Origin: Sinosporangium album
GTDB lineage: Bacteria; Actinomycetota; Actinomycetes; Streptosporangiales; Streptosporangiaceae
DNA: 64,000 nt
Reading direction: 5' to 3'
Assembly (NCBI RefSeq): GCF_900100605.1
Contig: NZ_FNCN01000002.1
Span: 12,091 to 76,090, forward strand
In this document: positions 1 to 64,000 of the stretch, piece after piece
Layout: each line of letters opens with the position of its first letter
Position numbering within the stretch: position 1 is the first letter of the stretch
Translations under genes and position numbers: made by a program
Notes under the pieces: generated by a model
What the model saw: the letters and a program-made list of their open reading frames with translations, nothing else
What the model was told of the DNA's origin: nothing
Databases searched by the model: none

Positions 1-1
1 G

Positions 2-1381
2 AAGGGTGACGCGGGTCTGCAGGGTGAGGTCGGTCCTCAGGGTCCGGTCGGCTCGGCGGGTGTCGCTGGTCCGCAGGGTCCGAAGGGCGAGACGGGTGCG
101 CAGGGCCTGGCTGGTCCCGCAGGTCCTCAGGGTCCTGCCGGTCCGAAGGGTGACACGGGTCTGATGGGCGAGGTTGGTCCGCAGGGTCCGAAGGGCGAGA
201 CCGGTGCGCAGGGTCCGGTTGGGCCGATGGGTCCGGTTGGTCCGAAGGGTGAGCAGGGTGTGGCCGGTCTTATCGGCCTCACCGGTCCCGCAGGTCCGCA
301 GGGTCCTGCCGGTCCGAAGGGTGGCACGGGTCTGCAGGGTGAGGTCGGTCCTCAGGGTCCGGCCGGCTCGGCGGGTGTCGCTGGTCCTCAGGGTCCGAAG
401 GGCGAGGCCGGTCCTCAGGGTCCGGCCGGCTCGGCGGGTGCTGTCGGTCCGCAGGGTCCTGCTGGACCGAGGGGTGACACGGGTCTGACGGGCGAGGCTG
501 GTCCTCAGGGTCCGAAGGGCGAGACCGGTTCGCAGGGTGTCGCCGGTCCGCAGGGTCCCGCAGGATCTCAAGGCCCCGCTGGCCCTATCGGTCCCAAGGG
601 TGACCAGGGCACTCCAGGTCCGGTCGGTCCGAAGGGCGACACGGGTGAGCAAGGCGTTGCCGGTCCCGCCGGTCCGAAGGGTGACATGGGCGACACGGGC
701 GAGCAGGGTATTCCCGGCCCGGACGGTCCGAAGGGTGACACGGGCGAGGCCGGACCTCAGGGTCCTGCTGGGCCGAAGGGCGACAAGGGCGACAAGGGCG
801 ACATCGGTCCTGTTGGTCCTCAGGGACCCCAGGGAGAGCCTGGTCCTGCCGGGCCTGCCGGCCCCACTGGACCCAAGGGAGACCGCGGTCTCGCCGGTCC
901 TTCCGGGCCTAGCGGTATGCCCGGCACTGCTGGACCGGTCGGTCCTGTCGGGCCCGCAGGTCCTCAGGGAGCGATCGGTCTGACGGGTGAGGCTGGCCCG
1001 CAGGGTCCGAAGGGCGATGCTGGTCCGCAGGGTCCGGCTGGTGAGGCTGGAGCTGTCGGTCCGCAGGGTCCCGCTGGTGAGGCTGGTCCTAAGGGCGACG
1101 CTGGTGAGGCTGGTCCTAAGGGCGACGCTGGAGCTGTCGGTCCGAAGGGCGAGGCCGGACCTGCCGGAGCTGCTGGGCCCGCTGGTCCGAGGGGCGAGGC
1201 TGGGCCTGCCGGGCCGCAGGGTCCGGCTGGGGCTGAGGCGCAGTGCTGTGGGGCGGACACCTGCTCGGACGGGGCGGGTGACACGCCGCCATGTGCCGAG
1301 GAGGAGCCGTTGCCGCAGTGTGTGACCGAGGCTCCGGTGGCGGCTGAGGTTCCGCCGTGCGCGGTGAGGAAGATGTCCTAG
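2..1381 (+). CDS. Collagen-like Gly-X-Y repeat protein, 5' truncated
   Basis: The frame is open from the first bases of the window, so the start lies upstream. About 137 consecutive Gly-X-Y triplets run without an obvious break to about base 1235, rich in [12 protein letters not shown] and charged KGD/KGE triplets of the kind that stabilise bacterial collagen triple helices. The last roughly 45 residues are not collagenous: they begin with a Cys-Cys pair, carry six cysteines in all and are rich in Glu and Pro, ending in VRKMS. There is no LPXTG or membrane anchor at the C-terminus. A surface or spore-coat structural role is possible, but function cannot be read from the sequence. The missing N-terminus prevents any call on secretion. 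Confidence 0.9.
17..420 (+). repeat. Long internal DNA repeat inside the collagen-like gene, period 315 bp
   Basis: The stretch from about base 17 to 92 recurs almost unchanged from 332, an offset of 315 bp (35 x 9), on top of the 9-bp Gly-X-Y periodicity. This indicates expansion by unequal recombination or slippage of multi-triplet blocks. Confidence 0.7.
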
Positions 1382-1416
1382 CCGTGTAGGTGGGCGATCT
1401 CCTTGAGATAGGGGAT

Positions 1417-1450
1417 GGGGTGCGGGTTCGTAAGGGCCCGCACCCCTTTG
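1417..1450 (+). terminator. Intrinsic terminator after the collagen-like gene
   Basis: A perfect 10-bp stem (1417-1426 with 1437-1446) and a 10-nt loop are followed by TTTG. It sits 35 bp after the collagen-like stop and before the lipoprotein gene. Confidence 0.8.
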
Positions 1451-1566
1451 CTGTGTGTGGCGGGTGGGAGGGGCGGGGGCCGGTAGGCTCCCGGCTGTGC
1501 CGTACGGCGGATGGCCGCTTGGTGGCGTGGGTTCGCGGTGGCGGCTGGAGGAAGGGGAGGGTTGTG

Positions 1567-2751
1567 GTGGCGGGTGGCCGGCTTCGCCGTACGCGGATGG
1601 TGGCGGTTGTGGGTGCGGCAGGGGTGCTGCTGGCCGCGTGCGGGGTGGAGGGGGAGGCCCGGAACGCGACGTCGGTGAGGGTGACGCCGAAGCCGGGGGC
1701 GACTCCGACTCCGACGCCGCCGAGCCAGGGGACTCTACGCATTTTGACGTTCCGGAGTTATGCGGAGTGGGGTGGGGTCGACCCGAGGTTGAACTGGGTG
1801 TCGGCTTTTGAGCGGGAGTCGGGGTGCCGGATCGCGAAGTTGGATTCGGTGCAGACCGCGGAGGAGATGGCCGCCTATATGCGTGGGGGCACCTATGACG
1901 TGGTGTCCGCTCCGCCCGAGATGACGGGGAGCCTGGTCGCGGACGGCAAGGTGAAGGAGCTGGACACGTCGCAGGTCAAGGGGTACGGCGAGTTGTCGAA
2001 GCGGCTGCGCAAGTTGAAGCCGCTCGCGGACGGCGACAAGGTGTTCGGGGTGCCGTTCCTGTGGGGCACGTATGAGCCGGTGGGCACGGGCGGCAAGCCG
2101 AAGAGCTGGGGCGATCTTCTCCTGGGGGACAAGGTGGCGCTCAGGGACACCCCGTTGACCATCGCGCTGGCGGCGTTGGCGCTGAAGGACAGACTTGGGA
2201 TCAAGGATCCTTTCCAGTTGAGTGAGCGGCAGCTTGACCGGGCGGTGGGGCTGCTGAAGGCGGGGAAGGCACGCCATGTGTATTGGAAGGACGCGGTCGA
2301 CGCGGTGGAGGCGTTCGTGCCGGACGGTGGCCGCGGGGCCGTGACGGGGCAGGTGCTGCCTCACCAGCGCGGCGTGTTGGGCAAGGCCGGCACGCGGTTG
2401 CGTGTGGCGGGCGGGTTGCCGACGACGGGGTGGGTGGATTCCTGGATGATGTCGTCGCAGGCGTCGAGCCCCACGTGTGTGTATCGGTGGATTTCTCACA
2501 TGACCTCGGCTGAGGTGCAGGGGCGGGCGGCGGCGTGGACGGGGTTGGCCCCGGCGAACACGCGGGCGTGTGAGGGGGAGGCCCGGCGGATGTGTGAGAT
2601 CTATCCGGCGGGGGATGAGCGGCGGCTGCGCGACGTCTATTTCGCGGTTCCGCCGGCCAAGGAGTGCAAGGCCCAGGACGGCACGTGCACGGACTTCGAG
2701 GAGTGGAGCCGCGAGTGGCGCGATCTGGTGAGGCCGACGGCCGGCTCCTGA
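1567..2751 (+). CDS. PotD-like extracellular solute-binding lipoprotein
   Basis: Likely the substrate-binding component of a polyamine-type ABC importer. The GTG start at 1567 lies 6 bases after a GGGGAGG ribosome site (1554-1560) and gives an Arg-rich n-region, a hydrophobic stretch and a lipobox LLAAC with Cys25. The open frame extends upstream to 1390, but that part is not signal-like. After a Pro/Thr linker the mature part has PotD-like features: LRILTFRSYAEWGGVDP near the N-terminus, YDVVSAPPE, and FGVPFLWGTYEP. Length 394 aa is normal. No permease or ATPase gene lies in the window, so it is either an orphan or works with components encoded elsewhere. The neighbouring gabT group makes a polyamine or GABA-related ligand attractive, but that is inference. 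Confidence 0.75.
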   Translation: MAGGRLRRTRMVAVVGAAGVLLAACGVEGEARNATSVRVTPKPGATPTPTPPSQGTLRILTFRSYAEWGGVDPRLNWVSAFERESGCRIAKLDSVQTAEEMAAYMRGGTYDVVSAPPEMTGSLVADGKVKELDTSQVKGYGELSKRLRKLKPLADGDKVFGVPFLWGTYEPVGTGGKPKSWGDLLLGDKVALRDTPLTIALAALALKDRLGIKDPFQLSERQLDRAVGLLKAGKARHVYWKDAVDAVEAFVPDGGRGAVTGQVLPHQRGVLGKAGTRLRVAGGLPTTGWVDSWMMSSQASSPTCVYRWISHMTSAEVQGRAAAWTGLAPANTRACEGEARRMCEIYPAGDERRLRDVYFAVPPAKECKAQDGTCTDFEEWSREWRDLVRPTAGS

Positions 2752-2850
2752 GGGGCGTGCGCTGCTCCGGGGTTCGCTTTCCTTGGTGATCGCTGATTTT
2801 GGCAACTGATTTCGTGCTGTGTGGTGCTGGTTGGCGCTGTCTTCACTATC

Positions 2851-2866
2851 GACTGGTTGACCAGTC
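2851..2866. promoter_or_regulatory. Perfect 16-bp palindrome, TetR-type operator candidate
   Basis: GACTGGT-TG-ACCAGTC is a perfect inverted repeat just upstream of the -10 box of the gene at 2885. Its size and shape are typical of TetR-family operators. A repressor bound here would block the promoter. The nearest TetR gene is at 7366-8010. Confidence 0.6.
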
Positions 2867-2872
2867 AGTTGC

Positions 2873-2885
2873 TACGGTCGGTGCA
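2873..2885 (+). promoter_or_regulatory. Leaderless promoter -10 box
   Basis: TACGGT (2873-2878) ends 6 bases before the ATG at 2885, matching the actinobacterial TANNNT -10 to leaderless start spacing. No ribosome site is visible. Confidence 0.55.
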
Positions 2886-4108
2886 TGAGGATCCTTCTGG
2901 TAGGTGCCGGCGGGGTGGGCTCCGCCGTGGTGCCGATCGCGTGCCGCCGAGATTTCTTCGAACACATCGTGGTCGCCGACTGTAAACAGGGCCGGGCCGC
3001 CGCCGCGGTCGCCAAGGTCGCCGACCCTCGTTTCAGCGCCATCGCGCTCGACGCGGCGGACGAGGCCGCGGTCGTGGCCGCGCTGCGCGAGCACCGCTGT
3101 GACGTGCTCTTCAACGCGGTCGATCCGCGGTTCACCATGCCCTTGTTCAGGGCGGCGTTACGGGCCGGAGTCGACTACCTCGACATGGCGATGTCGCTGT
3201 CCAGGCCCCATCCGGCGAGGCCGTACGAGCTGACGGGGGTCAAACTCGGCGACGAGCAGTTCGAGCTGGAAGGCAGGTGGCGGGACCGGGGACGGCTGGC
3301 CCTGGTGGGGATGGGGGTGGAGCCGGGCCTGGCCGATGTGTTCGCGCGGTATGCGGCGGACCAGCTTTTCTCGGAGATCGACGAGATCGGTGTCCGCGAC
3401 GGGTCGAACCTGGTCGTGGACGGTTATGACTTCGCTCCGACGTTCTCCATCTGGACGACCATCGAGGAGTGCCTGAACCCGCCCGTGATCTGGGAGGACG
3501 GATCCTGGCGCACGACAGAGCCGTTCAGCGGGCCCGAGGTGTTCGACTTTCCCGAGGGCATCGGGCCGGTCGAGTGCGTGAACGTCGAGCATGAGGAGGT
3601 GCTGCTGATCCCGCGCTTCCTGGATGTGAGGCGGGTGACGTTCAAGTACGGGCTGGGGGAGGAGTTCATCGGGGTGTTGAAGATCCTGCACAAGCTGGGG
3701 TTGGACAGCACCGACAAGGTGAGGGTCGGTGGTGTCGAGGTTTCGCCGCGCGACCTGGTCGCGGCGCGGCTGCCCGATCCGGCGGGACTGGGTGACCGGA
3801 TGCGGGGCAAGACCTGCGCCGGCACGTGGGTGAAGGGCACGGGCAAGGACGGGCGTCCGCGTGAGGTCTACCTTTACCACGTGGTGGACAACGCGTGGAC
3901 GATGGACGAGTACGGCTCGCAGGCCGTGGTGTGGCAGACCGCGGTGCATCCCGTGGTCGCGCTGGAGCTTGTGGCGGGTGGGGTCTGGGCGGGGACGGGG
4001 GTTTTCGGACCTGAGGCGTTCGACGCCGCGCCTTTCCTGGGCCTGCTCAAGCAGTACGGCTCGCCGTGGGGCGTGCGCGAGCAGACGCCGGAGCCGGTCC
4101 GGGCCTGA
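2885..4108 (+). CDS. Saccharopine dehydrogenase family oxidoreductase
   Basis: A 407-aa NAD(P)-dependent oxidoreductase. The N-terminus MRILLVGAGGVGSAV is a Rossmann dinucleotide site, followed by VVADCKQGR at the end of beta-2 as in Sacchrp_dh_NADP proteins. The remainder matches the catalytic domain layout of saccharopine/carboxynorspermidine-type reductases, but no substrate can be assigned. The start is the leaderless ATG. It is adjacent to gabT (opposite strand) and within a group holding PucR, TetR and an aldehyde dehydrogenase, so a role in lysine, polyamine or omega-amino acid metabolism is the best inference. Its end overlaps the 3' end of the convergent zinc-ribbon gene by 62 bases. 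Confidence 0.85.
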   Translation: MRILLVGAGGVGSAVVPIACRRDFFEHIVVADCKQGRAAAAVAKVADPRFSAIALDAADEAAVVAALREHRCDVLFNAVDPRFTMPLFRAALRAGVDYLDMAMSLSRPHPARPYELTGVKLGDEQFELEGRWRDRGRLALVGMGVEPGLADVFARYAADQLFSEIDEIGVRDGSNLVVDGYDFAPTFSIWTTIEECLNPPVIWEDGSWRTTEPFSGPEVFDFPEGIGPVECVNVEHEEVLLIPRFLDVRRVTFKYGLGEEFIGVLKILHKLGLDSTDKVRVGGVEVSPRDLVAARLPDPAGLGDRMRGKTCAGTWVKGTGKDGRPREVYLYHVVDNAWTMDEYGSQAVVWQTAVHPVVALELVAGGVWAGTGVFGPEAFDAAPFLGLLKQYGSPWGVREQTPEPVRA

Positions 4109-4310
4109 CGGGCGGCGACAGTAGCGCGTCGGCGCAGTCGGGGCACGCGAACACGACGGCACTGTCGGGGAGCCGGCCGACGCGGACGCGGGGACGGGGC
4201 CATTTCTTATGGCAGACGACACAGGCGTCGCCGTCGCGCTGTGCCCAGCTGAGAGGCACAGGGTCGAAGGTCAACATGATCCGTGCCGTTTCGGTCGGAT
4301 CAAAGTTCAT
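4047..4310 (-). CDS. Small zinc-ribbon-like protein (two CxxC pairs)
   Basis: An 87-aa protein with Cys30-VV-Cys33 and Cys56-PD-Cys59, a pattern expected for one structural zinc site, with a basic PRPRVRVGRLP segment between the pairs. The ATG at 4310 is preceded by AGGGAG (4315-4320); an overlapping GTG at 4313 would be too close to it. The C-terminal 25 residues are Pro/Ala/Arg-rich and lie in the region overlapping the convergent oxidoreductase gene, so the ancestral stop may have been earlier. I do not recognise a function. Confidence 0.65.
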   Translation of the reverse strand: MNFDPTETARIMLTFDPVPLSWAQRDGDACVVCHKKWPRPRVRVGRLPDSAVVFACPDCADALLSPPVRPGPAPASARARPTASRTA

Positions 4311-4437
4311 CACGCTCCCTTTCGGTGATCGGCCTGCCTTGTACCGGAACCGTTATAACCCTGCGCCTTCTTGAGATCGTCTAGTGAGACGTCAAGACCG
4401 GGTTAAATCACGGCCACTCTGTGCGCGCCAAAACCAC

Positions 4438-4475
4438 AAAAGGGGCACCCAGCCTCAAGCCGGGTGCCCCTTTTT
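4438..4475. terminator. Bidirectional intrinsic terminator downstream of gabT
   Basis: A 13-bp stem (4438-4450 with 4462-4474) has an A-tract on one side and a T-tract on the other, so it can end transcription on both strands. It lies 9 bases beyond the gabT stop. Confidence 0.85.
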
Positions 4476-4483
4476 GGGGTTAA

Positions 4484-5833
4484 TCAGAGGGAGCCGATGG
4501 CCTTGTCCAGGATGTTGAGCCCTTCCTCAAGGAGGTGGTCCGGGATGACCAGCGGGGGCAGGAAACGCAGGACGTTGCCGTACGTGCCCGCGGTGAGCGC
4601 GAGGAGTCCCTCGGCGTGGCAGCGCTTGGCGACCTCGGCGGTGGCGGCGGGATCGGGCTCGGTGGTGCCGGGCCGTACCAGCTCGATGGCGATCATGGCG
4701 CCTCGTCCGCGGACGTCGCCGATGATGTCGTAGCGCTCCGCCATGTCGTGCAGGCGGGGGAGCATGATGTCGCCGATGTGGCGGGCGCGTTCGACGAGCC
4801 GGTCCTCCTCGATGGACTCCAGCACCGCCAGGGCGGCCTCGCAGGCCAGCGGGTTGCCGCCGTAGGTGCCGCCGAGCCCGCCGACGTGGACCTTGTCGAG
4901 CAGGTCCGCCCGGCCGGTGACGGCGGCGAGGGGGAGGCCGCCGGCGATGCCCTTGGCCGTACAGATGATGTCGGGCACGACGCCCTCGTCTTCACAGGCG
5001 AACAGGTCGCCCGTGCGCGCGAAGCCGGTCTGCACCTCGTCGGCGACGAAGACAATACCGTTCTCCCGGCAGAATTCGGCGATCCTCGGCAGGAAGCCCT
5101 TGGCCGGTTCGATGAACCCACCTTCGCCCGAGATGGGCTCGATGACGACGGCGGCGACGTTCTCGGCGCCGATCTGCTTGTTGATCGCGTCGATGGCCTG
5201 TGCGGCGGCCTCGGCGGCGCAGTTCTCCCGGCCGCCGGGCCAGCGGAAGGGATAGGCCAGCGGCACCCGGTAGACCTCGGGGGCGAAGGGCCCGAACCTG
5301 TGCTTGTACGGCATGTTCTTGGCCGTGAGTGTCATGGTGAGCAGGGTGCGGCCGTGGTAGCCGTGGTCGAACACGACGACGGCCTGGCGGCCGGTCGCGT
5401 GCCTGGCCACTTTGACCGCGTTCTCCACCGCTTCGGCGCCGGTGTTCACGAGGAAGGTCCGCTTCTCGTGGTCGCCCGGGGTCAGCCGGTTGAGCTGCTC
5501 GCAAACCGCGACATAGGACTCGTACGGCGTGACCATGAAGCACGTGTGTGTGAAGTCGGCCACCTGCTTCTGCACCCGCTCGACGACGCGGGGGGCCGCG
5601 TTGCCCACGTTGGTCACGGCGATGCCGGAACCGAAGTCGATGAGGGAGTTGCCGTCGGCGTCGACCAGCACGCCGCCGCCCGCCCGCGTCACGAAGACCG
5701 GCAGTGTCGTGCCGATGCCGGGCGGCACCGCGGACTGCTTGCGGGCCAACAGCTCCTTGGACTTGGGGCCGGGGATCTCGGTGACGAGTCGGCGCTCCTG
5801 CGGCAGTGACGGGCTGCCCTGCGGGTTACTCAT
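4484..5833 (-). CDS. gabT: 4-aminobutyrate aminotransferase
   Basis: Class III PLP aminotransferase transferring the amino group of GABA (or related omega-amines) to 2-oxoglutarate, yielding succinate semialdehyde. The 449-aa protein has the family motifs: NTGAEAVENAVK around 130-141, the PLP-binding Asp265 in VADEVQTGFARTG, and the Schiff-base Lys294 in CTAKGIAGGLP. The ATG at 5833 is chosen because a TAATGT -10 box (5846-5841) lies 7 bases upstream, a leaderless arrangement; the open frame continues further upstream without coding character. It diverges from the PucR-type activator, its likely regulator, and ends at a bidirectional terminator. The PotD-like protein and the aldehyde dehydrogenase nearby fit a polyamine-to-GABA-to-succinate route. 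Confidence 0.92.
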   Translation of the reverse strand: MSNPQGSPSLPQERRLVTEIPGPKSKELLARKQSAVPPGIGTTLPVFVTRAGGGVLVDADGNSLIDFGSGIAVTNVGNAAPRVVERVQKQVADFTHTCFMVTPYESYVAVCEQLNRLTPGDHEKRTFLVNTGAEAVENAVKVARHATGRQAVVVFDHGYHGRTLLTMTLTAKNMPYKHRFGPFAPEVYRVPLAYPFRWPGGRENCAAEAAAQAIDAINKQIGAENVAAVVIEPISGEGGFIEPAKGFLPRIAEFCRENGIVFVADEVQTGFARTGDLFACEDEGVVPDIICTAKGIAGGLPLAAVTGRADLLDKVHVGGLGGTYGGNPLACEAALAVLESIEEDRLVERARHIGDIMLPRLHDMAERYDIIGDVRGRGAMIAIELVRPGTTEPDPAATAEVAKRCHAEGLLALTAGTYGNVLRFLPPLVIPDHLLEEGLNILDKAIGSL

Positions 5834-5933
5834 GCTGCTGACATTACGTGCACCATCTCCACCTGCCGATATGTCGCTATGGCACAATAGGTCGGAGTTG
5901 GTTGGCCGGAATGTACAACTCGGGGGCTTGGGC
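5834..5933. promoter_or_regulatory. Divergent gabT / pucR control region
   Basis: One hundred bases separate the two starts. The gabT -10 is at 5841-5846. On the plus strand a CACAATAGG element near 5882 is the most promoter-like stretch for the regulator. PucR-family regulators usually act on such divergent regions; no palindrome stands out. Confidence 0.5.
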
Positions 5934-7397
5934 ATGGCGCCGACGCTGCACACTGTGGTGCGACGTTCCTCGCTCCGGCTGCGTGTGCTGGCCGGCGAGC
6001 GTGGGCTCGACCGGGAGGTCCGCTGGGTCGCGGTGAGTGAGCTTGAGGACCCGACCCCTTTCCTGGAAGGCGGCGAACTGGTCCTCACCACCGGCATGCG
6101 TATGGCCGAGGGGGACGCCACGCCGTACGTCGCGCGGCTCGTCGGGGGCGGGGCCGCCGGGCTCGGCTTCGGGGTCGGAATCGGGCACGACGACGTGCCG
6201 GGGGAGCTGGTGGAGGCCGCCGCACAGGCGGGCCTACCGCTGCTTGAGGTGCCGCGTGAGACGGCGTTCATCGCGATCGGCAAGGTGGTCAGCGAGCTGC
6301 TGGCCGCCGAGCAGTACGCCGAGATCAGCCGGGCGTTCGCCGCGCAGGGCAGGCTGACCCGCGCCGCGCTGAAGCCCGAAGGCACGTTCGCCGTCGTCGA
6401 CAGGCTGGCCAGGGAGGTCGGCGGGTGGGCGGCGCTGCTCGACGAGAAGGGCCGGGTCGTCCACGCGACGCGCGGGGCGAGGACGGAGGCGCTCGCGCTG
6501 GAGTGGGAGCGGCTGGCGTCGCAGGGGGCACCGGCCAGCCTGTCCCTGGTGGCGCCAGGCGAACACGTGGTGGTGCATCCTCTCGGCGGGCCTCGCCGCC
6601 TCCGCGGCTACTTCGCGGTCGGAGGGGGGGACGCGTTCACGCCGATCGCGCACACTGTCGTCAACGCCGCGGCCTCGCTGCTCACCCTCGCGCTGGAGCA
6701 GGGCCGGCGGCATGTGGCGGCGGAGAGGCGGGTGCGCTCCGCCGTACTCTCGCTGCTGCTCGCCGGGCAGACGGAATCGGCGGTGGAGGTGCTGGCGGGG
6801 CTGGACGAGACGCTGCCCGCCGGGCAGATCACGGTCGTCGCCGCCGAGGGGGAGGCCGAGGTAATGCTGGATGCCGTTCCGCCGCCCGTGTTCGCCGCCG
6901 CGGCCGGCGAGGAGGTGGTGGTGCTCGCGGCCGAGGACGAGGCCGACGGGGTCGCCCGGGCGCTGGGTCGGCTCGGACCGACCGGCGTCGGGCAGCCGGT
7001 GTCGCCGGCGGCTCTGGTCACGGGGCTCGACCAGGCGAACCGCGCGCTCGCCGCCGCGCGCCGGGGCCCGGTCGCGGTCGTGCGCTTCGCCGATCTCGCG
7101 GGCCGGGGACTGCTGTCCCTGGTGGACGCCGAGAGCGCGGCCACGTTCGCCTCGGCGCTGCTCGCGCCGCTTTCCGGGTACGGCTCGCGCGCGGACCTCG
7201 TCGATTCGCTGCGCGCCTATCTCGCCGAGAACGGCCATTGGGACGCCGCGGCGCAGCGTCTCGGGGTGCACCGGCACACGCTGCGCTACCGCATGCGCCG
7301 GGTCGCCGAACTGCTCGGCCGAGACCTCGACGATCCGAGCACCCGGGCGGAGTTGTGGATCGCGCTCAGCGTGTGGCCCCGGGTCCCGGTTTCTTGA
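5934..7397 (+). CDS. PucR-family transcriptional regulator
   Basis: A 487-aa regulator. Residues about 5-120 form the PucR N-terminal sensory domain (LRLRVLAGERGLDREVRWV, then FLEGGELVLTTGM). The middle is the GGDEF-like linker region, and the C-terminal 60 residues carry the HTH_30 helix-turn-helix AAQRLGVHRHTLRYRMRRV. The ATG at 5934 is the first position giving the PucR start; no strong ribosome site is present. PucR members commonly activate adjacent amine, GABA or purine catabolic genes, so control of divergent gabT is the natural inference. Its last 32 bases overlap the 3' end of the convergent TetR gene. Confidence 0.88.
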   Translation: MAPTLHTVVRRSSLRLRVLAGERGLDREVRWVAVSELEDPTPFLEGGELVLTTGMRMAEGDATPYVARLVGGGAAGLGFGVGIGHDDVPGELVEAAAQAGLPLLEVPRETAFIAIGKVVSELLAAEQYAEISRAFAAQGRLTRAALKPEGTFAVVDRLAREVGGWAALLDEKGRVVHATRGARTEALALEWERLASQGAPASLSLVAPGEHVVVHPLGGPRRLRGYFAVGGGDAFTPIAHTVVNAAASLLTLALEQGRRHVAAERRVRSAVLSLLLAGQTESAVEVLAGLDETLPAGQITVVAAEGEAEVMLDAVPPPVFAAAAGEEVVVLAAEDEADGVARALGRLGPTGVGQPVSPAALVTGLDQANRALAAARRGPVAVVRFADLAGRGLLSLVDAESAATFASALLAPLSGYGSRADLVDSLRAYLAENGHWDAAAQRLGVHRHTLRYRMRRVAELLGRDLDDPSTRAELWIALSVWPRVPVS

Positions 7398-8010
7398 CGC
7401 GGTAATTGTTGATGGTGGCCGTGGTGACGGCGGTGTAGACGTCACTGCCCCGCAGGTGTCCGGCACGTTCCAAGCTGATCGCGCCCTGCGCCGCGGCCCA
7501 GAGGGCGTCGGCGATCTTCCGCGGCTGGGTCGGAACGATGTATCCGGCGGAGATGCAGTCGGCGATCACCCGGTCGAGGATGTTGAGCGCGGCCCTGGCC
7601 AGGGTGCGTGCCCGTTCGCTGGGCTCGAATCCCGGAATGGCGCGTTCGAACATCAGGCTGTAGTAACCGGGTTCGTCCAGGCACGCCTCCCGGTAGGCGG
7701 GGCCGAGCGCGACCAGGTATTCCAGGGGGTCCTTGCGGACGGGGACGGCCTCCATGCGGCGTCGGAACCGCTCGAATCCGTCCAGGTAGAGCGCTTCGGC
7801 GAGTCCCTCCTTGCTGCCGAACATCGTGTAGATGACGGTGGTGGAGCAGCCGGCCTCGGTGGCGATGCGGCGCATGGACAGACTGTCGGGGCCTTGGGTG
7901 AGGAGTAGGTTGCCTGCCACTTCGAGTAAGCGGGTCCGAAGCTCGTCGTGGGATGCCCTTTCCCCCACGAGGTAGGCACCCTGCAGCCCGAGCGGGGCCG
8001 ACGAGGTCAT
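7366..8010 (-). CDS. TetR/AcrR-family transcriptional regulator
   Basis: A 214-aa regulator with an N-terminal helix-turn-helix: LSMRRIATEAGCSTTVIYTMFGSKEGL at about residues 42-68. The C-terminal ligand-binding half is a generic TetR helical bundle with the WAAAQGAISLERAGH segment of the TetR_C_33 type. The ATG at 8010 gives a normal N-terminal extension. It is divergent from the aldehyde dehydrogenase, its probable target. The palindrome at 2851-2866 is a second possible target. Confidence 0.85.
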   Translation of the reverse strand: MTSSAPLGLQGAYLVGERASHDELRTRLLEVAGNLLLTQGPDSLSMRRIATEAGCSTTVIYTMFGSKEGLAEALYLDGFERFRRRMEAVPVRKDPLEYLVALGPAYREACLDEPGYYSLMFERAIPGFEPSERARTLARAALNILDRVIADCISAGYIVPTQPRKIADALWAAAQGAISLERAGHLRGSDVYTAVTTATINNYRVKKPGPGATR

Positions 8011-8244
8011 GGCTGGCTGTGCCCTTCTACTCCTGGGTCCCCCGCACTGGTGACCCGCCAATCGTGACTTAACCGTGCAGGAGATCGTTCAAACCGTCAT
8101 ACGTGCGGAAACATCAGGATATAGACCAAGTTCAGTTGTGGATTTTCTCAACAATAACTTTTATGCGTAACGGTGAGGTCACGCCCACCTGTTGTTCACT
8201 GTGGAGTAAGGCCGGTGCGGCCGGAGTGGCATAGCGTCGAGGAC
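8011..8244. promoter_or_regulatory. AT-rich divergent promoter region between TetR and aldehyde dehydrogenase
   Basis: The stretch 8095-8175 is much more AT-rich than its surroundings. An imperfect TTGT...ACAA inverted repeat lies around 8135-8153. TAGCGT at 8232-8237 ends 7 bases before the aldehyde dehydrogenase ATG, a leaderless -10. Confidence 0.5.
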
Positions 8245-9672
8245 ATGGACGTGCGCCCCTTCTGGCTCGCCGGGCGCCCCGCCACCGGGGACGGCGAGCT
8301 CACTGTGACCAACTCCCTCGACGGCCGCGCCGTCGGCGTCTACTCAGTGCCGACCCCGGCGCAGGTCGAGGAGGCCGTCGCCGCGGCTCATGCCGTACGG
8401 CAGGAGGCCGCGGCCCTTCCGATCCACGTGCGTGCGGAAGCTCTGTCCCACGTGGCCAGGCGGCTCGCCGAGCGCTCCGAGGAGATCGCGCGGCTGATCA
8501 CCGGCGAGAACGGCAAGCCGATCCTGTGGGCCCGCGCCGAGGTGGGCCGGGGCGTCGCGACGTTCCGCTTCGCCGCCGAGGAGGCCCGCAGGTTCAGCGG
8601 CTCGACGCAGCGCCTCGACACCGAACCCGCCGCCACCGGCCGGCTCGCCTACGTGACCCGTGTCCCGCGCGGACCCGTGCTCGCGATCACCCCGTTCAAC
8701 TTCCCGCTGAACCTCGTCGCCCACAAGGTCGCCCCCGCCCTCGCGGTGGGCGCGCCGGTCATCGTCAAGCCCGCGCCCGCCACCCCGCTGTCGTCGCTGG
8801 TCCTGGGGGAGATCCTGGCCGAGACCGAGCTGCCCGCGGGGATGTTCTCCGTACTGCCGGTGCCGAACGACCGCGCGGCGGGGCTGGTCGAAGACCCCCG
8901 CCTGCCGGTGGTGTCGTTCACCGGGTCGGGGCCCGTCGGGTTCGCGATTATGGACCGGGTGCCGCGCAAGCACGTCACGCTGGAGCTCGGCGGTAACGCC
9001 GCCGCCATCGTGCTCGCCGACGCCGACCTGGAGTGGGCGGCGTCGCGGGTCGCGCTGTTCTCGAACTACCAGGCGGGCCAGAGCTGCATCGCCGTACAGC
9101 GTGTGATCGTCGAGCGGTCGGTGCGGGAGGAGTTCGTCGAGCGGCTCCTCAAGGCGGTCGAGGGGCTCGTCACCGGCGACCCCGCCGATGAGGCGACTCA
9201 GGTCGGGCCGCTGGTCTCCGTCGCCGCCGCCGAGCGGGTCGAGGCGTGGATCGGCGAGGCCGTCGCCGCCGGAGGCCGCCTGCTCGCCGGCGGCACCCGC
9301 GACGGCGCGGTGGTCGCCCCCACCGTCCTCGCGGACGTGCCCGCGGACGCCCTCGTGGTGCGTGAGGAGGTCTTCGGACCCGTCATGGTCATCCAGGAGG
9401 TCGACGGGATGGACGAGGCGTTCGCCCTGGTCAACAACTCCGCGTACGGCCTGCAGGCCGGTGTGTTCACCCGCTCGCTGGACGTGGCCTTCCGGGCGAA
9501 CCGGGAACTGGAGACAGGCGGCGTGATCATCGGTGACGTGCCCTCGTACCGTGCCGACCAGATGCCCTACGGCGGAGTCAAGGAATCGGGCGTGGGGCGC
9601 GAAGGCGTGCGTTCGGCCATGGAGGACATGACCTACGAGAAGGTCATGGTGCTCACCGGGCTCACCCTCTGA
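8245..9672 (+). CDS. NAD(P)-dependent aldehyde dehydrogenase
   Basis: A 475-aa aldehyde dehydrogenase superfamily member oxidising an aldehyde to the acid. Cofactor-binding PFNFPLNLVAHKVAPALAVG lies near residue 150, the general base is Glu247 (LELGGN) and the nucleophile is Cys281 (YQAGQSC). The ATG at 8245 follows a leaderless -10. The sequence alone does not separate succinate-semialdehyde from aminobutyraldehyde or other substrates. The gabT context suggests a semialdehyde or aminoaldehyde step, while the divergent TetR suggests aldehyde-responsive control. Confidence is high for family and low for substrate. Confidence 0.88.
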   Translation: MDVRPFWLAGRPATGDGELTVTNSLDGRAVGVYSVPTPAQVEEAVAAAHAVRQEAAALPIHVRAEALSHVARRLAERSEEIARLITGENGKPILWARAEVGRGVATFRFAAEEARRFSGSTQRLDTEPAATGRLAYVTRVPRGPVLAITPFNFPLNLVAHKVAPALAVGAPVIVKPAPATPLSSLVLGEILAETELPAGMFSVLPVPNDRAAGLVEDPRLPVVSFTGSGPVGFAIMDRVPRKHVTLELGGNAAAIVLADADLEWAASRVALFSNYQAGQSCIAVQRVIVERSVREEFVERLLKAVEGLVTGDPADEATQVGPLVSVAAAERVEAWIGEAVAAGGRLLAGGTRDGAVVAPTVLADVPADALVVREEVFGPVMVIQEVDGMDEAFALVNNSAYGLQAGVFTRSLDVAFRANRELETGGVIIGDVPSYRADQMPYGGVKESGVGREGVRSAMEDMTYEKVMVLTGLTL

Positions 9673-9689
9673 CACACCGCTGCGTGGAG

Positions 9690-9717
9690 CCGGGGCCGGG
9701 GAGATGCGCGGCCCCGG
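9690..9717. terminator. Candidate hairpin terminator between convergent genes
   Basis: An 8-bp GC stem (CCGGGGCC at 9690-9697, GGCCCCGG at 9710-9717) without a T-tract sits between the convergent aldehyde dehydrogenase and serine protease genes. Confidence 0.5.
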
Positions 9718-9738
9718 AGGCGGGTGGGAGGACGGTCG

Positions 9739-10803
<1,065 letters not shown>

Positions 10804-11190
10804 GGGAACCGAGTGTGGACTACAACATGTGTTCTTGTGGCTACTTTCGGTAAATCGCTCGGTCCTGGACTGGACATTGTGGGGAATTCATTTCGGTACG
10901 GCATAAGCCGGGCACAAGCCGATTTATCGGCATGTGCGTGAGTGCTGATTCGGTGTTCTCCCGGAAGGTGCGGGCGGATTCGCGTGGGGCGATATTCGGT
11001 GAACTGTCCGGTTGGTCACCACATTGCCAGGCATTTGCAGATCGCTGCAGATCCCCGTGGATCCCCGTGGATCGCGGGGTGACTCCAGGTGAAATGTGGG
11101 TTGATTCATGGGAGTTCTATGGGGTTTGAGGGCACCCGAGGGGTACAGCGAGGGGGTAGGGGCGGGCAGAATAAGGGAGTGAAGTCAGAC
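10804..11190. other. Intergenic region upstream of dxr
   Basis: No convincing gene in 387 bp. The 10804-10930 part is AT-rich and probably carries the protease promoter. A short direct repeat of GATCCCCGTG occurs at 11049-11072. AAGGGAG at 11173-11179 precedes the dxr ATG. Small open frames here lack ribosome sites. Confidence 0.5.
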
Positions 11191-12360
11191 ATGAGCCGTT
11201 CGGTGATCCTGCTCGGGTCCACCGGGTCCATCGGCACGCAGGCGCTTGACGTGATCGCGAGAAACCCCGGCCGGTTCACCGTCGCGGGACTCGCCGCGGG
11301 CGGATCGCGTGTCGAACCGCTGGCCCGGCAGGCGGCCGAGTTCGGTGCGGGTGCGGTCGCCGTGGCCGACGAGGGGGCCGTGCCCGCTCTCAGGGAGGCG
11401 TTGGCCGCCCACGGCTCGCGCGCGGAGGTGCTCGCGGGGCCGGAAGGGGTCGCCGAGCTGGCCGGCCGACCCTGCGAGGTGGTCCTCAACGGTGTGACGG
11501 GCGCCCTCGGACTGACCTCGACGCTGGCCGCGCTGGAGGCCGGACGGACGCTCGCCCTGGCGAACAAGGAGTCCCTCATCATCGGGGGGCCGCTGGTCAA
11601 GCGCCTGGTCCGGCCCGGCCGGCTGTTGCCGGTCGACTCCGAGCACTCGGCGCTGGCCCAGTGCCTGTGGGCGGGCGGGCCGGACGGCGAGCGGGCTCAT
11701 GCCGTACGCCGCCTCGTGGTCACCGCGAGCGGTGGGCCCTTCCGGGGGAAGCGGCGGGAGGAGCTGTCGGCGGTGACGCCGCAGATGGCGCTCGCCCACC
11801 CGACGTGGTCGATGGGGCCGGTGGTCACCGTCAACTCCGCGACCCTCGTCAACAAGGGCCTGGAGATTATCGAGGCGCATCTCCTCTTCGACATCGGCTT
11901 CGACCGCATCGAGGTCATGGTGCACCCGCAGTCGGTGGTCCACTCGATGGTCGAGTTCGTGGACGGCTCCGTGATCGCCCAGGCGAGCCCGCCGAACATG
12001 TGCCTTCCGATCGCTCTCGCCCTGGGGTGGCCGGACCGGGTACCCGACGCGGCGCCCTCCATCGACTGGACCCGCTCTCACACGTGGACCTTCGAGCCGG
12101 TGGACGGCGAGGCGTTCCCCTCGATCGCGCTGGCCCGCCACGTCGGTTCGGAGGGGGGTACGGCTCCTGCCGTCTTCAACGCGGCCAACGAGGTGTGCGT
12201 GGACGCCTTCCTTCAGGGGCGGCTGCCGTTCCTCGGCATTGTGGACACCGTGGCCAAGGTGGTGGAGGAGCACGAGGTCTCTCCGGTGGGCTCGGTGGAC
12301 GAAGTGCTCGCGGCCGACCAATGGGCACGTGCGAGGGCTCAGGAGATCACTGCAGGATAA
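11191..12360 (+). CDS. dxr: 1-deoxy-D-xylulose 5-phosphate reductoisomerase
   Basis: Second enzyme of the MEP isoprenoid pathway, converting DXP to MEP with NADPH. The 389-aa protein begins with the NADPH site [16 protein letters not shown] and contains the family motifs [28 protein letters not shown] and [13 protein letters not shown]. The ATG at 11191 is used; an in-frame GTG at 11179 overlaps the ribosome site. ispG follows 154 bp later. In many actinobacteria a site-2 (RseP-type) metalloprotease gene sits between the two; none is present here. Confidence 0.95.
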
Positions 12361-12514
12361 ACGTGATGTATGTGTGCGTTATGACTGACATGCCCGAGTT
12401 GGGCCCTGTACTGCCTAGACTTGTGGTGAGCGTTCATCATCCCCCGCTGCCGGACACCTCTGTCCGCGTGGATGTATGACTCTCAGTGTCGTCGAACAAT
12501 TCTGAGGCTGAAAT

Positions 12515-13687
12515 ATGACACCTGTTGCGCTGGGCATCCCTTCCGTTCGGACCAAGCCGATCGCCGACCGCCGGGTTTCCCGGCAGATCATGGTGGGTTC
12601 GGTTCCGGTCGGCGGTGACGCACCGGTCTCCGTGCAGTCGATGACCACGACCGTTACCGCGGACATCAACTCCACCCTCCAGCAGATCGCCGAGCTGACC
12701 GCGGCCGGATGCCAGATCGTGCGCGTGGCCGTGCCCTCGCAGGACGACGCGGAGGCGCTTCCGGTCATCGCCAAGAAGTCTCAGATCCCCGTCATCGCCG
12801 ACATCCACTTCCAGCCGAAGTACGTGTTCGCCGCCATCGAGGCGGGGTGCGCCGCCGTCCGGGTCAACCCCGGCAACATCAAGAAATTCGACGACAAGGT
12901 CGGCGAGATCGCCAAGGCCGCCGCCGCCAACGGCGTGCCCATCCGCATCGGCGTCAACGCCGGATCGCTCGACCCGCGCCTGCTCGCGAAGTACGGCAAG
13001 GCCACGCCGGAGGCGCTCGTCGAGTCGGCGCTGTGGGAGTGCTCGCTGTTCGAGGAGCACGGCTTCAGGGACATCAAGATCTCGGTCAAGCACAACGACC
13101 CGGTGGTGATGGTGCAGGCATACCGCCTGCTCGCGGCCCAGTGCGACTACCCCCTGCACCTCGGTGTGACCGAGGCCGGGCCCGCGTTCCAGGGCACCAT
13201 CAAGTCCGCGGTCGCCTTCGGGGCGCTTCTGTCCGAAGGCATCGGCGACACGATCAGGGTGTCCCTCTCCGCCCCGCCGGTCGAGGAGATCAAGGTCGGC
13301 ATCGGCATCCTCGAGTCGTTCAACCTGCGCGAGCGCGGTCTGGAGATCGTCTCCTGTCCGTCGTGCGGCCGGGCCCAGGTCGACGTCTACACGCTGGCCG
13401 AGCAGGTGCAGGCCGGTCTCACCGGGCTCAAGATCCCGCTCCGGGTCGCGGTCATGGGCTGTGTCGTCAACGGCCCCGGCGAGGCGCGCGAGGCCGACCT
13501 CGGCGTGGCCTCGGGCAACGGGAAGGGCCAGATCTTCGTCAAGGGCGAGGTCATCAAGACGGTGCCCGAGTCCCAGATCGTCGAGACCCTCATCGAGGAG
13601 GCGCTGCGTCTCGCGGAGGCCATGGGCGTCGAGATCGACCTCGACGACCTCGACGAGAGCCCGGGTCCCGAGGTCACCGTCCACTAA
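12515..13687 (+). CDS. ispG: 4-hydroxy-3-methylbut-2-enyl diphosphate synthase
   Basis: Penultimate MEP-pathway enzyme, a 4Fe-4S protein converting methylerythritol cyclodiphosphate to HMBPP. The 390-aa bacterial form has an N-terminal TIM barrel ([37 protein letters not shown]) and a C-terminal cluster domain with Cys281 and Cys284 (CPSC), Cys316 ([11 protein letters not shown]) and a nearby Glu as the fourth ligand. The ATG at 12515 has GAGG about 8 bases upstream. It follows dxr on the same strand. Confidence 0.95.
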
Positions 13688-13926
13688 GTCCACCACTGAC
13701 GGGATTCCCGGGATAAAACACTGATCAGGTAGCTATACGGCACTCGTACGGCTCCGCCCGCGAGGTCGACTTGTGGGACTCTCAGGACGAGCACAGAACG
13801 AGCACTGTGATTACAATGCGCTATCAACCCATTACATGGTGACAGCTAAACTTGCATACTCCGCGTAGTCGATCGATCGCCTGAGGGAACATCGCCTCTG
13901 TCGTCTGAGCAGAGGAGAGTTCGCCG

Positions 13927-15603
13927 GTGAAACGGGTATTCGGACTGGTCACGGGTGCGGCGGTGCTGACCGTGGGCGTGGGGGTGAGCGGCGCTCCGGC
14001 CCGGGCCGGAGCGCTCTTCGAAGGACGGGTCGGCAGCGCCACGCCGGCCGACCGGTCCGCCGGCCTTTCATGGGGACCGTGCGCCGCCGAGCCCGGAGCC
14101 GCCTCGGCTCCCGCCGGCGGCGTCGAATGCGCCACCCTGCCGGTCCCGCTCGATCACCGCAACCCCGACGGCAGACGCATCTCCCTCGCCCTCACCCGCG
14201 TCAAGAGCGCCACTCCGGCCGTCTCCACCTCGGGCCGGGCACGGCCGCGCGGCGGCCACCTCGGCGTCCTGCTCGTCAACCCCGGCGGCCCCGGCGCGTC
14301 CGGGCGCGATCTCGCCCGCTTCGTCGCCACCGCGCTCCCCGAGGACCTCGCCGCCCGCTACGACGTGATCGGGTTCGACCCGCGCGGGGTGGGCAAGAGC
14401 GAACCCGCCTTGAGCTGCGCCGACGCCGATCGCCACTACACGCCTCCCGCTCTCGACAACGTGCCTCAAAGCCCCGCCGAGGAGGCGGTGCTGGTCGAGC
14501 GGGCCAAGAGCTACGCCCGCGGGTGCGCGTCCCGCTTCTCCTGGATGCTGCCCCACATGACCACCGAGAACGTCGCTCGCGACCTCGACCTCATGCGCCG
14601 GGCGCTGGGCAAGCAGCAGATCAGCTACCTGGGCTACTCCTACGGCTCCTACCTCGGGGCGGTCTACGCGACCCTCTACCCCGGGAGCGTCAAACGGCTC
14701 GTCCTCGACAGCATCGTCGACCCCCACCGGGTGTGGTACGCGGCCAACCTCGCGCAGAACCACGCCTTCGAACGCCGCCACCGCGACTTCCTCGCCTGGG
14801 TGGCGAGCCACGACGGCGTGTACGGCCTGGGCCGTACCGAGCAGGTCGTCCGCGCCGCCTGGTACTCCATGCGCGACCGGCTCCGCGTCGCGCCCGTCGA
14901 CGGGGTCGTCGGCCCAAGCGAACTCGACGACATCTTCACCGTGGCCGGTTACAGCGACACGGTGTGGCCGCACTTCGCCGAGGCGTTCTCCGCCTACATG
15001 CGCAAGGGCGAGGGGCGCCGCCTCCTGCAGATGCACCGGCGCCACGGCAAGAAGGACGCCGCCGACGAGAACGGCTACGCCGTCTACCTCGGGGTGCAGT
15101 GCCGCGACGCCTCCTGGCCGCGCGACTGGGGCACATGGCGGGCGGACATGACCGCCTCCCACCAGGTCTCGCCCTTCCTGACCTGGCCTAACGCCTGGTA
15201 CAACGCGCCGTGCGCCTTCTGGCCCGTGTCCGGCGGCACGCCCGTCACGATCCGCGCCGCAGAGAACCTCCCGCCCATCCTCTTGATCCAGTCCCGGCGC
15301 GACGCCGCCACGCCGTACCCCGGCGCGCTCCGGATGCGCACGCTGTTCCCCACGGCCAGGCTCCTCGCCGTCTCGGGCGGGAGCCACGGAGTGGCCCTCG
15401 CCGGCAACCGCTGCGTCGACCGGCACGTCGCCGACTACCTGCGCGACGGCACCCTGCCGGCGACCACCGCCAAGCGAGGTACGGCGGAGGCCGACGTGGC
15501 CTGCGCCGGGCTCACCCCGCCCCGCCCGGCGGCCCGCATGGCCGGAGGCGGTGACCAGCAGCGGCACCTGGAGTTGATCGACGTTCTCCAGGGCCGCACC
15601 TGA
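13927..15603 (+). CDS. Secreted alpha/beta hydrolase, tripeptidyl aminopeptidase type (S33)
   Basis: A 558-aa exported hydrolase, probably removing short peptides from secreted protein N-termini or digesting peptides. The GTG start follows AGAGGAGAG. A signal peptide ends near residue 27 (APARA). Motifs: the oxyanion region NPGGPGASG, FDPRGVGKS, the nucleophile elbow GYSYGSYLG with Ser238, then the C-terminal TAP-like domain with Asp in QSRRDAATP and His in SGGSHGV. Length and order fit the actinomycete Tap/Slp family. It stands alone between ispG and the acetyltransferase. Confidence 0.88.
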   Translation: MKRVFGLVTGAAVLTVGVGVSGAPARAGALFEGRVGSATPADRSAGLSWGPCAAEPGAASAPAGGVECATLPVPLDHRNPDGRRISLALTRVKSATPAVSTSGRARPRGGHLGVLLVNPGGPGASGRDLARFVATALPEDLAARYDVIGFDPRGVGKSEPALSCADADRHYTPPALDNVPQSPAEEAVLVERAKSYARGCASRFSWMLPHMTTENVARDLDLMRRALGKQQISYLGYSYGSYLGAVYATLYPGSVKRLVLDSIVDPHRVWYAANLAQNHAFERRHRDFLAWVASHDGVYGLGRTEQVVRAAWYSMRDRLRVAPVDGVVGPSELDDIFTVAGYSDTVWPHFAEAFSAYMRKGEGRRLLQMHRRHGKKDAADENGYAVYLGVQCRDASWPRDWGTWRADMTASHQVSPFLTWPNAWYNAPCAFWPVSGGTPVTIRAAENLPPILLIQSRRDAATPYPGALRMRTLFPTARLLAVSGGSHGVALAGNRCVDRHVADYLRDGTLPATTAKRGTAEADVACAGLTPPRPAARMAGGGDQQRHLELIDVLQGRT

Positions 15604-15684
15604 CCACAGCCGGGGCTCATGCCTCGGACATGTGGTGACACTACGGGTTCTACGGTGGTTCCTAGTAAATTCGGAGCCGTGGCG

Positions 15685-15697
15685 TAGGCTGGGCCCG
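15685..15697 (+). promoter_or_regulatory. Leaderless promoter -10 box
   Basis: TAGGCT at 15685-15690 is followed by six bases and the GTG at 15697. No ribosome site is present, which supports a leaderless transcript and a start at 15697 rather than the ATG at 15700. Confidence 0.55.
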
Positions 15698-16542
15698 TGA
15701 TGCTGCGCACATCGGCGTCGCGCGTGCTCGACGACAGCGATCGCGAGGAAGTGTTGGCACTTCTCGACGCTGATCCCGTCGCCAACGTCTTCGTCGCATC
15801 CAGGGTTCGGGCCGTCGGTCTCAACCCCGGACGGCTCGGCGGACAGATGTGGGGCTATGGTCCGCGCGGTGCCCTCACCTCCCTGTGCTACGCGGGTGCC
15901 AACCTGGTCCCGGTCAACGCCGGTCCGGAGGCCGCGACCGCCTTCGCCGACCGCGCCCGACGGCAGGGCCGCCGATGTTCGTCCATCGTCGGCCCCGCCG
16001 ACGCGGTGGAACGCATGTGGGAACGGCTTGAGCCGTACTGGGGGGCCGCCCGCGCGGTCCGCTGGTCGCAACCGGTCATGGCCATCGGCGACAAGCCGCG
16101 CGTCCCCGCCGATCCGCTGGTGCGGCGGGTGAGGCCCGAGGAGTTCTCCACCCTCCTGCCCGCCTGCGTCGCGATGTTCACCGAGGAGGTCGGCATCTCG
16201 CCCGACACCGGCGACGGCGGCGCTCTCTACCGCACCCGCGTCGCCGAGCTCATCCGCATCGGACGCTCCTACGCCCGCATCGAGGACGGCACCGTCGTCT
16301 TCAAGGCCGAGATCGGCGCTGTGACCCCCCAGGCATGCCAGATCCAGGGCGTCTGGGTGAATCCGGAGCTGCGCGGCCAGGGGCACGCCGTGGCCGGCAT
16401 GGCGGCCATTGTCGAACACGCCCTCGCGTGCTTCGCGCCGCTCGTCACGCTGTACGTCAACGACTTCAACGCCGCCGCCCGCGCCGTCTACCGCAAGGTG
16501 GGGTTCACCGAGGTGGACACGTTCATGTCTGTGCTGTTCTGA
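15697..16542 (+). CDS. DUF4081 / GNAT acetyltransferase
   Basis: A 281-aa protein with the actinobacterial DUF4081 N-terminal half (LDADPVANVFVASRV, GGQMWGYG) and a C-terminal GNAT fold containing the acetyl-CoA motif VNPELRGQGHAVAGMAAIVEHAL and the terminal LYVNDFNAAARAVYRKVGF. The substrate is unknown. In other actinobacteria such a gene commonly lies between ispG and proS; here proS is about 29 kb further on. Confidence 0.85.
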   Translation: MMLRTSASRVLDDSDREEVLALLDADPVANVFVASRVRAVGLNPGRLGGQMWGYGPRGALTSLCYAGANLVPVNAGPEAATAFADRARRQGRRCSSIVGPADAVERMWERLEPYWGAARAVRWSQPVMAIGDKPRVPADPLVRRVRPEEFSTLLPACVAMFTEEVGISPDTGDGGALYRTRVAELIRIGRSYARIEDGTVVFKAEIGAVTPQACQIQGVWVNPELRGQGHAVAGMAAIVEHALACFAPLVTLYVNDFNAAARAVYRKVGFTEVDTFMSVLF

Positions 16543-16544
16543 CG

Positions 16545-16925
16545 TCAGACGGGACTGACCAGGACCGAGAACAGGCGTTTGAGCTCGGCGGCGGGGTCGG
16601 TGGTGAGCCCCGCATGGACGGGACCGGTCTGGACGATGGTGCTGCGCGGGGCGGTGAGCCAGCGGAAGCGGCTGCCCGGCGACTGGCCGGCGACGGCTCC
16701 GTCCCGGCCGGCGCAGGCGAGCTCGTAGGCGGTGAGCGCGTGCCGCACCGCGGTCAGGTCGGCGTGGGGGTCGAGGGCGTGGAGCCGGACGCCGTCGAGC
16801 TCGACCTTGGCGCACAGGTAGTCGCGCGGCTGGCAGTAGACGATCACGCCGGCGTTGATCAGCTCGCCGCGTTCGACCCGGGGGACGACGCGGATCACGG
16901 CGTATTCGTAGACGACTCGGGTCAA
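16545..16925 (-). CDS. DUF3037 protein, partner of HipA-like kinase
   Basis: A 126-aa protein beginning RVVYEYAVIRVVPRVERGE, the DUF3037 signature, followed by NAGVIVYC and RFRWLTAPRSTIVQTGPVH. The TTG start at 16925 forms a TTGA overlap with the stop of the upstream HipA-like gene and has AAGGAAGG before it, so translation is coupled. DUF3037 has no established biochemical role that I know. Constant pairing with a HipA-type kinase suggests substrate or modulator, toxin/antitoxin-like or otherwise. It ends 3 bases from the convergent acetyltransferase. Confidence 0.8.
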   Translation of the reverse strand: MTRVVYEYAVIRVVPRVERGELINAGVIVYCQPRDYLCAKVELDGVRLHALDPHADLTAVRHALTAYELACAGRDGAVAGQSPGSRFRWLTAPRSTIVQTGPVHAGLTTDPAAELKRLFSVLVSPV

Positions 16926-17743
16926 CGACCTTCCTTCCAGAACGCGCCGACGGAGCCGATGCCGCCGCCTGCGCCGCCGTCGCTGCTCGACGCACCCGGG
17001 ATGGGGAGCCAGGTGCGCGGTCCGCGCACCCTGGCGAGGAGATGATCGACGTAAGCTTGGCGCAGATCCTCCGGCCCGTCGAATCCGGGGACATCGGTCA
17101 GCCATGCCGACGGCACCCGGGCGACCGCGCTCTCCAGCATGTCACGGGTGATCGCCGCCGACAGCGCGGCGTCGGCCTCGGCGAGGCGCGACGCCCAGGG
17201 GGCGAGCACGTGGTCGCCGCCGCCGCGGAACGGGCGCAGCGGGTCGGCCGTCCGCCAGTTGTAGTGGAACCACAGGGCCGCGCCGTGGTCGATCAGCCAG
17301 GTGTCGCCGTGCCACGTCAGAAGGTTGGGGTTGCGCCAACTGCGGTCGACGTTGTGGATGAGGGCGTCGAACCAGAACACGCGCGAGGCGAAGTCCCGGT
17401 CGGGCCTCCAGGTGGTCGGCTCGAAGCCGAGCGCGCCCGGCAGGAAGTCGACGGCCAGGTTGTCGCCCGAGCTGGCCCGCAGGAGGTCTTGGATCTCCTC
17501 GTCGGGCTCGCGATCGGCGAACTGCGGGTCGACCTCGATGACCTTGAGGTCCGGGGTGCGGAATCCGAGGGCCCGGGCGAGCTCGGCACAGATGATCTCC
17601 GCGACGAGGACGGGGCGGCCCTGCCCGGCGCCCCGAAACTTCACGACATAGGTGCCGAGGTCATCGGCCTCCATCACCCCGGGCAGCGACCCGCCCTCCC
17701 GGAGGGGTGTGACATATCTGGTCGCCGTGATCTGATCCAACAC
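16922..17743 (-). CDS. HipA-like kinase family protein
   Basis: A 273-aa compact HipA-type (HipA_2) kinase without the N-terminal extension of classical HipA. Visible kinase elements: Lys35 in YVVKFRG (ATP site), catalytic NVDRSWRN with Asp133 and Asn138, and metal-binding Asp152 in LIDHGA. GTG start at 17743. There is no HipB-type helix-turn-helix gene beside it; instead DUF3037 follows with a 4-base overlap. Classical HipA phosphorylates glutamyl-tRNA synthetase; whether this family does is unknown. The C-terminal 30 residues are Gly/Ser-rich and probably disordered. Confidence 0.82.
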   Translation of the reverse strand: MLDQITATRYVTPLREGGSLPGVMEADDLGTYVVKFRGAGQGRPVLVAEIICAELARALGFRTPDLKVIEVDPQFADREPDEEIQDLLRASSGDNLAVDFLPGALGFEPTTWRPDRDFASRVFWFDALIHNVDRSWRNPNLLTWHGDTWLIDHGAALWFHYNWRTADPLRPFRGGGDHVLAPWASRLAEADAALSAAITRDMLESAVARVPSAWLTDVPGFDGPEDLRQAYVDHLLARVRGPRTWLPIPGASSSDGGAGGGIGSVGAFWKEGR

Positions 17744-17786
17744 GAGGTGAAGGCTATCTCCCTTCGAGGACGGGCCGCGTTCCGTC

Positions 17787-20033
17787 TCACGTACGGCCGA
17801 CCGCCTCCGGCTTCGCGCCGACCTCGGGCACCTCCGGCACGTCGTCGTCGTGCTCGGCGATGGACATCGGCGGCAGCAACCGGTCCAACCACTTCGGGCA
17901 CCACCAGTTCCAGCGCCCGAGCAGCACCATCGTGGCCGGCACCAGGAAGCCCCGGATGATCGTGGCGTCCACTGCGATGGCCACCGCGAGGCCCACGCCG
18001 AACACCTTCACCAGCGGATCCGGATAGGCGATGAACGCGACGAACACCGCGACCATAATGAGCGCCGCCGAGGTGATGACGCGCCCGGTCGAGCCGAGGC
18101 CCTCGGCGACGGCCTGACGGTTGTCACCCGTGCGGAGATACGCCTGCCGTACGGCTGTCAGCAGGAACACCTCGTAGTCCATCGACAGCCCGAACAGCAC
18201 CGCGAACAGCATCAGCGGCACATAGCTATCGATAGGCACCGAGAAGAAGTACATATTGATGAAGCCCGTGCTGGCGTCGGCCGGCGCGTCCATGCCGACC
18301 AGGCCGCTGCCCAGGCCGAAGGAGAACACCATGGCCAGGGCCCCGAACGCGGCGCCCAGGGAGACGAGGTTCATCAGCGCCGCCTTGATGGCGACGAGCG
18401 GCGCTCGGAAGGCCAGCAGCAGGAGCATCGCACTGAGCATCACCACGACCGCGATCACCAGCGGGGTGCGTTCCGAGATCCGCTGCGTGGCGTCCGCCAT
18501 ACCCGCGACCTCACCGCCCACGTGCACGCTCGCCCCCGGCACGTCGATGGCGCGTACGGCGCGCACGACGTCCAGCGCCTTCGGATCGCTCGGCGCGTAG
18601 TCCGTCACGGCCTGAATCATCACCGATCGGCCGTTCTCGTTGAGCAGGGGCTCGGCCACGTGGGCGACGCCCTCGGTGTGCTCGACCCGCTGGGCCAGCA
18701 CCTGCACGATCGGGGCGGCGGGGTCGGTGTTCTCCACCTTCTGGTTCAGTTCGGCCACCACGACCAGCGGGCCGTTGATCCCGGGCCCGAAACCCACCTC
18801 AAGCAGCTCGTAAGAGCGCCGCGCGGGCGAGTCGCGATCGCCGTACCCGTCGTCGAGAGCCCCGAGCTTCAGTCCGAGCGCCGGCGCGGACAGAGCGGCC
18901 AGCACCGCCACGCTGCCCGCGAGCACGGCCCACGGCCGCTTCGTGACCCACAGCCCGAGCGCCGCCCAGCCCGAGGCCGGGCCGTGGGCGGGGCGCGCGC
19001 GGCGGCCGATGAACGGCAGGCGCAGCGCGTTGACCCGGTGCCCCAGCAGGCCGAGCAGGGCGGGAACCAGGGTGATCGACGTCAGCACCGCGCACACGAC
19101 CGAGATGCCGGTGATCCAGCCGAGTGTGCGCATCAGCGGGAACCCGGCGAGGAGCAGCGCACTCAGCGCGATGATGACCGTGCCGCCGGCGAACACCACC
19201 GCACCACCCGACCCCGCCACCGTCGTGCGCACCGCCTGGTCCACCGGCACGCCGGCGGCGAGCAGGCGCCGGTGGCGCGACAGCAGGAACAGCGCGTAGT
19301 CGATCCCCACGCCCAGGCCGATCATCGTGGCCATGATCGGCGCCTGCTTCGGCACGTCGAGCGCGTGGCCCAGCAGACCGATCACGCCGAGGCCCACACC
19401 GATGCTGATCAGCGCGGCGAAGATGGGGATGAGCGCCGCCACGAGTGTGCCGAACGCCAGCAGCAGCACCAGCAGCGCGCAGATCACGCCGATGATCTCG
19501 CTGGGGCCGGTTTTGATCTCCTTGTCGGCGGGTGTCGAGGCGTCGGCGGGCACGACCTCGATGCCCACCGCGCGGGCGGCCTCGGCCGCGTCCGACAGCT
19601 TCTTGGTGTTGTCGACAAGCTTGGAGGGGTCGTGCCCCTCCATCCGGACCATGATCACCCCGATCCGGAGGTTCGCCGCGATGCCCCCCATCCGGAACGG
19701 GGTCTGTGCCTCCACCACGTGCGGTACGGCGCGGAGCGCGGTCAGCGTCCTCTCGATGGCCGCCTTGTCGGGCTCGTCGGTCAGCGGGCCGTCCTTGTCG
19801 TACAGCACGAGCTGCACGGTGCCGCCGGGGTCGAAGCCCGGGCCGAACCCGTCGCGCATCAGCTCGTGGGCCCGCTGCGCGTCGGTGCCCGGGATGCTCA
19901 CATCGTTGCTCGTCGGGCGGCCGAAGACCACGGTGCCGGCCGTCAGCGCGACGGCGGCTACGATCCACAGCGCCAGCACGATGAGGCCGTGCCTCGCGCA
20001 CCATCCGCCCAGCCTGCCGAGCAAGGAAGCCAT
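17787..20033 (-). CDS. MMPL-family (RND-type) transporter
   Basis: A 748-aa inner-membrane exporter. The ATG at 20033 is followed by a first membrane helix (LIVLALWIVAAVALTAGTVVFG). Two repeats of an extracytoplasmic domain plus a helix bundle are visible; GVGIDYALFLLSRHRR and GLSMDYEVFLLTAVR are the duplicated MMPL motif-D-like segments with the proton-relay Asp. The hydrophilic C-terminus holds an EHDDDVPEVPEVG tail. The divergent TetR gene and the 24-bp palindrome between them indicate drug- or lipid-responsive repression. The cargo is not predictable. Confidence 0.9.
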   Translation of the reverse strand: MASLLGRLGGWCARHGLIVLALWIVAAVALTAGTVVFGRPTSNDVSIPGTDAQRAHELMRDGFGPGFDPGGTVQLVLYDKDGPLTDEPDKAAIERTLTALRAVPHVVEAQTPFRMGGIAANLRIGVIMVRMEGHDPSKLVDNTKKLSDAAEAARAVGIEVVPADASTPADKEIKTGPSEIIGVICALLVLLLAFGTLVAALIPIFAALISIGVGLGVIGLLGHALDVPKQAPIMATMIGLGVGIDYALFLLSRHRRLLAAGVPVDQAVRTTVAGSGGAVVFAGGTVIIALSALLLAGFPLMRTLGWITGISVVCAVLTSITLVPALLGLLGHRVNALRLPFIGRRARPAHGPASGWAALGLWVTKRPWAVLAGSVAVLAALSAPALGLKLGALDDGYGDRDSPARRSYELLEVGFGPGINGPLVVVAELNQKVENTDPAAPIVQVLAQRVEHTEGVAHVAEPLLNENGRSVMIQAVTDYAPSDPKALDVVRAVRAIDVPGASVHVGGEVAGMADATQRISERTPLVIAVVVMLSAMLLLLAFRAPLVAIKAALMNLVSLGAAFGALAMVFSFGLGSGLVGMDAPADASTGFINMYFFSVPIDSYVPLMLFAVLFGLSMDYEVFLLTAVRQAYLRTGDNRQAVAEGLGSTGRVITSAALIMVAVFVAFIAYPDPLVKVFGVGLAVAIAVDATIIRGFLVPATMVLLGRWNWWCPKWLDRLLPPMSIAEHDDDVPEVPEVGAKPEAVGRT

Positions 20034-20064
20034 GCTGTGACCCCACAGTCGAGATGAGAACGCC

Positions 20065-20088
20065 CGTTCTGTACGGCCGTACAGAACG
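20065..20088. promoter_or_regulatory. Perfect 24-bp palindrome, probable TetR operator
   Basis: All 24 bases from 20065 to 20088 form a perfect inverted repeat with half-site CGTTCTGTACGG. It lies 31 bp before the MMPL start and 55 bp before the TetR start, overlapping where both promoters must be. This strongly suggests a TetR dimer-of-dimers or dimer site controlling both genes. Confidence 0.8.
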
Positions 20089-20143
20089 AGGATCGCAGAA
20101 TAGGCGCGATGAATCAGGAAATCTCCCCCATATCTGGAATGAG

Positions 20144-20722
20144 ATGATGGCCACACTTGACCAGGGCAACGACACCCGCAGCCGGATCCTCGCCGCGGCG
20201 CGGGCCCTTTTCGCCGAGCGGGGCTACGCGGGCACGTCGCTGGCCGACATCGGTGCCGCCGTCGGCCTCACCAAGACCGCGGTCGCCTACCACTTCCACC
20301 CCAAGGACCGCCTCGCCGCCGAGATCATCGCCCCGGCGGCTGAGGACATGCTCGTCCTCCTCGGCACCGACTTCGCCGGTGACCGCGCGGCCTATCTCGA
20401 CGCGTTCATCACCTTCGTCGTACGGCACCGCGCCGTCATACGCCTGATCATCGACGACCTCGTCGACGACCTCCTCGGTGACCTCGGTGGCGCCGACGAG
20501 GTCCTCCCCGGCACCCTCGGCGAGGCCATCCGCACCTTCCGCGATGAGATCTTCAACCGGCTCCTGGGCCCCGACCCGACCCCCGCCGACCGCGCGTTGG
20601 CCTGGACCGTCCTCGGCGGTGTGCAGACGGCCATCGTCAAGACCATGGACATGCCCGAGGAAGAGGTGCGCGACATCCTGCGCGTGGCCGCGGCGGCCGT
20701 GATGGAGAGCCGGCCGCGCTGA
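20144..20722 (+). CDS. TetR/AcrR-family repressor of the MMPL exporter
   Basis: A 192-aa regulator. The helix-turn-helix is TSLADIGAAVGLTKTAVAYHFHPKDRL at about residues 30-56, preceded by ILAAARALFAERGYAG. Tandem ATGs at 20144 and 20147 both fit. The C-terminal ligand domain is unassigned. Divergent placement from the MMPL gene across a perfect palindrome makes autoregulation and exporter control very likely. Confidence 0.88.
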   Translation: MMATLDQGNDTRSRILAAARALFAERGYAGTSLADIGAAVGLTKTAVAYHFHPKDRLAAEIIAPAAEDMLVLLGTDFAGDRAAYLDAFITFVVRHRAVIRLIIDDLVDDLLGDLGGADEVLPGTLGEAIRTFRDEIFNRLLGPDPTPADRALAWTVLGGVQTAIVKTMDMPEEEVRDILRVAAAAVMESRPR

Positions 20723-20782
20723 CCTGTGCCGGCCTGTGCCGAACTGTGCTGCCCTGTACTGCCCTGTTTCCGGGTGGGCGGC

Positions 20783-21211
20783 TCAGCCGCCGGGCAGACG
20801 CCGCCGCAACTTGGCCAGGTGGGCGGGGGTGTCCGAGAACTCCACAGTGATGTCGGCCCGTCCACTCGGATCGGGGCTCGACCGCATGTCCTCGACGGTG
20901 TCCCGCAGCACCTCGACGAGAACCGCGAGGTCGGCGTCCTCACCATCGGCGAGGAGGTCGCCCGCGTTTTCGACGGTGAGGACGAGACCGGTGCCGCCGG
21001 CGGTATCGGCCAGCGTGAAGTCGGCGAGGCAGTCGGCGAAGGCATCCCAGTTCCTGCTGAAGTAACCGGGAAAGGACAGCCGTGCGGCCCAGTGCTCGAA
21101 AAGGGACCGCTTCGTGCGGCAGCGCGCGCCGTCCAGCCAGTGGTGGCCGACGTCGCTCGTGGCGGGACCGGTGCCCGCCACGAGCCAGATCTCGCAGGCT
21201 TGCTCGCCCAT
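20783..21211 (-). CDS. Barstar-family ribonuclease inhibitor
   Basis: A 142-aa barstar-fold protein that should bind and block a barnase/RNase Sa-type guanyl ribonuclease in the cytoplasm. Signature: HWAARLSFPGYFSRNWDAFADCLADF, matching the barstar helix where an Asn-Trp-Asp-Ala-Leu/Phe segment precedes the acidic RNase-binding face (LADF). It is longer at the N-terminus than classical barstar (about 90 aa), as in many actinobacterial members. The ATG at 21211 has GGGGAG three bases upstream; an upstream ATG at 21271 lies in a hairpin loop. The secreted RNase gene is immediately upstream on the same strand. Confidence 0.88.
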   Translation of the reverse strand: MGEQACEIWLVAGTGPATSDVGHHWLDGARCRTKRSLFEHWAARLSFPGYFSRNWDAFADCLADFTLADTAGGTGLVLTVENAGDLLADGEDADLAVLVEVLRDTVEDMRSSPDPSGRADITVEFSDTPAHLAKLRRRLPGG

Positions 21212-21256
21212 GCTCTCCCCGTGCCGCATCGCCGGTGGACGATTCCGCCGTCTCAT

Positions 21257-21287
21257 GGATGGCATCGTCATGCGCGTGATGCCATCC
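21257..21287 (-). promoter_or_regulatory. Hairpin between the RNase and barstar genes
   Basis: A perfect 10-bp stem (GGATGGCATC at 21257-21266, GATGCCATCC at 21278-21287) and an 11-nt loop lie between the RNase stop (21320) and the barstar start (21211). The loop contains the alternative barstar ATG at 21271. It could tune barstar translation or shield mRNA. Confidence 0.6.
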
Positions 21288-21319
21288 CGTGGGCGATGTC
21301 GTTTCGTGGGTGATGTCGT

Positions 21320-21835
21320 CTAGTGGATGACGTGGAAGGAATTGTAGTGGTCGGTTGTATACCACGTTGGATATTTACCGTTGTGTTGCCTTTTAAGGTT
21401 GACGACGATGCGACGCGTACCGCGGGGCTCCTCCGGGCTGCGCCGGGTGTACATGTCGTATTCGAAGTAGTCGCCGCCGCGAGGAAGGCGGCGCTCGAAG
21501 TTTCGAAATTTGCCGCCGTGATGCCAGTAGCGGACTGATCCGTGGTCGTAGTACCTTTTCACGCCCCGGTTCCTGGGAAAGTTGAAATACGCCGCCCGTA
21601 GATAGGCGATCCGGGCGTCACCGGTCACCCCGCGGATGGCGAAGAGTGACGGCGGCGGCGTGTCGAGCACTGTCGGCGCCACGGTGGCGGAGGTGGCGGG
21701 CGGTGTCGGTGGAGGCGTCGCCGCAGATCCGATGGGATGTCCGGCGGGATACGGTCCACCGGCGGCGCACGATCCGGCGAGCGCGGCTAGGGCGGCGGCG
21801 AGCTTGAGTTTGAAAGACAATTTCACCCTCCCCAT
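21320..21835 (-). CDS. Secreted guanyl-specific ribonuclease (RNase Sa/T1/barnase superfamily)
   Basis: A 171-aa exported RNase. The N-terminus KLSFKLKLAAALAALAGSC is a signal peptide, with a weak lipobox-like AGSC, followed by a Pro/Thr linker. The last 75 residues match microbial guanyl RNases: KFRNFERRLP, the general base Glu125 in YFEYDMY, Arg141 in GTRRIVVN and the general acid His163 in TDHYNSF, all in RNase Sa spacing. The ATG at 21835 is the best start, although no strong ribosome site is seen. The barstar gene follows 108 bp downstream on the same strand, a toxin/inhibitor arrangement. Confidence 0.87.
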   Translation of the reverse strand: MGRVKLSFKLKLAAALAALAGSCAAGGPYPAGHPIGSAATPPPTPPATSATVAPTVLDTPPPSLFAIRGVTGDARIAYLRAAYFNFPRNRGVKRYYDHGSVRYWHHGGKFRNFERRLPRGGDYFEYDMYTRRSPEEPRGTRRIVVNLKRQHNGKYPTWYTTDHYNSFHVIH

Positions 21836-22446
21836 GGGAGCTGGATGATTTTTAGACCCGCCCGGAAAAGCCGACGTGACGCCGGTTCCGGGCATGATCG
21901 GAACTGCTCTTGATGGTGCTGGATCGTCGCCCTTCAAGCCAGCGTGCCATGCCGTTCTGCTGTGGATAGTGGGACGCGGAGGGGTTTTTATTGGGTTTGA
22001 CGACGTGGTGAGGTAGGTAGCCGATCACGCATTTCCCGGCCGGTCTGGATTTATCCCACTCGAGTCTTCATGCTCAACGCTTTGCGTGGCACCCATGCCG
22101 CCGGTGCGGCCGTCGTGCAGGCCGTCACCTTTCTGTCTGCCGCCTTCTCTCCCGAGGAGTAGTCCACCCCGAGAAGGGGGTCCGCCCCGGTCGACCGGGT
22201 CACACCCCGAATACGCCGCCCGCGCAAGGTGTTTCGAGCATGCCGAACACCTCGCGCTTTCTTGTGCGCTGTTCCGCTGTCGTGTGCAAGGTTGCGGGAC
22301 GGTGGGAAGTGAAGTCCAATGAAGGAAGATATGTTCCTTTTGGGCACTTTCGTGACGACTGTCGGGTATGCACTGGACATGAATGTTTGCGGGAGCATGC
22401 GAGGTCGTTCGTCGCTTACGGGCGGCATGGCATTCCGGAGGTGCGG
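21836..22446. other. Long intergenic region before the NlpC/P60 gene
   Basis: No convincing gene in 611 bp. It holds a 14-bp palindrome CCCGGTCGACCGGG (22186-22199) and an AAGGAA-N6-TTCCTT inverted repeat (22322-22339) that overlaps a TATGTT -10-like box (22330-22335). A transcript from there would have a 5' leader of about 105 nt. I looked for the c-di-AMP (ydaO) riboswitch often found before cell-wall hydrolase genes and could not recognise its conserved core. Confidence 0.5.
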
Positions 22447-23193
22447 ATGACTGCCGTCGTGATGCTCGTGCTGCCGGTCGGCGGCATGCTGGCGGGCGCC
22501 GTACATGGTGGAGTGCACGGCATTGAGTACGGCGTCGAGCGCGGCGTTGGGCTCGGTGCCGTGCATGGCGTTGAGTACGGCGTCATCCGCGGTCGGATGA
22601 AGGCGGGACCGTCGTCGCAGGACGTGTCGGCGCGTGCCGTCGCGTTCGCGCACGCCCAACTGGGCAAGCCGTACCGCTGGGGCGGCACGGGCCCTCTCGC
22701 CTTCGACTGCTCGGGGCTGACGATGCGGGCGTATGAGGCCGGGGGCATCGCCATCCCGCGCGTCGCCCATCAGCAGTGGCGGGCGGGGATGCGCGTCGAA
22801 CCGGGGCAGGAACGGCCCGGCGACCTCGTCTTCTTCCGCTGGCAGGCGCGCGGGCCGTCGCACGTGGGCATCGTCGTCGGCAGCGGCGAAATGATCAACT
22901 CGCCGAGGCCGGGCGGCGTGGTGCGGCTCGCCTCCTACAAGCGCAGGAAGGACCTGGTGGGCTTCATGCGCTTCGTATGGGAAGCCGCATCGGCCCCCGT
23001 GCCCACTCCCACTCCCACGCCTACTCCTTCTCCGACTCCCAGGCCTTCATCGTCCACGCGGTCGGAACGGCCCAGGGAACCCGCCGAGGAGTGGGGCAAG
23101 GGCCGTGGCGTGCCGTATGAGGAGTTCGACGAGTGGGATGAGGGTCGGCCGCGGTATCTCTACGACCGGCCGCCGTATCTCTACGACGAGTGA
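22447..23193 (+). CDS. NlpC/P60-family peptidoglycan endopeptidase
   Basis: A 248-aa cell-wall hydrolase. The ATG at 22447 has GGAGG upstream; the open frame back to 22240 lacks a signal. Residues 1-20 are a signal sequence, followed by a Gly/Val/His/Tyr repeat (two copies of HGxEYGV, DNA repeat 22513-22536 and 22561-22584). The NlpC/P60 domain has Cys88 (FDCSGLT) and His139 (SHVGIVVGSG). The C-terminal tail is (PT)n-rich and ends with a YLYD-x-PPYLYDE repeat. It probably cleaves D-Glu-diaminopimelate bonds, the usual P60 reaction. Confidence 0.87.
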   Translation: MTAVVMLVLPVGGMLAGAVHGGVHGIEYGVERGVGLGAVHGVEYGVIRGRMKAGPSSQDVSARAVAFAHAQLGKPYRWGGTGPLAFDCSGLTMRAYEAGGIAIPRVAHQQWRAGMRVEPGQERPGDLVFFRWQARGPSHVGIVVGSGEMINSPRPGGVVRLASYKRRKDLVGFMRFVWEAASAPVPTPTPTPTPSPTPRPSSSTRSERPREPAEEWGKGRGVPYEEFDEWDEGRPRYLYDRPPYLYDE

Positions 23194-23242
23194 GGCGGGG
23201 CGGCAGACAGTGCTCCTCGCGCGGACGTGATCAGAGGGAGGC

Positions 23243-23425
23243 TCACTCCATGCCCATGGCCATCATCGCCAGTAGGCCCACGAAGTGGCCGACGACCACG
23301 AACACGATCACGAAGATGAAGACGAATTTCGCGGGACCGTGCTCGAAGTGCTTGCCCTCCTTGAGCGGCGGCAGCTTGGCTTGGCGCTCGGCGATCCGCT
23401 CCTCAAGCGGTTTGCGGTGGAACAC
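23243..23425 (-). CDS. Small single-pass membrane protein
   Basis: A 60-aa protein. GTG at 23425 is preceded by AAGGAG with 5-base spacing, which decides the start. The N-terminal half is hydrophilic and charged (RKPLEERIAERQAKLPPLKEG) and the C-terminal half is one strong membrane helix (FVFIFVIVFVVVGHFVGLLAMMA). Orientation is probably N-in. Function unknown; it lies between the NlpC/P60 gene and an HGxxPAW-type membrane protein. Confidence 0.7.
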   Translation of the reverse strand: MFHRKPLEERIAERQAKLPPLKEGKHFEHGPAKFVFIFVIVFVVVGHFVGLLAMMAMGME

Positions 23426-23626
23426 CGGAACTCCTTCTCGGCCGGCGACGCGGCCGTGTCCAGCTTGGGCGCCTGGGTAGGGGGCATCGTCTACAGCCCA
23501 TAGTAGTTGCACTTTCCGCCGACCTCCCCGAGGGTGGTCGACACCATCGGGGAGGCCAGGGACGGACCGGGGCACCCGATCTGAGAAGCTAGTGCGCAGA
23601 CCGATTGCAGAGATAGGACGAGGGTC

Positions 23627-23887
23627 ATGTCAGGGAATGGAAGTACCGGAAGCCACGGAGGAACCCCCAAGTCGTGGCTCGCTGTAATCGTGATCCTTCT
23701 GGGGAGCACCCTCAGCGGGGTGGGACTGACCGTGGGGCCGAACTGGCTGCTCGTCTGGGTGGGCGTGGGAGTCTGCGCCGTCGGCGGCGTGCTCGCCCTG
23801 GTCTTCGACATCATGTCCGACGTGATCGTGGACGCGCCTCGGGTGCCGCTGGCGGAGGCCGACCCGATGGTCCAGCGCGTGTTCTGA
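23627..23887 (+). CDS. HGxxPAW-like small membrane protein
   Basis: An 86-aa actinobacterial membrane protein with the N-terminal signature SHGGTPKSW (a variant of HGxxPAW), two membrane helices (LAVIVILLGSTLSGVGLTVG and WLLVWVGVGVCAVGGVLALVF) and a short acidic tail. No enzymatic motif. A terminator follows directly. Confidence 0.75.
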   Translation: MSGNGSTGSHGGTPKSWLAVIVILLGSTLSGVGLTVGPNWLLVWVGVGVCAVGGVLALVFDIMSDVIVDAPRVPLAEADPMVQRVF

Positions 23888-23894
23888 GCGCCGC

Positions 23895-23925
23895 AGCCCC
23901 GCCTCCACCGGCGGGGCTGATTTTT
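23895..23925 (+). terminator. Intrinsic terminator
   Basis: A perfect 9-bp stem (AGCCCCGCC / GGCGGGGCT) with 6-nt loop is followed by GATTTTT, 8 bp after the HGxxPAW gene. Confidence 0.85.
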
Positions 23926-23934
23926 GGGTTGCCA

Positions 23935-23952
23935 ACCTACCTTCCGGTAGGT
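23935..23952. promoter_or_regulatory. TetR operator candidate upstream of a TetR gene
   Basis: ACCTACC-TTCC-GGTAGGT is a perfect 7-4-7 inverted repeat 67 bp before the TetR start at 24020, in an AT-rich promoter-like stretch. It has the typical form of an autoregulatory TetR site. Confidence 0.7.
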
Positions 23953-24019
23953 AGTTTTTTGGTGTAGGCGCGACCACCCGGACCGGCCATGGGCCGTCGA
24001 GTCAGGACAGGGGTCTGAA

Positions 24020-24625
24020 TTGTCACCTCGGCAGAGCGACACGCGGCAGAGGCTGCTCGACGAGTTCGCCGCCCAACTCCTCGAACGCGGTTATCCCGGC
24101 ATCTCGCTCAATGAGATCGCCCAGGCCATCGGCATCCGCAAGGCGAGCCTTTACCACCACTTCCCGGAGGGGAAGGAATCGCTGTTCGCCGAGGTGTCCC
24201 TGCGTTACATCGACGACGCCCACGCCGTCCTGCGCCGGGCCCTCGACACCCCCGGCGGCCTGCCGTACCAACTGTCCGCCATCGTCGCCGGCTACGCCGG
24301 CGACGCCTACCGCTCGGCGATGGGCATGCGCATCTACGACAGCACGCGCTATGTCGGCGAGGACACCCGCACCCGCATCTCCAGCCGTTACGTCAACGCT
24401 CTCATCACCCCCGTCACCGACCTCATGGCCGACGCCATCGAACGCGGCGAACTCCGCCCCGGCGACCCGTCGTTCCTCGCCGCCGCGTTCCTCGAACTCG
24501 CCGCCGTCGCCGAACCCCTGCCGCCCGACGTCGCGATGCCTCCCGGCCAGCGCGCCGACCCCACGCCGCACCACGACCTAGTCCCCGCCGTCGTCGACCT
24601 CTTCCTGCGCGGTGCGTCGTCGTGA
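24020..24625 (+). CDS. TetR/AcrR-family transcriptional regulator
   Basis: A 201-aa regulator read from a TTG start. The helix-turn-helix ISLNEIAQAIGIRKASLYHHFPEGKESLF (residues about 28-56) is of the LmrA/YxaF type. The C-terminal half is the matching TetR_C bundle. It probably represses itself through the ACCTACC palindrome. No divergent target gene is obvious: the neighbours are a terminator-ended membrane protein and a convergent CHAP gene. Confidence 0.85.
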   Translation: MSPRQSDTRQRLLDEFAAQLLERGYPGISLNEIAQAIGIRKASLYHHFPEGKESLFAEVSLRYIDDAHAVLRRALDTPGGLPYQLSAIVAGYAGDAYRSAMGMRIYDSTRYVGEDTRTRISSRYVNALITPVTDLMADAIERGELRPGDPSFLAAAFLELAAVAEPLPPDVAMPPGQRADPTPHHDLVPAVVDLFLRGASS

Positions 24626-24671
24626 CCGTGCGGTGCGTCGTCGTGACCGTGCGGGGCACGGCGGGCGGTTG

Positions 24672-26612
24672 TCAGGCGCGGCGGTGGCGGCCCTTCTGGG
24701 GGCGGGGGGAGGGCGCGGGCTCGGAGGTGGCGCGGTGGCGGCGGCCCCGGAGCGGGACATCGGGGCGGAAGTCCGGCTGGGGAGTGTTCGCGGCGGAGGC
24801 CACCAGCACGTCGCTTTCGTAGACGGGGGCGGAGAGGGGCTGGCGGCGCGGGCGCGGATTGCCAGACGGGCGGGTGTCGCGCGGGGTGCTGGTGGTGCGG
24901 TGGCGGCGGCCCCGCAGAGGCGCCTCGGCCTTGAAGGAGCCGTAGTCCTCGGGGAGGCGTTCGAGCCGGCGGCGTCGGCCTTGGTACGGCACGGCACCGC
25001 GACCGGGCTCGCCGTCGCGCGGGGTGTCGCCGGAGTCCGCGGGGTTCCCGAGCGCGGAGGCGATGGCGGCGTCGAGGCCGGCGGCCCCACGGCGGCTGCG
25101 TAGGCCGCGCCGGGATCGGCCGGTGGCGCTGAACGGCACGGACGTCCCCGGCGTGGCACCGACGCTCGCCGCGGGCTGGTCCCCCGGAGTGAGTATGGCG
25201 AGGTCGGTAAATGTCGGGCGTGATGTGGCCGTGGCGACGTCCGCGGGCTGAAGCGCCGAGGTGAGGCCGAGGCCGGCCAGGGCCGGGGCGAGGGTCGTGT
25301 CCGCGGGCTCGGTGCTGTGTACGGCGGGGGCCGTGAGCTCCAGGTCGGTGTGCTGGGGCACGAGACGCGTGAAGCGGGTGTTCCGGGTGGCCCGGTGAGC
25401 GCGCTGGGCCTCGGTGACCGTGGTGACCGGGGTGACCGAGGTGCGGGGGACACGTACGGCATGGGCCAGGCGGAGTCGGGCCTTGGCATGGGTGAGCACG
25501 GCGACGGCGGCGAGGACGAGTGAGCCGACGAGGGCCTGGGTGCCGAGTTCGGGCAGGGCGGGCAGGTCGCGGACGGCGGAGACCGGGGTGCCGCCGACGG
25601 CGTCGGCCGGCCGCGCCGCCTCGGTTCCCGCCTGGGTTTCCGGTTTCCGGTGTTTGCCCGGAGTGCTGGGGCTGGCCGGGGTACTCGGCGTGCTCGGCGC
25701 CGCGTTGGCCGCGGCTGCCGGGGCGGCATCGGCGCTCTTGCGGTGCTTGCCTGCCGTGCGTGCGTCGGATTGCGCCGGGGTGCGCGGTGCGAGCAGCGCG
25801 AGCACCTTGCCTGACTGGGGGGCCGCGGCCCCGGCGCTTTCGGCGTCCGGGACGGCTGTGGTGGCGCGCGGCGGGAGGAGGGTGAGCACGCTCCCGGACT
25901 GCGCGGAGGCCGTGGACGGTGTCCCCGCCTCGGCGGCGGTGCGCGGGGAAGCGGTGCCGGTGTCCGGGGCGGTCGTGGCGGGGCCCGGCCGTACGCCCTG
26001 CCCGACGTCTTGCCCCGCGCCCTGCCGTACGGCGTCCGCCGCGGGGGCGGCTATGCCGATCCCGGGGCCGGGGAGGCCGACGCCCGGCCCGCCCTGGACT
26101 GCGGCGGTGCCCGCGCTGGTGGCGCCGAGGTCGAGCACCTGCGCTTCGAGCCGCTCCTTGACCTTTTCCGGGTAGCCGTAGCCGACGACCTTGCTCTGGT
26201 CGCGGACCTTGCGCTTGGCCACACCGCCGTCGATGTTGCCCTCGATCGTGTGGATCCGCTTGCCCTCGACCCGCGTCACGACACCCACGTGGTCGATCTT
26301 CGAGATCTTGTCCGAGCCGCCCCAGTCGTAGAACACGAGCGCGCCGGGTGCGGGTGTGTGCCCCCAGGCGTCTTGCTCCTTGAACCACTGGGCGTGGGAC
26401 ACGGTCCAGGCGAACTGGCCGATCCAGTCCTCGTAGCCCAGCTTCTTGGCGGCCCAGGAGATGTACATGTCACACCAGGGCTGATTCGTGTAGTCCGAAT
26501 CGGACTCCACGCTGTTGTACCACTTGCCGAACTTGGTGTAGCCGCTGGCCTTCTCGGCGTAGCCGAGTTCGCTTTCCAGCAGCTCGATGAACTTTTTGGT
26601 CTCAGGGGTCAT
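24672..26612 (-). CDS. CHAP-domain protein with long disordered basic tail
   Basis: A 646-aa protein. Residues about 1-155 form an N-terminal CHAP (Cys/His amidohydrolase) domain: QPWCDMYISWAA holds the Cys, KIDHVGVVTRVEG the His and IEGNID the acidic partner. There is no signal peptide before it. A predicted membrane helix lies in LVGSLVLAAVAVLTHA at about residue 340. The remaining sequence is Ala/Pro/Thr-rich with recurring basic boxes GKHRKSA, GKHRKPE, two LRGRRHR and KGRHRR, plus a duplicated QSGxVLxLLxPR segment. The domain suggests peptidoglycan amidase/endopeptidase activity; the tail could bind DNA, anionic polymers or wall teichoic acid. Export route unclear. Confidence 0.75.
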   Translation of the reverse strand: MTPETKKFIELLESELGYAEKASGYTKFGKWYNSVESDSDYTNQPWCDMYISWAAKKLGYEDWIGQFAWTVSHAQWFKEQDAWGHTPAPGALVFYDWGGSDKISKIDHVGVVTRVEGKRIHTIEGNIDGGVAKRKVRDQSKVVGYGYPEKVKERLEAQVLDLGATSAGTAAVQGGPGVGLPGPGIGIAAPAADAVRQGAGQDVGQGVRPGPATTAPDTGTASPRTAAEAGTPSTASAQSGSVLTLLPPRATTAVPDAESAGAAAPQSGKVLALLAPRTPAQSDARTAGKHRKSADAAPAAAANAAPSTPSTPASPSTPGKHRKPETQAGTEAARPADAVGGTPVSAVRDLPALPELGTQALVGSLVLAAVAVLTHAKARLRLAHAVRVPRTSVTPVTTVTEAQRAHRATRNTRFTRLVPQHTDLELTAPAVHSTEPADTTLAPALAGLGLTSALQPADVATATSRPTFTDLAILTPGDQPAASVGATPGTSVPFSATGRSRRGLRSRRGAAGLDAAIASALGNPADSGDTPRDGEPGRGAVPYQGRRRRLERLPEDYGSFKAEAPLRGRRHRTTSTPRDTRPSGNPRPRRQPLSAPVYESDVLVASAANTPQPDFRPDVPLRGRRHRATSEPAPSPRPQKGRHRRA

Positions 26613-26991
26613 GGAGGTAGGGGACCCCCTGGCAGCCCTGGGGGAGGGTCGCGCCGCCCTCGCGACCGGGCTTCCGGGTGGCAGGTCGATCGATGGCGCG
26701 TCACACGCACCGGCAGAGCCGGACACGGCTGGGGCGTGTGTGGCGGCACCACGGGTCTGTTGCTTCCGTGACCAGGTGAGACTACCGCGCGCAAGGTCAA
26801 GTTCAAGTACGAACCAAGGAAGTTCAAGCGGCAGGAAGACTCCCATGCAGCGCCTTCGGTATCCGAAACCCCGATTTTTACGGAGTTTTCGTCTCACAAG
26901 CCCCCAGATCGGCCCGCTAAAAAATCTTCCTTCCACGCCGGCCACGGGGTACCGAATGGCGTTCGGTAGAACGTGTTCTAAGGTGGAGCGC
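26613..26991. other. Divergent intergenic region, CHAP gene / thioesterase
   Basis: No gene in 379 bp. The 9-bp direct repeat AAGTTCAAG occurs at 26800-26808 and 26821-26829, two helical turns apart, upstream of the CHAP gene. The KstR-type palindrome lies at 26967-26980. Confidence 0.5.
26967..26980. promoter_or_regulatory. KstR-type operator (TNNAACNNGTTNNA)
   Basis: TAGAACGTGTTCTA matches at every defined position the TNNAACNNGTTNNA consensus I know for the actinobacterial sterol-catabolism repressor KstR. It lies 12 bp upstream of the thioesterase ATG, overlapping the likely transcription start, so binding would repress. Other TetR regulators of acyl-CoA metabolism use similar AGAAC...GTTCT sites. 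Confidence 0.65.
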
Positions 26992-27702
26992 ATGACTCTT
27001 GATCTCGACCTCGCCGGTGCCGCACCGACACCCGAGGGCAACGCCCGGATCTCCGTGCTCGCCGCGCTCGCGCAGCGGACCCGCGACCTTGTCGACGCCG
27101 TGGCGCTGACCGACGTGCCGGAGAGCGAGATCGAGGCCGTGACCGCGGAGGTGACGGCGCTCACCGAGCGTCTGCGCGCGGCGATGCGGGACGCGCCGCT
27201 GTCCTTCCGGCTTTCCGAGGACGGCGTGCTGACGCACCCGGGCAACGCCGTGATCGGTACGGCGAACCCGCACGCGCTGCCCCTCGTCATCGAGGCGACC
27301 CCCGAGCGCACCGTGCGGGCCGACATCCGGTTCCGCCCCACCCACGAGGGCCCGCCCGGAGCCGTACACGGCGGAGTGACGGCCATGGTGCTCGACCAGT
27401 TGCTCGGCGAGGCGGTCGTCGTGGGGCACTATCCCGCGATGACCGGCACGTTGTCGATCCGCTACCGCCGGCCGGTGCCGTACGGGTCGGATCTGGTGGG
27501 GTCAGCGGAATACACGCATTCGGAGGGGCGCAAGAGCTGGGTGGAGGGGCGCATCGCCCTGCCGGACGGCACGCCGCTGGTGGAGGCGACCGGATTGTTC
27601 ATCACTCCGGCGGCGTGGCTGGACCTCGCCCCGCCCGAGCAGGCAGCCGAGCAGGCGGCCGACACGAACACGGGCCTCCCCGCGCAGAACGGGAGCGTCT
27701 AG
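26992..27702 (+). CDS. PaaI-family (hotdog) acyl-CoA thioesterase
   Basis: A 236-aa protein. The N-terminal 90 residues are helical and charged; the C-terminal hotdog domain carries GPPGAVHGGVTAMVLDQLLG (the HGG motif with active-site Asp) and TGTLSIRYRRPVPYGS. It should hydrolyse an acyl- or aryl-CoA thioester. AGGTGGAG precedes the ATG. The KstR-like operator suggests a steroid or fatty acyl-CoA substrate. The stop overlaps the convergent kinase gene by 4 bases. Confidence 0.85.
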   Translation: MTLDLDLAGAAPTPEGNARISVLAALAQRTRDLVDAVALTDVPESEIEAVTAEVTALTERLRAAMRDAPLSFRLSEDGVLTHPGNAVIGTANPHALPLVIEATPERTVRADIRFRPTHEGPPGAVHGGVTAMVLDQLLGEAVVVGHYPAMTGTLSIRYRRPVPYGSDLVGSAEYTHSEGRKSWVEGRIALPDGTPLVEATGLFITPAAWLDLAPPEQAAEQAADTNTGLPAQNGSV

Positions 27703-29378
27703 TCTGAGCTCCCCGACTCGGGGTAGTCCGCCTGTTCATCGGGTTCGTCCGGTTCGCTGGGACTCGCCGGTTCCGTCGATGGCTCCGGGGAACGGGGGGA
27801 GTCCGGCTCGCTCGGGGGCCCAGGCCGTCGCGGTCGGACGGTGGGCGGCCTCTGCCGCGCGCAGGACGGTCCTTTGACCAGGACCTCCGCCACCTGTGGG
27901 CCGTTGGCCGCGGCCCGGTCGGTCATGAGGACGACGCCGAAGTAGGCGTGCGCACCGCAGGCCACGTGCCCGAAATCATGCGTCGCCGGGACCGAGTAGA
28001 CGGTCCGCCCTGACAGGACGACCGACTCGGTGTGCATCGTCCGCACCGCGCCGCCGCCGTCGCGGCGCGTGAACATCATGCTGAGCCGTACGGGACCCCT
28101 TCCCGCGGTCCTGACCCGCATGGTGCCGTCCGCTCCGTCCCACGCGGCGATCCGCGCGTTGGTGACGCGTGCCGGGGACGGGGGAACGGATGGCCGGGCG
28201 GGTTCACGGGTCACCAGGGGGGAGGGGGCGAGGCCGGTGGGGGCCCTCCCGGCGCCGGTCGGGGGCGGGGTGGCGTCGGGGCCGGGGCCGGGGTCGCTGA
28301 GCGGCGCGGCCTGCGCCTTGGGCTCGCGGGGCGGCGGGGCGAGGAACGCCTCCCTCTCGGGGTCGATGCCGACGAGGTCGGCCAGCAGCAGGAACGTTGT
28401 GACGACCGCCGCCACGGCAGTGGCCGCGACCACCCCGTATGCGCGCGGCCGTATCCTCCCCGCGCGCCCGCTGAGCCTCCCCGTGCGGGTGCGCCGCCGC
28501 GGGAACGGCCGGGCCAGGGGGAAGTCCATCGCCATTGCCGTGGCCATTTCGGCGAGTCGGCGGCGTCCGCGTTTCTCCCAGTCGGGCCCCTGCGCGGCGA
28601 CCGCCGCGGCGCCGAGCTCCTGGAGGAACTCCCGTGCGCTCGCGGGACGCCCGTCGGGCTCGACCGCCAGGCCGCGGAGCACCAGGCTCCTGACCGCCGG
28701 AGGCACGTCGTCGAGCGGAACCTCGCCGTCGGGTCTCCGCCCGGAGTACGGCGTCTGCCCGGTCAGGCACTCGTAGAACACACAGGTCGCCGCGTACAGG
28801 TCGGTGCGCACCGTCGGCTGCTCGCCCGCCCACAGTTCGGGGGCGGCGTACGCGGGGTCGCCTCGCCGCGGGGTCCGCTCCGGTCTCTCCCCGTCGCCCG
28901 CGGCGAGGCGCGGGGCGGCCAGGCCGAAGTCGCCGATCCGGCTTAGGCCGTCGGCTTGGACGAGGACGTTGGCCGACCGGTGGTCACCGTGCACGAGTCC
29001 TCTCTCGTGCGCCGCCGCGAGGCCCAGCAGGCTGCCCTTGAGGATGGCCAGCGCGGCCTCCGGGCTGGTCGCGCCATGTCTTGTGAGCATCGCGCCGAGG
29101 GGCACGCCGTCGACCAGTTCCATGACGAGCGCCGCCCGCGTCGCCGTCTCGACGTACTCGTATGTACGGATCACTCGTGACTCGTCAAGCTCGACCAGGG
29201 TCGCTGTCGCCTCGCGGAATCCCGCGAGGAGGCCCTCGTCTTTGCGCAAGGCGGCGTTCAGGTATCTGATCGCGACGTGGGCCCCGGTGGCGATGTGCGT
29301 GGACAGGTAGACCCTGCCGCTCGGTCCGTCGCCGAGCTGCCTGACGTCGTGGTACCCCGGCACAGACCAGGAACCCAT
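27699..29378 (-). CDS. Membrane Ser/Thr protein kinase, atypical catalytic residues
   Basis: A 559-aa PknB-like receptor kinase: cytoplasmic kinase domain (about 8-265), membrane helix (VVAATAVAAVVTTFLLLADLVG near 345), then an extracellular Pro-rich linker and a small beta-rich domain with two Cys, ending in a Pro/Glu/Ser tail. The Gly loop is LGDGPSGRVYL and DFG is intact (Asp150). The invariant beta-3 Lys is Arg38 (VAIRYL), and the catalytic loop reads HGDHRSAN, with Asp132 and Asn137 kept but the HRD Arg replaced by Gly and the loop Lys by Arg134. It may be weakly active or a pseudokinase. ATG at 29378 follows GGGGGCGAG. Confidence 0.85.
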   Translation of the reverse strand: MGSWSVPGYHDVRQLGDGPSGRVYLSTHIATGAHVAIRYLNAALRKDEGLLAGFREATATLVELDESRVIRTYEYVETATRAALVMELVDGVPLGAMLTRHGATSPEAALAILKGSLLGLAAAHERGLVHGDHRSANVLVQADGLSRIGDFGLAAPRLAAGDGERPERTPRRGDPAYAAPELWAGEQPTVRTDLYAATCVFYECLTGQTPYSGRRPDGEVPLDDVPPAVRSLVLRGLAVEPDGRPASAREFLQELGAAAVAAQGPDWEKRGRRRLAEMATAMAMDFPLARPFPRRRTRTGRLSGRAGRIRPRAYGVVAATAVAAVVTTFLLLADLVGIDPEREAFLAPPPREPKAQAAPLSDPGPGPDATPPPTGAGRAPTGLAPSPLVTREPARPSVPPSPARVTNARIAAWDGADGTMRVRTAGRGPVRLSMMFTRRDGGGAVRTMHTESVVLSGRTVYSVPATHDFGHVACGAHAYFGVVLMTDRAAANGPQVAEVLVKGPSCARQRPPTVRPRRPGPPSEPDSPRSPEPSTEPASPSEPDEPDEQADYPESGSSD

Positions 29379-29643
29379 CTCGCCCCCCGAAAGGCCGTGA
29401 ACGTCTCGAAGGTGTAGGTCCCCTAAGGGAGCAAAACAATCCCAGGGGTGGCACAAATGGTAAGAGGTCGCTAATCGTAGTTGGTACGGATATCGGTCAC
29501 TACCCGGGGATGGGGACGTTCCAGAGGCGCATGGGCCACATCCTGGAGGCCGGCGAGGTTTCACGGCCGGCCCTGTTTGCGCAGGCCAGGGTGGATATAT
29601 GCGTTGACCATGGCTAAATGTGTCGATTTTTCGGGATGGGAAC

Positions 29644-30864
29644 TCAGGGTAGCGAGTCGTAGACCGCCTCGACCAAGCGGTAAGCCCGCACGTTTCCGAC
29701 CACCTCGTGCGACATCCGATTCATGATGTAGGCCATCCCGAGCCCGTGTACGGCGTCGCCCATGCCGAGCGCACCCCCGTATCCGAGGTGCCCGAACGCC
29801 GACCGCCGTGCGCGCGGCGGCGCGGGGTAGGCCGCCGACGGCAGCATGAACCCGAGGCCGAAGGCGGTCTCGACCTGCAGCACGCGGTCGTGCCCGCGGA
29901 CCCGGGAGCCGGTCGCGTCCACCAGGGTGGACGGCTCAAGGAGCGCGTCCTCCACCAGCGCCCGGTAGAAGCCCGCGAGCCCTCGGGCCGTCGCCACCAC
30001 CCCGGCCGCCGGCCATCCCGCGCGCAGCATCAGCGGGTGGTTGGCCCCGCCCTTGAGGCGGTGGATGGGCGGGTTGCCGAGAGCCCGGCTCAGCAGGCCG
30101 TCGGCGGACACGGCGTTCGCCCGGGCGTCCACGCGGGCGCCCGCACCGTCGTTCGCGCGGTCGTTCACGCGGTCGTTCACCCGGTCATTCGCGCGGTCAC
30201 CCGCCGTGAGACGTGCGGCGTGTGCCGCCACCTCGTCGGGGGCGCCGAGCCACAGCTCCAGCCCGAGCGGGCCCGCGATCCGGTCCGCCACCATGTCGGC
30301 CACCGAACACCCCGCCGCCCGCCGCACGACCTCCTCCAGCAGGAAGCCGTACGTCAGCGCGTGGTAGCCGTGCGCCGCGCCCGGTGTCCACAGCGGCGCC
30401 TGCCCGGCGAGCCTGGCGGCCACGGCCGGCAGGTCGTCGAACTCCTCCAGCGGCACCTCGTCCTCGATGACCGGCAGCCCCGCCTGGTGGGTCAGCAGAT
30501 GCTCCACGGTGATCCCGGCCTTGCCCCGGGCCTCGAACTCCGGCCAGACCGACGCCACCGGCGCCGTGAGGTCGAGCACCCCGTCCTCGGCCAGCAGAAG
30601 CACGGCGGCCGCGGTGACCGCCTTGGTGCACGAATACACGAACGCGGGTGTGTCGCGCTCCCACTCCCGTCCCGCGCGGTGGTCGGCGAGCCCACCCCAC
30701 AGATCCACGACGACACGGCCGCGGTGGAACACCGCGAACGAGGCGCCCACCTCCTCGCCATCGGCGAAGTGCTTCTCGAAGACCTCGCGCACACGAGCGA
30801 ACCGGGCGTCGCAGTGGCCGTGCACTCCGCCCGCCATGCCGCCCATGTCCACCGTGCCGCCCAT
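29644..30864 (-). CDS. Beta-lactamase-fold serine hydrolase (class C / EstB type)
   Basis: A 406-aa penicillin-binding-protein-like hydrolase, probably an esterase or D-aminopeptidase-type enzyme. The SxxK nucleophile motif is SCTK in FVYSCTKAVTAAAV, followed by LLTHQAGLP and the Tyr motif in GYHALTYGFLLEEV; a C-terminal FGHLGYGGALG corresponds to the HxG region. There is no signal peptide, so it is likely cytoplasmic. The ATG at 30864 has GGAAGG upstream. Residues near 220-240 contain a 4-residue repeat (NDRV/NDRA) encoded by a 12-bp tandem repeat. The adjacent GlcNAc kinase suggests cell-wall fragment metabolism, by inference only. Confidence 0.82.
   Translation of the reverse strand: MGGTVDMGGMAGGVHGHCDARFARVREVFEKHFADGEEVGASFAVFHRGRVVVDLWGGLADHRAGREWERDTPAFVYSCTKAVTAAAVLLLAEDGVLDLTAPVASVWPEFEARGKAGITVEHLLTHQAGLPVIEDEVPLEEFDDLPAVAARLAGQAPLWTPGAAHGYHALTYGFLLEEVVRRAAGCSVADMVADRIAGPLGLELWLGAPDEVAAHAARLTAGDRANDRVNDRVNDRANDGAGARVDARANAVSADGLLSRALGNPPIHRLKGGANHPLMLRAGWPAAGVVATARGLAGFYRALVEDALLEPSTLVDATGSRVRGHDRVLQVETAFGLGFMLPSAAYPAPPRARRSAFGHLGYGGALGMGDAVHGLGMAYIMNRMSHEVVGNVRAYRLVEAVYDSLP
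30149..30196 (-). repeat. 12-bp tandem repeat, four copies, in frame
   Basis: Four units related to TCGTTCACGCGG lie head to tail within the beta-lactamase-fold gene, adding Asn-Asp-Arg-Val/Ala quartets. Length variation would stay in frame. Confidence 0.75.
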
Positions 30865-30968
30865 GCCGTGCCTTCCATCGCGGTTCCGGACCCTCACCAG
30901 GCCCCCTGATCCGCCGAGAATACGGGGCGGCCTGACCGTGGAGGCACGAGGGGCCAGGGGGACGGGCC

Positions 30969-31973
30969 CTACCCGATCGGCGGGAGCGTCCTCGGGCGCA
31001 CCAGCGCGGCGTGGAGCGAACGGGCCTCGGCCTCGGCGAGCGCGAACGCCTCGCAGGCGGCGAGCCAGGCCGCGGCGGAGGCGCCGTCCAGCGCCGCGCT
31101 GACCGGGCTCCTCCACATCTCGTCCAGGCGTGCCCGTACCGCGTCCTGGAACGGGCCCGGCGTGGTGAGCACGCTCCCGGCCAGCACGATGGGCGAATCG
31201 TCACTGAGGTCCCTCACCTCGCAGGCGCTCGCGACAAGGCGGGCCGCGGCCTCCTCCACGATGACGACGGCCATCGGGTCGCCCGCGAGGCTCGCCCGTG
31301 CGACGAGCGGCGCGAGCGCGGCCAGTGCCACCGGGGGGCCGGCCTGTACGGCACCGCACACCAGGTCGGCGAGGTCCCGCCCGGTCGCGACCACGGGCGG
31401 CTGGTCACCGAGCAGGTGCTCGACGACCAGCCCGGTCAGCGGGGTCGACGCCGAAGCGCCCCGGGCCAGGTGGCGGACCACCGCCTTGGCGGCGGCCCTG
31501 CCGACCCAGAAGCCCGAGCCCTCGTCGCCCAGCTGCCAGCCGAAGCCGTCGGCGATCGCCATCTCCTCGCGGTCGGCGATGCGGGCGCATATGGCGCCGG
31601 TGCCGGAGAGCACGACCGTGCCGGCGGGCTCCGCCGTACCGGCGGCGAAGGCCACGACGACGTCGCCGAGCACGTGGGGTGCGGCGGTGACACCGACCGA
31701 CCTGAAGGCGGCGTCGAACGCCTCCCGCGCCTGCGGGTGCTGCAGCACGCCCGACCCGGCGAGGCCGACGGTGACGGCGGTGACACGCGCGGGGTCTTCG
31801 CCCCGGAGCGCCGCCGAAACGGCCTGGGCGATGTTCGCGCAGGCCAGGGGGATGCCTTGGGCGGCGGGATTGCCGCCTTCCGCGCGTCCCGACCCGAGGG
31901 GGACACCTGCGGCTGTGGCTACGACGGCGCGTGTTGAGGTGCCGCCGGCGTCGACACCGAGAACCAGACTCAT
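30969..31973 (-). CDS. BadF/BcrA ATPase-family N-acetylglucosamine kinase
   Basis: A 334-aa sugar kinase of the ASKHA fold: phosphate-1 loop LGVDAGGTSTRAVV, then GLAGSG, the phosphate-2 segment VLSGTGAICA, and DGFGWQLGDEGSGFWVG, the hallmark of BadF-type GlcNAc kinases. It should phosphorylate GlcNAc (or a muramic-type sugar) recycled from cell wall or chitin. The ATG at 31973 lacks a ribosome site; an AATAAT box 7 bases upstream suggests a leaderless transcript. The start lies in an imperfect palindrome. nagZ, 2.6 kb away, would supply GlcNAc. Confidence 0.85.
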   Translation of the reverse strand: MSLVLGVDAGGTSTRAVVATAAGVPLGSGRAEGGNPAAQGIPLACANIAQAVSAALRGEDPARVTAVTVGLAGSGVLQHPQAREAFDAAFRSVGVTAAPHVLGDVVVAFAAGTAEPAGTVVLSGTGAICARIADREEMAIADGFGWQLGDEGSGFWVGRAAAKAVVRHLARGASASTPLTGLVVEHLLGDQPPVVATGRDLADLVCGAVQAGPPVALAALAPLVARASLAGDPMAVVIVEEAAARLVASACEVRDLSDDSPIVLAGSVLTTPGPFQDAVRARLDEMWRSPVSAALDGASAAAWLAACEAFALAEAEARSLHAALVRPRTLPPIG

Positions 31974-31992
31974 GAGGAAAATTATTCTCATG
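31971..31992. promoter_or_regulatory. Imperfect palindrome over the GlcNAc-kinase start
   Basis: A 22-bp near-palindrome (18 of 22 positions symmetric; CATGAG...CTCATG arms with an AT-rich core) covers the ATG and -10 box of the kinase gene. A repressor here would act on a leaderless transcript directly. Confidence 0.5.
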
Positions 31993-32152
31993 GTCGCCGC
32001 GAGCGACGTGAGGCTCGTCCGGGAGACCGCCGCGCAACTCGATGTGGCGACGGTCGACCGGGTGGTGAGGGCCCTGTGCGAGGCCGCCACTCCCACCGTC
32101 AGCGCCCAGTCCTACACCCACACCGTCAGCGCGTGGGGCGCCTGACGGCGCC

Positions 32153-32836
32153 TCACACGGGTTCGCCCGCGGCCAGGCCGTCGAACAGGACACTGATGTA
32201 GTGGTCGGCCAGGTGCGCGGTGCCCAGCCTGCCACCGGGGCGGAACCAGCGCACGGCCACCCAGATGGCGTCCCGGATCATGCGATAGGTCAGCTTCGGG
32301 TCGATGTCGGCGCGGAGTTGCCCTTCGGCCTGGCCGCGCTTGATCTGGTCGACCCACATGCGCTCGACCACGTGCTCGGCCTTCACCAGGTAGTCGAACC
32401 GTTCGATCTGCCGAAGGTAGCTCCAGTCGTTCTGCATCACGGTGATGGCGGCCCGATGCGGTTCGAGGGAACCGAATCCGATGCGCACCATTTCGGTGAG
32501 GGTGGGGCGGGGCTTGCCGCCCTTCTCAATCACCGCCCGGTAGCGACTGATGAGATCGTCGAGGAAGGTCGAGAGAACTTCGTCGACAATTGTCTCTTTC
32601 GAGTCGAAATGGTGGTAGAGACTTCCCGACAGGATGCCCGCCTCGGTGGCGATCTCCCGCACCGTCGTCGCCTGGAAGCCCTTGCGCGCGAAGATCTCGG
32701 CGGCGAGTTTCACGAGATGATCGCGGCGGTCTGAGGCTGGGCCCAAAGGTGCGACGCGGGTCCTTCCTGCTTGCCGCCGGGGGGAGGCGGACTTGGTCGT
32801 GGGCGCGGTGCCGCCGGAGTCCTTGCGCGTGGTCAC
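32153..32836 (-). CDS. kstR2: KstR2-like TetR-family repressor
   Basis: A 227-aa TetR regulator. The helix-turn-helix ATTVREIATEAGILSGSLYHHFDSKETIVDE and the C-terminal YRMIRDAIWVAVRWFRPGG closely resemble mycobacterial KstR2, which senses the CoA thioester of the last sterol ring fragment and controls ring C/D catabolism. The N-terminal 40 residues are an extra basic tail. The GTG at 32836 follows a CATAAT -10 at leaderless distance. A KstR2-type operator lies about 50 bp upstream. No ring-degradation genes are in the window, so its regulon is elsewhere or has been replaced. Orthology is inferred from remembered sequence. Confidence 0.75.
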   Translation of the reverse strand: MTTRKDSGGTAPTTKSASPRRQAGRTRVAPLGPASDRRDHLVKLAAEIFARKGFQATTVREIATEAGILSGSLYHHFDSKETIVDEVLSTFLDDLISRYRAVIEKGGKPRPTLTEMVRIGFGSLEPHRAAITVMQNDWSYLRQIERFDYLVKAEHVVERMWVDQIKRGQAEGQLRADIDPKLTYRMIRDAIWVAVRWFRPGGRLGTAHLADHYISVLFDGLAAGEPV

Positions 32837-32885
32837 ACCCTCAATTATGGACCCTTGGTGGAAATTTCGACTCAAGGTTGTTTTA

Positions 32886-32899
32886 TCCAAGCACTTGCT
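32886..32899. promoter_or_regulatory. KstR2-type operator
   Basis: Read on the minus strand, AGCAAGTGCTTGGA matches the AnCAAGnnCTTGnT KstR2 consensus at all but the last base. It is 50 bp upstream of the KstR2-like gene, consistent with autoregulation. Confidence 0.65.
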
Positions 32900-32990
32900 A
32901 GGGGCTGGGGGAGTGCCGGGCTGAGGAGGGCCCGGTTGAGCGGCTGTAAATCGGTCACACCTCGCGTCACCGTACGCAAGGATCATTTGT

Positions 32991-34421
32991 ATGTCGAAAC
33001 TCGGTTATCCATTTACTCTGGGGGTCGCATCGGGCGATCCGCTGCCCGGCGGAGTGGTCCTGTGGACCCGGCTCGCACCCGAACCCCTGCACCCGGATCC
33101 CGAGAGACCCGGCGGCATGCCCGAACCGCCGGTGGAGGTGGCGTGGCAGGTGGCGGAGGACGAGGCGTTCACCAAGATCGTGCGCCAGGGGACCGCCTGG
33201 GCGACCGCGGATCTCGCGCACAGCGTGCACGTTCAGGTGGACGGGCTGCGCAACGCGACCGACTACCACTACCGCTTCTCGGTGGCCGGCCCGTTCGCCG
33301 ACAAGGGCGCGCCCGTGGTCAGCGCGGCCGGGCGCACCCGCACCGCCACCGGGTCCTACGCCACCGATCCGGTGACGTTCGGCCTGGTGTCCTGCCAGCG
33401 TTACGAACACGGCTACTACACCGCGCTGCGGCACCTCGCCGCCGAACGCCCCGACGTGGTGTTCCAGGTGGGGGACTACATCTATGAGTACGGCAAGCCC
33501 AAGGCGCCGAAGCCCGGCCGCTACGTCCGCCCCCTGGCGGGCGGCGAGGCCGAGTGCAGATCCCTGCACGCCTACCGCAACAGATACGCCCTCTACCGCA
33601 CCGATCCCGACCTGCAGGCCGCGCACGCGGCTGCGCCGTGGGTGACGACATGGGACGACCACGAGGTGCGCGACAACTACCGAGGCGTGCTGCCGGGCGA
33701 CGGCTCGGACCCGGCCGCGTTCTTGCACCGCCGTACCGACGCCTACCAGGCGTACTACGAACACATGCCGCTGCGGGAGGCGCCCGGCGTGAAGGGGCTG
33801 CAGCTCTATCGGCTGCGGCCGTACGGCGAGGTCGCCGACTTCCTGGTGCTCGACGTCCGGCAGTACCGCGACGACAGGACCATGCTGGGGGCCGAGCAGG
33901 AGGACTGGCTGCTGTCGCGGCTGCGCGCTACCACGGCCCGCTGGTCGGTCCTGGTGCAGCCGCTGTTCTTCTCCCCGCGCGTGATCCCCGGGCGTGACCC
34001 GAAGGTGCGCTCCGACGCCTGGGACGGCTATCCCGACCTTCGGGAGCGCGTCCTTGCGACCCGTCCGCGCGGGCTCGTGGTGCTGAGCGGTGACGTGCAC
34101 GACCACTGGGCGGCCGAGATCAAAGCCGACCCGGCCGACCCGGCGTCGCCGTCCGCGGGGGTGGAGTTCGTCGGCACGTCGGTCACCAGCAAGCCCCCCG
34201 CGACCGATGCGGCCGCGGTCCTCGCCGCCAACCCGCACCTGAAGTTCCACGACGGGCGCCGCGGCTATGTGATCGGTACGGCGAGCCGGGACGGTTTCCA
34301 GGTGTCTCACCGGGTGGTGGAGTCGACCGAGGTGAGGGAGTCCCCGGTGAGCACGGCGGCGACGTTCGCGGTCGAGGGTACGGCGCTGCGCCGCCAGGAC
34401 GTGTCCGCCCCGCAAGTGTGA
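32991..34421 (+). CDS. PhoD-like alkaline phosphatase / phosphodiesterase
   Basis: A 476-aa protein with the PhoD domain order: an N-terminal beta-sandwich (FTLGVASGDPLPGGVVLWTRL), then the metallophosphoesterase with FGLVSCQRYEHGYY, VFQVGDYIYEYG, TWDDHEVRDNY and LSGDVHDHW, which supply the Fe/Ca ligands. AAGGA precedes the ATG by 8 bases. Classical PhoD is exported by Tat; here the protein starts within a few residues of the mature domain and no upstream start codon gives a twin-arginine signal, so it appears cytoplasmic or has lost its signal. Confidence 0.87.
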   Translation: MSKLGYPFTLGVASGDPLPGGVVLWTRLAPEPLHPDPERPGGMPEPPVEVAWQVAEDEAFTKIVRQGTAWATADLAHSVHVQVDGLRNATDYHYRFSVAGPFADKGAPVVSAAGRTRTATGSYATDPVTFGLVSCQRYEHGYYTALRHLAAERPDVVFQVGDYIYEYGKPKAPKPGRYVRPLAGGEAECRSLHAYRNRYALYRTDPDLQAAHAAAPWVTTWDDHEVRDNYRGVLPGDGSDPAAFLHRRTDAYQAYYEHMPLREAPGVKGLQLYRLRPYGEVADFLVLDVRQYRDDRTMLGAEQEDWLLSRLRATTARWSVLVQPLFFSPRVIPGRDPKVRSDAWDGYPDLRERVLATRPRGLVVLSGDVHDHWAAEIKADPADPASPSAGVEFVGTSVTSKPPATDAAAVLAANPHLKFHDGRRGYVIGTASRDGFQVSHRVVESTEVRESPVSTAATFAVEGTALRRQDVSAPQV

Positions 34422-34513
34422 GGGAGATCGAACGGAGTCCGACCGGAGGCCGGCCGTGGAGCGTTCGACGAGGCTTGTGCTCGAACACGGGGAGGTATCC
34501 ATTGTGAAATCAG

Positions 34514-34526
34514 GAGGTCAGACCTC
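34514..34526. promoter_or_regulatory. 13-bp palindrome in the nagZ control region
   Basis: GAGGTC-A-GACCTC is a perfect 6-1-6 inverted repeat just upstream of the GGAAA-G-TTTCC operator. It could be a second operator or part of an extended one. Confidence 0.4.
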
Positions 34527-34532
34527 TAGCAG

Positions 34533-34549
34533 ATAGGAAAGTTTCCTAT
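34533..34549. promoter_or_regulatory. GGAAAGTTTCC-type operator of nagZ
   Basis: ATAGGAAA-G-TTTCCTAT is a perfect 17-bp inverted repeat directly abutting the TAGATT -10 box (34550-34555). I recall similar GGAAAGTTTCC motifs before amino-sugar and secreted-hydrolase genes in actinomycetes and infer a ROK-type or similar sugar repressor; not verified. Confidence 0.65.
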
Positions 34550-34562
34550 TAGATTGTCCCTC

Positions 34563-34586
34563 ATGCCTAAGAGCGGTGACGCATGA
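34563..34586 (+). CDS. Possible leaderless leader peptide MPKSGDA
   Basis: The -10 TAGATT ends 7 bases before an ATG at 34563, the leaderless distance. That ATG opens a seven-codon frame whose TGA overlaps the nagZ ATG (ATGA). Ribosomes loading on the 5' end could therefore reach nagZ by termination-reinitiation, since nagZ itself has only a weak ribosome site. Purely a sequence-based proposal. Confidence 0.4.
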   Translation: MPKSGDA

Positions 34587-36088
34587 CACGGCCCGAAGGC
34601 GGTCTTCACCGCCTGGCCGACACGGTTCTACTTCCAGGTTTCGAAGGCCGGACGCCCCCCGACTGGCTACGTCGCCGACTCGCAGACGGACTCGCTGGAG
34701 TGGTGCTGTTCTCACGCAACATCGGCACGCCCGCCCAGGTCGCCGACCTTACGGCGGCGTTGCGTGCGGAAAGGCCCGACCTGCTTGTCGGCATCGACGA
34801 GGAGTCGGGCGAGGTGACCCGCCTCGAAGCCGCGCAGGGGAGCAGCAGGCCCGGCAACTTCGCCCTCGGTGTCGTCGACGACACCGGTCTCACCGAGGAG
34901 ATCGCGAAAGATCTCGGCCACGACCTCGCCGAGATCGGGGTCAACTTCGATTTCGCCCCCTCGGCGGATGTCAACTCCAACCCCGACAATCCGGTGATCG
35001 GGCTGCGTTCCTTCGGCGCGGACCCGCACCTGGTGGCCCGCCACACCCGGGCCTTCATCCGCGGCCTCCAGTCGGCCGGAGTGGCCGCCTGCGCCAAGCA
35101 CTTCCCCGGCCACGGAGACACCTCGGTGGACTCCCACCACGCCGTCCCGCTGGTCTCCGCCGCGGTCGAGGAACTGCGCGACATCGCGCTCCTGCCGTTC
35201 CGGGAGGCCATCGCCGAAGGGGTGCGGTCGATCATGACCGGGCACCTGCTCGTGCCCGCCTACGACGGCGACAAGCCGGCCACCCTCAGTCCTCACGTGC
35301 TGACGGCGCTGCTCCGCGAGGAGCTCGGCTACGACGGCCTGATCATCACCGACGCCATCGAGATGCAGGCCGTCGCCGGCGAGTACGGCCTGGGCCGGGC
35401 CTCGGCCCTGGCCATCGCCGCCGGCGCCGACGCGATCTGCGTCGGTGGAGAGCACGCCGACGAGCAGAGCGCCACGGACATCCGCGACGCCATCGTCGCC
35501 GCGGTGCGCGAGGGCGTGCTCACCGAGGGCCGCCTGGCCGAGGCCGCGCGCCGGGTGAACGAGCTGGCGGCCTGGACCTCCGCGCAGTCCGGTGCGCGCA
35601 GGGGCGAGCGCGGTTCGGTCGGTCTGACCGCCGCCCGCCGGGCCCTGCACATCACGCGGCGCTCGGGGGAGCACGTGCTGCCCTTGAGCGCGCCGCCGCA
35701 GGTGGTCGAGCTGGCTCCGCTCATGAACCTCGCCATCGACAAGCACACCCCGTGGGGTGTCGGTGAGCCCCTCAGCAAGCTGCTGCCGGGCACCACCGTC
35801 ACGCGGTTCGCCGCCTCAGAGGCCACCGGGGCCGCCATCGAGAACGTGCTCGCCGTCTCCGGCGACCGGCCTCTGGTCCTCGCCGTGCGCGACGTCCACC
35901 GGCACGCCTGGCAGACGGACGCGCTCAACCACCTGCTCAGTGCCCGGCCCGACGCCGTCGTGGTCGAGATGGGGCTGCCCGGCCGCTCCGACCTCGGCGC
36001 GGTGCACATCGCCACCCACGGCGCGGCCCGCGTATGTGGCCAGGCCGCGGCCGAGGTCATCGCGGGGGTGGGCGAAGGCCCCGCCTGA
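34583..36088 (+). CDS. nagZ: GH3 beta-N-acetylhexosaminidase (NagZ type)
   Basis: A 501-aa glycoside hydrolase family 3 enzyme releasing GlcNAc from chitooligosaccharides or peptidoglycan fragments. Key elements: GVVLFSRNIG, LLVGIDEESGEVTRL, and KHFPGHGDTSVDSHHAVP, the NagZ-specific Asp-His loop that supplies the acid/base, then LIITDAIEMQAV with the nucleophile Asp. A C-terminal domain of about 150 residues follows the TIM barrel, as in longer actinobacterial members. No signal peptide, so cytoplasmic. The operator, the possible leader peptide and a strong terminator delimit a single-gene unit. It supplies substrate for the GlcNAc kinase at 30969. Confidence 0.88.
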   Translation: MTRPEGGLHRLADTVLLPGFEGRTPPDWLRRRLADGLAGVVLFSRNIGTPAQVADLTAALRAERPDLLVGIDEESGEVTRLEAAQGSSRPGNFALGVVDDTGLTEEIAKDLGHDLAEIGVNFDFAPSADVNSNPDNPVIGLRSFGADPHLVARHTRAFIRGLQSAGVAACAKHFPGHGDTSVDSHHAVPLVSAAVEELRDIALLPFREAIAEGVRSIMTGHLLVPAYDGDKPATLSPHVLTALLREELGYDGLIITDAIEMQAVAGEYGLGRASALAIAAGADAICVGGEHADEQSATDIRDAIVAAVREGVLTEGRLAEAARRVNELAAWTSAQSGARRGERGSVGLTAARRALHITRRSGEHVLPLSAPPQVVELAPLMNLAIDKHTPWGVGEPLSKLLPGTTVTRFAASEATGAAIENVLAVSGDRPLVLAVRDVHRHAWQTDALNHLLSARPDAVVVEMGLPGRSDLGAVHIATHGAARVCGQAAAEVIAGVGEGPA

Positions 36089-36102
36089 GCGGCACAGATC
36101 GT

Positions 36103-36150
36103 GTACGGCGCACGTCCGGAGGGGTCACGGGCGTGCGCCGTACCGTTTTT
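36103..36150 (+). terminator. Intrinsic terminator of nagZ
   Basis: A 12-bp stem (GTACGGCGCACG at 36103-36114 with its complement at 36132-36143), a 17-nt loop and a five-T run. Confidence 0.88.
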
Positions 36151-36193
36151 CTAGCGGTGTCCGACTATCGCCGACAGGTGATGATTTAGCAGG

Positions 36194-36219
36194 TCAGAGC
36201 GTACGGAATAAAGCTCTGA
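36194..36219. repeat. Inverted repeat upstream of the small secreted protein
   Basis: TCAGAGC (36194-36200) and GCTCTGA (36213-36219) flank 12 AT-rich bases, in the promoter region of the gene at 36381. Operator or hairpin not distinguishable. Confidence 0.4.
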
Positions 36220-36268
36220 TTACATAGGGCTACCCATCACTAACAGAGGGTTATATGCTCGCATGCGT

Positions 36269-36288
36269 CTTGACCCCGACGGGTCAAG
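36269..36288 (+). promoter_or_regulatory. Leader hairpin of the small secreted protein gene
   Basis: CTTGACCC-CGAC-GGGTCAAG is a perfect 8-bp stem with a 4-nt loop, 93 bp before the start, probably inside a 5' leader of about 100 nt following a TTATATG promoter-like stretch. Confidence 0.5.
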
Positions 36289-36380
36289 CGGAGTCGGGGG
36301 AGTGTCATGGATCTTCTGGGCCCGGTCATGCGCCCTCCCGCTTCTCGCAAGAGCGACCCCCACTGGTGAAGGAGCCTGAA

Positions 36381-36635
36381 GTGATCAAGAAGCTGTGCGT
36401 GACCGGTGCCGTCCTGGCAGCCGCGACCGGCGCCGCTCTCGTCTCGACCCCCGCGCACGCGGACTCCTGGGGCAACTGGACCCGCAACAGCGGTTCGTCT
36501 CAGTCCGGCAACCAGTTCGGCAACGTCAGCGCGGCCAACGTCGGTGCCGGCAAGGGCACTCAGGTCAACAACATCAACGGCGTCACGGGCGTTGCGAATA
36601 ACGGCGCGGTCACCGTCATCTACCGCTGGAGCTAA
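36381..36635 (+). CDS. Small secreted Asn/Gly-rich protein
   Basis: An 84-aa exported protein. GTG at 36381 has AAGGAG 8 bases upstream. The signal peptide KKLCVTGAVLAAATGAAL... ends at about residue 27 (AHA). The mature 57 residues start DSWGNWTRNSGSSQSGN and are rich in Asn, Gly, Ser and Val with alternating patterns (NNINGVTGVANNG), no cysteine, suggesting a beta-rich surface or matrix protein. It is not a chaplin by motif. A hairpin leader and a strong terminator suggest high, tightly bounded expression. Confidence 0.72.
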   Translation: MIKKLCVTGAVLAAATGAALVSTPAHADSWGNWTRNSGSSQSGNQFGNVSAANVGAGKGTQVNNINGVTGVANNGAVTVIYRWS

Positions 36636-36645
36636 TGCTCACACC

Positions 36646-36686
36646 CCACACGCGCGCCAGGTCCTTCCGGACCTGGCGCGCTGTGG
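36646..36686 (+). terminator. Hairpin terminator (no T-tract)
   Basis: A 13-bp GC stem (36652-36664 with 36669-36681) around a TTCC loop, extended by five further pairs past a bulge, 17 bp after the small secreted gene. This I-shaped form is common in actinomycetes. Confidence 0.75.
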
Positions 36687-36763
36687 TGTGCATGGGGGTC
36701 TGATCGCCCCGATGACAGGTGCATACCATGTGGTTGATCCTGAAATTGGGTAAGGAGCGGTTT

Positions 36764-37588
36764 GTGGGCATTTCTGTGGCCTATGCGACCTGGGCAGGCC
36801 CCCAGGAACACGACGACGAGCGCGAGATCGTGCTCGCGGCGTGGCGGCAGGTCGGCATCGCCGGGCGAGCGGTGCGGTGGGACGACCCGGATGCGGACTG
36901 GGCGGCCTTCGACGCCGTCGTCATCCGCTCGACCTGGGACTACGTGCTCCGCCGGGACGAGTTCACCGCCTGGGCCCACCAGGTGGCCGCCGCCACCAGG
37001 CTGTTCAACCCGGCCGAGGTGATTGAGCGCAATACGGATAAAAGCTACCTTCGGGATGTCCCCATCCCCATCGTGCCGACGCATTGGGGCGACGGTGACC
37101 TGCCCGAGTGGGCGGAATACGTGGTCAAGCCCTCGATCTCGGCGGGAGCCCGCGACACCATCCGTACCGCGGACCGAGAGCGGGCCCTGGCCCACGCGGC
37201 CTCGCTGCGCGCGGCGGGCCGAGTGCCGATGATCCAGCCCTATCTCGACATGGTGGAAACCGAGGGGGAGACGTCGCTCCTCTACTTCGGTGGCCGGTTC
37301 AGCCATGCCGTGCGCCGCAACCCGATGCTGGCGGGCCGCGCCACCGCGGCCGATGCCGACAACGTCCGCGCCACGGTGCGCGAGCCCGACGCCGACCAGC
37401 GCGACATGGCCGAGACCCTGCTCGCGTCCCTGCCGGAGGGAGTGCTCTACGCCCGGGTCGACCTGGTGCGCCTGGCCGACGGCACTCCGGCGCTCATCGA
37501 GCTCGAACTGACCGAGCCCTACCTTTATCTCAGCTTCGCCCCGGACAGCCCCGCGGCCCTGGCCAACGCCCTCCGCGAGCGGCTCTGA
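36764..37588 (+). CDS. ATP-grasp ligase
   Basis: A 274-aa ATP-grasp protein of the glutathione-synthetase-like/DcsG-like group. Visible: VVIRSTWDY near the end of the pre-ATP-grasp domain, FNPAEVIERNTDKSYLRDV, the ATP-binding Lys in YVVKPSISAGARDT, MIQPYLDMVETEGETSLLYF, and the metal-binding end LVRLADGTPALIELELTEPYLYL. GTG at 36764 has AAGGAG 7 bases upstream; an upstream ATG at 36728 lacks one. It should join a carboxylate to an amine or thiol with ATP; DcsG makes D-cycloserine, but no biosynthetic partners are nearby, so the product is unknown. Confidence 0.8.
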   Translation: MGISVAYATWAGPQEHDDEREIVLAAWRQVGIAGRAVRWDDPDADWAAFDAVVIRSTWDYVLRRDEFTAWAHQVAAATRLFNPAEVIERNTDKSYLRDVPIPIVPTHWGDGDLPEWAEYVVKPSISAGARDTIRTADRERALAHAASLRAAGRVPMIQPYLDMVETEGETSLLYFGGRFSHAVRRNPMLAGRATAADADNVRATVREPDADQRDMAETLLASLPEGVLYARVDLVRLADGTPALIELELTEPYLYLSFAPDSPAALANALRERL

Positions 37589-37614
37589 CCACCGCGTCGC
37601 CGCCGCCCGGGAAC

Positions 37615-37642
37615 GGTCCCCGGCCGTGGCCGGCCGGGGACC
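37615..37642 (+). terminator. Hairpin terminator after the ATP-grasp gene
   Basis: A perfect 11-bp stem (37615-37625 with 37632-37642) and 6-nt loop, 27 bp after the stop. Confidence 0.7.
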
Positions 37643-37769
37643 CCGCCTCCCGGGGCGCGCCGCTACTGCGGCAGCACCGACCCCACGGGCTCGTTCACCA
37701 TGGCGGCCGTGCCCGCCAAACCCGCGGTGGGGCCGCGGTTCGGGAGTCCGGAGTATCGGGTCGGCGGGG

Positions 37770-39077
37770 TCAGCCGGGCAGTCTGCCGTTCCTGAACAGG
37801 TCTACGAACAGTTGGTGGTCTTCCCTGGCCTGGGCGCCGTACGCGTGCGCGAAGTCCACCAGCATGCCGGTGAAGCCCGCCGTCTCGCCGCCCACGACCG
37901 CCACGATGGCCTTCTCGGTGGAGAAGTCCACCAGGTCGTGGCTGGACTCGTCGTCGGCGACCGCGTGCATGCGGGCGACCGCCCGGCCGAGGTCGCGCAG
38001 GACGGAGGAGATCTCCTCGGGTTCGTTGACGTCATCCCAGTCGAGATCGGCGGAGTAGGGGGAGACCTCGGCGACAACCTGCCCGATGCCGTTGAGGCAG
38101 GTGTATCCGAGCCACGGGTCGGCGTACGCCTGGAGGGCACGTTGCGATTCGGCCGTACGGTGGCCCTGGTGCCGGAAGTAGCGGTGCACCTTGTCGTCGT
38201 CGATGTAGCGCGCGACCGCGGGCACCTGGGCCTGCTTCATGTAGAGGATGACGTCGTTCTCCAGGGCCTGGGTGTGCCCTTCCAGCAGCATGTTGTAGGA
38301 GGGAAGGCCGGCCGAGCCGATGCCGACACCCTTGCGGAGAGCGACGTCCTTGATGGTGTGCTCGACGGCCCGGCCGCCCTCGGGGCGCGCGGGCAGGGTG
38401 GTGAGGTAGTCGTGGAACGCGGCGATGACGGCCTCGCGCTGGGCGGCGTCGACGGGTTCGCGCCCGTCCATGAGCGCGAAGCGGCGGTCGTAGTCGTCGA
38501 TGGTGGTCTCGACGTCCAGGAGCGCCACACGGGTGTGGAGCCGCGCGCGCTGGAGCACCTTGCGCAGGGCGCCTGTGGTGGTGTCCAGGGTGAGCGACCC
38601 GACGGCGCCGTCGCCGCCGAGGGCGATGCCGGTGAGCTCGCCGAGGTAGGCCCGGGACAACTCCGCCACGAGGTCGGTGATGACGCCGTCGGACAGGGCC
38701 TTGGCGTAGCCGATGAGGGCGACGCTCGCGGAGAGGCGCTTGAGGTCCCAGGTGTAGGGCCCGACGTAGGCCTCGTCGAAGTCGTTGACGTTGAACACCA
38801 GCACGCCGGAGGCGTTCATGTAGGTGCCGAAGTTCTCGGCGTGAAGGTCGCCGTGCATCCACACCCGGCGGGTCTGCGCGTCGAGGTAGGAATCGTCGGC
38901 GTAGTCCCCCGTCATGTCCGCGTAGAAGACGCAGGCGCTGCCCCGGTAGAAGGCGAAGGGGGAGGCGGCCATCTTACGAAATTTCCGGCGGAAGGCCGCC
39001 GGGTCCTGCTTGATCGCTTCACCGAACTCGGCCGCGAGCACTTCTAGAACGTGCGCCGCACGCCTCTCGTTTCCCAT
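37770..39077 (-). CDS. DUF2252 family protein
   Basis: A 435-aa DUF2252 protein. The phosphotransferase-like motif VWMHGDLHAENFGTY, then FNVNDFDEAYVGPYTWDLKRLSAS, resembles the catalytic loop and metal-binding Asp of aminoglycoside-phosphotransferase folds; a kinase-like activity is plausible but not proven for the family. The N-terminus has FRRKFRKMAASPFAFYRGSA, the family signature. ATG at 39077, weak ribosome site. It stands alone, divergent from the GntR gene. Confidence 0.82.
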   Translation of the reverse strand: MGNERRAAHVLEVLAAEFGEAIKQDPAAFRRKFRKMAASPFAFYRGSACVFYADMTGDYADDSYLDAQTRRVWMHGDLHAENFGTYMNASGVLVFNVNDFDEAYVGPYTWDLKRLSASVALIGYAKALSDGVITDLVAELSRAYLGELTGIALGGDGAVGSLTLDTTTGALRKVLQRARLHTRVALLDVETTIDDYDRRFALMDGREPVDAAQREAVIAAFHDYLTTLPARPEGGRAVEHTIKDVALRKGVGIGSAGLPSYNMLLEGHTQALENDVILYMKQAQVPAVARYIDDDKVHRYFRHQGHRTAESQRALQAYADPWLGYTCLNGIGQVVAEVSPYSADLDWDDVNEPEEISSVLRDLGRAVARMHAVADDESSHDLVDFSTEKAIVAVVGGETAGFTGMLVDFAHAYGAQAREDHQLFVDLFRNGRLPG

Positions 39078-39668
39078 GAACGGCACGGTAGGACACCGTC
39101 CGTCACCTGCGAACACCGGGAGAGGTGTGGCCGTGCTCTGGCGGGCGTGGGGGACCCGCCAGAGCACGGCCGACCCCGGCGAGGGACACAGGACCTCGGC
39201 GAGGGTTGAGGTCCTATGCCACCTGGTCGCACGGGGAGTCGGTGAGGGCGTCTCAGGAGAGGCGCCGGACAGACCGAGCCGTCGTGGTGTTGGGCTGAGT
39301 TGTTCCCGCCGGGTCGTTCACGGGTGACAACTCCATCACATTTCCGCTGGAAAAAAGCGGAATGATCCGTTCTTGCTCCCATCGGACATCTCGACAACCG
39401 GCCCAAGCCACTCCTGGTGCTCTGATAGGTGTGGGTGAGCCCCGCGCGATGCAACCCGTAACGCAGTAGACGCGTTGCCTCGCCGGGGTCGTGCCTGGGC
39501 GGGTGCGGAGGCTCCGTTCACGCCGACAGCACCGATCGTCACTCCTCGCCGACCTTTCGATGGATTTGTACCAACGTTTGGATAATGCGGGTCTGAGGGG
39601 TCGCGGTCAAGAGGTTGTTCCACGCTAGAAGCAGATCGTCTAAATTTGTTGGCACAAAAGGGGTGAAA
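39078..39668. other. Long intergenic region with stacked hairpins
   Basis: 591 bp between divergent DUF2252 and GntR genes. I see no convincing protein. Three strong inverted repeats follow each other: 39129-39171 (17-bp stem), 39190-39215 (8-bp stem) and 39342-39362 (7-bp stem). An AT-rich promoter region with a CCAACGTTTGG repeat follows near 39570-39655. A small RNA or a lost gene is possible. Confidence 0.5.
39129..39171. repeat. 17-bp-stem hairpin in a divergent intergenic region
   Basis: The arms 39129-39145 and 39155-39171 are perfectly complementary with a 9-nt loop. It lies 52 bp upstream of the DUF2252 start, so it is not a terminator of either neighbour. Confidence 0.7.
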
Positions 39669-40418
39669 GTGGCACGGTCGACGCTGTACCAGCAGGTGGC
39701 TTCGGAACTCCGGAGGGCCATCTACTCCGGTGATCTCGGTCCCGGAGATCAGCTACCGACCGAGGCCGACCTCATGCAGTCGCACGGTGTGAGTCGCAAC
39801 ACCGTCCGGTTGGCCTTGGGCGAGCTGGTCAACGAGGGTCTGGTGACGCGCACGCCGAGGCGTGGCACGGTCGTGCGCGACCGGCGACCCCTGTTGATGT
39901 ATCCCCAACGGGAGCTCGAACCCCAGACCGAGGGCGGGCCGCGTGAGGCGTTCGCCTACGCCGTGTCCCACGAGGGGCGTCTGCCGGGTCAGGTCATCGA
40001 GGTCTCCATCGTCGCGCCCCCCGAGGACGTCGCCATCCGACTGGAGCTGGCCGACGACGGGCTCGCCGTGGTGCGCAAGAGGCTGCGCTTCGTGGACGGC
40101 CAGCCGTACAACACCAACGACTCTTTCTTCCCCCTGTCCCTGGTGGCGGGGTCGGAGATCGCCCGGCCCGGAGACATCATGCGAGGGGCCAACCGGGTGT
40201 TGGACGAGCTCGGCCATCCGCAGGTCCGCATCGTCGACGACATCTCCGCACGCATGCCCACGCCGGCGGAGGCCCAGCGTTTGATGCTCGAACCCGGCAC
40301 GCCGGTGGTGGTCTACATCCGGGTCGGCTACGACCCCGACGACCTGCCGGTCCGTGTCGCGGTATCCGTCCTTCCGGCGGACAAGCACTTGATTAGGTAT
40401 GAGCTGACACGCCGGTGA
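39669..40418 (+). CDS. GntR/HutC-family transcriptional regulator
   Basis: A 249-aa regulator with an N-terminal winged helix (LYQQVASELRRAIYSGDLGPGDQLPTEADLMQSHGVSRNTVRLALGELVNEGLV) and a C-terminal UTRA ligand domain (FAYAVSHEGRLPGQVIE, RKRLRFVDGQPYNTNDSFFPLSL). GTG at 39669 follows AGGGG. The ligand is unknown: no metabolic neighbour is co-oriented, and the gene ends at its own terminator. The CCAACGTTTGG repeat upstream may be its operator. Confidence 0.87.
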   Translation: MARSTLYQQVASELRRAIYSGDLGPGDQLPTEADLMQSHGVSRNTVRLALGELVNEGLVTRTPRRGTVVRDRRPLLMYPQRELEPQTEGGPREAFAYAVSHEGRLPGQVIEVSIVAPPEDVAIRLELADDGLAVVRKRLRFVDGQPYNTNDSFFPLSLVAGSEIARPGDIMRGANRVLDELGHPQVRIVDDISARMPTPAEAQRLMLEPGTPVVVYIRVGYDPDDLPVRVAVSVLPADKHLIRYELTRR

Positions 40419-40465
40419 CGTCCCCGTGTGACGGGGGGTGGTCCGGGGGGACGCGGGACTGTTTG

Positions 40466-40503
40466 AGCGGCTGATCGCTACGTAGCGATCAGCCGCTTTT
40501 TTC
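40466..40503 (+). terminator. Strong intrinsic terminator
   Basis: A 32-bp perfect palindrome (40466-40497) is followed by a run of T. It ends the GntR transcript. Confidence 0.9.
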
Positions 40504-40653
40504 GCATGCGCCCATAAGCCCGTGCATTCGGTCCCAAATCATGATTTATCCGTACGAAAGCCGTGCGCTATCGCGTGGCTACGTTCCGTGTTCACTCCAT
40601 CACCCGTGAACGCTTCGCACCTCGAAGCGCCCCTCCACCTGAAAGGGCACATC

Positions 40654-41352
40654 ATGCACGCTGGTACCCGCCTTGACTCTTTCACCCTCCGTCGCGCCGG
40701 GCAGGAGGACCTCTCCGCCGTTCTCGGCGTTCTCGCCGAGGCGGCCGAGTGGCTCTACCAGCTCGGCGTACGGCAGTGGCCCCGCCAGGGCTTCGGCGCC
40801 GAGCGGATCGAGCCCCTCATCGAGGACCGCGTGCTCTACGTTCTCGACGGCCCGGCCGCCCGGATCGACAGGCTCGACAGGATCCCCGCGGCCCGGGTCG
40901 GCGACGACGCTCCGCACAGTGATGTAGATGTGAGGGGGCCGGGTGTGAACGGTGGCATCGCCGCGGTCGTCGCACTCGACGACAACGCCGACGCCGAATT
41001 CTGGACCCCCGCCGACGAGCCGGGCGCGGCGCTGTACGTCCACAAGCTGGCGATCTCGCGCCGCTGGGCCGGGCACGGCGTGGGCGACGCCCTGCTCGAC
41101 TGGGCGGGTCTGCGCGTGGTGGCCGCCGGAGGGCGCTGGCTCCGCCTGGACTGCTCTAAGGACAACCTGCGCCTTCAGGACTACTACCGCGGCCGCCGGT
41201 TCTGGCACGTGCGTACGGTGGACCTCCCGCACCGCGCCTCCGGTGCGCTGTTCCAGCGGCCCGCGGGCATGCGCGGCGGCCGGCCCACCATCTCCATCCG
41301 CGACCTGTCCACCCACGGTGGGCGCTCGCTGCTGATCTCGGCGAAGAGCTGA
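40654..41352 (+). CDS. GNAT-family N-acetyltransferase
   Basis: A 232-aa protein with the GNAT fold: LRRAGQEDLSAVLGVLAEAAEWL at the start, LYVHKLAISRRWAGHGVGDALLDWA (acetyl-CoA motif, with RRWAGHGVG in place of the usual Q/RxxGxG/A) and LRLDCSKDNLRLQDYYRGRRFWHV near the end. An insertion of about 40 residues (RIDRLDRIPAARVGDD...) separates the first strands. The C-terminal 40 residues are an extra tail. GAAAGGG lies upstream of the ATG. Substrate unknown. Confidence 0.82.
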   Translation: MHAGTRLDSFTLRRAGQEDLSAVLGVLAEAAEWLYQLGVRQWPRQGFGAERIEPLIEDRVLYVLDGPAARIDRLDRIPAARVGDDAPHSDVDVRGPGVNGGIAAVVALDDNADAEFWTPADEPGAALYVHKLAISRRWAGHGVGDALLDWAGLRVVAAGGRWLRLDCSKDNLRLQDYYRGRRFWHVRTVDLPHRASGALFQRPAGMRGGRPTISIRDLSTHGGRSLLISAKS

Positions 41353-41421
41353 GGCGCGCACCGCAGAAAACACCCCAAGCGTACGAAGTGCGCTGACAGT
41401 GGTGCCGCCCCGGCTGAACCG

Positions 41422-41462
41422 CCCCGGTCCGGACCTCTCCCCCGAGGAGGTCCGGACCGGGG
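41422..41462 (+). terminator. Hairpin terminator
   Basis: A perfect 16-bp GC stem (41422-41437 with 41447-41462) with a 9-nt loop, 70 bp after the acetyltransferase and before cutC. No T-tract. Confidence 0.75.
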
Positions 41463-41522
41463 GCGGTGCAGTCTAGGGAAATCTTCTGGCACGGAGGTGT
41501 TCATGGAACAAACCCCACCCGA

Positions 41523-41535
41523 TAGCCTCAGACCA
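41523..41535 (+). promoter_or_regulatory. Leaderless promoter -10 of cutC
   Basis: TAGCCT (41523-41528) is followed by six bases and the ATG; no ribosome site is present. Confidence 0.5.
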
Positions 41536-42215
41536 TGACCGGATCATTGCTTGAGGTGATCGCGCTCAATGTGCGCGATGCCGTGGCCGCGGAGGAAGGC
41601 GGAGCGGACCGCCTGGAGGTCGTGGCCGACATGGCCGCCGACGGGCTCACCCCCGCGGTGGAGACGGTCGCCGCCATCTCCGCGCAGACGGCCCTACCGC
41701 AGATGGTCATGCTTCGCCACTCCGCGGGATTCGCGTGCGACGAGCAGTCCCTGGCCGATCTCAAGACGGCCGCCAAGGCCCTGGCCGAGGCGGGCGCCGC
41801 CGGCTTCGTCTTCGGCTTCCTCAACGCCGAGGGCGCCGTCGACCTGGAGGCCACCGAGGCGCTCATCCACGCGGTCGCGCCGCTGCCGTGGACCTTCCAC
41901 AGGGCCGTCGACCACGCCGCCGACCGGAAGGCCGCCTGGCGTGCCGTACGGCTGCTGCCGAACCTCGCCACGGTGCTCACCTCCGGGGCGGTCGGCGGGG
42001 TCGGCGACGGGCTCGACGTTCTGCGCTGGCGGGCCGAAGCCGGTGACGCCGCTCTGATCATGGCCGGTGGCGGGCTGAAGCCCGTCCACGTCGCGACGCT
42101 GCTCGACTACGGGGTGCGCGCCTTCCACGTCGGCAGCGCCGTACGCTCCTCCTGGACCTCGCCCGTCGAGGCCGGACGGGTGCGCCGGTGGCGGGACCTG
42201 GTCGACGGGCGGTAG
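41535..42215 (+). CDS. cutC: CutC-family protein
   Basis: A 226-aa TIM-barrel protein of the CutC family, historically linked to copper homeostasis although the enzymatic role is unsettled. Motifs: LEVIALNVRDAVAAEEGGADRLEVV at the N-terminus, MVMLRHSAGF, GFVFGFLNAEGAVDL, FHRAVDHA and TSGAVGGVGDGLDVL. The ATG appears leaderless. It ends in a region of degenerate 18-bp repeats facing the convergent fprA gene. Confidence 0.85.
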   Translation: MTGSLLEVIALNVRDAVAAEEGGADRLEVVADMAADGLTPAVETVAAISAQTALPQMVMLRHSAGFACDEQSLADLKTAAKALAEAGAAGFVFGFLNAEGAVDLEATEALIHAVAPLPWTFHRAVDHAADRKAAWRAVRLLPNLATVLTSGAVGGVGDGLDVLRWRAEAGDAALIMAGGGLKPVHVATLLDYGVRAFHVGSAVRSSWTSPVEAGRVRRWRDLVDGR

Positions 42216-42305
42216 ACGTCCGACGGGCGGTAGACGTCCGGCAGGAGGTCGACGTCCGGCGGGAGGTCGACGGACGGTGGATGTCCGGCAGGAGGTCGAC
42301 GGGCG
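42201..42305 (+). repeat. Degenerate 18-bp tandem repeats at the 3' end of cutC
   Basis: Units related to GTAGACGTCCGGCAGGAG begin at 42212, 42230 and 42248, with partial copies at 42201, 42266 and 42295. The array starts in the last codons of cutC and fills the gap to the convergent fprA gene. Confidence 0.75.
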
Positions 42306-42334
42306 TCAGAGGGGCGGCGGGAGGTCCGCGGGCG

Positions 42335-43657
42335 TCAGGGGGTCTCGCGGCCCATGGCGTCGAACATCGCGGTAAGGCCCGTGAGCTTGACGCGAGGCCC
42401 ACGGCCGAGCGCGTGCGCCAGCGCCGCCTCGGCCGTCTCGATCGCCAGCCAGTCGTCATAGGTGACCGGTGCGACCCCTCGCGCGGCCAGCAGCGCGTCC
42501 AAGGCACGCGGCGAGCCCTCCCCGCGCAGCCGGGGGAGCCCTTCGAGGTCGGCGAGCAAGGTGCGGACCGTTTCCGCGGCGTCGGACTTGTTGGTGCCGA
42601 TGACGCCGGTCGGCCCGCGCTTGAGCCATCCCGCGACGTATTCGCGCTGCCGTACGCGGCCGGCCTCGTGCGGCACGGTCCTGGTGGCGTCGGAGAACGG
42701 CACCCCCGGCAGCGGAACGCTCTGGTAGCCCACCGAACGCAGCACCATGCCGACGGGCAGGGTCTCGAACCGCCCGGTGCCGACCACTCTGCCGCCCTCC
42801 AGCACCGTGTGCTCAAGGCGGATCCCCTCGACCCTGGACGTCCCCAGGATCTCCACGGGCCTGAGCCAGAACCTCACGTCCAGGCGGCGGGGACGGCCCT
42901 CGGGCGTGCGCCTCGACCAGCTCTGCAGGACGTCCACGTTGCCGCGGATCTGCCGGGACAGCGAGGAGATGTCGCCCGTGGCCGCCTCTTCGGGGCGGAC
43001 GCAGACGTCGGCGTTGGTCAGCTCACCGAGCTCGCGCAGCTCCTTGAGGGTGAACTTGGCGTGCTCCGGGCCCCGGCGGCCCACCATGTGGATCGCCTTC
43101 ACCTGGCTCGCGGCCAGCCGGTTCAACACCTCCTCGGGCACATCGGTGTCCCGCAGCTCCTCGGCCGTCTTGGCCAGGATGCGCACCACGTCGACGGCGA
43201 CGTTGCCCACCCCGATCACGGCGACCTCCGGGCTGTCCAGCGTGAACGCCGTGGACGGCATGTCGGGGTGCCCGCAGTACCAGTTGACGAAGTCCGTGGC
43301 CGCGATGCTGCCCGGAAGGTCCTCGCCGGGGATGCCCATGTGCCGGTCGACCATGGCCCCCGTGGTGTAGACGACCGCGTCGTAGCACGCCAGCAGGTCC
43401 GCCGTCGTCACGTGCCGCCCCAGCTCGACCCCGCCGAGGAACCTGATGTTGGGGAGTTCGAGCACGCGGCGCAGATAGTCGGCGATCGACTTGATCGACG
43501 TGTGGTCTGGGGCCACGCCGTACCGCACCAGCCCGTAAGGCGTGGGGAGCCGTTCGAGCACGTCCACTTCGACGGGCTCGTGAGTCTGCTTGATCAGGGC
43601 TTCGGCCGTGTAGAGGCCGGCGGGGCCCGAACCGACGATCGCCACACTGAGCGGCAC
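42335..43657 (-). CDS. fprA: Ferredoxin-NADP+ reductase, FprA / adrenodoxin-reductase type
   Basis: A 440-aa FAD/NADPH enzyme passing electrons between NADPH and ferredoxins, for example to cytochromes P450. FAD site VAIVGSGPAGLYTAEAL at residues 5-21, LERLPTPYGLVRYGVAPDH, and the NADP site VAVIGVGNVAVDVVRIL are typical; the C-terminus holds GWLKRGPTGVIGTNKSDA. GTG at 43657 has GGGAGG 6 bases upstream. No P450 or ferredoxin gene is adjacent. Confidence 0.9.
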   Translation of the reverse strand: MPLSVAIVGSGPAGLYTAEALIKQTHEPVEVDVLERLPTPYGLVRYGVAPDHTSIKSIADYLRRVLELPNIRFLGGVELGRHVTTADLLACYDAVVYTTGAMVDRHMGIPGEDLPGSIAATDFVNWYCGHPDMPSTAFTLDSPEVAVIGVGNVAVDVVRILAKTAEELRDTDVPEEVLNRLAASQVKAIHMVGRRGPEHAKFTLKELRELGELTNADVCVRPEEAATGDISSLSRQIRGNVDVLQSWSRRTPEGRPRRLDVRFWLRPVEILGTSRVEGIRLEHTVLEGGRVVGTGRFETLPVGMVLRSVGYQSVPLPGVPFSDATRTVPHEAGRVRQREYVAGWLKRGPTGVIGTNKSDAAETVRTLLADLEGLPRLRGEGSPRALDALLAARGVAPVTYDDWLAIETAEAALAHALGRGPRVKLTGLTAMFDAMGRETP

Positions 43658-43931
43658 CGGTGCCTCCCGGGGGATGGTGCTCGACGTTCTTCGTGATTGT
43701 CCATCACGAGTGTCCTTTTCACCAGTGAACCGCGCCCTCGGCGCGCACCGCCGCACCGGGAGCGGCCTGCGCGGTGGTTCACCCCTTGCGTGGGGCCGTT
43801 TCCCGAGGTCGCCGCGTGATGACGGCCTCCCGGGGCCTGCGGGCTGCACCGGGGACGCTGCGAAGCGTGAACAATGGTGCCTCGTGGCGAGATCAGGGGC
43901 GGAGAGGCGACGTAAGCAGGGTGCGAGGCGC

Positions 43932-44432
43932 GTGAAGAATGGCACGTTCCCGGAGATTCGGCCCATCCGGGTCGTTCACCCTGACATACCAGCGAAGATT
44001 CCCGTCGCGGGCGGTGAGACACCGGCCTCGGCCGCGCTGCGCTACGAAGCGCTCGGCCGCGTGATGGCCGCCCTCGCGGGCGAGAGGGAGCTGATCGAGA
44101 CGTGCCGCGACCTGACATGGGGGCGCGGAGCCGACCTGAGCTGGAATCTCGAATGGCGTGAGGGGCCGAGGGCCGACGAGGTCGCCGAGCTCATCGCCGA
44201 GCAGCTCCACGACGCCGGCACCGGAGAGCCCCTCGTCGAGCAGGAGGGGTGTCCGGGGCGTGCCACCGCGGAGTTCCTCGCGATGGGCATCCGGTTCGTC
44301 CTACGCGCCGTGGACCCGGTGGGTCGGGGGGAGACGGCGGCGCGGCCGACCCGGTGGCGGCTGTCGGAGGCCCTCGACACCACGCGCAGCACCCCGATCC
44401 GGCGGCCTTGGGAGGAGCTCTTCAGCGGCTGA
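43932..44432 (+). CDS. Hypothetical protein
   Basis: A 166-aa soluble protein I do not recognise. It begins KNGTFPEIRPIRVVHPDIP, has a helical middle (LRYEALGRVMAALAGERELIETC) and contains WGRGADLSWNLEWREGPRADEVAELIAEQL and GRATAEFLAMGIRFVLRAVDP. No signal, membrane segment or known motif. GTG at 43932 has GAGG close upstream; GTG at 43884 is an alternative that would add a basic extension. A hairpin follows the stop. Confidence 0.65.
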   Translation: MKNGTFPEIRPIRVVHPDIPAKIPVAGGETPASAALRYEALGRVMAALAGERELIETCRDLTWGRGADLSWNLEWREGPRADEVAELIAEQLHDAGTGEPLVEQEGCPGRATAEFLAMGIRFVLRAVDPVGRGETAARPTRWRLSEALDTTRSTPIRRPWEELFSG

Positions 44433-44459
44433 ACGGGCGGCCGGGCAGGTGTTCCCGCA

Positions 44460-44491
44460 CTCGCCGATCAAGCGGTCGCTTGATCGGCGAG
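44460..44491 (+). terminator. Hairpin terminator
   Basis: A 32-nt inverted repeat with 15-bp arms (44460-44474 and 44477-44491), 28 bp after the hypothetical gene. A TAGTTT sequence follows. Confidence 0.75.
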
Positions 44492-44591
44492 ATAGTTTAC
44501 GGTCCATCCCAATTGCCATTTCTTGCCGACGTATATAAACTCGTTAACTGCCACCGTAAGTTGTGTGACTGGGGGATGGTGGCTAGTAGAT

Positions 44592-45245
44592 ATGTCAAAA
44601 CATCCTAAGAAGATCGCTGTTGACTACGCGGACTTCGCGGAGTATGACCGCCGCCAACTGGCGATCGTGCAACATCTGCTGACGGCCTTCATCGCGGGAC
44701 TGGTCGTCGGCATCCTCGGCTGGCTCGTGCACGTGGTGAACCTTGGGCCGCTGCAGGACATCTTCGATCCATACGCCTACTTCGCGCTCGCGATCGTCGT
44801 CGGCTTCACCGCGTCCGAGTTCGCCTGGGCGGTGCTCGCCGGCGTCCTGGCCGCGCTCGCCCCGCTCGTCGCCGTGATGGGCGGGATCGCCGTGACAGGC
44901 CAGTGGGACTTCGACTCCGTCGGAGGCAGTGCGCTCGGACTCAACCTCGTCCTGGCGGGGCTGTTCGCGCTCTCGCTTCTGGCCTACGCCGCCCGGAGGC
45001 GGGACGTGTGGGGAGACGTCGCGGTCGGCCTCACCGGGGGCCTCGTGCTCGCCGATATCGTCGACCGTGCCACGCCCGGCCTGGCCTCCTCCGCGGGGAG
45101 GGACTTCTGGCCGTGGCCCGCCGCACTCGTGGGGCTGATCACCGTCGCCATGGTCTTCGTCATGCGGCGCAGGACGGCCGGCCGGGCCCGGGCGTTCGCC
45201 GTCGCGGCCACCATGGCCGGCGCCACCGCCGCGATCACGCTCTGA
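44592..45245 (+). CDS. Predicted polytopic membrane protein
   Basis: A 217-aa protein with a 30-residue cytoplasmic start (KHPKKIAVDYADFAEYDRRQLAI) and about six membrane helices (for example LLTAFIAGLVVGILGWLVHVV, AYFALAIVVGFTASEFAWAVLAG, LVLAGLFALSLLAYAA), ending in a basic loop and a last helix. No transporter signature. The upstream stretch 44491-44570 is AT-rich and probably the promoter; the ribosome site is weak. Function unknown. Confidence 0.72.
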   Translation: MSKHPKKIAVDYADFAEYDRRQLAIVQHLLTAFIAGLVVGILGWLVHVVNLGPLQDIFDPYAYFALAIVVGFTASEFAWAVLAGVLAALAPLVAVMGGIAVTGQWDFDSVGGSALGLNLVLAGLFALSLLAYAARRRDVWGDVAVGLTGGLVLADIVDRATPGLASSAGRDFWPWPAALVGLITVAMVFVMRRRTAGRARAFAVAATMAGATAAITL

Positions 45246-45365
45246 GGCACGCCGTACGGGCGACAGGGGCGACAGGTGGGAATGCGCGGGCCGCGGGGCC
45301 GCCGGACTGGGTAGCCTGTATGTCCTCATCAGGTGGCCCACATCGGGCCGGGTTTAGGAGTGGCC

Positions 45366-47111
45366 GTGCTACTGCGCATGTCGTCGTTGTTTCTTCGCAC
45401 CCTGCGGGACGACCCGGCAGACGCGGAAGTCCCGAGCCACAAGCTGCTGGTCCGCGCCGGATACGTCCGCCGGGTGGCGCCCGGCGTCTACTCGTGGCTC
45501 CCGCTGGGCAAGGCGGTGCTGGAGAACGTCACCCGCGTCGTGCGCGACGAGATGAACCGCATGGGGGCGCAGGAGGTGCTGTTCCCCGCGCTTCTGCCCC
45601 GCGACTACTACGAGCGCACCAACCGCTGGACCGAGTACGGCGACGCGCTCTTCCGCCTCAAGGACCGCAAGGGCGCCGACTACCTCCTGGGTCCCACCCA
45701 CGAGGAGATGTTCACCGACATGGTCAAGGGCGAATACTCGTCCTACAAGGACTATCCGGTGACGCTCTACCAGATCCAGACGAAGTATCGCGATGAGGCC
45801 CGCCCGCGGGCGGGCATCCTGCGCGGCCGTGAGTTCGTCATGAAGGACTCCTACTCCTTCGACCTCGACGACGACGGCCTCAAGCGCTCCTACGAGCAGC
45901 ACCGCGAGACCTACATCCGCCTGTTCGACCGGCTCGGCATCGACTACAAGATCTGCTTCGCCATGTCCGGGGCGATGGGAGGTTCCGCCTCCGAGGAGTT
46001 CCTCGCGCCCTGCGAGACCGGTGAGGACACCTTCGTCGCCTGCCGCAGCTGCGGCTACGCCGCCAACGCCGAGGCCGTGACCACGCCCGCCCCGCCCGCG
46101 CGCGAGCTCGACGGCCTGCCCGCCCTGAAGGTGCTCGACACCCCGGACACGCCGACGATCGAATCCCTCGTGTCCTACGTCAACGAGCACTACGGCCTCG
46201 GCATCACCGCCGCCCAGACGCTCAAGAACGTCGTGGTCAAGGTCGCCATGCCCGGCTCCGACAAGAAGGAGACCCTCGTCATCGGCGTGCCCGGCGATCG
46301 GGAGGTCGACTTCAAGCGGCTGGAGGCCGCCCTCTCGCCGGGCGAGCCGGAGATCTTCGAGGCGGCCGACTTCGCGGCCAACCTCGGCCTCGTGCGCGGC
46401 TACATCGGTCCGCAGGTGCTGGCCGACCTCGGCATCCGCTACCTCGTCGACCCCCGCGTCGTCACCGGCACCTCCTGGGTGACCGGAGCCAACCAGCCGG
46501 GCCGCCACGCGGCCGACGTGGTCGCCGGCCGCGACTTCCACCCCGACGGCACCATCGAGGCCGCCGAGGTCCGCGCCGGGGACGAGTGCCCCCGATGCTC
46601 GTCGCCGCTGTTCATGGACCGCGGCATTGAGATTGGGCACATCTTCCAGCTCGGCCGTAAATACGCCGATGCCGCCGGCCTCGACGCCCTCGGCCCGGAC
46701 GCCAAACCCATCCGGGTCACCATGGGCTCCTACGGCGTCGGCGTGTCCCGCGCCGTCGCCGTGATCGCCGAGCAGCGCCACGACGAGCTCGGCCTCGTGT
46801 GGCCCCGTGAGGTCGCCCCCGCCGACGTCCACATCGTCGGCACCGGCAAGGAGAACCAGATCGAGGTCGCCCTCGGCCTCGCCGACGAGCTTGAGCGCAG
46901 GGGCCTGCGCGTCCTCGTCGACGACCGCCCCGGCGTCTCCCCGGGTGTCAAGTTCAAAGACGCCGAGCTCCTCGGCATGCCGACCATCGTCGTCATCGGC
47001 CGCGGCCTCGCCCAGGGCGTCGTCGAGCTCCGCGACCGCGCGACCGGCGCCAAGCAGGAGATCCCGCTCGGGGAGGCCGCCGGCATCGTCGCCGAAGCCT
47101 GCCGGAGTTGA
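45366..47111 (+). CDS. proS: Prolyl-tRNA synthetase, bacterial type
   Basis: A 581-aa class II aminoacyl-tRNA synthetase with an editing insertion. Motif 2 region [24 protein letters not shown], class motif [12 protein letters not shown], the YbaK-like INS domain between about 230 and 385, motif 3 [17 protein letters not shown], and the anticodon-binding domain at the C-terminus. GTG at 45366 is 5 bases after AGGAG and gives [22 protein letters not shown], the standard actinobacterial start. It opens the translation-gene block. Confidence 0.95.
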
Positions 47112-47121
47112 CGCACACCCT

Positions 47122-47153
47122 CCGGGGCGGGCGCCGCCGTGCGCCCGCCCCGG
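47122..47153 (+). terminator. Hairpin terminator of proS
   Basis: A perfect 13-bp GC stem (47122-47134 with 47141-47153) with a 6-nt loop, 10 bp after the stop. No T-tract. Confidence 0.75.
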
Positions 47154-47220
47154 CCCAGGGCCGTACGGCCGGCCGTGAGCGCGGGCCGGGCGTGACCGTG
47201 GCCTTAGCGGGCAGAGCGGG

Positions 47221-47784
47221 TCACTGAAGGCCGGGCAGGGCGGTGGGGATCTCGGGGCGGAAGGCGAAGCGCCGGGTGGCGGACTCCTGGACGGCGAGGG
47301 CCGCGAGCTCTCTGATGGAGGGGTCGTTGACGGCGGCGAGCTCGATGTATGCCGCGGTGATGCCGTCTTCGACGTCGAGGGCGAGGTCCACGGCGTCACG
47401 CTCACTGCGGGGGACCACCGGCAGGGAGTAGGCCGCCTCGGCCTCGGGAGGGGTGCCGCCCCGGCTCTTGATCATGCCGCGCAGCCGGTCGCGGCGCGCC
47501 CTGTGCGCGTCGAACGCCGCGGTGGCGGTGCGTCGCGTGCGCCCCTTGGAACGTGCGGCCACGACGCCATAGGCGTAGACGGCCGCGTGCTCGGCGGCGA
47601 GGGCCTTGTCGAGCGCCTTGGCCTCGTCGATCGAGTGGGGCCCGGTGGTCGCGCTGTGGGGCCCGGTGGCCGCGGCCGTGGCGCCGTCCGCGGGGCCCGT
47701 CTGGACCGCCGCGGCCCGCAGGGTGGCTCCGCCGGGATGGCGGCCGGTGGCGCGCGCCGGGTCGCGCGCTGGTTCGTATCTCAC
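47221..47784 (-). CDS. DUF4439 ferritin-like protein
   Basis: A 187-aa protein with the ferritin-like four-helix DUF4439 domain: LDKALAAEHAAVYAYGVVAAR (Glu-His pair typical of the di-iron fold), HRARRDRLRGMI and VEDGITAAYIELAAV. The GTG at 47784 overlaps the stop of the upstream lipoprotein gene (GTGA), so translation is coupled. The N-terminal 50 residues are low-complexity. The pair commonly lies beside rimP in actinobacteria; function unknown. Confidence 0.82.
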   Translation of the reverse strand: MRYEPARDPARATGRHPGGATLRAAAVQTGPADGATAAATGPHSATTGPHSIDEAKALDKALAAEHAAVYAYGVVAARSKGRTRRTATAAFDAHRARRDRLRGMIKSRGGTPPEAEAAYSLPVVPRSERDAVDLALDVEDGITAAYIELAAVNDPSIRELAALAVQESATRRFAFRPEIPTALPGLQ

Positions 47785-48275
47785 ATGAGCCTCGACAGAG
47801 CTGAGACGTGAACGGCCTCGCACGCGCCGATGCTCGCGATGAGCTGGGCGAGAGAGGGGGAGACCGCGGCCATCTGACGTGGCCGTTCGGCGGCGGAGCG
47901 GCGCTCGGTGTCGCGCAGGCGCGACAGGCTCACCTCGCCCGGCGACCCACCGGGGGTGGGGGACGCCGCGGCGGCGGGGGAGGAGGGGGCCGCGGTGCCG
48001 CCGGTGAGTCGGCGGCGCAGCTCGGCGAGGTGGGTCTCGTGGCGTTCGACGAACGGCCGGAGCTCGTCACCCGGAGCCCGGGCCTGGCCGTACAGCGCGA
48101 TGACGGACGTCTTTTCGGCGATCAGCTCGCGCAGCAGGGCGGCGTCGGGGTCGGGGGCCGCGGAGGGCGTGGCCGGGCCGGTGGGCTCGGAGGCGCAGCC
48201 GGACAGGGCGACGGATGCCAGGCCGAGTGCCCCGCCGGACAGCAGGGCGCGCCTGCTGAAGGGACGCGGACGCAC
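47781..48275 (-). CDS. Lipoprotein with ferritin-like helices, Tat-type signal
   Basis: A 164-aa predicted lipoprotein. GTG at 48275 has GGGAGG 6 bases upstream. The signal FSRRALLSGGALGLASVALSGC carries a twin-arginine pair and a lipobox LSGC, so Tat export with lipidation is likely. The mature part has two long helices (LLRELIAEKTSVIALYGQ, FVERHETHLAELRRRL) and a C-terminal helix ending in a conserved-looking ACEAVHVSAL. It is coupled to the DUF4439 gene. Confidence 0.8.
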   Translation of the reverse strand: MRPRPFSRRALLSGGALGLASVALSGCASEPTGPATPSAAPDPDAALLRELIAEKTSVIALYGQARAPGDELRPFVERHETHLAELRRRLTGGTAAPSSPAAAASPTPGGSPGEVSLSRLRDTERRSAAERPRQMAAVSPSLAQLIASIGACEAVHVSALSRLM

Positions 48276-48505
48276 GGGTGGCCTCCCAAGCCGGTGGGAC
48301 GGGTCGACAGTGGCGGGCCGCCCCGGCGGCCCGCTCGCGGGGCGGGCCCCGGCGCGCGAGTCGCTTGCGCGCGGCACCACACAGCATCGTACGGCTCGCC
48401 AACCGGTGGGCGGCCGACTGGCGCTCTTTCCATGCCTGGGTGTGGATAGGGTTTACGGCATGGGCGAGATACGCCCGTCGAAGATTGTGACAAGAGGAGG
48501 TCGAG

Positions 48506-49006
48506 GTGGGCAGCGCCTTCTCCCAGGAGCGCCTGATGAAGCTTCTCGAGCCCGTTGTCGGCGCGGAGGGGTTCGACCTGGAGGACGTCACGGTCACCCC
48601 GGCGGGCAAGCGGCGCATGCTGCGCGTCGTCGTCGACCGTGACGGCGGCGTGAGCCTCGACGACGTCGCCGAGGTCAGCCACGCCGTCTCCACGGCGCTC
48701 GACGATCAGGACGCCATGGGAGCGACCCCCTACGTCCTTGAGGTCACCTCCCCCGGAGTGGACCGCCCGCTCACCCTGCCCCGCCACTGGCGTCGTGCGA
48801 AGGGACGGCTGGTGAAGGCCGAGCTGAGCGACGGCGGTGTGCTGGAGGGCCGGGTGGCCGGGGCCGACGGCACCGGTGTGGAGCTGGATGTGGCGGGCTC
48901 GTCTCGCAAGATCGAATACGAAGACCTGGCCCGAGGTCGGGTGCAGGTGGAATTCCGCCGCGCGGGCGACGCCGATGACGCGGACGACGACGGCGACGAA
49001 GGCTAA
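48506..49006 (+). CDS. rimP: Ribosome maturation factor RimP
   Basis: A 166-aa factor for 30S assembly. RimP N-domain LLEPVVGAEGFDLEDVTVTPAGKRRMLRVVVD, central DVAEVSHAVSTALDD, EVTSPGVDRPL, and the C-terminal SH3-like domain; an acidic tail DADDADDDGDEG ends the protein. GTG at 48506 follows GAGGAGG. nusA starts 12 bp after the stop, the usual rimP-nusA operon. Confidence 0.92.
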   Translation: MGSAFSQERLMKLLEPVVGAEGFDLEDVTVTPAGKRRMLRVVVDRDGGVSLDDVAEVSHAVSTALDDQDAMGATPYVLEVTSPGVDRPLTLPRHWRRAKGRLVKAELSDGGVLEGRVAGADGTGVELDVAGSSRKIEYEDLARGRVQVEFRRAGDADDADDDGDEG

Positions 49007-49018
49007 GGGGAGAGCCTC

Positions 49019-50023
49019 GTGGACATTGACATGAGTGTCCTTCGCAGCCTGGAGCGGGAGAAGGACATCTCCTTCGACCTGGTCGTCAGGGCGATCGAGG
49101 ACGCATTGCTGATCGCCTACTTCCGCACGGAGGGGGCCGCGCCGAAGGCGCGGGCCCAGCTTGACCGGGATAGTGGGCATGTGACGATCTGGGCCGCCGA
49201 GCTGGGAGAGGGCGGCGAGATCGTCCGGGAGTTCGACGACACTCCTGGAAACTTCAGCCGCATCGCGGCCACAACCGCCAAGCAGGTGATCCTCCAGCAG
49301 CTGCGGGACGCCGAGGACGAGATCAACTTCGGTGAGTTCGCCAGCCGCGAGGGCGAGCTGGTGGCCGGCGTCATCCAGCAGGGGCGCGATCCCCGCGTCG
49401 TGCTGGTGGACCTCGGCCGCATCGAGGCGGTCCTGCCGAGCAACGAGCAGGTTCCCGGAGAGGAATACATTCACGGCGAGCGCATCCGCTGCTTCGTCTT
49501 CCAGGTGAAGAAGGGCTCGAAGGGCCCGTCCGTGACGCTGTCGCGGACCCACCCGGGCCTGGTGAAGAAGCTGTTCGCGCTGGAGGTCCCCGAGATCGCC
49601 GACGGCACGGTGGAGATCACCGCGGTGGCGCGCGAGGCGGGTCACCGTACGAAGATCGCGGTGCGTTCGCGGCGCAGCGGGGTCAACGCCAAGGGCGCCT
49701 GCATCGGTCCCATGGGGTCTCGGGTCAGGAACGTGATGACCGAGCTCCACGGTGAGAAGATCGACATCATCGACTGGTCGGACGATCCCGCGGAGTTCGT
49801 GGGCAATGCCCTCTCACCTGCGCGGGTGTCGCGGGTCCAGGTCGTCGACTACGACGCGCGGATGGCCAGGGTGACCGTTCCCGACTACCAGCTTTCGCTG
49901 GCGATCGGCAAGGAGGGGCAGAACGCACGCCTTGCCGCGAAGCTCACGGGATGGAAGATCGACATCCGATCGGACGCCCAAGCGGAAGGCGCAGCCGGTT
50001 CCGCAGATGCGTCCACAAGGTAA
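49019..50023 (+). CDS. nusA: Transcription termination/antitermination factor NusA
   Basis: A 334-aa RNA polymerase-associated factor: N-terminal domain ([31 protein letters not shown]), S1 domain ([26 protein letters not shown]), KH1 (RTKIAVRS... [11 protein letters not shown]) and KH2 ([19 protein letters not shown]). It lacks the C-terminal acidic repeats of enterobacterial NusA, as in other actinobacteria. GTG at 49019 after AAGGGGAGAG. Confidence 0.94.
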
Positions 50024-50312
50024 GCTGGAATATGGTGGCCAGACAGCCCCGCTGAGAACATGCGTGGGCTGTCGGGTTCGCACGGTTAAGTCCGAGCTGC
50101 TCCGCCTGGTGCAGGTTGAGGGCGTCATAGTCCCCGACCTGCGAGGACGGCTTCACGGGAGGGGTGCCTCGCTGCATCCGACTCTGAAGTGTCTGGAGCT
50201 CGCCGAGCGACGCCGGGCCTTTTCGCGCGCGTTTCGCGGCACCGAGGCCCTTGACACGTCGCGCGTGCGGGTCTGCCTTGAGGAGCTTCAACGTGAAGGA
50301 GAAGCCGGGTGA
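50007..50312 (+). CDS. ylxR: YlxR/DUF448 RNA-binding protein
   Basis: A 101-aa YlxR-family protein with [21 protein letters not shown] at the start, [19 protein letters not shown] in the middle and FSRAFR near the end, the DUF448 signature; family members bind RNA or act as nucleoid-associated regulators. The ATG at 50007 overlaps the end of nusA by 17 bases; later in-frame starts would remove the CVGCR motif. Confidence 0.88.
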
Positions 50313-50453
50313 GTGGTTGCCAACGGTCATGTAGGACGCCGAGTTGATGGGTCAGATTGCGATGAGCGCCTGATGAGCACGCGGCGATGAAGACGTCCAT
50401 GTAGCGACGGTCCGGCGGCACTGCGAGCCTCCCGGGCCGAGTTAGGGAGTGCA

Positions 50454-53400
50454 GTGGCGAAGGTCCGGGTCTACGAACTCGCCAAGGAGTTCGGGGTCGA
50501 GAGCAAGGTCGTGATGGCCAAGCTCCAGGAAATGGGCGAGTTCGTCCGATCGGCGTCCTCCACGATAGAGGCGCCGGTGGTCCGTAAACTTACGGAAGCT
50601 TTCCAGGGCGGGTCCAAGGGCTCGTCCGACAGGTCAGGCAGGCCGGCGCCGAGGGGGCCGCGTCCGGGAGGCGGCCAGGGCGCCGCTCCCGTGCCCGCCC
50701 CTCCGGGGCAGGGCATGCCCAAGCCGGGTCCCCGTCCGGGTCCCCGGCCTCAGCCCCCGACGGCTCAGCCGCAGGCTCCGAGCCCGGCTCAGGTCCAGGC
50801 TCCGAGCCCGGCCCCGGCCGCGCCTCGGCCGCCGGTGCCGATGCCGCACGCGCCGCAGCCGCCGCAGCCGCGTCCCGACGCCGCTCGCGCGGACGCTCCG
50901 CGTCCGGCGGCTCACAGTCCGCGTCCGGGCCCCAAGCCCGGTCCGCGTCCCGGGCCGCGCCAGCAGGGTCCCGCTCAGGGCGGTCCCTCGGGCGGTGGCC
51001 CCGCCGGTCCGCGTGAGCAGCGTGAGCCGCGTGAGCCGCGTGAGCAGCGTGAGCAGCGCCAGGGTGGCTCAGGGGGTCCGAAGCCCGGTCCGCGTCCAGG
51101 CCCTCGCGGCCCGCGTCCCGGCAACAACCCGTTCTCGTCGACCGCGAGCGGCATGGGGCAGCCCCGTCCGCCGAGGCCCGGCCGCGACGACCGCGGTCCG
51201 GGCGGCGGTGGCCCCGGCACCCGTGAGCCGCGCCGTGACGACAGGGGCCCGCGCGACGGTGCTCCGCCGCGTCCGGCGGGCGGCCGTGGCGGCGCGCCCG
51301 CCGGTCCCGGCGGTCCGCGTCCGGCTGCTCCGGGCGGTCCCCGTCCCGGCGGCGCCTCGGGCGGCGGCGGTCCCCGTCCCGGCGGTCCGCGTCCCAACCC
51401 GATGATGATGCCCTCGCGTCCGGCCTCCGGCGGCGGCGGTGGCCGTCCCGGAGCCCCCGGCGGCGGTGGCCGTCCGGGCGGCGGTGCCGGTCGTCCCGGT
51501 GGTGGTGGCGGACGCGGTGTCGGCGCCCCCCGTGGAGGCACCGGCGGAGGCGGTCGTCCCGGCGGTCCCGGCACGGGCGGTCCCGGTGGCGGCGGCGGTT
51601 TCGCCGGTCGTCCCGGTGGCGGTGGCGGCGGTGGCCGCGGTCGCGGCGGCGGCACGGCGGGCGCGTTCGGGCGTCCGGGCGGACGTCCGACCCGCGGGCG
51701 CAAGTCCAAGCGCCAGCGTCGTCAAGAGTTCGACAACATGCAGGCGCCGGCGATCGGCGGCGTCTCCATCCCGCGCGGTGGCGGCCAGTCCATCAGGCTT
51801 CCCCGCGGGGCCTCGCTGAGCGACTTCGCCGACAAGATCGGTGTGAACCCGGCGTCCCTGGTGCAGATCATGATGCACCTCGGCGAGATGGTGACCGCCA
51901 CCCAGTCGGTGAACGAGGAGACGCTCCAGCTTCTCGGCCAGGAGCTCGACTACGCGATCCAGGTCGTGAGCCCCGAGGACGAGGACCGCGAGCTGCTCGA
52001 GTCCTTCGACATCGAGTTCGGTGAGGACGAGGGCGACGAGGCCGACCTCGTGGCGCGTCCGCCGGTCGTGACCGTCATGGGTCACGTCGACCACGGTAAG
52101 ACGAAGCTGCTCGACGCCATCCGCAACACCAACATGGTGGCGCGCGAGGCCGGCGGCATCACCCAGCACATCGGTGCCTACCAGGTGGCCACCGAGGTCG
52201 ACGGGGAAGAGCGCAAGATCACCTTCATCGACACCCCGGGTCACGAGGCGTTCACCGCCATGCGTGCCCGCGGTGCCGAGACCACCGACCTCGTGGTGCT
52301 GGTGGTCGCCGCCGACGACGGCGTCAAGCCGCAGACCACGGAGGCGATCGACCACGCGACGGCGGCCGGTGTGCCGATCGTGGTCGCGGTCAACAAGGTC
52401 GACAAGGAGGGCGCCGACCCGAGCCGGGTGCGGGCGCAGCTCACCGAATACGGTCTGATCGCCGAGGAATACGGCGGCTCGACCATGTTCGTCGACATCT
52501 CGGCCCTGCGCGGCATCGGCATCGACAGCCTCCTCGAGGCCGTCGTGCTCACCGCCGACGCCGAGCTCGACCTGCGGGCCAACCCCTCGCAGCCGGCTCA
52601 GGGCGTCGCGATAGAGGCGCACCTCGACCGGGGCCGTGGTCCCGTGGCGACCGTGCTGGTGCAGCGCGGCACGCTGCGCGTGGGCGACTCGATCGTCTGC
52701 GGTCAGGCCTACGGCCGTGTCCGCGCGATGCTCGACGAGAACAACACGCCGGTCACCGAGGCTCCGCCGTCCCGGCCCGTGCTCGTGCTCGGCCTCACCG
52801 CCGTGCCCGGTGCGGGAGACAACTTCCTCGTGGTCGAGGACGACAGGACCGGCCGGCAGATCGCCGACCAGCGCACGACCCGTGCGCGCAACGCCGAGAT
52901 GGCCTCGCGCCGCGCCCGCCGTACCCTTGAGGACCTCTTCAAGGACATGGAGCGCGGCGAGACGCAGGAGCTCGTGCTCATCCTCAAGGGTGACGTCTCG
53001 GGTTCTGTGGAGGCCTTGGAAGACGCGCTGGTCAAGATCGACGTCGGCGAGGAGGTCGGCCTGCGCATCATCCGCCGCGGTGTCGGCGCGATCACGCAGG
53101 ACGACGTCAACCTGGCCATCACCGGTGACGCCATCATCATCGGCTTCAACGTGCGGCCTGAGCGCAACGCCCAGGAGCTCGCCGACCGCGAGGGCGTCGA
53201 GCTGCGGTTCTACTCGGTCATCTACCAGGCGATCGAGGAGGTCGAGGCGGCGCTCAAGGGCATGCTGAAGCCCGAGTTCGAGGAGGCCAGGCTCGGCACC
53301 GCCGAAGTCCGCGAGGTCTTCAAGGTGCCGAAGATCGGCAACATCGCGGGTGCCATCGTCCGCTCCGGCACGATCACACGCAACAGCAAGGCCCGGATCA

Positions 53401-53576
53401 TCCGCGACGGTGTCGTCGTGGCCGACAACCTCACCGTCACGTCGCTGCGTCGCTTCAAGGACGACGCGACCGAGGTCCGCGAGGGCTTCGAGTGCGGCAT
53501 CGGGGTCGGCTTCAGCGACATCAAGATCGAGGACGTCATCGAGACGTTCGAGATGCGGGAGAAGCCGAGGGCCTAA
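50454..53576 (+). CDS. infB: Translation initiation factor IF-2
   Basis: A 1040-aa GTPase that brings initiator tRNA to the 30S subunit. The IF2_N domain is at residues 1-50 ([30 protein letters not shown]). A Gly/Pro/Arg-rich linker of about 370 residues follows (about 55-425), then [13 protein letters not shown] and a second IF2_N-like domain. The G domain shows GHVDHGKT (about 542), [12 protein letters not shown] (about 647) and SALRG. Domains II to IV follow. GTG at 50454. The linker is long even for actinobacteria and is the most repetitive coding stretch in the block. Confidence 0.95.
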
Positions 53577-53583
53577 GGTCCAC

Positions 53584-53614
53584 AGGCGTCCGGCGGGTCC
53601 GCCGCCGGACGCCT
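53584..53614 (+). terminator. Hairpin terminator after infB
   Basis: A 13-bp stem (53584-53596 with 53602-53614) and 5-nt loop, 7 bp after the infB stop. No T-tract, so read-through into the next gene is possible. Confidence 0.65.
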
Positions 53615-53715
53615 CTCGCACGCCGGGGCTCCGGCAGGGTTACCGCCGCGGCCCGTCGGCAGCCCGGGCGTGCGTTCCCCTGGCAATACCTGACCCACGC
53701 GGTGGTCAAACCACG

Positions 53716-54015
53716 ATGTATGTCGGTGCCCTGTCCCTTGACATCCTGCTCGGTGACGTCCGTTCGCTGAAGCAGAAGCGCTCCGTGGTGCGTCCCCTCG
53801 TCGCCGAGCTGAAAAGGCGGTTCCCCGCCATCGCCGTCGCCGAGACCGGCCACCTCGACCTCCATCGCCGGGCCCAGATCGGCATCGCCGTGGTGTCCGC
53901 GACGGCGGGCAACTGCGGCGAGGTGCTCGATGCCTGCGAACGCGCGGTGGCGTTCCACCCGGAGATCGAACTCCTGTCGGCCAGGCAGCGGCTATTTCAC
54001 GACGAAGACGAATGA
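53716..54015 (+). CDS. DUF503 (YlxP-like) protein
   Basis: A 99-aa conserved protein beginning YVGALSLDILLGDVRSLKQKRSVVRPLVAELKRRF, the DUF503 signature, with VAETGHLDLHRRAQIGIAVVS. Found between infB and rbfA in most actinobacteria; a role in ribosome biogenesis is presumed. The ATG has no ribosome site; a GTGGT-CAA-ACCAC hairpin ends one base before it. Confidence 0.88.
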   Translation: MYVGALSLDILLGDVRSLKQKRSVVRPLVAELKRRFPAIAVAETGHLDLHRRAQIGIAVVSATAGNCGEVLDACERAVAFHPEIELLSARQRLFHDEDE

Positions 54016-54122
54016 CCCACCGCCGGTGTGGAGCCGCCCTGCACACCGGCCCCCGCATCGGGGAAGGGCGCGGAACCTGAAGCGCCCTCTTCCTCACATA
54101 CTCTGAAATAGGGGGAGCGCCT

Positions 54123-54596
54123 ATGGACGCCGCGCGTGCGCGCAGACTCGCCGACCGCATCCAACAGGTTGTGGCCGAAATGCTGGAGCGCCGGATCAAG
54201 GATCCGCGCCTTGGGTTCGTGACCGTCACGGACGCCCGCATCACGGCAGACCTGCGAGACGCGACGGTCTACTACACCGTGTTCGGCTCGGAGGCCGAGC
54301 GGGCCGACACCGCCGCCGCGCTGGAGAGCGCGCGGGGTGTGATCCGTTCCGAGGTGGGCCGCCAGACCGGCCTTCGCCATACGCCCACCCTGACCTTCAC
54401 CCACGACCCTCTGCCCGGCAGCGCCAAGCACATCGACGACCTCCTGGTGGAGGCGAAGACCAGGGACGAGGAGATCGCCAGGCGTGCGGAGGGCGCGAGC
54501 CACGCCGGCGACGCCGACCCGTACCGCAAGCCGGAATCGGACGACGAGGAGCCGGAGGGCGAGCCGTCCGGCCGTGCGGGATCGCCGGCGACGTGA
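54123..54596 (+). CDS. rbfA: Ribosome-binding factor A
   Basis: A 157-aa 30S assembly factor. KH-like RbfA fold: RARRLADRIQQVVAEMLERRIKDPRLGFVTVTDARIT, LESARGVIRSEVGRQTGLRHTPTLTF, and VEAKTRDEEIARRAEG. An acidic C-terminal tail follows. GGGGGAG lies upstream of the ATG. The TGA overlaps the GTG of the next gene (GTGA), giving translational coupling. Confidence 0.93.
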   Translation: MDAARARRLADRIQQVVAEMLERRIKDPRLGFVTVTDARITADLRDATVYYTVFGSEAERADTAAALESARGVIRSEVGRQTGLRHTPTLTFTHDPLPGSAKHIDDLLVEAKTRDEEIARRAEGASHAGDADPYRKPESDDEEPEGEPSGRAGSPAT

Positions 54597-55642
54597 CACC
54601 CCAGGCACACGGTGGGCGGGCCGCCCGCGACTCACGTGAACACCCCGAGTGGAAGATCACCGAGGGTGACTGGGAGCGTGCGGTCACGCTGGTCGAGTCG
54701 GCCGATGAGATCGCGTTGGCGTGCCATGTGGCGCCCGACGGCGACGCTCTCGGGTCGATGCTGGCCTTCGGCCAGGCCCTGAGGGTGCTCGGGAAGCGGG
54801 TGGTCGCCTCCTTCGGCGACCGCGTCTTCCGGGTGCCGAGGCTGCTCCGCTTCCTCCCGGGACAGGACCTTCTGGTCCCGCCGTCCGCGTATCCCTCCGC
54901 CCCGGAGCTCATGCTCACGTTCGACGCCTCGACGGCGGACCGGCTCGGTCTGCTGAGCCGGTCCGCCGACCGGGCCGGGGAGCTGATCGTCGTCGACCAC
55001 CACCCGTCCTGCACCGGATTCGGCACGCTCTGCGTGGTCGACCCCTCGGCCGCGGCGACAGCCGTACTGGTGGAGGAGTTGATCCGCCGCCTCGGCGTGC
55101 CGATCGACCGGGACATCGCCGTGTGCCTTTACACCGGGCTCGCGACCGACACTGGATCGTTCAAATACTCCTCCACCTCTCCGTCCGCGCACGCCATGGC
55201 CGGGAGGTTGATCTCCACGGGCCTGCGCACGGAGGTCATCGCCCGTGAACTGTGGGACCGTTCCCCCTTCGGCTACCTGAAGGTGCTCGGGGCCGCCATG
55301 AACAGGGTCGTCCTCGACCGGGAGGCGGCCGGCGGGCTCGGGCTGGTGTGGACCTACATCACGCATGCGGACCGGGCCGCGTACGGCCTGCCGTACGACG
55401 AGGTGGAGGGCGTCATCGACGTTGTACGGCGTGCGGACGAGGCCGAGGTGGCGGTCGTGCTCAAACAGGACGACGAGGGCGCCTGGCAGGTGTCCATCCG
55501 GTCCAAGGGCGCCGTGGACGTCGCTAAGATCGCCACCGCCCTGGGAGGTGGCGGCCATGTCTCCGCGGCGGGCTTCACCTCCTACGAGACGGTCGACACC
55601 ACCATGGCCAGATTCCGCAGTCTCTTGAGGATTCCGCAATGA
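54593..55642 (+). CDS. nrnA: DHH-family bifunctional nanoRNase / pAp phosphatase
   Basis: A 349-aa DHH/DHHA1 phosphoesterase degrading nano-RNAs (and cyclic dinucleotide intermediates or pAp in related enzymes). Metal-binding motifs: CHVAPDGDALGSML, LTFDAST, VVDHHPS (Asp135-His136-His137) and the DTGSFKY segment; the C-terminal DHHA1 RNA-binding motif is GGGGHVSAAG. It starts in a 4-base overlap with rbfA and ends in one with truB. Confidence 0.9.
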   Translation: MTPQAHGGRAARDSREHPEWKITEGDWERAVTLVESADEIALACHVAPDGDALGSMLAFGQALRVLGKRVVASFGDRVFRVPRLLRFLPGQDLLVPPSAYPSAPELMLTFDASTADRLGLLSRSADRAGELIVVDHHPSCTGFGTLCVVDPSAAATAVLVEELIRRLGVPIDRDIAVCLYTGLATDTGSFKYSSTSPSAHAMAGRLISTGLRTEVIARELWDRSPFGYLKVLGAAMNRVVLDREAAGGLGLVWTYITHADRAAYGLPYDEVEGVIDVVRRADEAEVAVVLKQDDEGAWQVSIRSKGAVDVAKIATALGGGGHVSAAGFTSYETVDTTMARFRSLLRIPQ

Positions 55643-56538
55643 GCAGCCAGAGGCCCCGCCGCACCCCTCCGCCGAGCGGACTGATCGTCGTCGACAAGCC
55701 CGCCGGGTGGACGTCCCATGACGTCGTGGCCAAGCTTCGCGGCATCGCGGGCACTCGCAAGGTCGGGCACGCGGGCACGCTGGACCCCATGGCCACCGGG
55801 ATTCTCGTGATCGGCGTGGAGAAGGCCACCCGTCTGCTCGGGCACCTGGCCCTGACCGACAAGGTCTACGAGGCGACGATCAGGCTGGGCGTGACGACCA
55901 CGACCGATGACGCCGAGGGCGAGATCCTCGCGGAGGTGTCCGCTGCCGAGGTCTCGGCCGAGCGGATCGCAGCGGGGACGTCCGCTCTCACCGGGCGGCT
56001 CATGCAGGTTCCGCCGCAGGTCAGCGCCATCAAGGTGAACGGCGAGCGCGCCTACAAGAGGGCCAGGGCCGGGCAAGAGGTCGAGCTGCGGGCCAGGCCG
56101 GTCACGGTGGGTTCGTTCGAGGTGACAGCCGTACGGCACGGCGGCGCCGTCGTGGACGTGGACGCCGTGGTGGCCTGTTCGAGCGGCACCTACATCCGGT
56201 CGCTCGCCCGCGACCTCGGCGCCTCGCTCGGGGTCGGGGGGCATCTGACCGCGCTCCGCCGTACGCTGGTCGGCCCCTACGGGCTCGAACAGGCCCGCAC
56301 GCTCGACGAGCTCGCGCAGGCGTGCGAGATCCTTCCGATCGCCGACGCCGTCTCGGCCGCCTTCCCGCGCCGGGATGTGAGCGCTGAGGAGGCGCGGCTC
56401 GTCTCCCACGGCGGGCGCCTGGCGCCCTCGGGTCTCGGATCCGGGCCCATCGGCGTGTTCGCGCCCGACGGCGCGCTGCTGGCCCTCGTCACCGAAGACG
56501 AGCGGGGCGCCAAGCCGCTCGCGGTGTTCGCACCGTAG
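55639..56538 (+). CDS. truB: tRNA pseudouridine(55) synthase
   Basis: A 299-aa enzyme converting U55 of tRNAs to pseudouridine. GLIVVDKPAGWTSHDVV and GHAGTLDPMATGIL with the catalytic Asp49 are definitive, followed by YEATIRLGVTTTTDDAEGE and VACSSGTYIRSLARDLG. The C-terminal 60 residues form the actinobacterial TruB-C domain. ATG overlaps the nrnA stop (ATGA). Confidence 0.94.
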   Translation: MSSQRPRRTPPPSGLIVVDKPAGWTSHDVVAKLRGIAGTRKVGHAGTLDPMATGILVIGVEKATRLLGHLALTDKVYEATIRLGVTTTTDDAEGEILAEVSAAEVSAERIAAGTSALTGRLMQVPPQVSAIKVNGERAYKRARAGQEVELRARPVTVGSFEVTAVRHGGAVVDVDAVVACSSGTYIRSLARDLGASLGVGGHLTALRRTLVGPYGLEQARTLDELAQACEILPIADAVSAAFPRRDVSAEEARLVSHGGRLAPSGLGSGPIGVFAPDGALLALVTEDERGAKPLAVFAP

Positions 56539-56671
56539 TATCTGGCGGCGGGACGTCCGGCCGTGCGCTGTCCGGCGGCGGGGGTCCGGCTGGGGCCGAC
56601 CCGATTGGGGCGAGCTGTGCTGTCCATGGCAGTCTTGGGGGGCTGAAACCGACGTGAGGAACGAGGTCAAC

Positions 56672-57628
56672 GTGCTCAGCTGGCACGGGCTGCGGGACAT
56701 GCCCGACGACTGGGGCAGATCCGTCGTCACGGTGGGCGTGTTCGACGGTGTGCACCTCGGGCACCGGCACTTGATCGGGCGCACGGTCGAGCTCGCCCGT
56801 GCGCTGGGCCTGCCCTCGGTGGTGGTCACGTTCGACCCGCACCCGGATGAGATCGCACGGCCCGGCTCGCGTCCCACGCGCCTGCTCACGGCCACGCGCC
56901 GCGCGGAACTGCTGGCGGGCCTCGGGGTCGACGTTCTGTGCGTCCTGCCGTTCACCGTCGAGTTCGCGAGGCTGAGCCCCGACGAGTTCACGCAGACGGT
57001 GCTGTCGGAGGGGCTGCACGCGGCCGCCGTGGTGGTCGGGGCCGACTTCCGCTTCGGGCACATGGCGTCGGGCGATCTCGAGACCCTGCGAGCGCTGGGC
57101 GACAAATACGATTTCACTGTTGAGGGGGTGCCGCTGGTGGCGGGCACGGAGACCGTCTCCTCCAGCCTGGTGCGCCGGCACCTGGTCGAGGGCGACGTCG
57201 AGGCGGCGGCGCGGGCGCTCGGCCGTCCGCACCGCGTGGAGGGCCTGGTGGTGAGGGGTTACCAGCGCGGGCGGGCGCTCGGCTTCCCGACCGCCAACGT
57301 CGAGTCCCCACCGCAGACCGCGATCCCCGCCGACGGCGTCTATGCGGGCTGGCTCCAATGCCTGCCCACGGGCAACATCCCCGCGCCGTACGGCGGAGCC
57401 CGCTGGCCGGCCGCCATCTCCGTCGGCACCAACCCGACGTTCGACGGGGTGCCCCGTACGGTCGAGGCATACGCCCTCGACCACGACGACCTCGACCTCT
57501 ACGGGGTCCGGGTCGCGGTCGAGTTCGGGGCGCGGCTGCGCGATAATCTCAGGTTCGACTCCGTCGAGGCGCTGGTGGCTCAGATCCGCGCCGATGTCGA
57601 CCAGGTTCGGCTTTTGACCGCGCTTTAG
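56672..57628 (+). CDS. ribF: Bifunctional riboflavin kinase / FAD synthetase
   Basis: A 318-aa enzyme making FMN and FAD. The N-terminal nucleotidyltransferase domain has VTVGVFDGVHLGHRHLI and TFDPHPDE; the C-terminal kinase domain has GRALGFPTANV, GVYAGWL and SVGTNPTF. GTG at 56672 has GAGG 5 bases upstream and gives the usual short N-terminus; GTG at 56654 is an alternative. Confidence 0.94.
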   Translation: MLSWHGLRDMPDDWGRSVVTVGVFDGVHLGHRHLIGRTVELARALGLPSVVVTFDPHPDEIARPGSRPTRLLTATRRAELLAGLGVDVLCVLPFTVEFARLSPDEFTQTVLSEGLHAAAVVVGADFRFGHMASGDLETLRALGDKYDFTVEGVPLVAGTETVSSSLVRRHLVEGDVEAAARALGRPHRVEGLVVRGYQRGRALGFPTANVESPPQTAIPADGVYAGWLQCLPTGNIPAPYGGARWPAAISVGTNPTFDGVPRTVEAYALDHDDLDLYGVRVAVEFGARLRDNLRFDSVEALVAQIRADVDQVRLLTAL

Positions 57629-57690
57629 CGTCTGGTGGGAGTGCGTTGAGGGCGGGTTTTCGCGTTGTGCGATGCGCTGTGCTCCGGTGG

Positions 57691-57823
57691 TAACCTTGCA
57701 TGTCGGCCCAGTAGCGGAGTCTTCGAAGGCTCACGTCGGCTCGCCACGGCGACTGTTGGCACGCACGGTCGTTCGGGGGTTTCCAGAGACTCGCGTGCCA
57801 CATCGTAAAAAGAGGAGAGCCGC
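57691..57823 (+). promoter_or_regulatory. rpsO promoter and structured leader
   Basis: A TAACCT -10 box (57691-57696) starts a leader of about 120 nt. It contains TGGCACGC (57757-57764) pairing with GCGTGCCA (57793-57800) around a 28-nt loop, 23 bases before the rpsO start. S15 commonly autoregulates through such leaders, and actinobacteria have their own version; this is a candidate, not aligned to it. Confidence 0.5.
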
Positions 57824-58093
57824 GTGTCGCTTGACACTGCCGCCAAGAAGCAGATCATCGTTGAATATGCCACCGTCGAGGGCGACACCGGGTCGCCCGA
57901 GGTCCAGGTGGCGCTGCTCACCAAGCGCATCAGCGAGCTGACCGAGCACCTGAAGACGCACAAGCACGACCACCACAGCCGTCGTGGGCTCCTTCTGCTG
58001 GTCGGCCGCCGCCGTCGTCTGCTGAAGTACCTTCAGAACAACGACATCCAGCGTTACCGGTCGCTCATCGAGCGGCTCGGTCTCCGCCGATAG
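57824..58093 (+). CDS. rpsO: 30S ribosomal protein S15
   Basis: An 89-aa ribosomal protein: [60 protein letters not shown] is the S15 core. GTG at 57824 is preceded by AGAGGAGAG. A GC hairpin terminator follows. Confidence 0.96.
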
Positions 58094-58396
58094 CGGGGAA
58101 AGGGAGCGGCGCCCGCGCCGCTCCCTTCTCATATGGGGCCCTTCGGCGCGTCGCGCGATCGGGGGCGGCCCCAATGAGCAAACTGAATAGCCGAGAAAGT
58201 GCCCCGCGTCCGCTCAGCACCACGCGACCCGCGACGCCTGCGGGCCGGTCCTCGGTAGTGGCCTCCGGTGGCAGGGCAACGGCCCTCCGCGCACCGGGCG
58301 CTTCGATCGAAGACCGGCGCTGCACCTGACGGGGAGCAGGAGTACGGCAGTGACCGCTGGTCCGGATGCGGGCGACCGACCCTAAGGAGGTCCCCC
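58094..58396. other. Intergenic region rpsO-pnp
   Basis: 303 bp. It holds the rpsO terminator at its start and AAGGAGG at the end for pnp. A 51-codon ATG frame at 58173 has no ribosome site and is not called. The middle probably contains the pnp promoter and an untranslated leader that pnp could use for autocontrol. Confidence 0.5.
58101..58128 (+). terminator. Hairpin terminator of rpsO
   Basis: AGGGAGCGGCGC (58101-58112) pairs with GCGCCGCTCCCT (58115-58126), ending in TTC, 8 bp after the stop. Confidence 0.75.
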
Positions 58397-60715
58397 GTGG
58401 AGGGTGTCCACAGCGCCGAGGCCGTTATCGACAACGGCTCCTTCGGCACGCGCACGATCCGGTTCGAGACCGGTCGTCTCGCGCGTCAGGCGGCGGGTTC
58501 CGCCGTCGTCCACCTCGACGACGAGACGATGGTGCTGTCGGCGACGACCGCCTCGAAGCAGCCGAGGGAGAGCCTCGACTTCTTCCCGCTGACCGTCGAC
58601 GTCGAAGAGCGCATGTACGCCGCGGGACGCATCCCCGGCTCGTTCTTCCGGCGCGAGGGCCGGCCGTCCGAGGACGCGATCCTCACCTGCCGACTGATCG
58701 ACCGGCCGCTGCGCCCGTCCTTCGTGAAGGGCCTGCGCAACGAGATCCAGGTGGTGGCGACCATCATGGCGCTCCACCCGGACCACCTCTACGACGTGGT
58801 CGCCATCAACGCCGCGTCCCTGTCCACCCAGCTCGCCAGCCTGCCCTTCTCCGGGCCGATCGGCGGCGTGCGCGTCGCGCTGATCGACGGGCAGTGGGTG
58901 GCCTTCCCGACCCATCCCGAGCTTGAGCGGGCCACCTTCGACATGGTCGTCGCGGGCCGCGTCCTTGAGGACGGCGACGTCGCGATCATGATGGTCGAGG
59001 CCGAGTCCACCAGGGACACGCTGCGCCTCGTGGGCGAAGGCGCCGTCGCGCCGACCGAGGAGAGCGTGGCCGAGGGGCTCGACGCCGCCAAGCCGTTCAT
59101 CAAGGTGCTCTGCGAGGCCCAGTCGAAGGTGGCCAAGGCCGCCGGCAAGGAGACCGCGGAATACCCCGTCTTCCTGGACTACCAGGACGACGCCTACGAG
59201 GCCGTCGTCGGCGCGATCAAGAGCGAGCTGTCGTCGGCGCTGACGATCGCCGGCAAGCAGGAGCGCGAGGCCGAGCTCGACCGGGTGAAGGCGCTCGCCG
59301 CCGAGAAGCTCGCCGTCGACTTCGAAGGGCGTGAGAAGGAGCTGGCGGCCGCCTACCGGGCGCTGACCAAGAAGCTCATCCGCGAGCGCGTCATCGGCGA
59401 GGGCGTGCGCATCGACGGGCGCGGGGCCAAGGACATCCGCCAGCTCGCCGCGGAGGTCCACATGATCCCGCGCGTGCACGGCTCGGCGCTGTTCGAGCGG
59501 GGCGAGACGCAGATCCTCGGCATCACGACGCTCAACATGCTCCGCATGGAGCAGATGATCGACACGCTCAACCCCGAGCGCACCAAGCGCTACATGCACA
59601 ACTACAACTTCCCGCCCTACTCCACCGGTGAGACCGGCCGGGTGGGGTCGCCGAAGCGCCGCGAGATCGGCCACGGCGCGCTCGCCGAGCGGGCCCTCAT
59701 CCCGGTGCTTCCGACGCGCGAGGAGTTCCCGTACGCGATCAGGCAGGTTTCGGAGGCCCTCGGGTCCAACGGCTCCACCTCGATGGGGTCGGTGTGCGCC
59801 TCGACCATGTCCCTGCTGGACGCGGGCGTCCCGCTCAAGGAGATGGTCGCGGGCATCGCCATGGGTCTGATCCACGAGGGCGGCGACTACGTCACCCTCA
59901 CCGACATCCTCGGCGCCGAGGACGCCTTCGGCGACATGGACTTCAAGGTCGCCGGCACCCGTGAGGTCATCACGGCCCTCCAGCTCGACACCAAGCTGGA
60001 CGGCATTCCCGCCTCGGTGCTCGCCGCGGCCCTCAAGCAGGCCAAGGGCGCGCGTCTGGCGATCCTCGACGTGATGCAGGAGGCCATCGACTCCCCGGCG
60101 GAGATGAACCCGACGGCGCCGCGCATCATCACCATCAAGGTCCCGGTCGACAAGATCGGCGAGGTCATCGGTCCCAAGGGCAAGATGATCAACCAGATCC
60201 AGGACGACACGGGCGCCGAGATCACCATCGAGGACGACGGCACGATCTACATCGGCGCCACCGACGGCCCCTCCGCCGAGGCCGCCCGGTCGGCGATCAA
60301 CGCCATCGCCAACCCGCACATGCCCGAGGTCGGCGAGCGCTACCTCGGCACGGTCGTGAAGATCGCCGCCTTCGGCGCGTTCGTCTCGCTGCTGCCCGGC
60401 AAGGACGGCCTCCTGCACGTCTCCCAGATCCGCAAGCTGCACGGCGGCAAGCGCATCGAGAACGTTGAGGACGTCATGAGCGTCGGCGAGAAGATCCAGG
60501 TCGAGATCGCCGAGATCGACTCGCGCGGCAAGCTGTCCCTGGTTCCCGTCGAGGTCATCGAGAAGGAGGCCGCGGCCAAGGCCGACGCGCCCGAGGGCGA
60601 GGCGGCCGCACCGCCCGTGGAGGAGAGCGAGGAGACCGAGGAGACCGAGGAGCGCCCCCGGCGCACCCGCACCCGCACGCGGGGCGGCAGCGGACGGGAC
60701 GACCGGAACTCGTGA
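58397..60715 (+). CDS. pnp: Polyribonucleotide nucleotidyltransferase (PNPase)
   Basis: A 772-aa 3'-5' phosphorolytic exoribonuclease, also a (p)ppGpp-related guanosine pentaphosphate synthetase in streptomycetes. Two RNase PH domains ([76 protein letters not shown]), a KH domain ([29 protein letters not shown]) and an S1 domain ([31 protein letters not shown]). GTG at 58397 follows AAGGAGG. Glu/Arg-rich C-terminal tail. The M16 gene overlaps by 4 bases. Confidence 0.95.
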
Positions 60716-62031
60716 CGGCGTTAGTGTCAGAGATCCTGTTCCCCGGGAAGGACGGCGTGGGCACCGTCCAGCGCTCGATCCTTCCCGGCGGTCTGCGGGT
60801 GGTCACCGAGACCATGCCGACCGTGCGTTCCGTGGCGATCGGCATGTGGGTCGGCATCGGCTCGCGCGACGAGGCCCCGGAGCACACCGGGGCCACCCAT
60901 TTCCTTGAGCACCTGCTGTTCAAGGGCACTCCGACCCGCGACTCGCTGGCGATCTCCTCGGCCATCGAGGGCATCGGCGGCGAGATCAACGCGTTCACCG
61001 CCAAGGAATACACCTGCTACTACGCGCGGGTGCTCGACGATGACCTGCCGCTCGCCATCGACGTGCTGGCCGACGTCGTGACGTCGTCGCTGATCACCCC
61101 CGAGGACGTCGACGCCGAGCGCGGCGTCATCCTCGAAGAGATCGCCATGCACGACGACGACCCGTCGGACGTCGTGCACGAGCAGTTCGCCGCCGAGCTG
61201 TACGGCGACACGCCCATCGGTCGACCGATCCTCGGCACCGTTGACACCATCAACGCGCTGAGCCGCGACCGCATCGTGGAGTACTACCGGCGGTTCTACC
61301 TGCCGACCCGCACGGTCGTCTCGGTGGCGGGCAACATCGTCCACGAGCGGGTCGTCGAGCTGGTCGCCGCCGCCTACGAGCGGGCCGGCAGGCTCGGGGG
61401 CGAGACCGCGCCGGTGCCGCCGAGGATCTCGGGCCCGGGGATCGCGGAGAAGTCCGGCGTCCGTGTGCTCGACCGTCCGACCGAGCAGGCCAACGTGGTG
61501 CTCGGCACCACCGCCATCTCCCGCACCGACGACCGCAGGTTCGCCCTCGGGGTCATGAACGCGGCGCTCGGAGGCGGCATGTCGTCGCGTCTGTTCCAGG
61601 AGATCCGGGAGAAGCGCGGACTGGCGTACTCGACGTACAGCTACGCCTCGCAGTACTCCGACACCGGGCAGTTCGGGATCTACGTGGGATGCCTTCCCTC
61701 GAAGATCGACGACGTGCTCAAGATCTGCCGTGACGAGGTCGCCAGAATCGTCGCCCACGGCATCAGCGAGGACGAGATCCAGCGGGGCAAGGGCCAGATG
61801 CGTGGAGGTCTTGTGCTCGGGCTGGAAGACACCGGCTCCCGTATGTCGAGGATCGGCAAGGGCGAGCTCGTCTACGACCGGCTCCTGACGGTGGACGAGG
61901 TCCTGGACCGCATCGACGCGGTGACCCCGGACGAGATCCTCGAGGTCGCTCGCGACGTCCTGCAGAGGCCGTTCACACTGGCCGTCATCGGCCCTTACGG
62001 CGACAAGGATTTCAGCTCCTTCATCGCGTGA
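60712..62031 (+). CDS. M16-family zinc metallopeptidase
   Basis: A 439-aa processing-peptidase-like protein. Inverted zinc motif HFLEH with His63, Glu66 and His67, followed by the distal Glu in [16 protein letters not shown]; the C-terminal inactive-like half has [24 protein letters not shown]. Secretion signal absent. GTG start overlaps the pnp stop (GTGA), so the two are cotranslated as in many actinobacteria; substrate unknown. Confidence 0.92.
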
Positions 62032-62035
62032 CCGC

Positions 62036-62074
62036 CCGCTCGCCCGGCTCGGAACGACCGAGCCGGGCGAGCGG
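62036..62074 (+). terminator. Hairpin terminator of the pnp-M16 operon
   Basis: A perfect 17-bp stem (62036-62052 with 62058-62074) around AACGA, 4 bp after the stop. No T-tract. Confidence 0.78.
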
Positions 62075-62207
62075 CGCGGTGTGGTATGGGCGGTGCCTGT
62101 GACGCCGCATTTGGCCGAACACGGACCAACAACATGATCGTTCTGCTTGAACACCAGTAAGATGCCACGGTTCAGACAGACGGAGATCCACCCGGAAAGG
62201 GCTGCAC

Positions 62208-62681
62208 GTGGCGCAGAAGGTAATACTGGTTGACGACCTCGACCACTCGGAGGGCGATGATGTGGAGAGGCGGGAGTTCCCACTCCTGAACCGGACCTTC
62301 GCCATCGACCTGTCCGACGCCAACCACAAGCGGCTGAAGGACGCTATCGCGTTCATCGAGGAAGTCCTGGAGAACGCCCGCGAGGTGAAGCAGGCGTCAC
62401 GGTCGAAGAAGGCCGCCGACTCCGCCCCGAGATTGCGCGGCTACACCACCACCGACGTGCGCGAATGGGCACGTGAGCAGGGGCTGGAGGTCCCCGCACG
62501 AGGCAAGATCGCCGACGAGGTCGTTGAGCAGTTCATCGCGGCCCACCCCGACGCGGCCCCCAGCGACTCGCCTGACGAGGTCAAGGCCGACGCCGAGATC
62601 GACGCCGACGCCGACGCCGACGCCGAGATCGAGGCCGAGGTCGAGGCCAAGGACGGCGCAGGGGTCAAGGTCGGGGTCTGA
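62208..62681 (+). CDS. Lsr2-like nucleoid-associated protein with acidic tail
   Basis: A 157-aa divergent Lsr2-family protein. The N-terminal dimerisation part reads KVILVDDLDHSEGDDVERREFPLLNRTFAIDLSDANHKRL, the middle linker is KQASRSKKAADSAPRL, and the C-terminal DNA-binding domain is TTDVREWAREQGLEVPARGKIADEVVEQFIAAHP. The AT-hook-like RGR of classical Lsr2 is RGK here (Arg98-Gly99-Lys100), and a highly acidic tail of about 40 residues (DADADADAEIEAEVEA) follows. GTG at 62208 after GGAAAGGG. It may be a paralogue modulating the main Lsr2 or binding a different target. Confidence 0.82.
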   Translation: MAQKVILVDDLDHSEGDDVERREFPLLNRTFAIDLSDANHKRLKDAIAFIEEVLENAREVKQASRSKKAADSAPRLRGYTTTDVREWAREQGLEVPARGKIADEVVEQFIAAHPDAAPSDSPDEVKADAEIDADADADAEIEAEVEAKDGAGVKVGV

Positions 62682-62812
62682 GTCGAAGGCCCGGCTTGGG
62701 CGGCCTGTTCGAGTCGCACCGCGATAGGGCGGCCGCCGAGCCGGGCCGTCGGCCACGCCCGCGGTGCCGTACCGCATGGTGGCCGCGCCCCTCCAGCGGT
62801 CGCGGTTTATGA

Positions 62813-63652
<840 letters not shown>

Positions 63653-63838
63653 GCCGCCGGGCCATCGCATGCCGCGGGCCTGGGGCCAGGGAAGTCGGGC
63701 CCGCGGGGCAGCGAGATCGCGTGGGCTCGCCTCTGCGAGCCACGCGTCTATGGGGCGGGGCTGGAGTCCCGGGTTTGTGGGTTTGCGGGGGGTTAGGGGC
63801 TGTCGAGGGAAGGGCCGCTATCGCGGCATGGGGTCGTA

Positions 63839-63852
63839 TAAGGTCGCTCGAA
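63839..63852 (+). promoter_or_regulatory. Leaderless promoter -10 box
   Basis: TAAGGT (63839-63844) is followed by seven bases and the ATG of the terminal lipoprotein gene. Confidence 0.45.
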
Positions 63853-64000
63853 TGAGATTCCTCCGGAGTGGATCTGGGCTGGTGGTCGCCTTGTGCGTGA
63901 TCTTGCTCGCTTCGGGCTGCGGCATCCAGGAGGCCGGCAGGTTTCTCGACAGAGCGGAGGCATGTGCCGAGGCGACCGAGACCGCTCAAGGCGTTCTGAC
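63852..64000 (+). CDS. Lipoprotein, truncated by the window end
   Basis: Forty-nine codons are visible: RFLRSGSGLVVALCVILLASGC, a basic n-region, a hydrophobic core and a lipobox-like ASGC with Cys22, then GIQEAGRFLDRAEACAEATE, helical. The frame is open at the window end. Function unknown. Confidence 0.6.
   Translation, partial: MRFLRSGSGLVVALCVILLASGCGIQEAGRFLDRAEACAEATETAQGVL

What the first reader, a model, noticed from the sequence alone, without database searches (positions are those of the whole stretch)
16545..17743. HipA-like kinase translationally coupled to DUF3037, no HipB
Seen: a compact HipA-type kinase with Lys35, Asp133, Asn138 and Asp152 intact, overlapping by TTGA with a DUF3037 gene. 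Known: HipA toxins normally pair with HipB DNA-binding antitoxins. Inference: DUF3037 replaces HipB as partner, either as antitoxin, substrate or scaffold. The biochemical role of this pair is, to my knowledge, undescribed.
Basis: partly seen in the sequence, partly recalled or inferred. Interest (0 to 1): 0.68.

Follow-up and report, generated by a model that had tools for sequence, protein, structure and literature searches.

The report
Compact HipA kinase with DUF3037 partner
Two overlapping genes encode a small protein kinase and a partner that probably keeps it switched off; distant cousins are proven anti-phage toxin-antitoxin pairs, but this short version looks like a stable, nearly universal chromosomal gene pair in Streptomyces and many relatives.

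Summary
A 273-aa HipA_2 kinase (PF20613; Lys35, Asp133, Asn138, Asp152 intact) overlaps by TTGA a 126-aa DUF3037 gene (PF11236), with no HipB. The claim that the pair is undescribed is out of date: long relatives (PDC-M66, DS-6/HipAD, the Retron-Sda1 operon) are published anti-phage modules in which the kinase is needed for defence and, in Sda1, losing DUF3037 is toxic. 'DUF3037 as antitoxin' is therefore supported by homology, not shown for this pair. What is new is the class. The window's DUF3037 is only the N-terminal half of the published partner. The compact pair is tightly linked (107/107 and 57/58 places; the exception is cut by a contig end), mostly with a 4-nt overlap. DUF3037 is near-core and single-copy in Streptomyces (145/150 genomes), common in the window's family (106/151), absent from viral contigs, and found in Bacteroides and Cyanobacteria. 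Orphan Streptomyces kinases (8/8 examined) lack the metal-binding Asn, and three broken kinases keep an intact DUF3037, as expected of toxin and antitoxin. A fused-chain AlphaFold2 model places DUF3037 on the kinase (pTM 0.80). Verdict: new variant of a known kind.

The parts
16922..17743 (-). HipA_2 (PF20613) kinase, 273 aa, kinase core only
   Evidence: ORF; Pfam E 3e-19; PADLOC PDC-M66A 73 bits; kinase part of the model of a Streptomyces relative matches atypical kinases Fam20/PI4KII/CtkA
16545..16925 (-). DUF3037 (PF11236) protein, 126 aa, TTG start, proposed antitoxin/inhibitor
   Evidence: Pfam E 5.4e-42; AlphaFold2 pLDDT 95.4; no relative in PDB by fold (best E 1.1)
16922..16925 (-). 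TTGA stop/start overlap
   Evidence: read directly; same 4-nt overlap in 71 of 83 further loci
16929..16938 (-). GGAAGGAAGG, Shine-Dalgarno-like purine run for the DUF3037 start
   Evidence: read directly; role inferred
17687..17689 (-). Ser19 in the REGGSLPxxxE loop, at the place of the HipA autophosphorylation-loop Ser
   Evidence: invariant in 74/74; equivalence to HipA Ser150 inferred by motif
17639..17641 (-). Lys35 (ATP-binding Lys)
   Evidence: invariant 74/74
17345..17347 (-). Asp133 (catalytic Asp, NVDRxxRNPN)
   Evidence: invariant 74/74
17330..17332 (-). Asn138 (metal-binding Asn); Ser in orphan Streptomyces paralogues
   Evidence: invariant 74/74; Ser in 8/8 orphans
17288..17290 (-). 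Asp152 (metal-binding Asp, DHGA)
   Evidence: invariant 74/74
11089..16542 (+). conserved neighbourhood dxr - ispG - alpha/beta hydrolase - GNAT next to the pair in many genomes of the family (not part of the module)
   Evidence: tblastn synteny in L051-L054, L058, L061, L065, L067, L068, L070, L107

Best explanation
A two-gene, toxin-antitoxin-like kinase and inhibitor module. The HipA_2 protein is an active Ser/Thr-type kinase core that would slow growth if free. DUF3037 is made from the same mRNA by translational coupling, binds the kinase directly and holds it inactive. Release of the kinase, by phage infection or another stress, would phosphorylate a target and arrest the cell. Unlike the published long-form pairs, the compact DUF3037 has no DNA-binding half, so it probably does not autoregulate its own promoter. 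In Actinomycetota the pair has become a stable chromosomal gene set rather than a mobile defence gene. Shown here: the pairing, the overlap, the intact active site, the distribution. Supported by prediction only: the complex. Inferred from homologues: toxicity and neutralisation. Unknown: target and trigger.
For: Invariant catalytic residues in 74 of 74 kinases. Near-obligate pairing and overlap. Published long relatives: DUF3037 loss toxic, kinase needed for defence, kinase-DUF3037 complex predicted. Asymmetric decay: in G011 (L237) and G128 (L238) the kinase is frameshifted, and in Leptolyngbya (L234) cut to an 88-aa C-terminal remnant, while DUF3037 is intact; no case of an intact kinase with a broken adjacent DUF3037 was seen among the 91 and 83 pairs examined. 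Orphan Streptomyces kinases without DUF3037 have Asn138 replaced by Ser in 8 of 8, and those eight genomes also carry the pair. Fused-chain AlphaFold2 model: pLDDT 90, pTM 0.80, while a DUF3037 unplaced relative to the kinase could give at most about 0.65.
Against: No toxicity or binding experiment exists for the compact form. Near-core, single-copy presence in Streptomyces (145/150) is unusual for a toxin-antitoxin or defence module. The complex model rests on pTM only: alignment rows were not paired, and PAE and coordinates were not seen. The strongest covariation (kinase 157/159 with DUF3037 37) rests on one or two evolutionary events. The three broken kinases could include sequencing errors.
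Confidence: 0.62

Rival explanations
1. Core regulatory kinase: in Actinomycetota the pair is a housekeeping signalling module, with DUF3037 as activator, scaffold or substrate-specificity subunit, and the kinase is not toxic.
For: 145 of 150 Streptomyces genomes, one copy each; 106 of 151 genomes of the window's family; syntenic with dxr-ispG across many genera; no compact pair in viral contigs.
Against: Long homologues behave as toxin and antitoxin; orphan kinases lack Asn138; only broken-kinase/intact-DUF3037 decay was seen, whereas an activator would be lost as readily.
Confidence: 0.25
2. Active anti-phage defence system that simply spread vertically: a compact PDC-M66.
For: Significant but partial PADLOC PDC-M66A/B matches; HipA_2 and DUF3037 long forms defend E. 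coli.
Against: Near-core presence and stable synteny; no phage-borne compact copies; B profile covered only to position 129 of 281. It is not exclusive of the best explanation.
Confidence: 0.3
3. DUF3037 is the kinase's phosphorylation substrate and effector.
For: Genes are coupled and the proteins are predicted to contact each other.
Against: In Sda1, DUF3037 loss is toxic, so harm does not need DUF3037 as effector. I did not test conserved Ser/Thr positions in DUF3037 as phosphosites.
Confidence: 0.08

Closest known systems
PDC-M66 / HipAD (DS-6), long-form HipA_2 + DUF3037
   Same: HipA_2 kinase followed by a DUF3037 gene (overlapping in L236); intact catalytic motif
   Different: Long-form DUF3037 partners are about 280-300 aa with a C-terminal half (DUF1829 in DS-6B; similarity to a retron DNA-binding protein in Sda1); the window's is 126 aa. 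A true PDC-M66 pair (L236) scores 246 and 284 bits, the window's 73 and 36.
Retron-Sda1 HipA/DUF3037 operon
   Same: Two-gene toxin/antitoxin logic with DUF3037
   Different: Linked to a retron RT and ncRNA there; none was identified next to the compact pairs, though neighbours were not searched for RTs systematically
HipBA
   Same: Kinase superfamily and catalytic residues; Ser in the glycine-rich loop
   Different: No HipB; no HipA N-terminal domain found; HipA_C match below cut-off; partner is not a helix-turn-helix protein
HipBST
   Same: Small kinase core with a separate non-HTH neutralising partner
   Different: Two genes, not three; DUF3037 shows no significant fold match to any PDB entry

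Membership tests
PDC-M66 / HipAD | HipA_2 kinase gene directly upstream of a DUF3037 gene | tested here: met
PDC-M66 / HipAD | long DUF3037 partner with C-terminal DNA-binding or DUF1829 half | tested here: not met
   126 aa; PDC-M66B covered only at 3-129 of 281, against 3-279 for L236
PDC-M66 / HipAD | full-length, high-scoring match to the PADLOC kinase model | tested here: not met
   73 bits over residues 1-162, against 246 bits full length for L236
PDC-M66 / HipAD | kinase toxic without DUF3037 and giving phage defence | not testable with these tools
   published for relatives only
HipBA | adjacent HipB-type HTH antitoxin | tested here: not met
   partner is DUF3037 only
HipBA | HipA_C kinase domain and HipA N-terminal domain | tested here: not met
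   HipA_C 15.8 bits against a 30.5 cut-off; no N-terminal-domain hit
HipBA | intact kinase catalytic residues | tested here: met
HipBST | separate HipS protein resembling the HipA N-terminal domain | tested here: not met
   no significant PDB fold match for DUF3037 (best E 1.1)
HipA_2 / DUF3037 Pfam families | score over the curated cut-off | tested here: met
   69.7 against 27 bits and 143.2 against 22.6 bits

The most novel reading that the evidence does not exclude
The compact HipA_2-DUF3037 pair is a domesticated, near-universal growth-control kinase of Streptomyces and relatives: a toxin-antitoxin module turned into a core regulator (for example of developmental or stress arrest), with an inhibitor whose fold has no solved counterpart.
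Probability: 0.3. Interest if true: 0.7.

Novelty: new variant of a known kind. Interest (0 to 1): 0.47.

Why it matters
A toxin-antitoxin-like kinase pair carried as a single copy by almost every Streptomyces genome sampled would be a rare case of such a module becoming core, and it is directly testable in model strains. The compact DUF3037, 126 residues with a confident predicted fold that has no match in the PDB, is also a minimal inhibitor for structural work on HipA_2 kinases, and it separates neutralisation (N-terminal half) from any DNA binding (C-terminal half) in the published HipAD type.

Tried and rejected
Looking for a compact pair on phages: no tblastn match in INPHARED and no relative in IMG/VR. 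Sequence search of the PDB for the kinase found nothing significant. Fold search of DUF3037 against the PDB found nothing significant; against viral models there were a few weak matches. Direct-coupling analysis of 197 pairs: the top two inter-protein couplings exceed randomly shuffled pairings but rest on one or two events on the tree, so they are not used as evidence of contact. A first fused-chain alignment (A1) placed DUF3037 rows on the kinase and was discarded. The Arabidopsis RST1 paper that names 'DUF3037 (IPR022542)' was set aside; that InterPro number is, from memory, DUF3730. Brenes and Laub 2025 (the HipAD paper) could not be read.

Full report
Observation. The window carries, on the minus strand, a 273-aa HipA_2 kinase (16922-17743) and a 126-aa DUF3037 protein (16545-16925) that share the bases TTGA. 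A purine run GGAAGGAAGG lies just before the TTG start, inside the kinase gene. Each Pfam family has one match in this genome. The closest named relative found is Sinosporangium siamense, 86% identical in the kinase.

What is known. PADLOC lists the pairing as phage-defence candidate PDC-M66. In Retron-Sda1 the HipA-like kinase is needed for defence against Bas51, deleting DUF3037 is toxic, and the retron parts are dispensable (PMC12548924). DS-6, renamed HipAD, needs kinase catalysis for defence, and a kinase-DUF3037 complex is predicted; its partner carries DUF3037 plus DUF1829 (PMC13092281). So the pairing and its toxin-antitoxin logic are already described.

How this one differs. The window's DUF3037 matches only positions 3-129 of the 281-position PDC-M66B profile (36 bits), and its kinase matches PDC-M66A over residues 1-162 (73 bits). 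A true long pair from Pseudorhodobacter (L236: 269 and 284 aa, 4-nt overlap) gives 246 and 284 bits over nearly the whole profiles. Genomes of the same family also hold a third, patchy type with long DUF3037 (about 290-296 aa) and divergent kinases. In the trees the window groups with compact kinases and compact DUF3037s, and both long types sit on very long branches; the exact place of L236 is unsure.

Distribution. In 151 genomes of the window's family, 107 compact DUF3037 places in 106 genomes all have HipA_2 directly upstream. In 396 genomes across the phylum, 57 of 58 do, and the exception is cut by a contig end with kinase sequence still beside it. In Streptomyces, 145 of 150 genomes carry exactly one DUF3037 match, all at compact-class scores; kinase adjacency there was checked only in the phylum sample and the named loci. 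All 83 named genome and plasmid loci have both genes, 71 with the 4-nt overlap. Compact pairs also occur on Bacteroides and Parabacteroides plasmids at 47% kinase identity, and a compact DUF3037 lies beside a kinase remnant on a Leptolyngbya plasmid. None was found in phage records or viral contigs. Beyond the pair, neighbours are conserved only within clades: dxr-ispG-hydrolase-GNAT in the window's part of the family, others elsewhere. This looks like long-term vertical inheritance with occasional transfer or duplication (two copies in G141 and G398).

Active site. Lys35, Asp133, Asn138, Asp152, Ser19 and Glu25 are invariant in 74 distinct compact kinases. Foldseek puts the kinase part of the fused model (from the Streptomyces relative L045, not the window's own protein) among the Fam20, PI4KII and CtkA kinases (E about 1e-4), so 'HipA-type' holds in the broad superfamily sense; canonical HipA was not in the top 50.

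Evidence bearing on toxin and antitoxin. Eight of the Streptomyces genomes in the phylum sample carry a second HipA_2 kinase without DUF3037 beside it; in all eight the metal-binding Asn138 is Ser. In two genomes the kinase of the pair is frameshifted, and in Leptolyngbya it is cut to a C-terminal remnant, with DUF3037 intact each time. No intact kinase with a broken adjacent DUF3037 was seen. These patterns fit a kinase that needs its partner as antidote, but the numbers are small, and the divergent long-type kinases of the family also seem to lack the Asn although they keep a DUF3037.

Complex. In a Streptomyces locus (L045) the two genes lie in one frame separated by a TGA; read through, they form one chain that was folded with unpaired rows. 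The read-through is a device for folding, not a claim about the organism. The model has mean pLDDT 90 and pTM 0.80. The window's DUF3037 alone folds with pLDDT 95.4 into an alpha/beta domain with no PDB match.

Conclusion. The best reading is a compact, chromosomally stable version of the HipA_2-DUF3037 toxin-antitoxin kind. The pairing is known; I found no description of the compact class or its near-core status in Streptomyces in the papers I could search, and subscription journals and preprints were mostly out of reach. Function, target and trigger remain to be tested.

Noticed in passing
L101-L105, L257-L259: Orphan HipA_2 kinase in eight Streptomyces genomes of the phylum sample, about 50% identical to the window's, without DUF3037; Asn138 is Ser in all eight. 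In the five 18-kb loci checked it lies near a conserved gene of about 541 aa that I read, from memory, as malate synthase.
   Followed up: partly
L091-L099: Third type in the window's family: long DUF3037 with divergent HipA_2 kinases whose catalytic loop (GDDAQWL...) appears to lack the metal-binding Asn.
   Followed up: partly
L192:6031-7172 (NZ_CP030864, Streptomyces globosus plasmid): Compact pair inside what looks like a polyketide cluster, near ccrA and the elfamycin efflux gene facT; elfamycins target EF-Tu (from memory).
   Followed up: no
model m3c10770dd081 (window 16545-16925), BFVD hits A0A6G5YJM1, A0A516KTX2, A0A6J5NRF1, G3MB86: A few phage proteins may share the DUF3037 fold (best E 2e-4, TM about 0.55): possible phage-borne decoy antitoxins, or chance.
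   Followed up: no
L234:4739-5411 (Leptolyngbya boryana plasmid p1): Compact DUF3037 intact beside an 88-aa remnant of the kinase; an IS110 transposase lies about 1 kb upstream.
   Followed up: yes
PMC6711988: That paper attributes 'DUF3037 (IPR022542)' to RST1/Focadhesin; from memory IPR022542 is DUF3730, so this looks like transposed digits.
   Followed up: no
window 17787-20156 (-) and 20054-20722 (+): MMPL transporter gene ends 43 bp upstream of the kinase on the same strand, with a divergent TetR gene; the same arrangement is seen in Sinosporangium siamense (L051), not in most other genera examined.
   Followed up: partly
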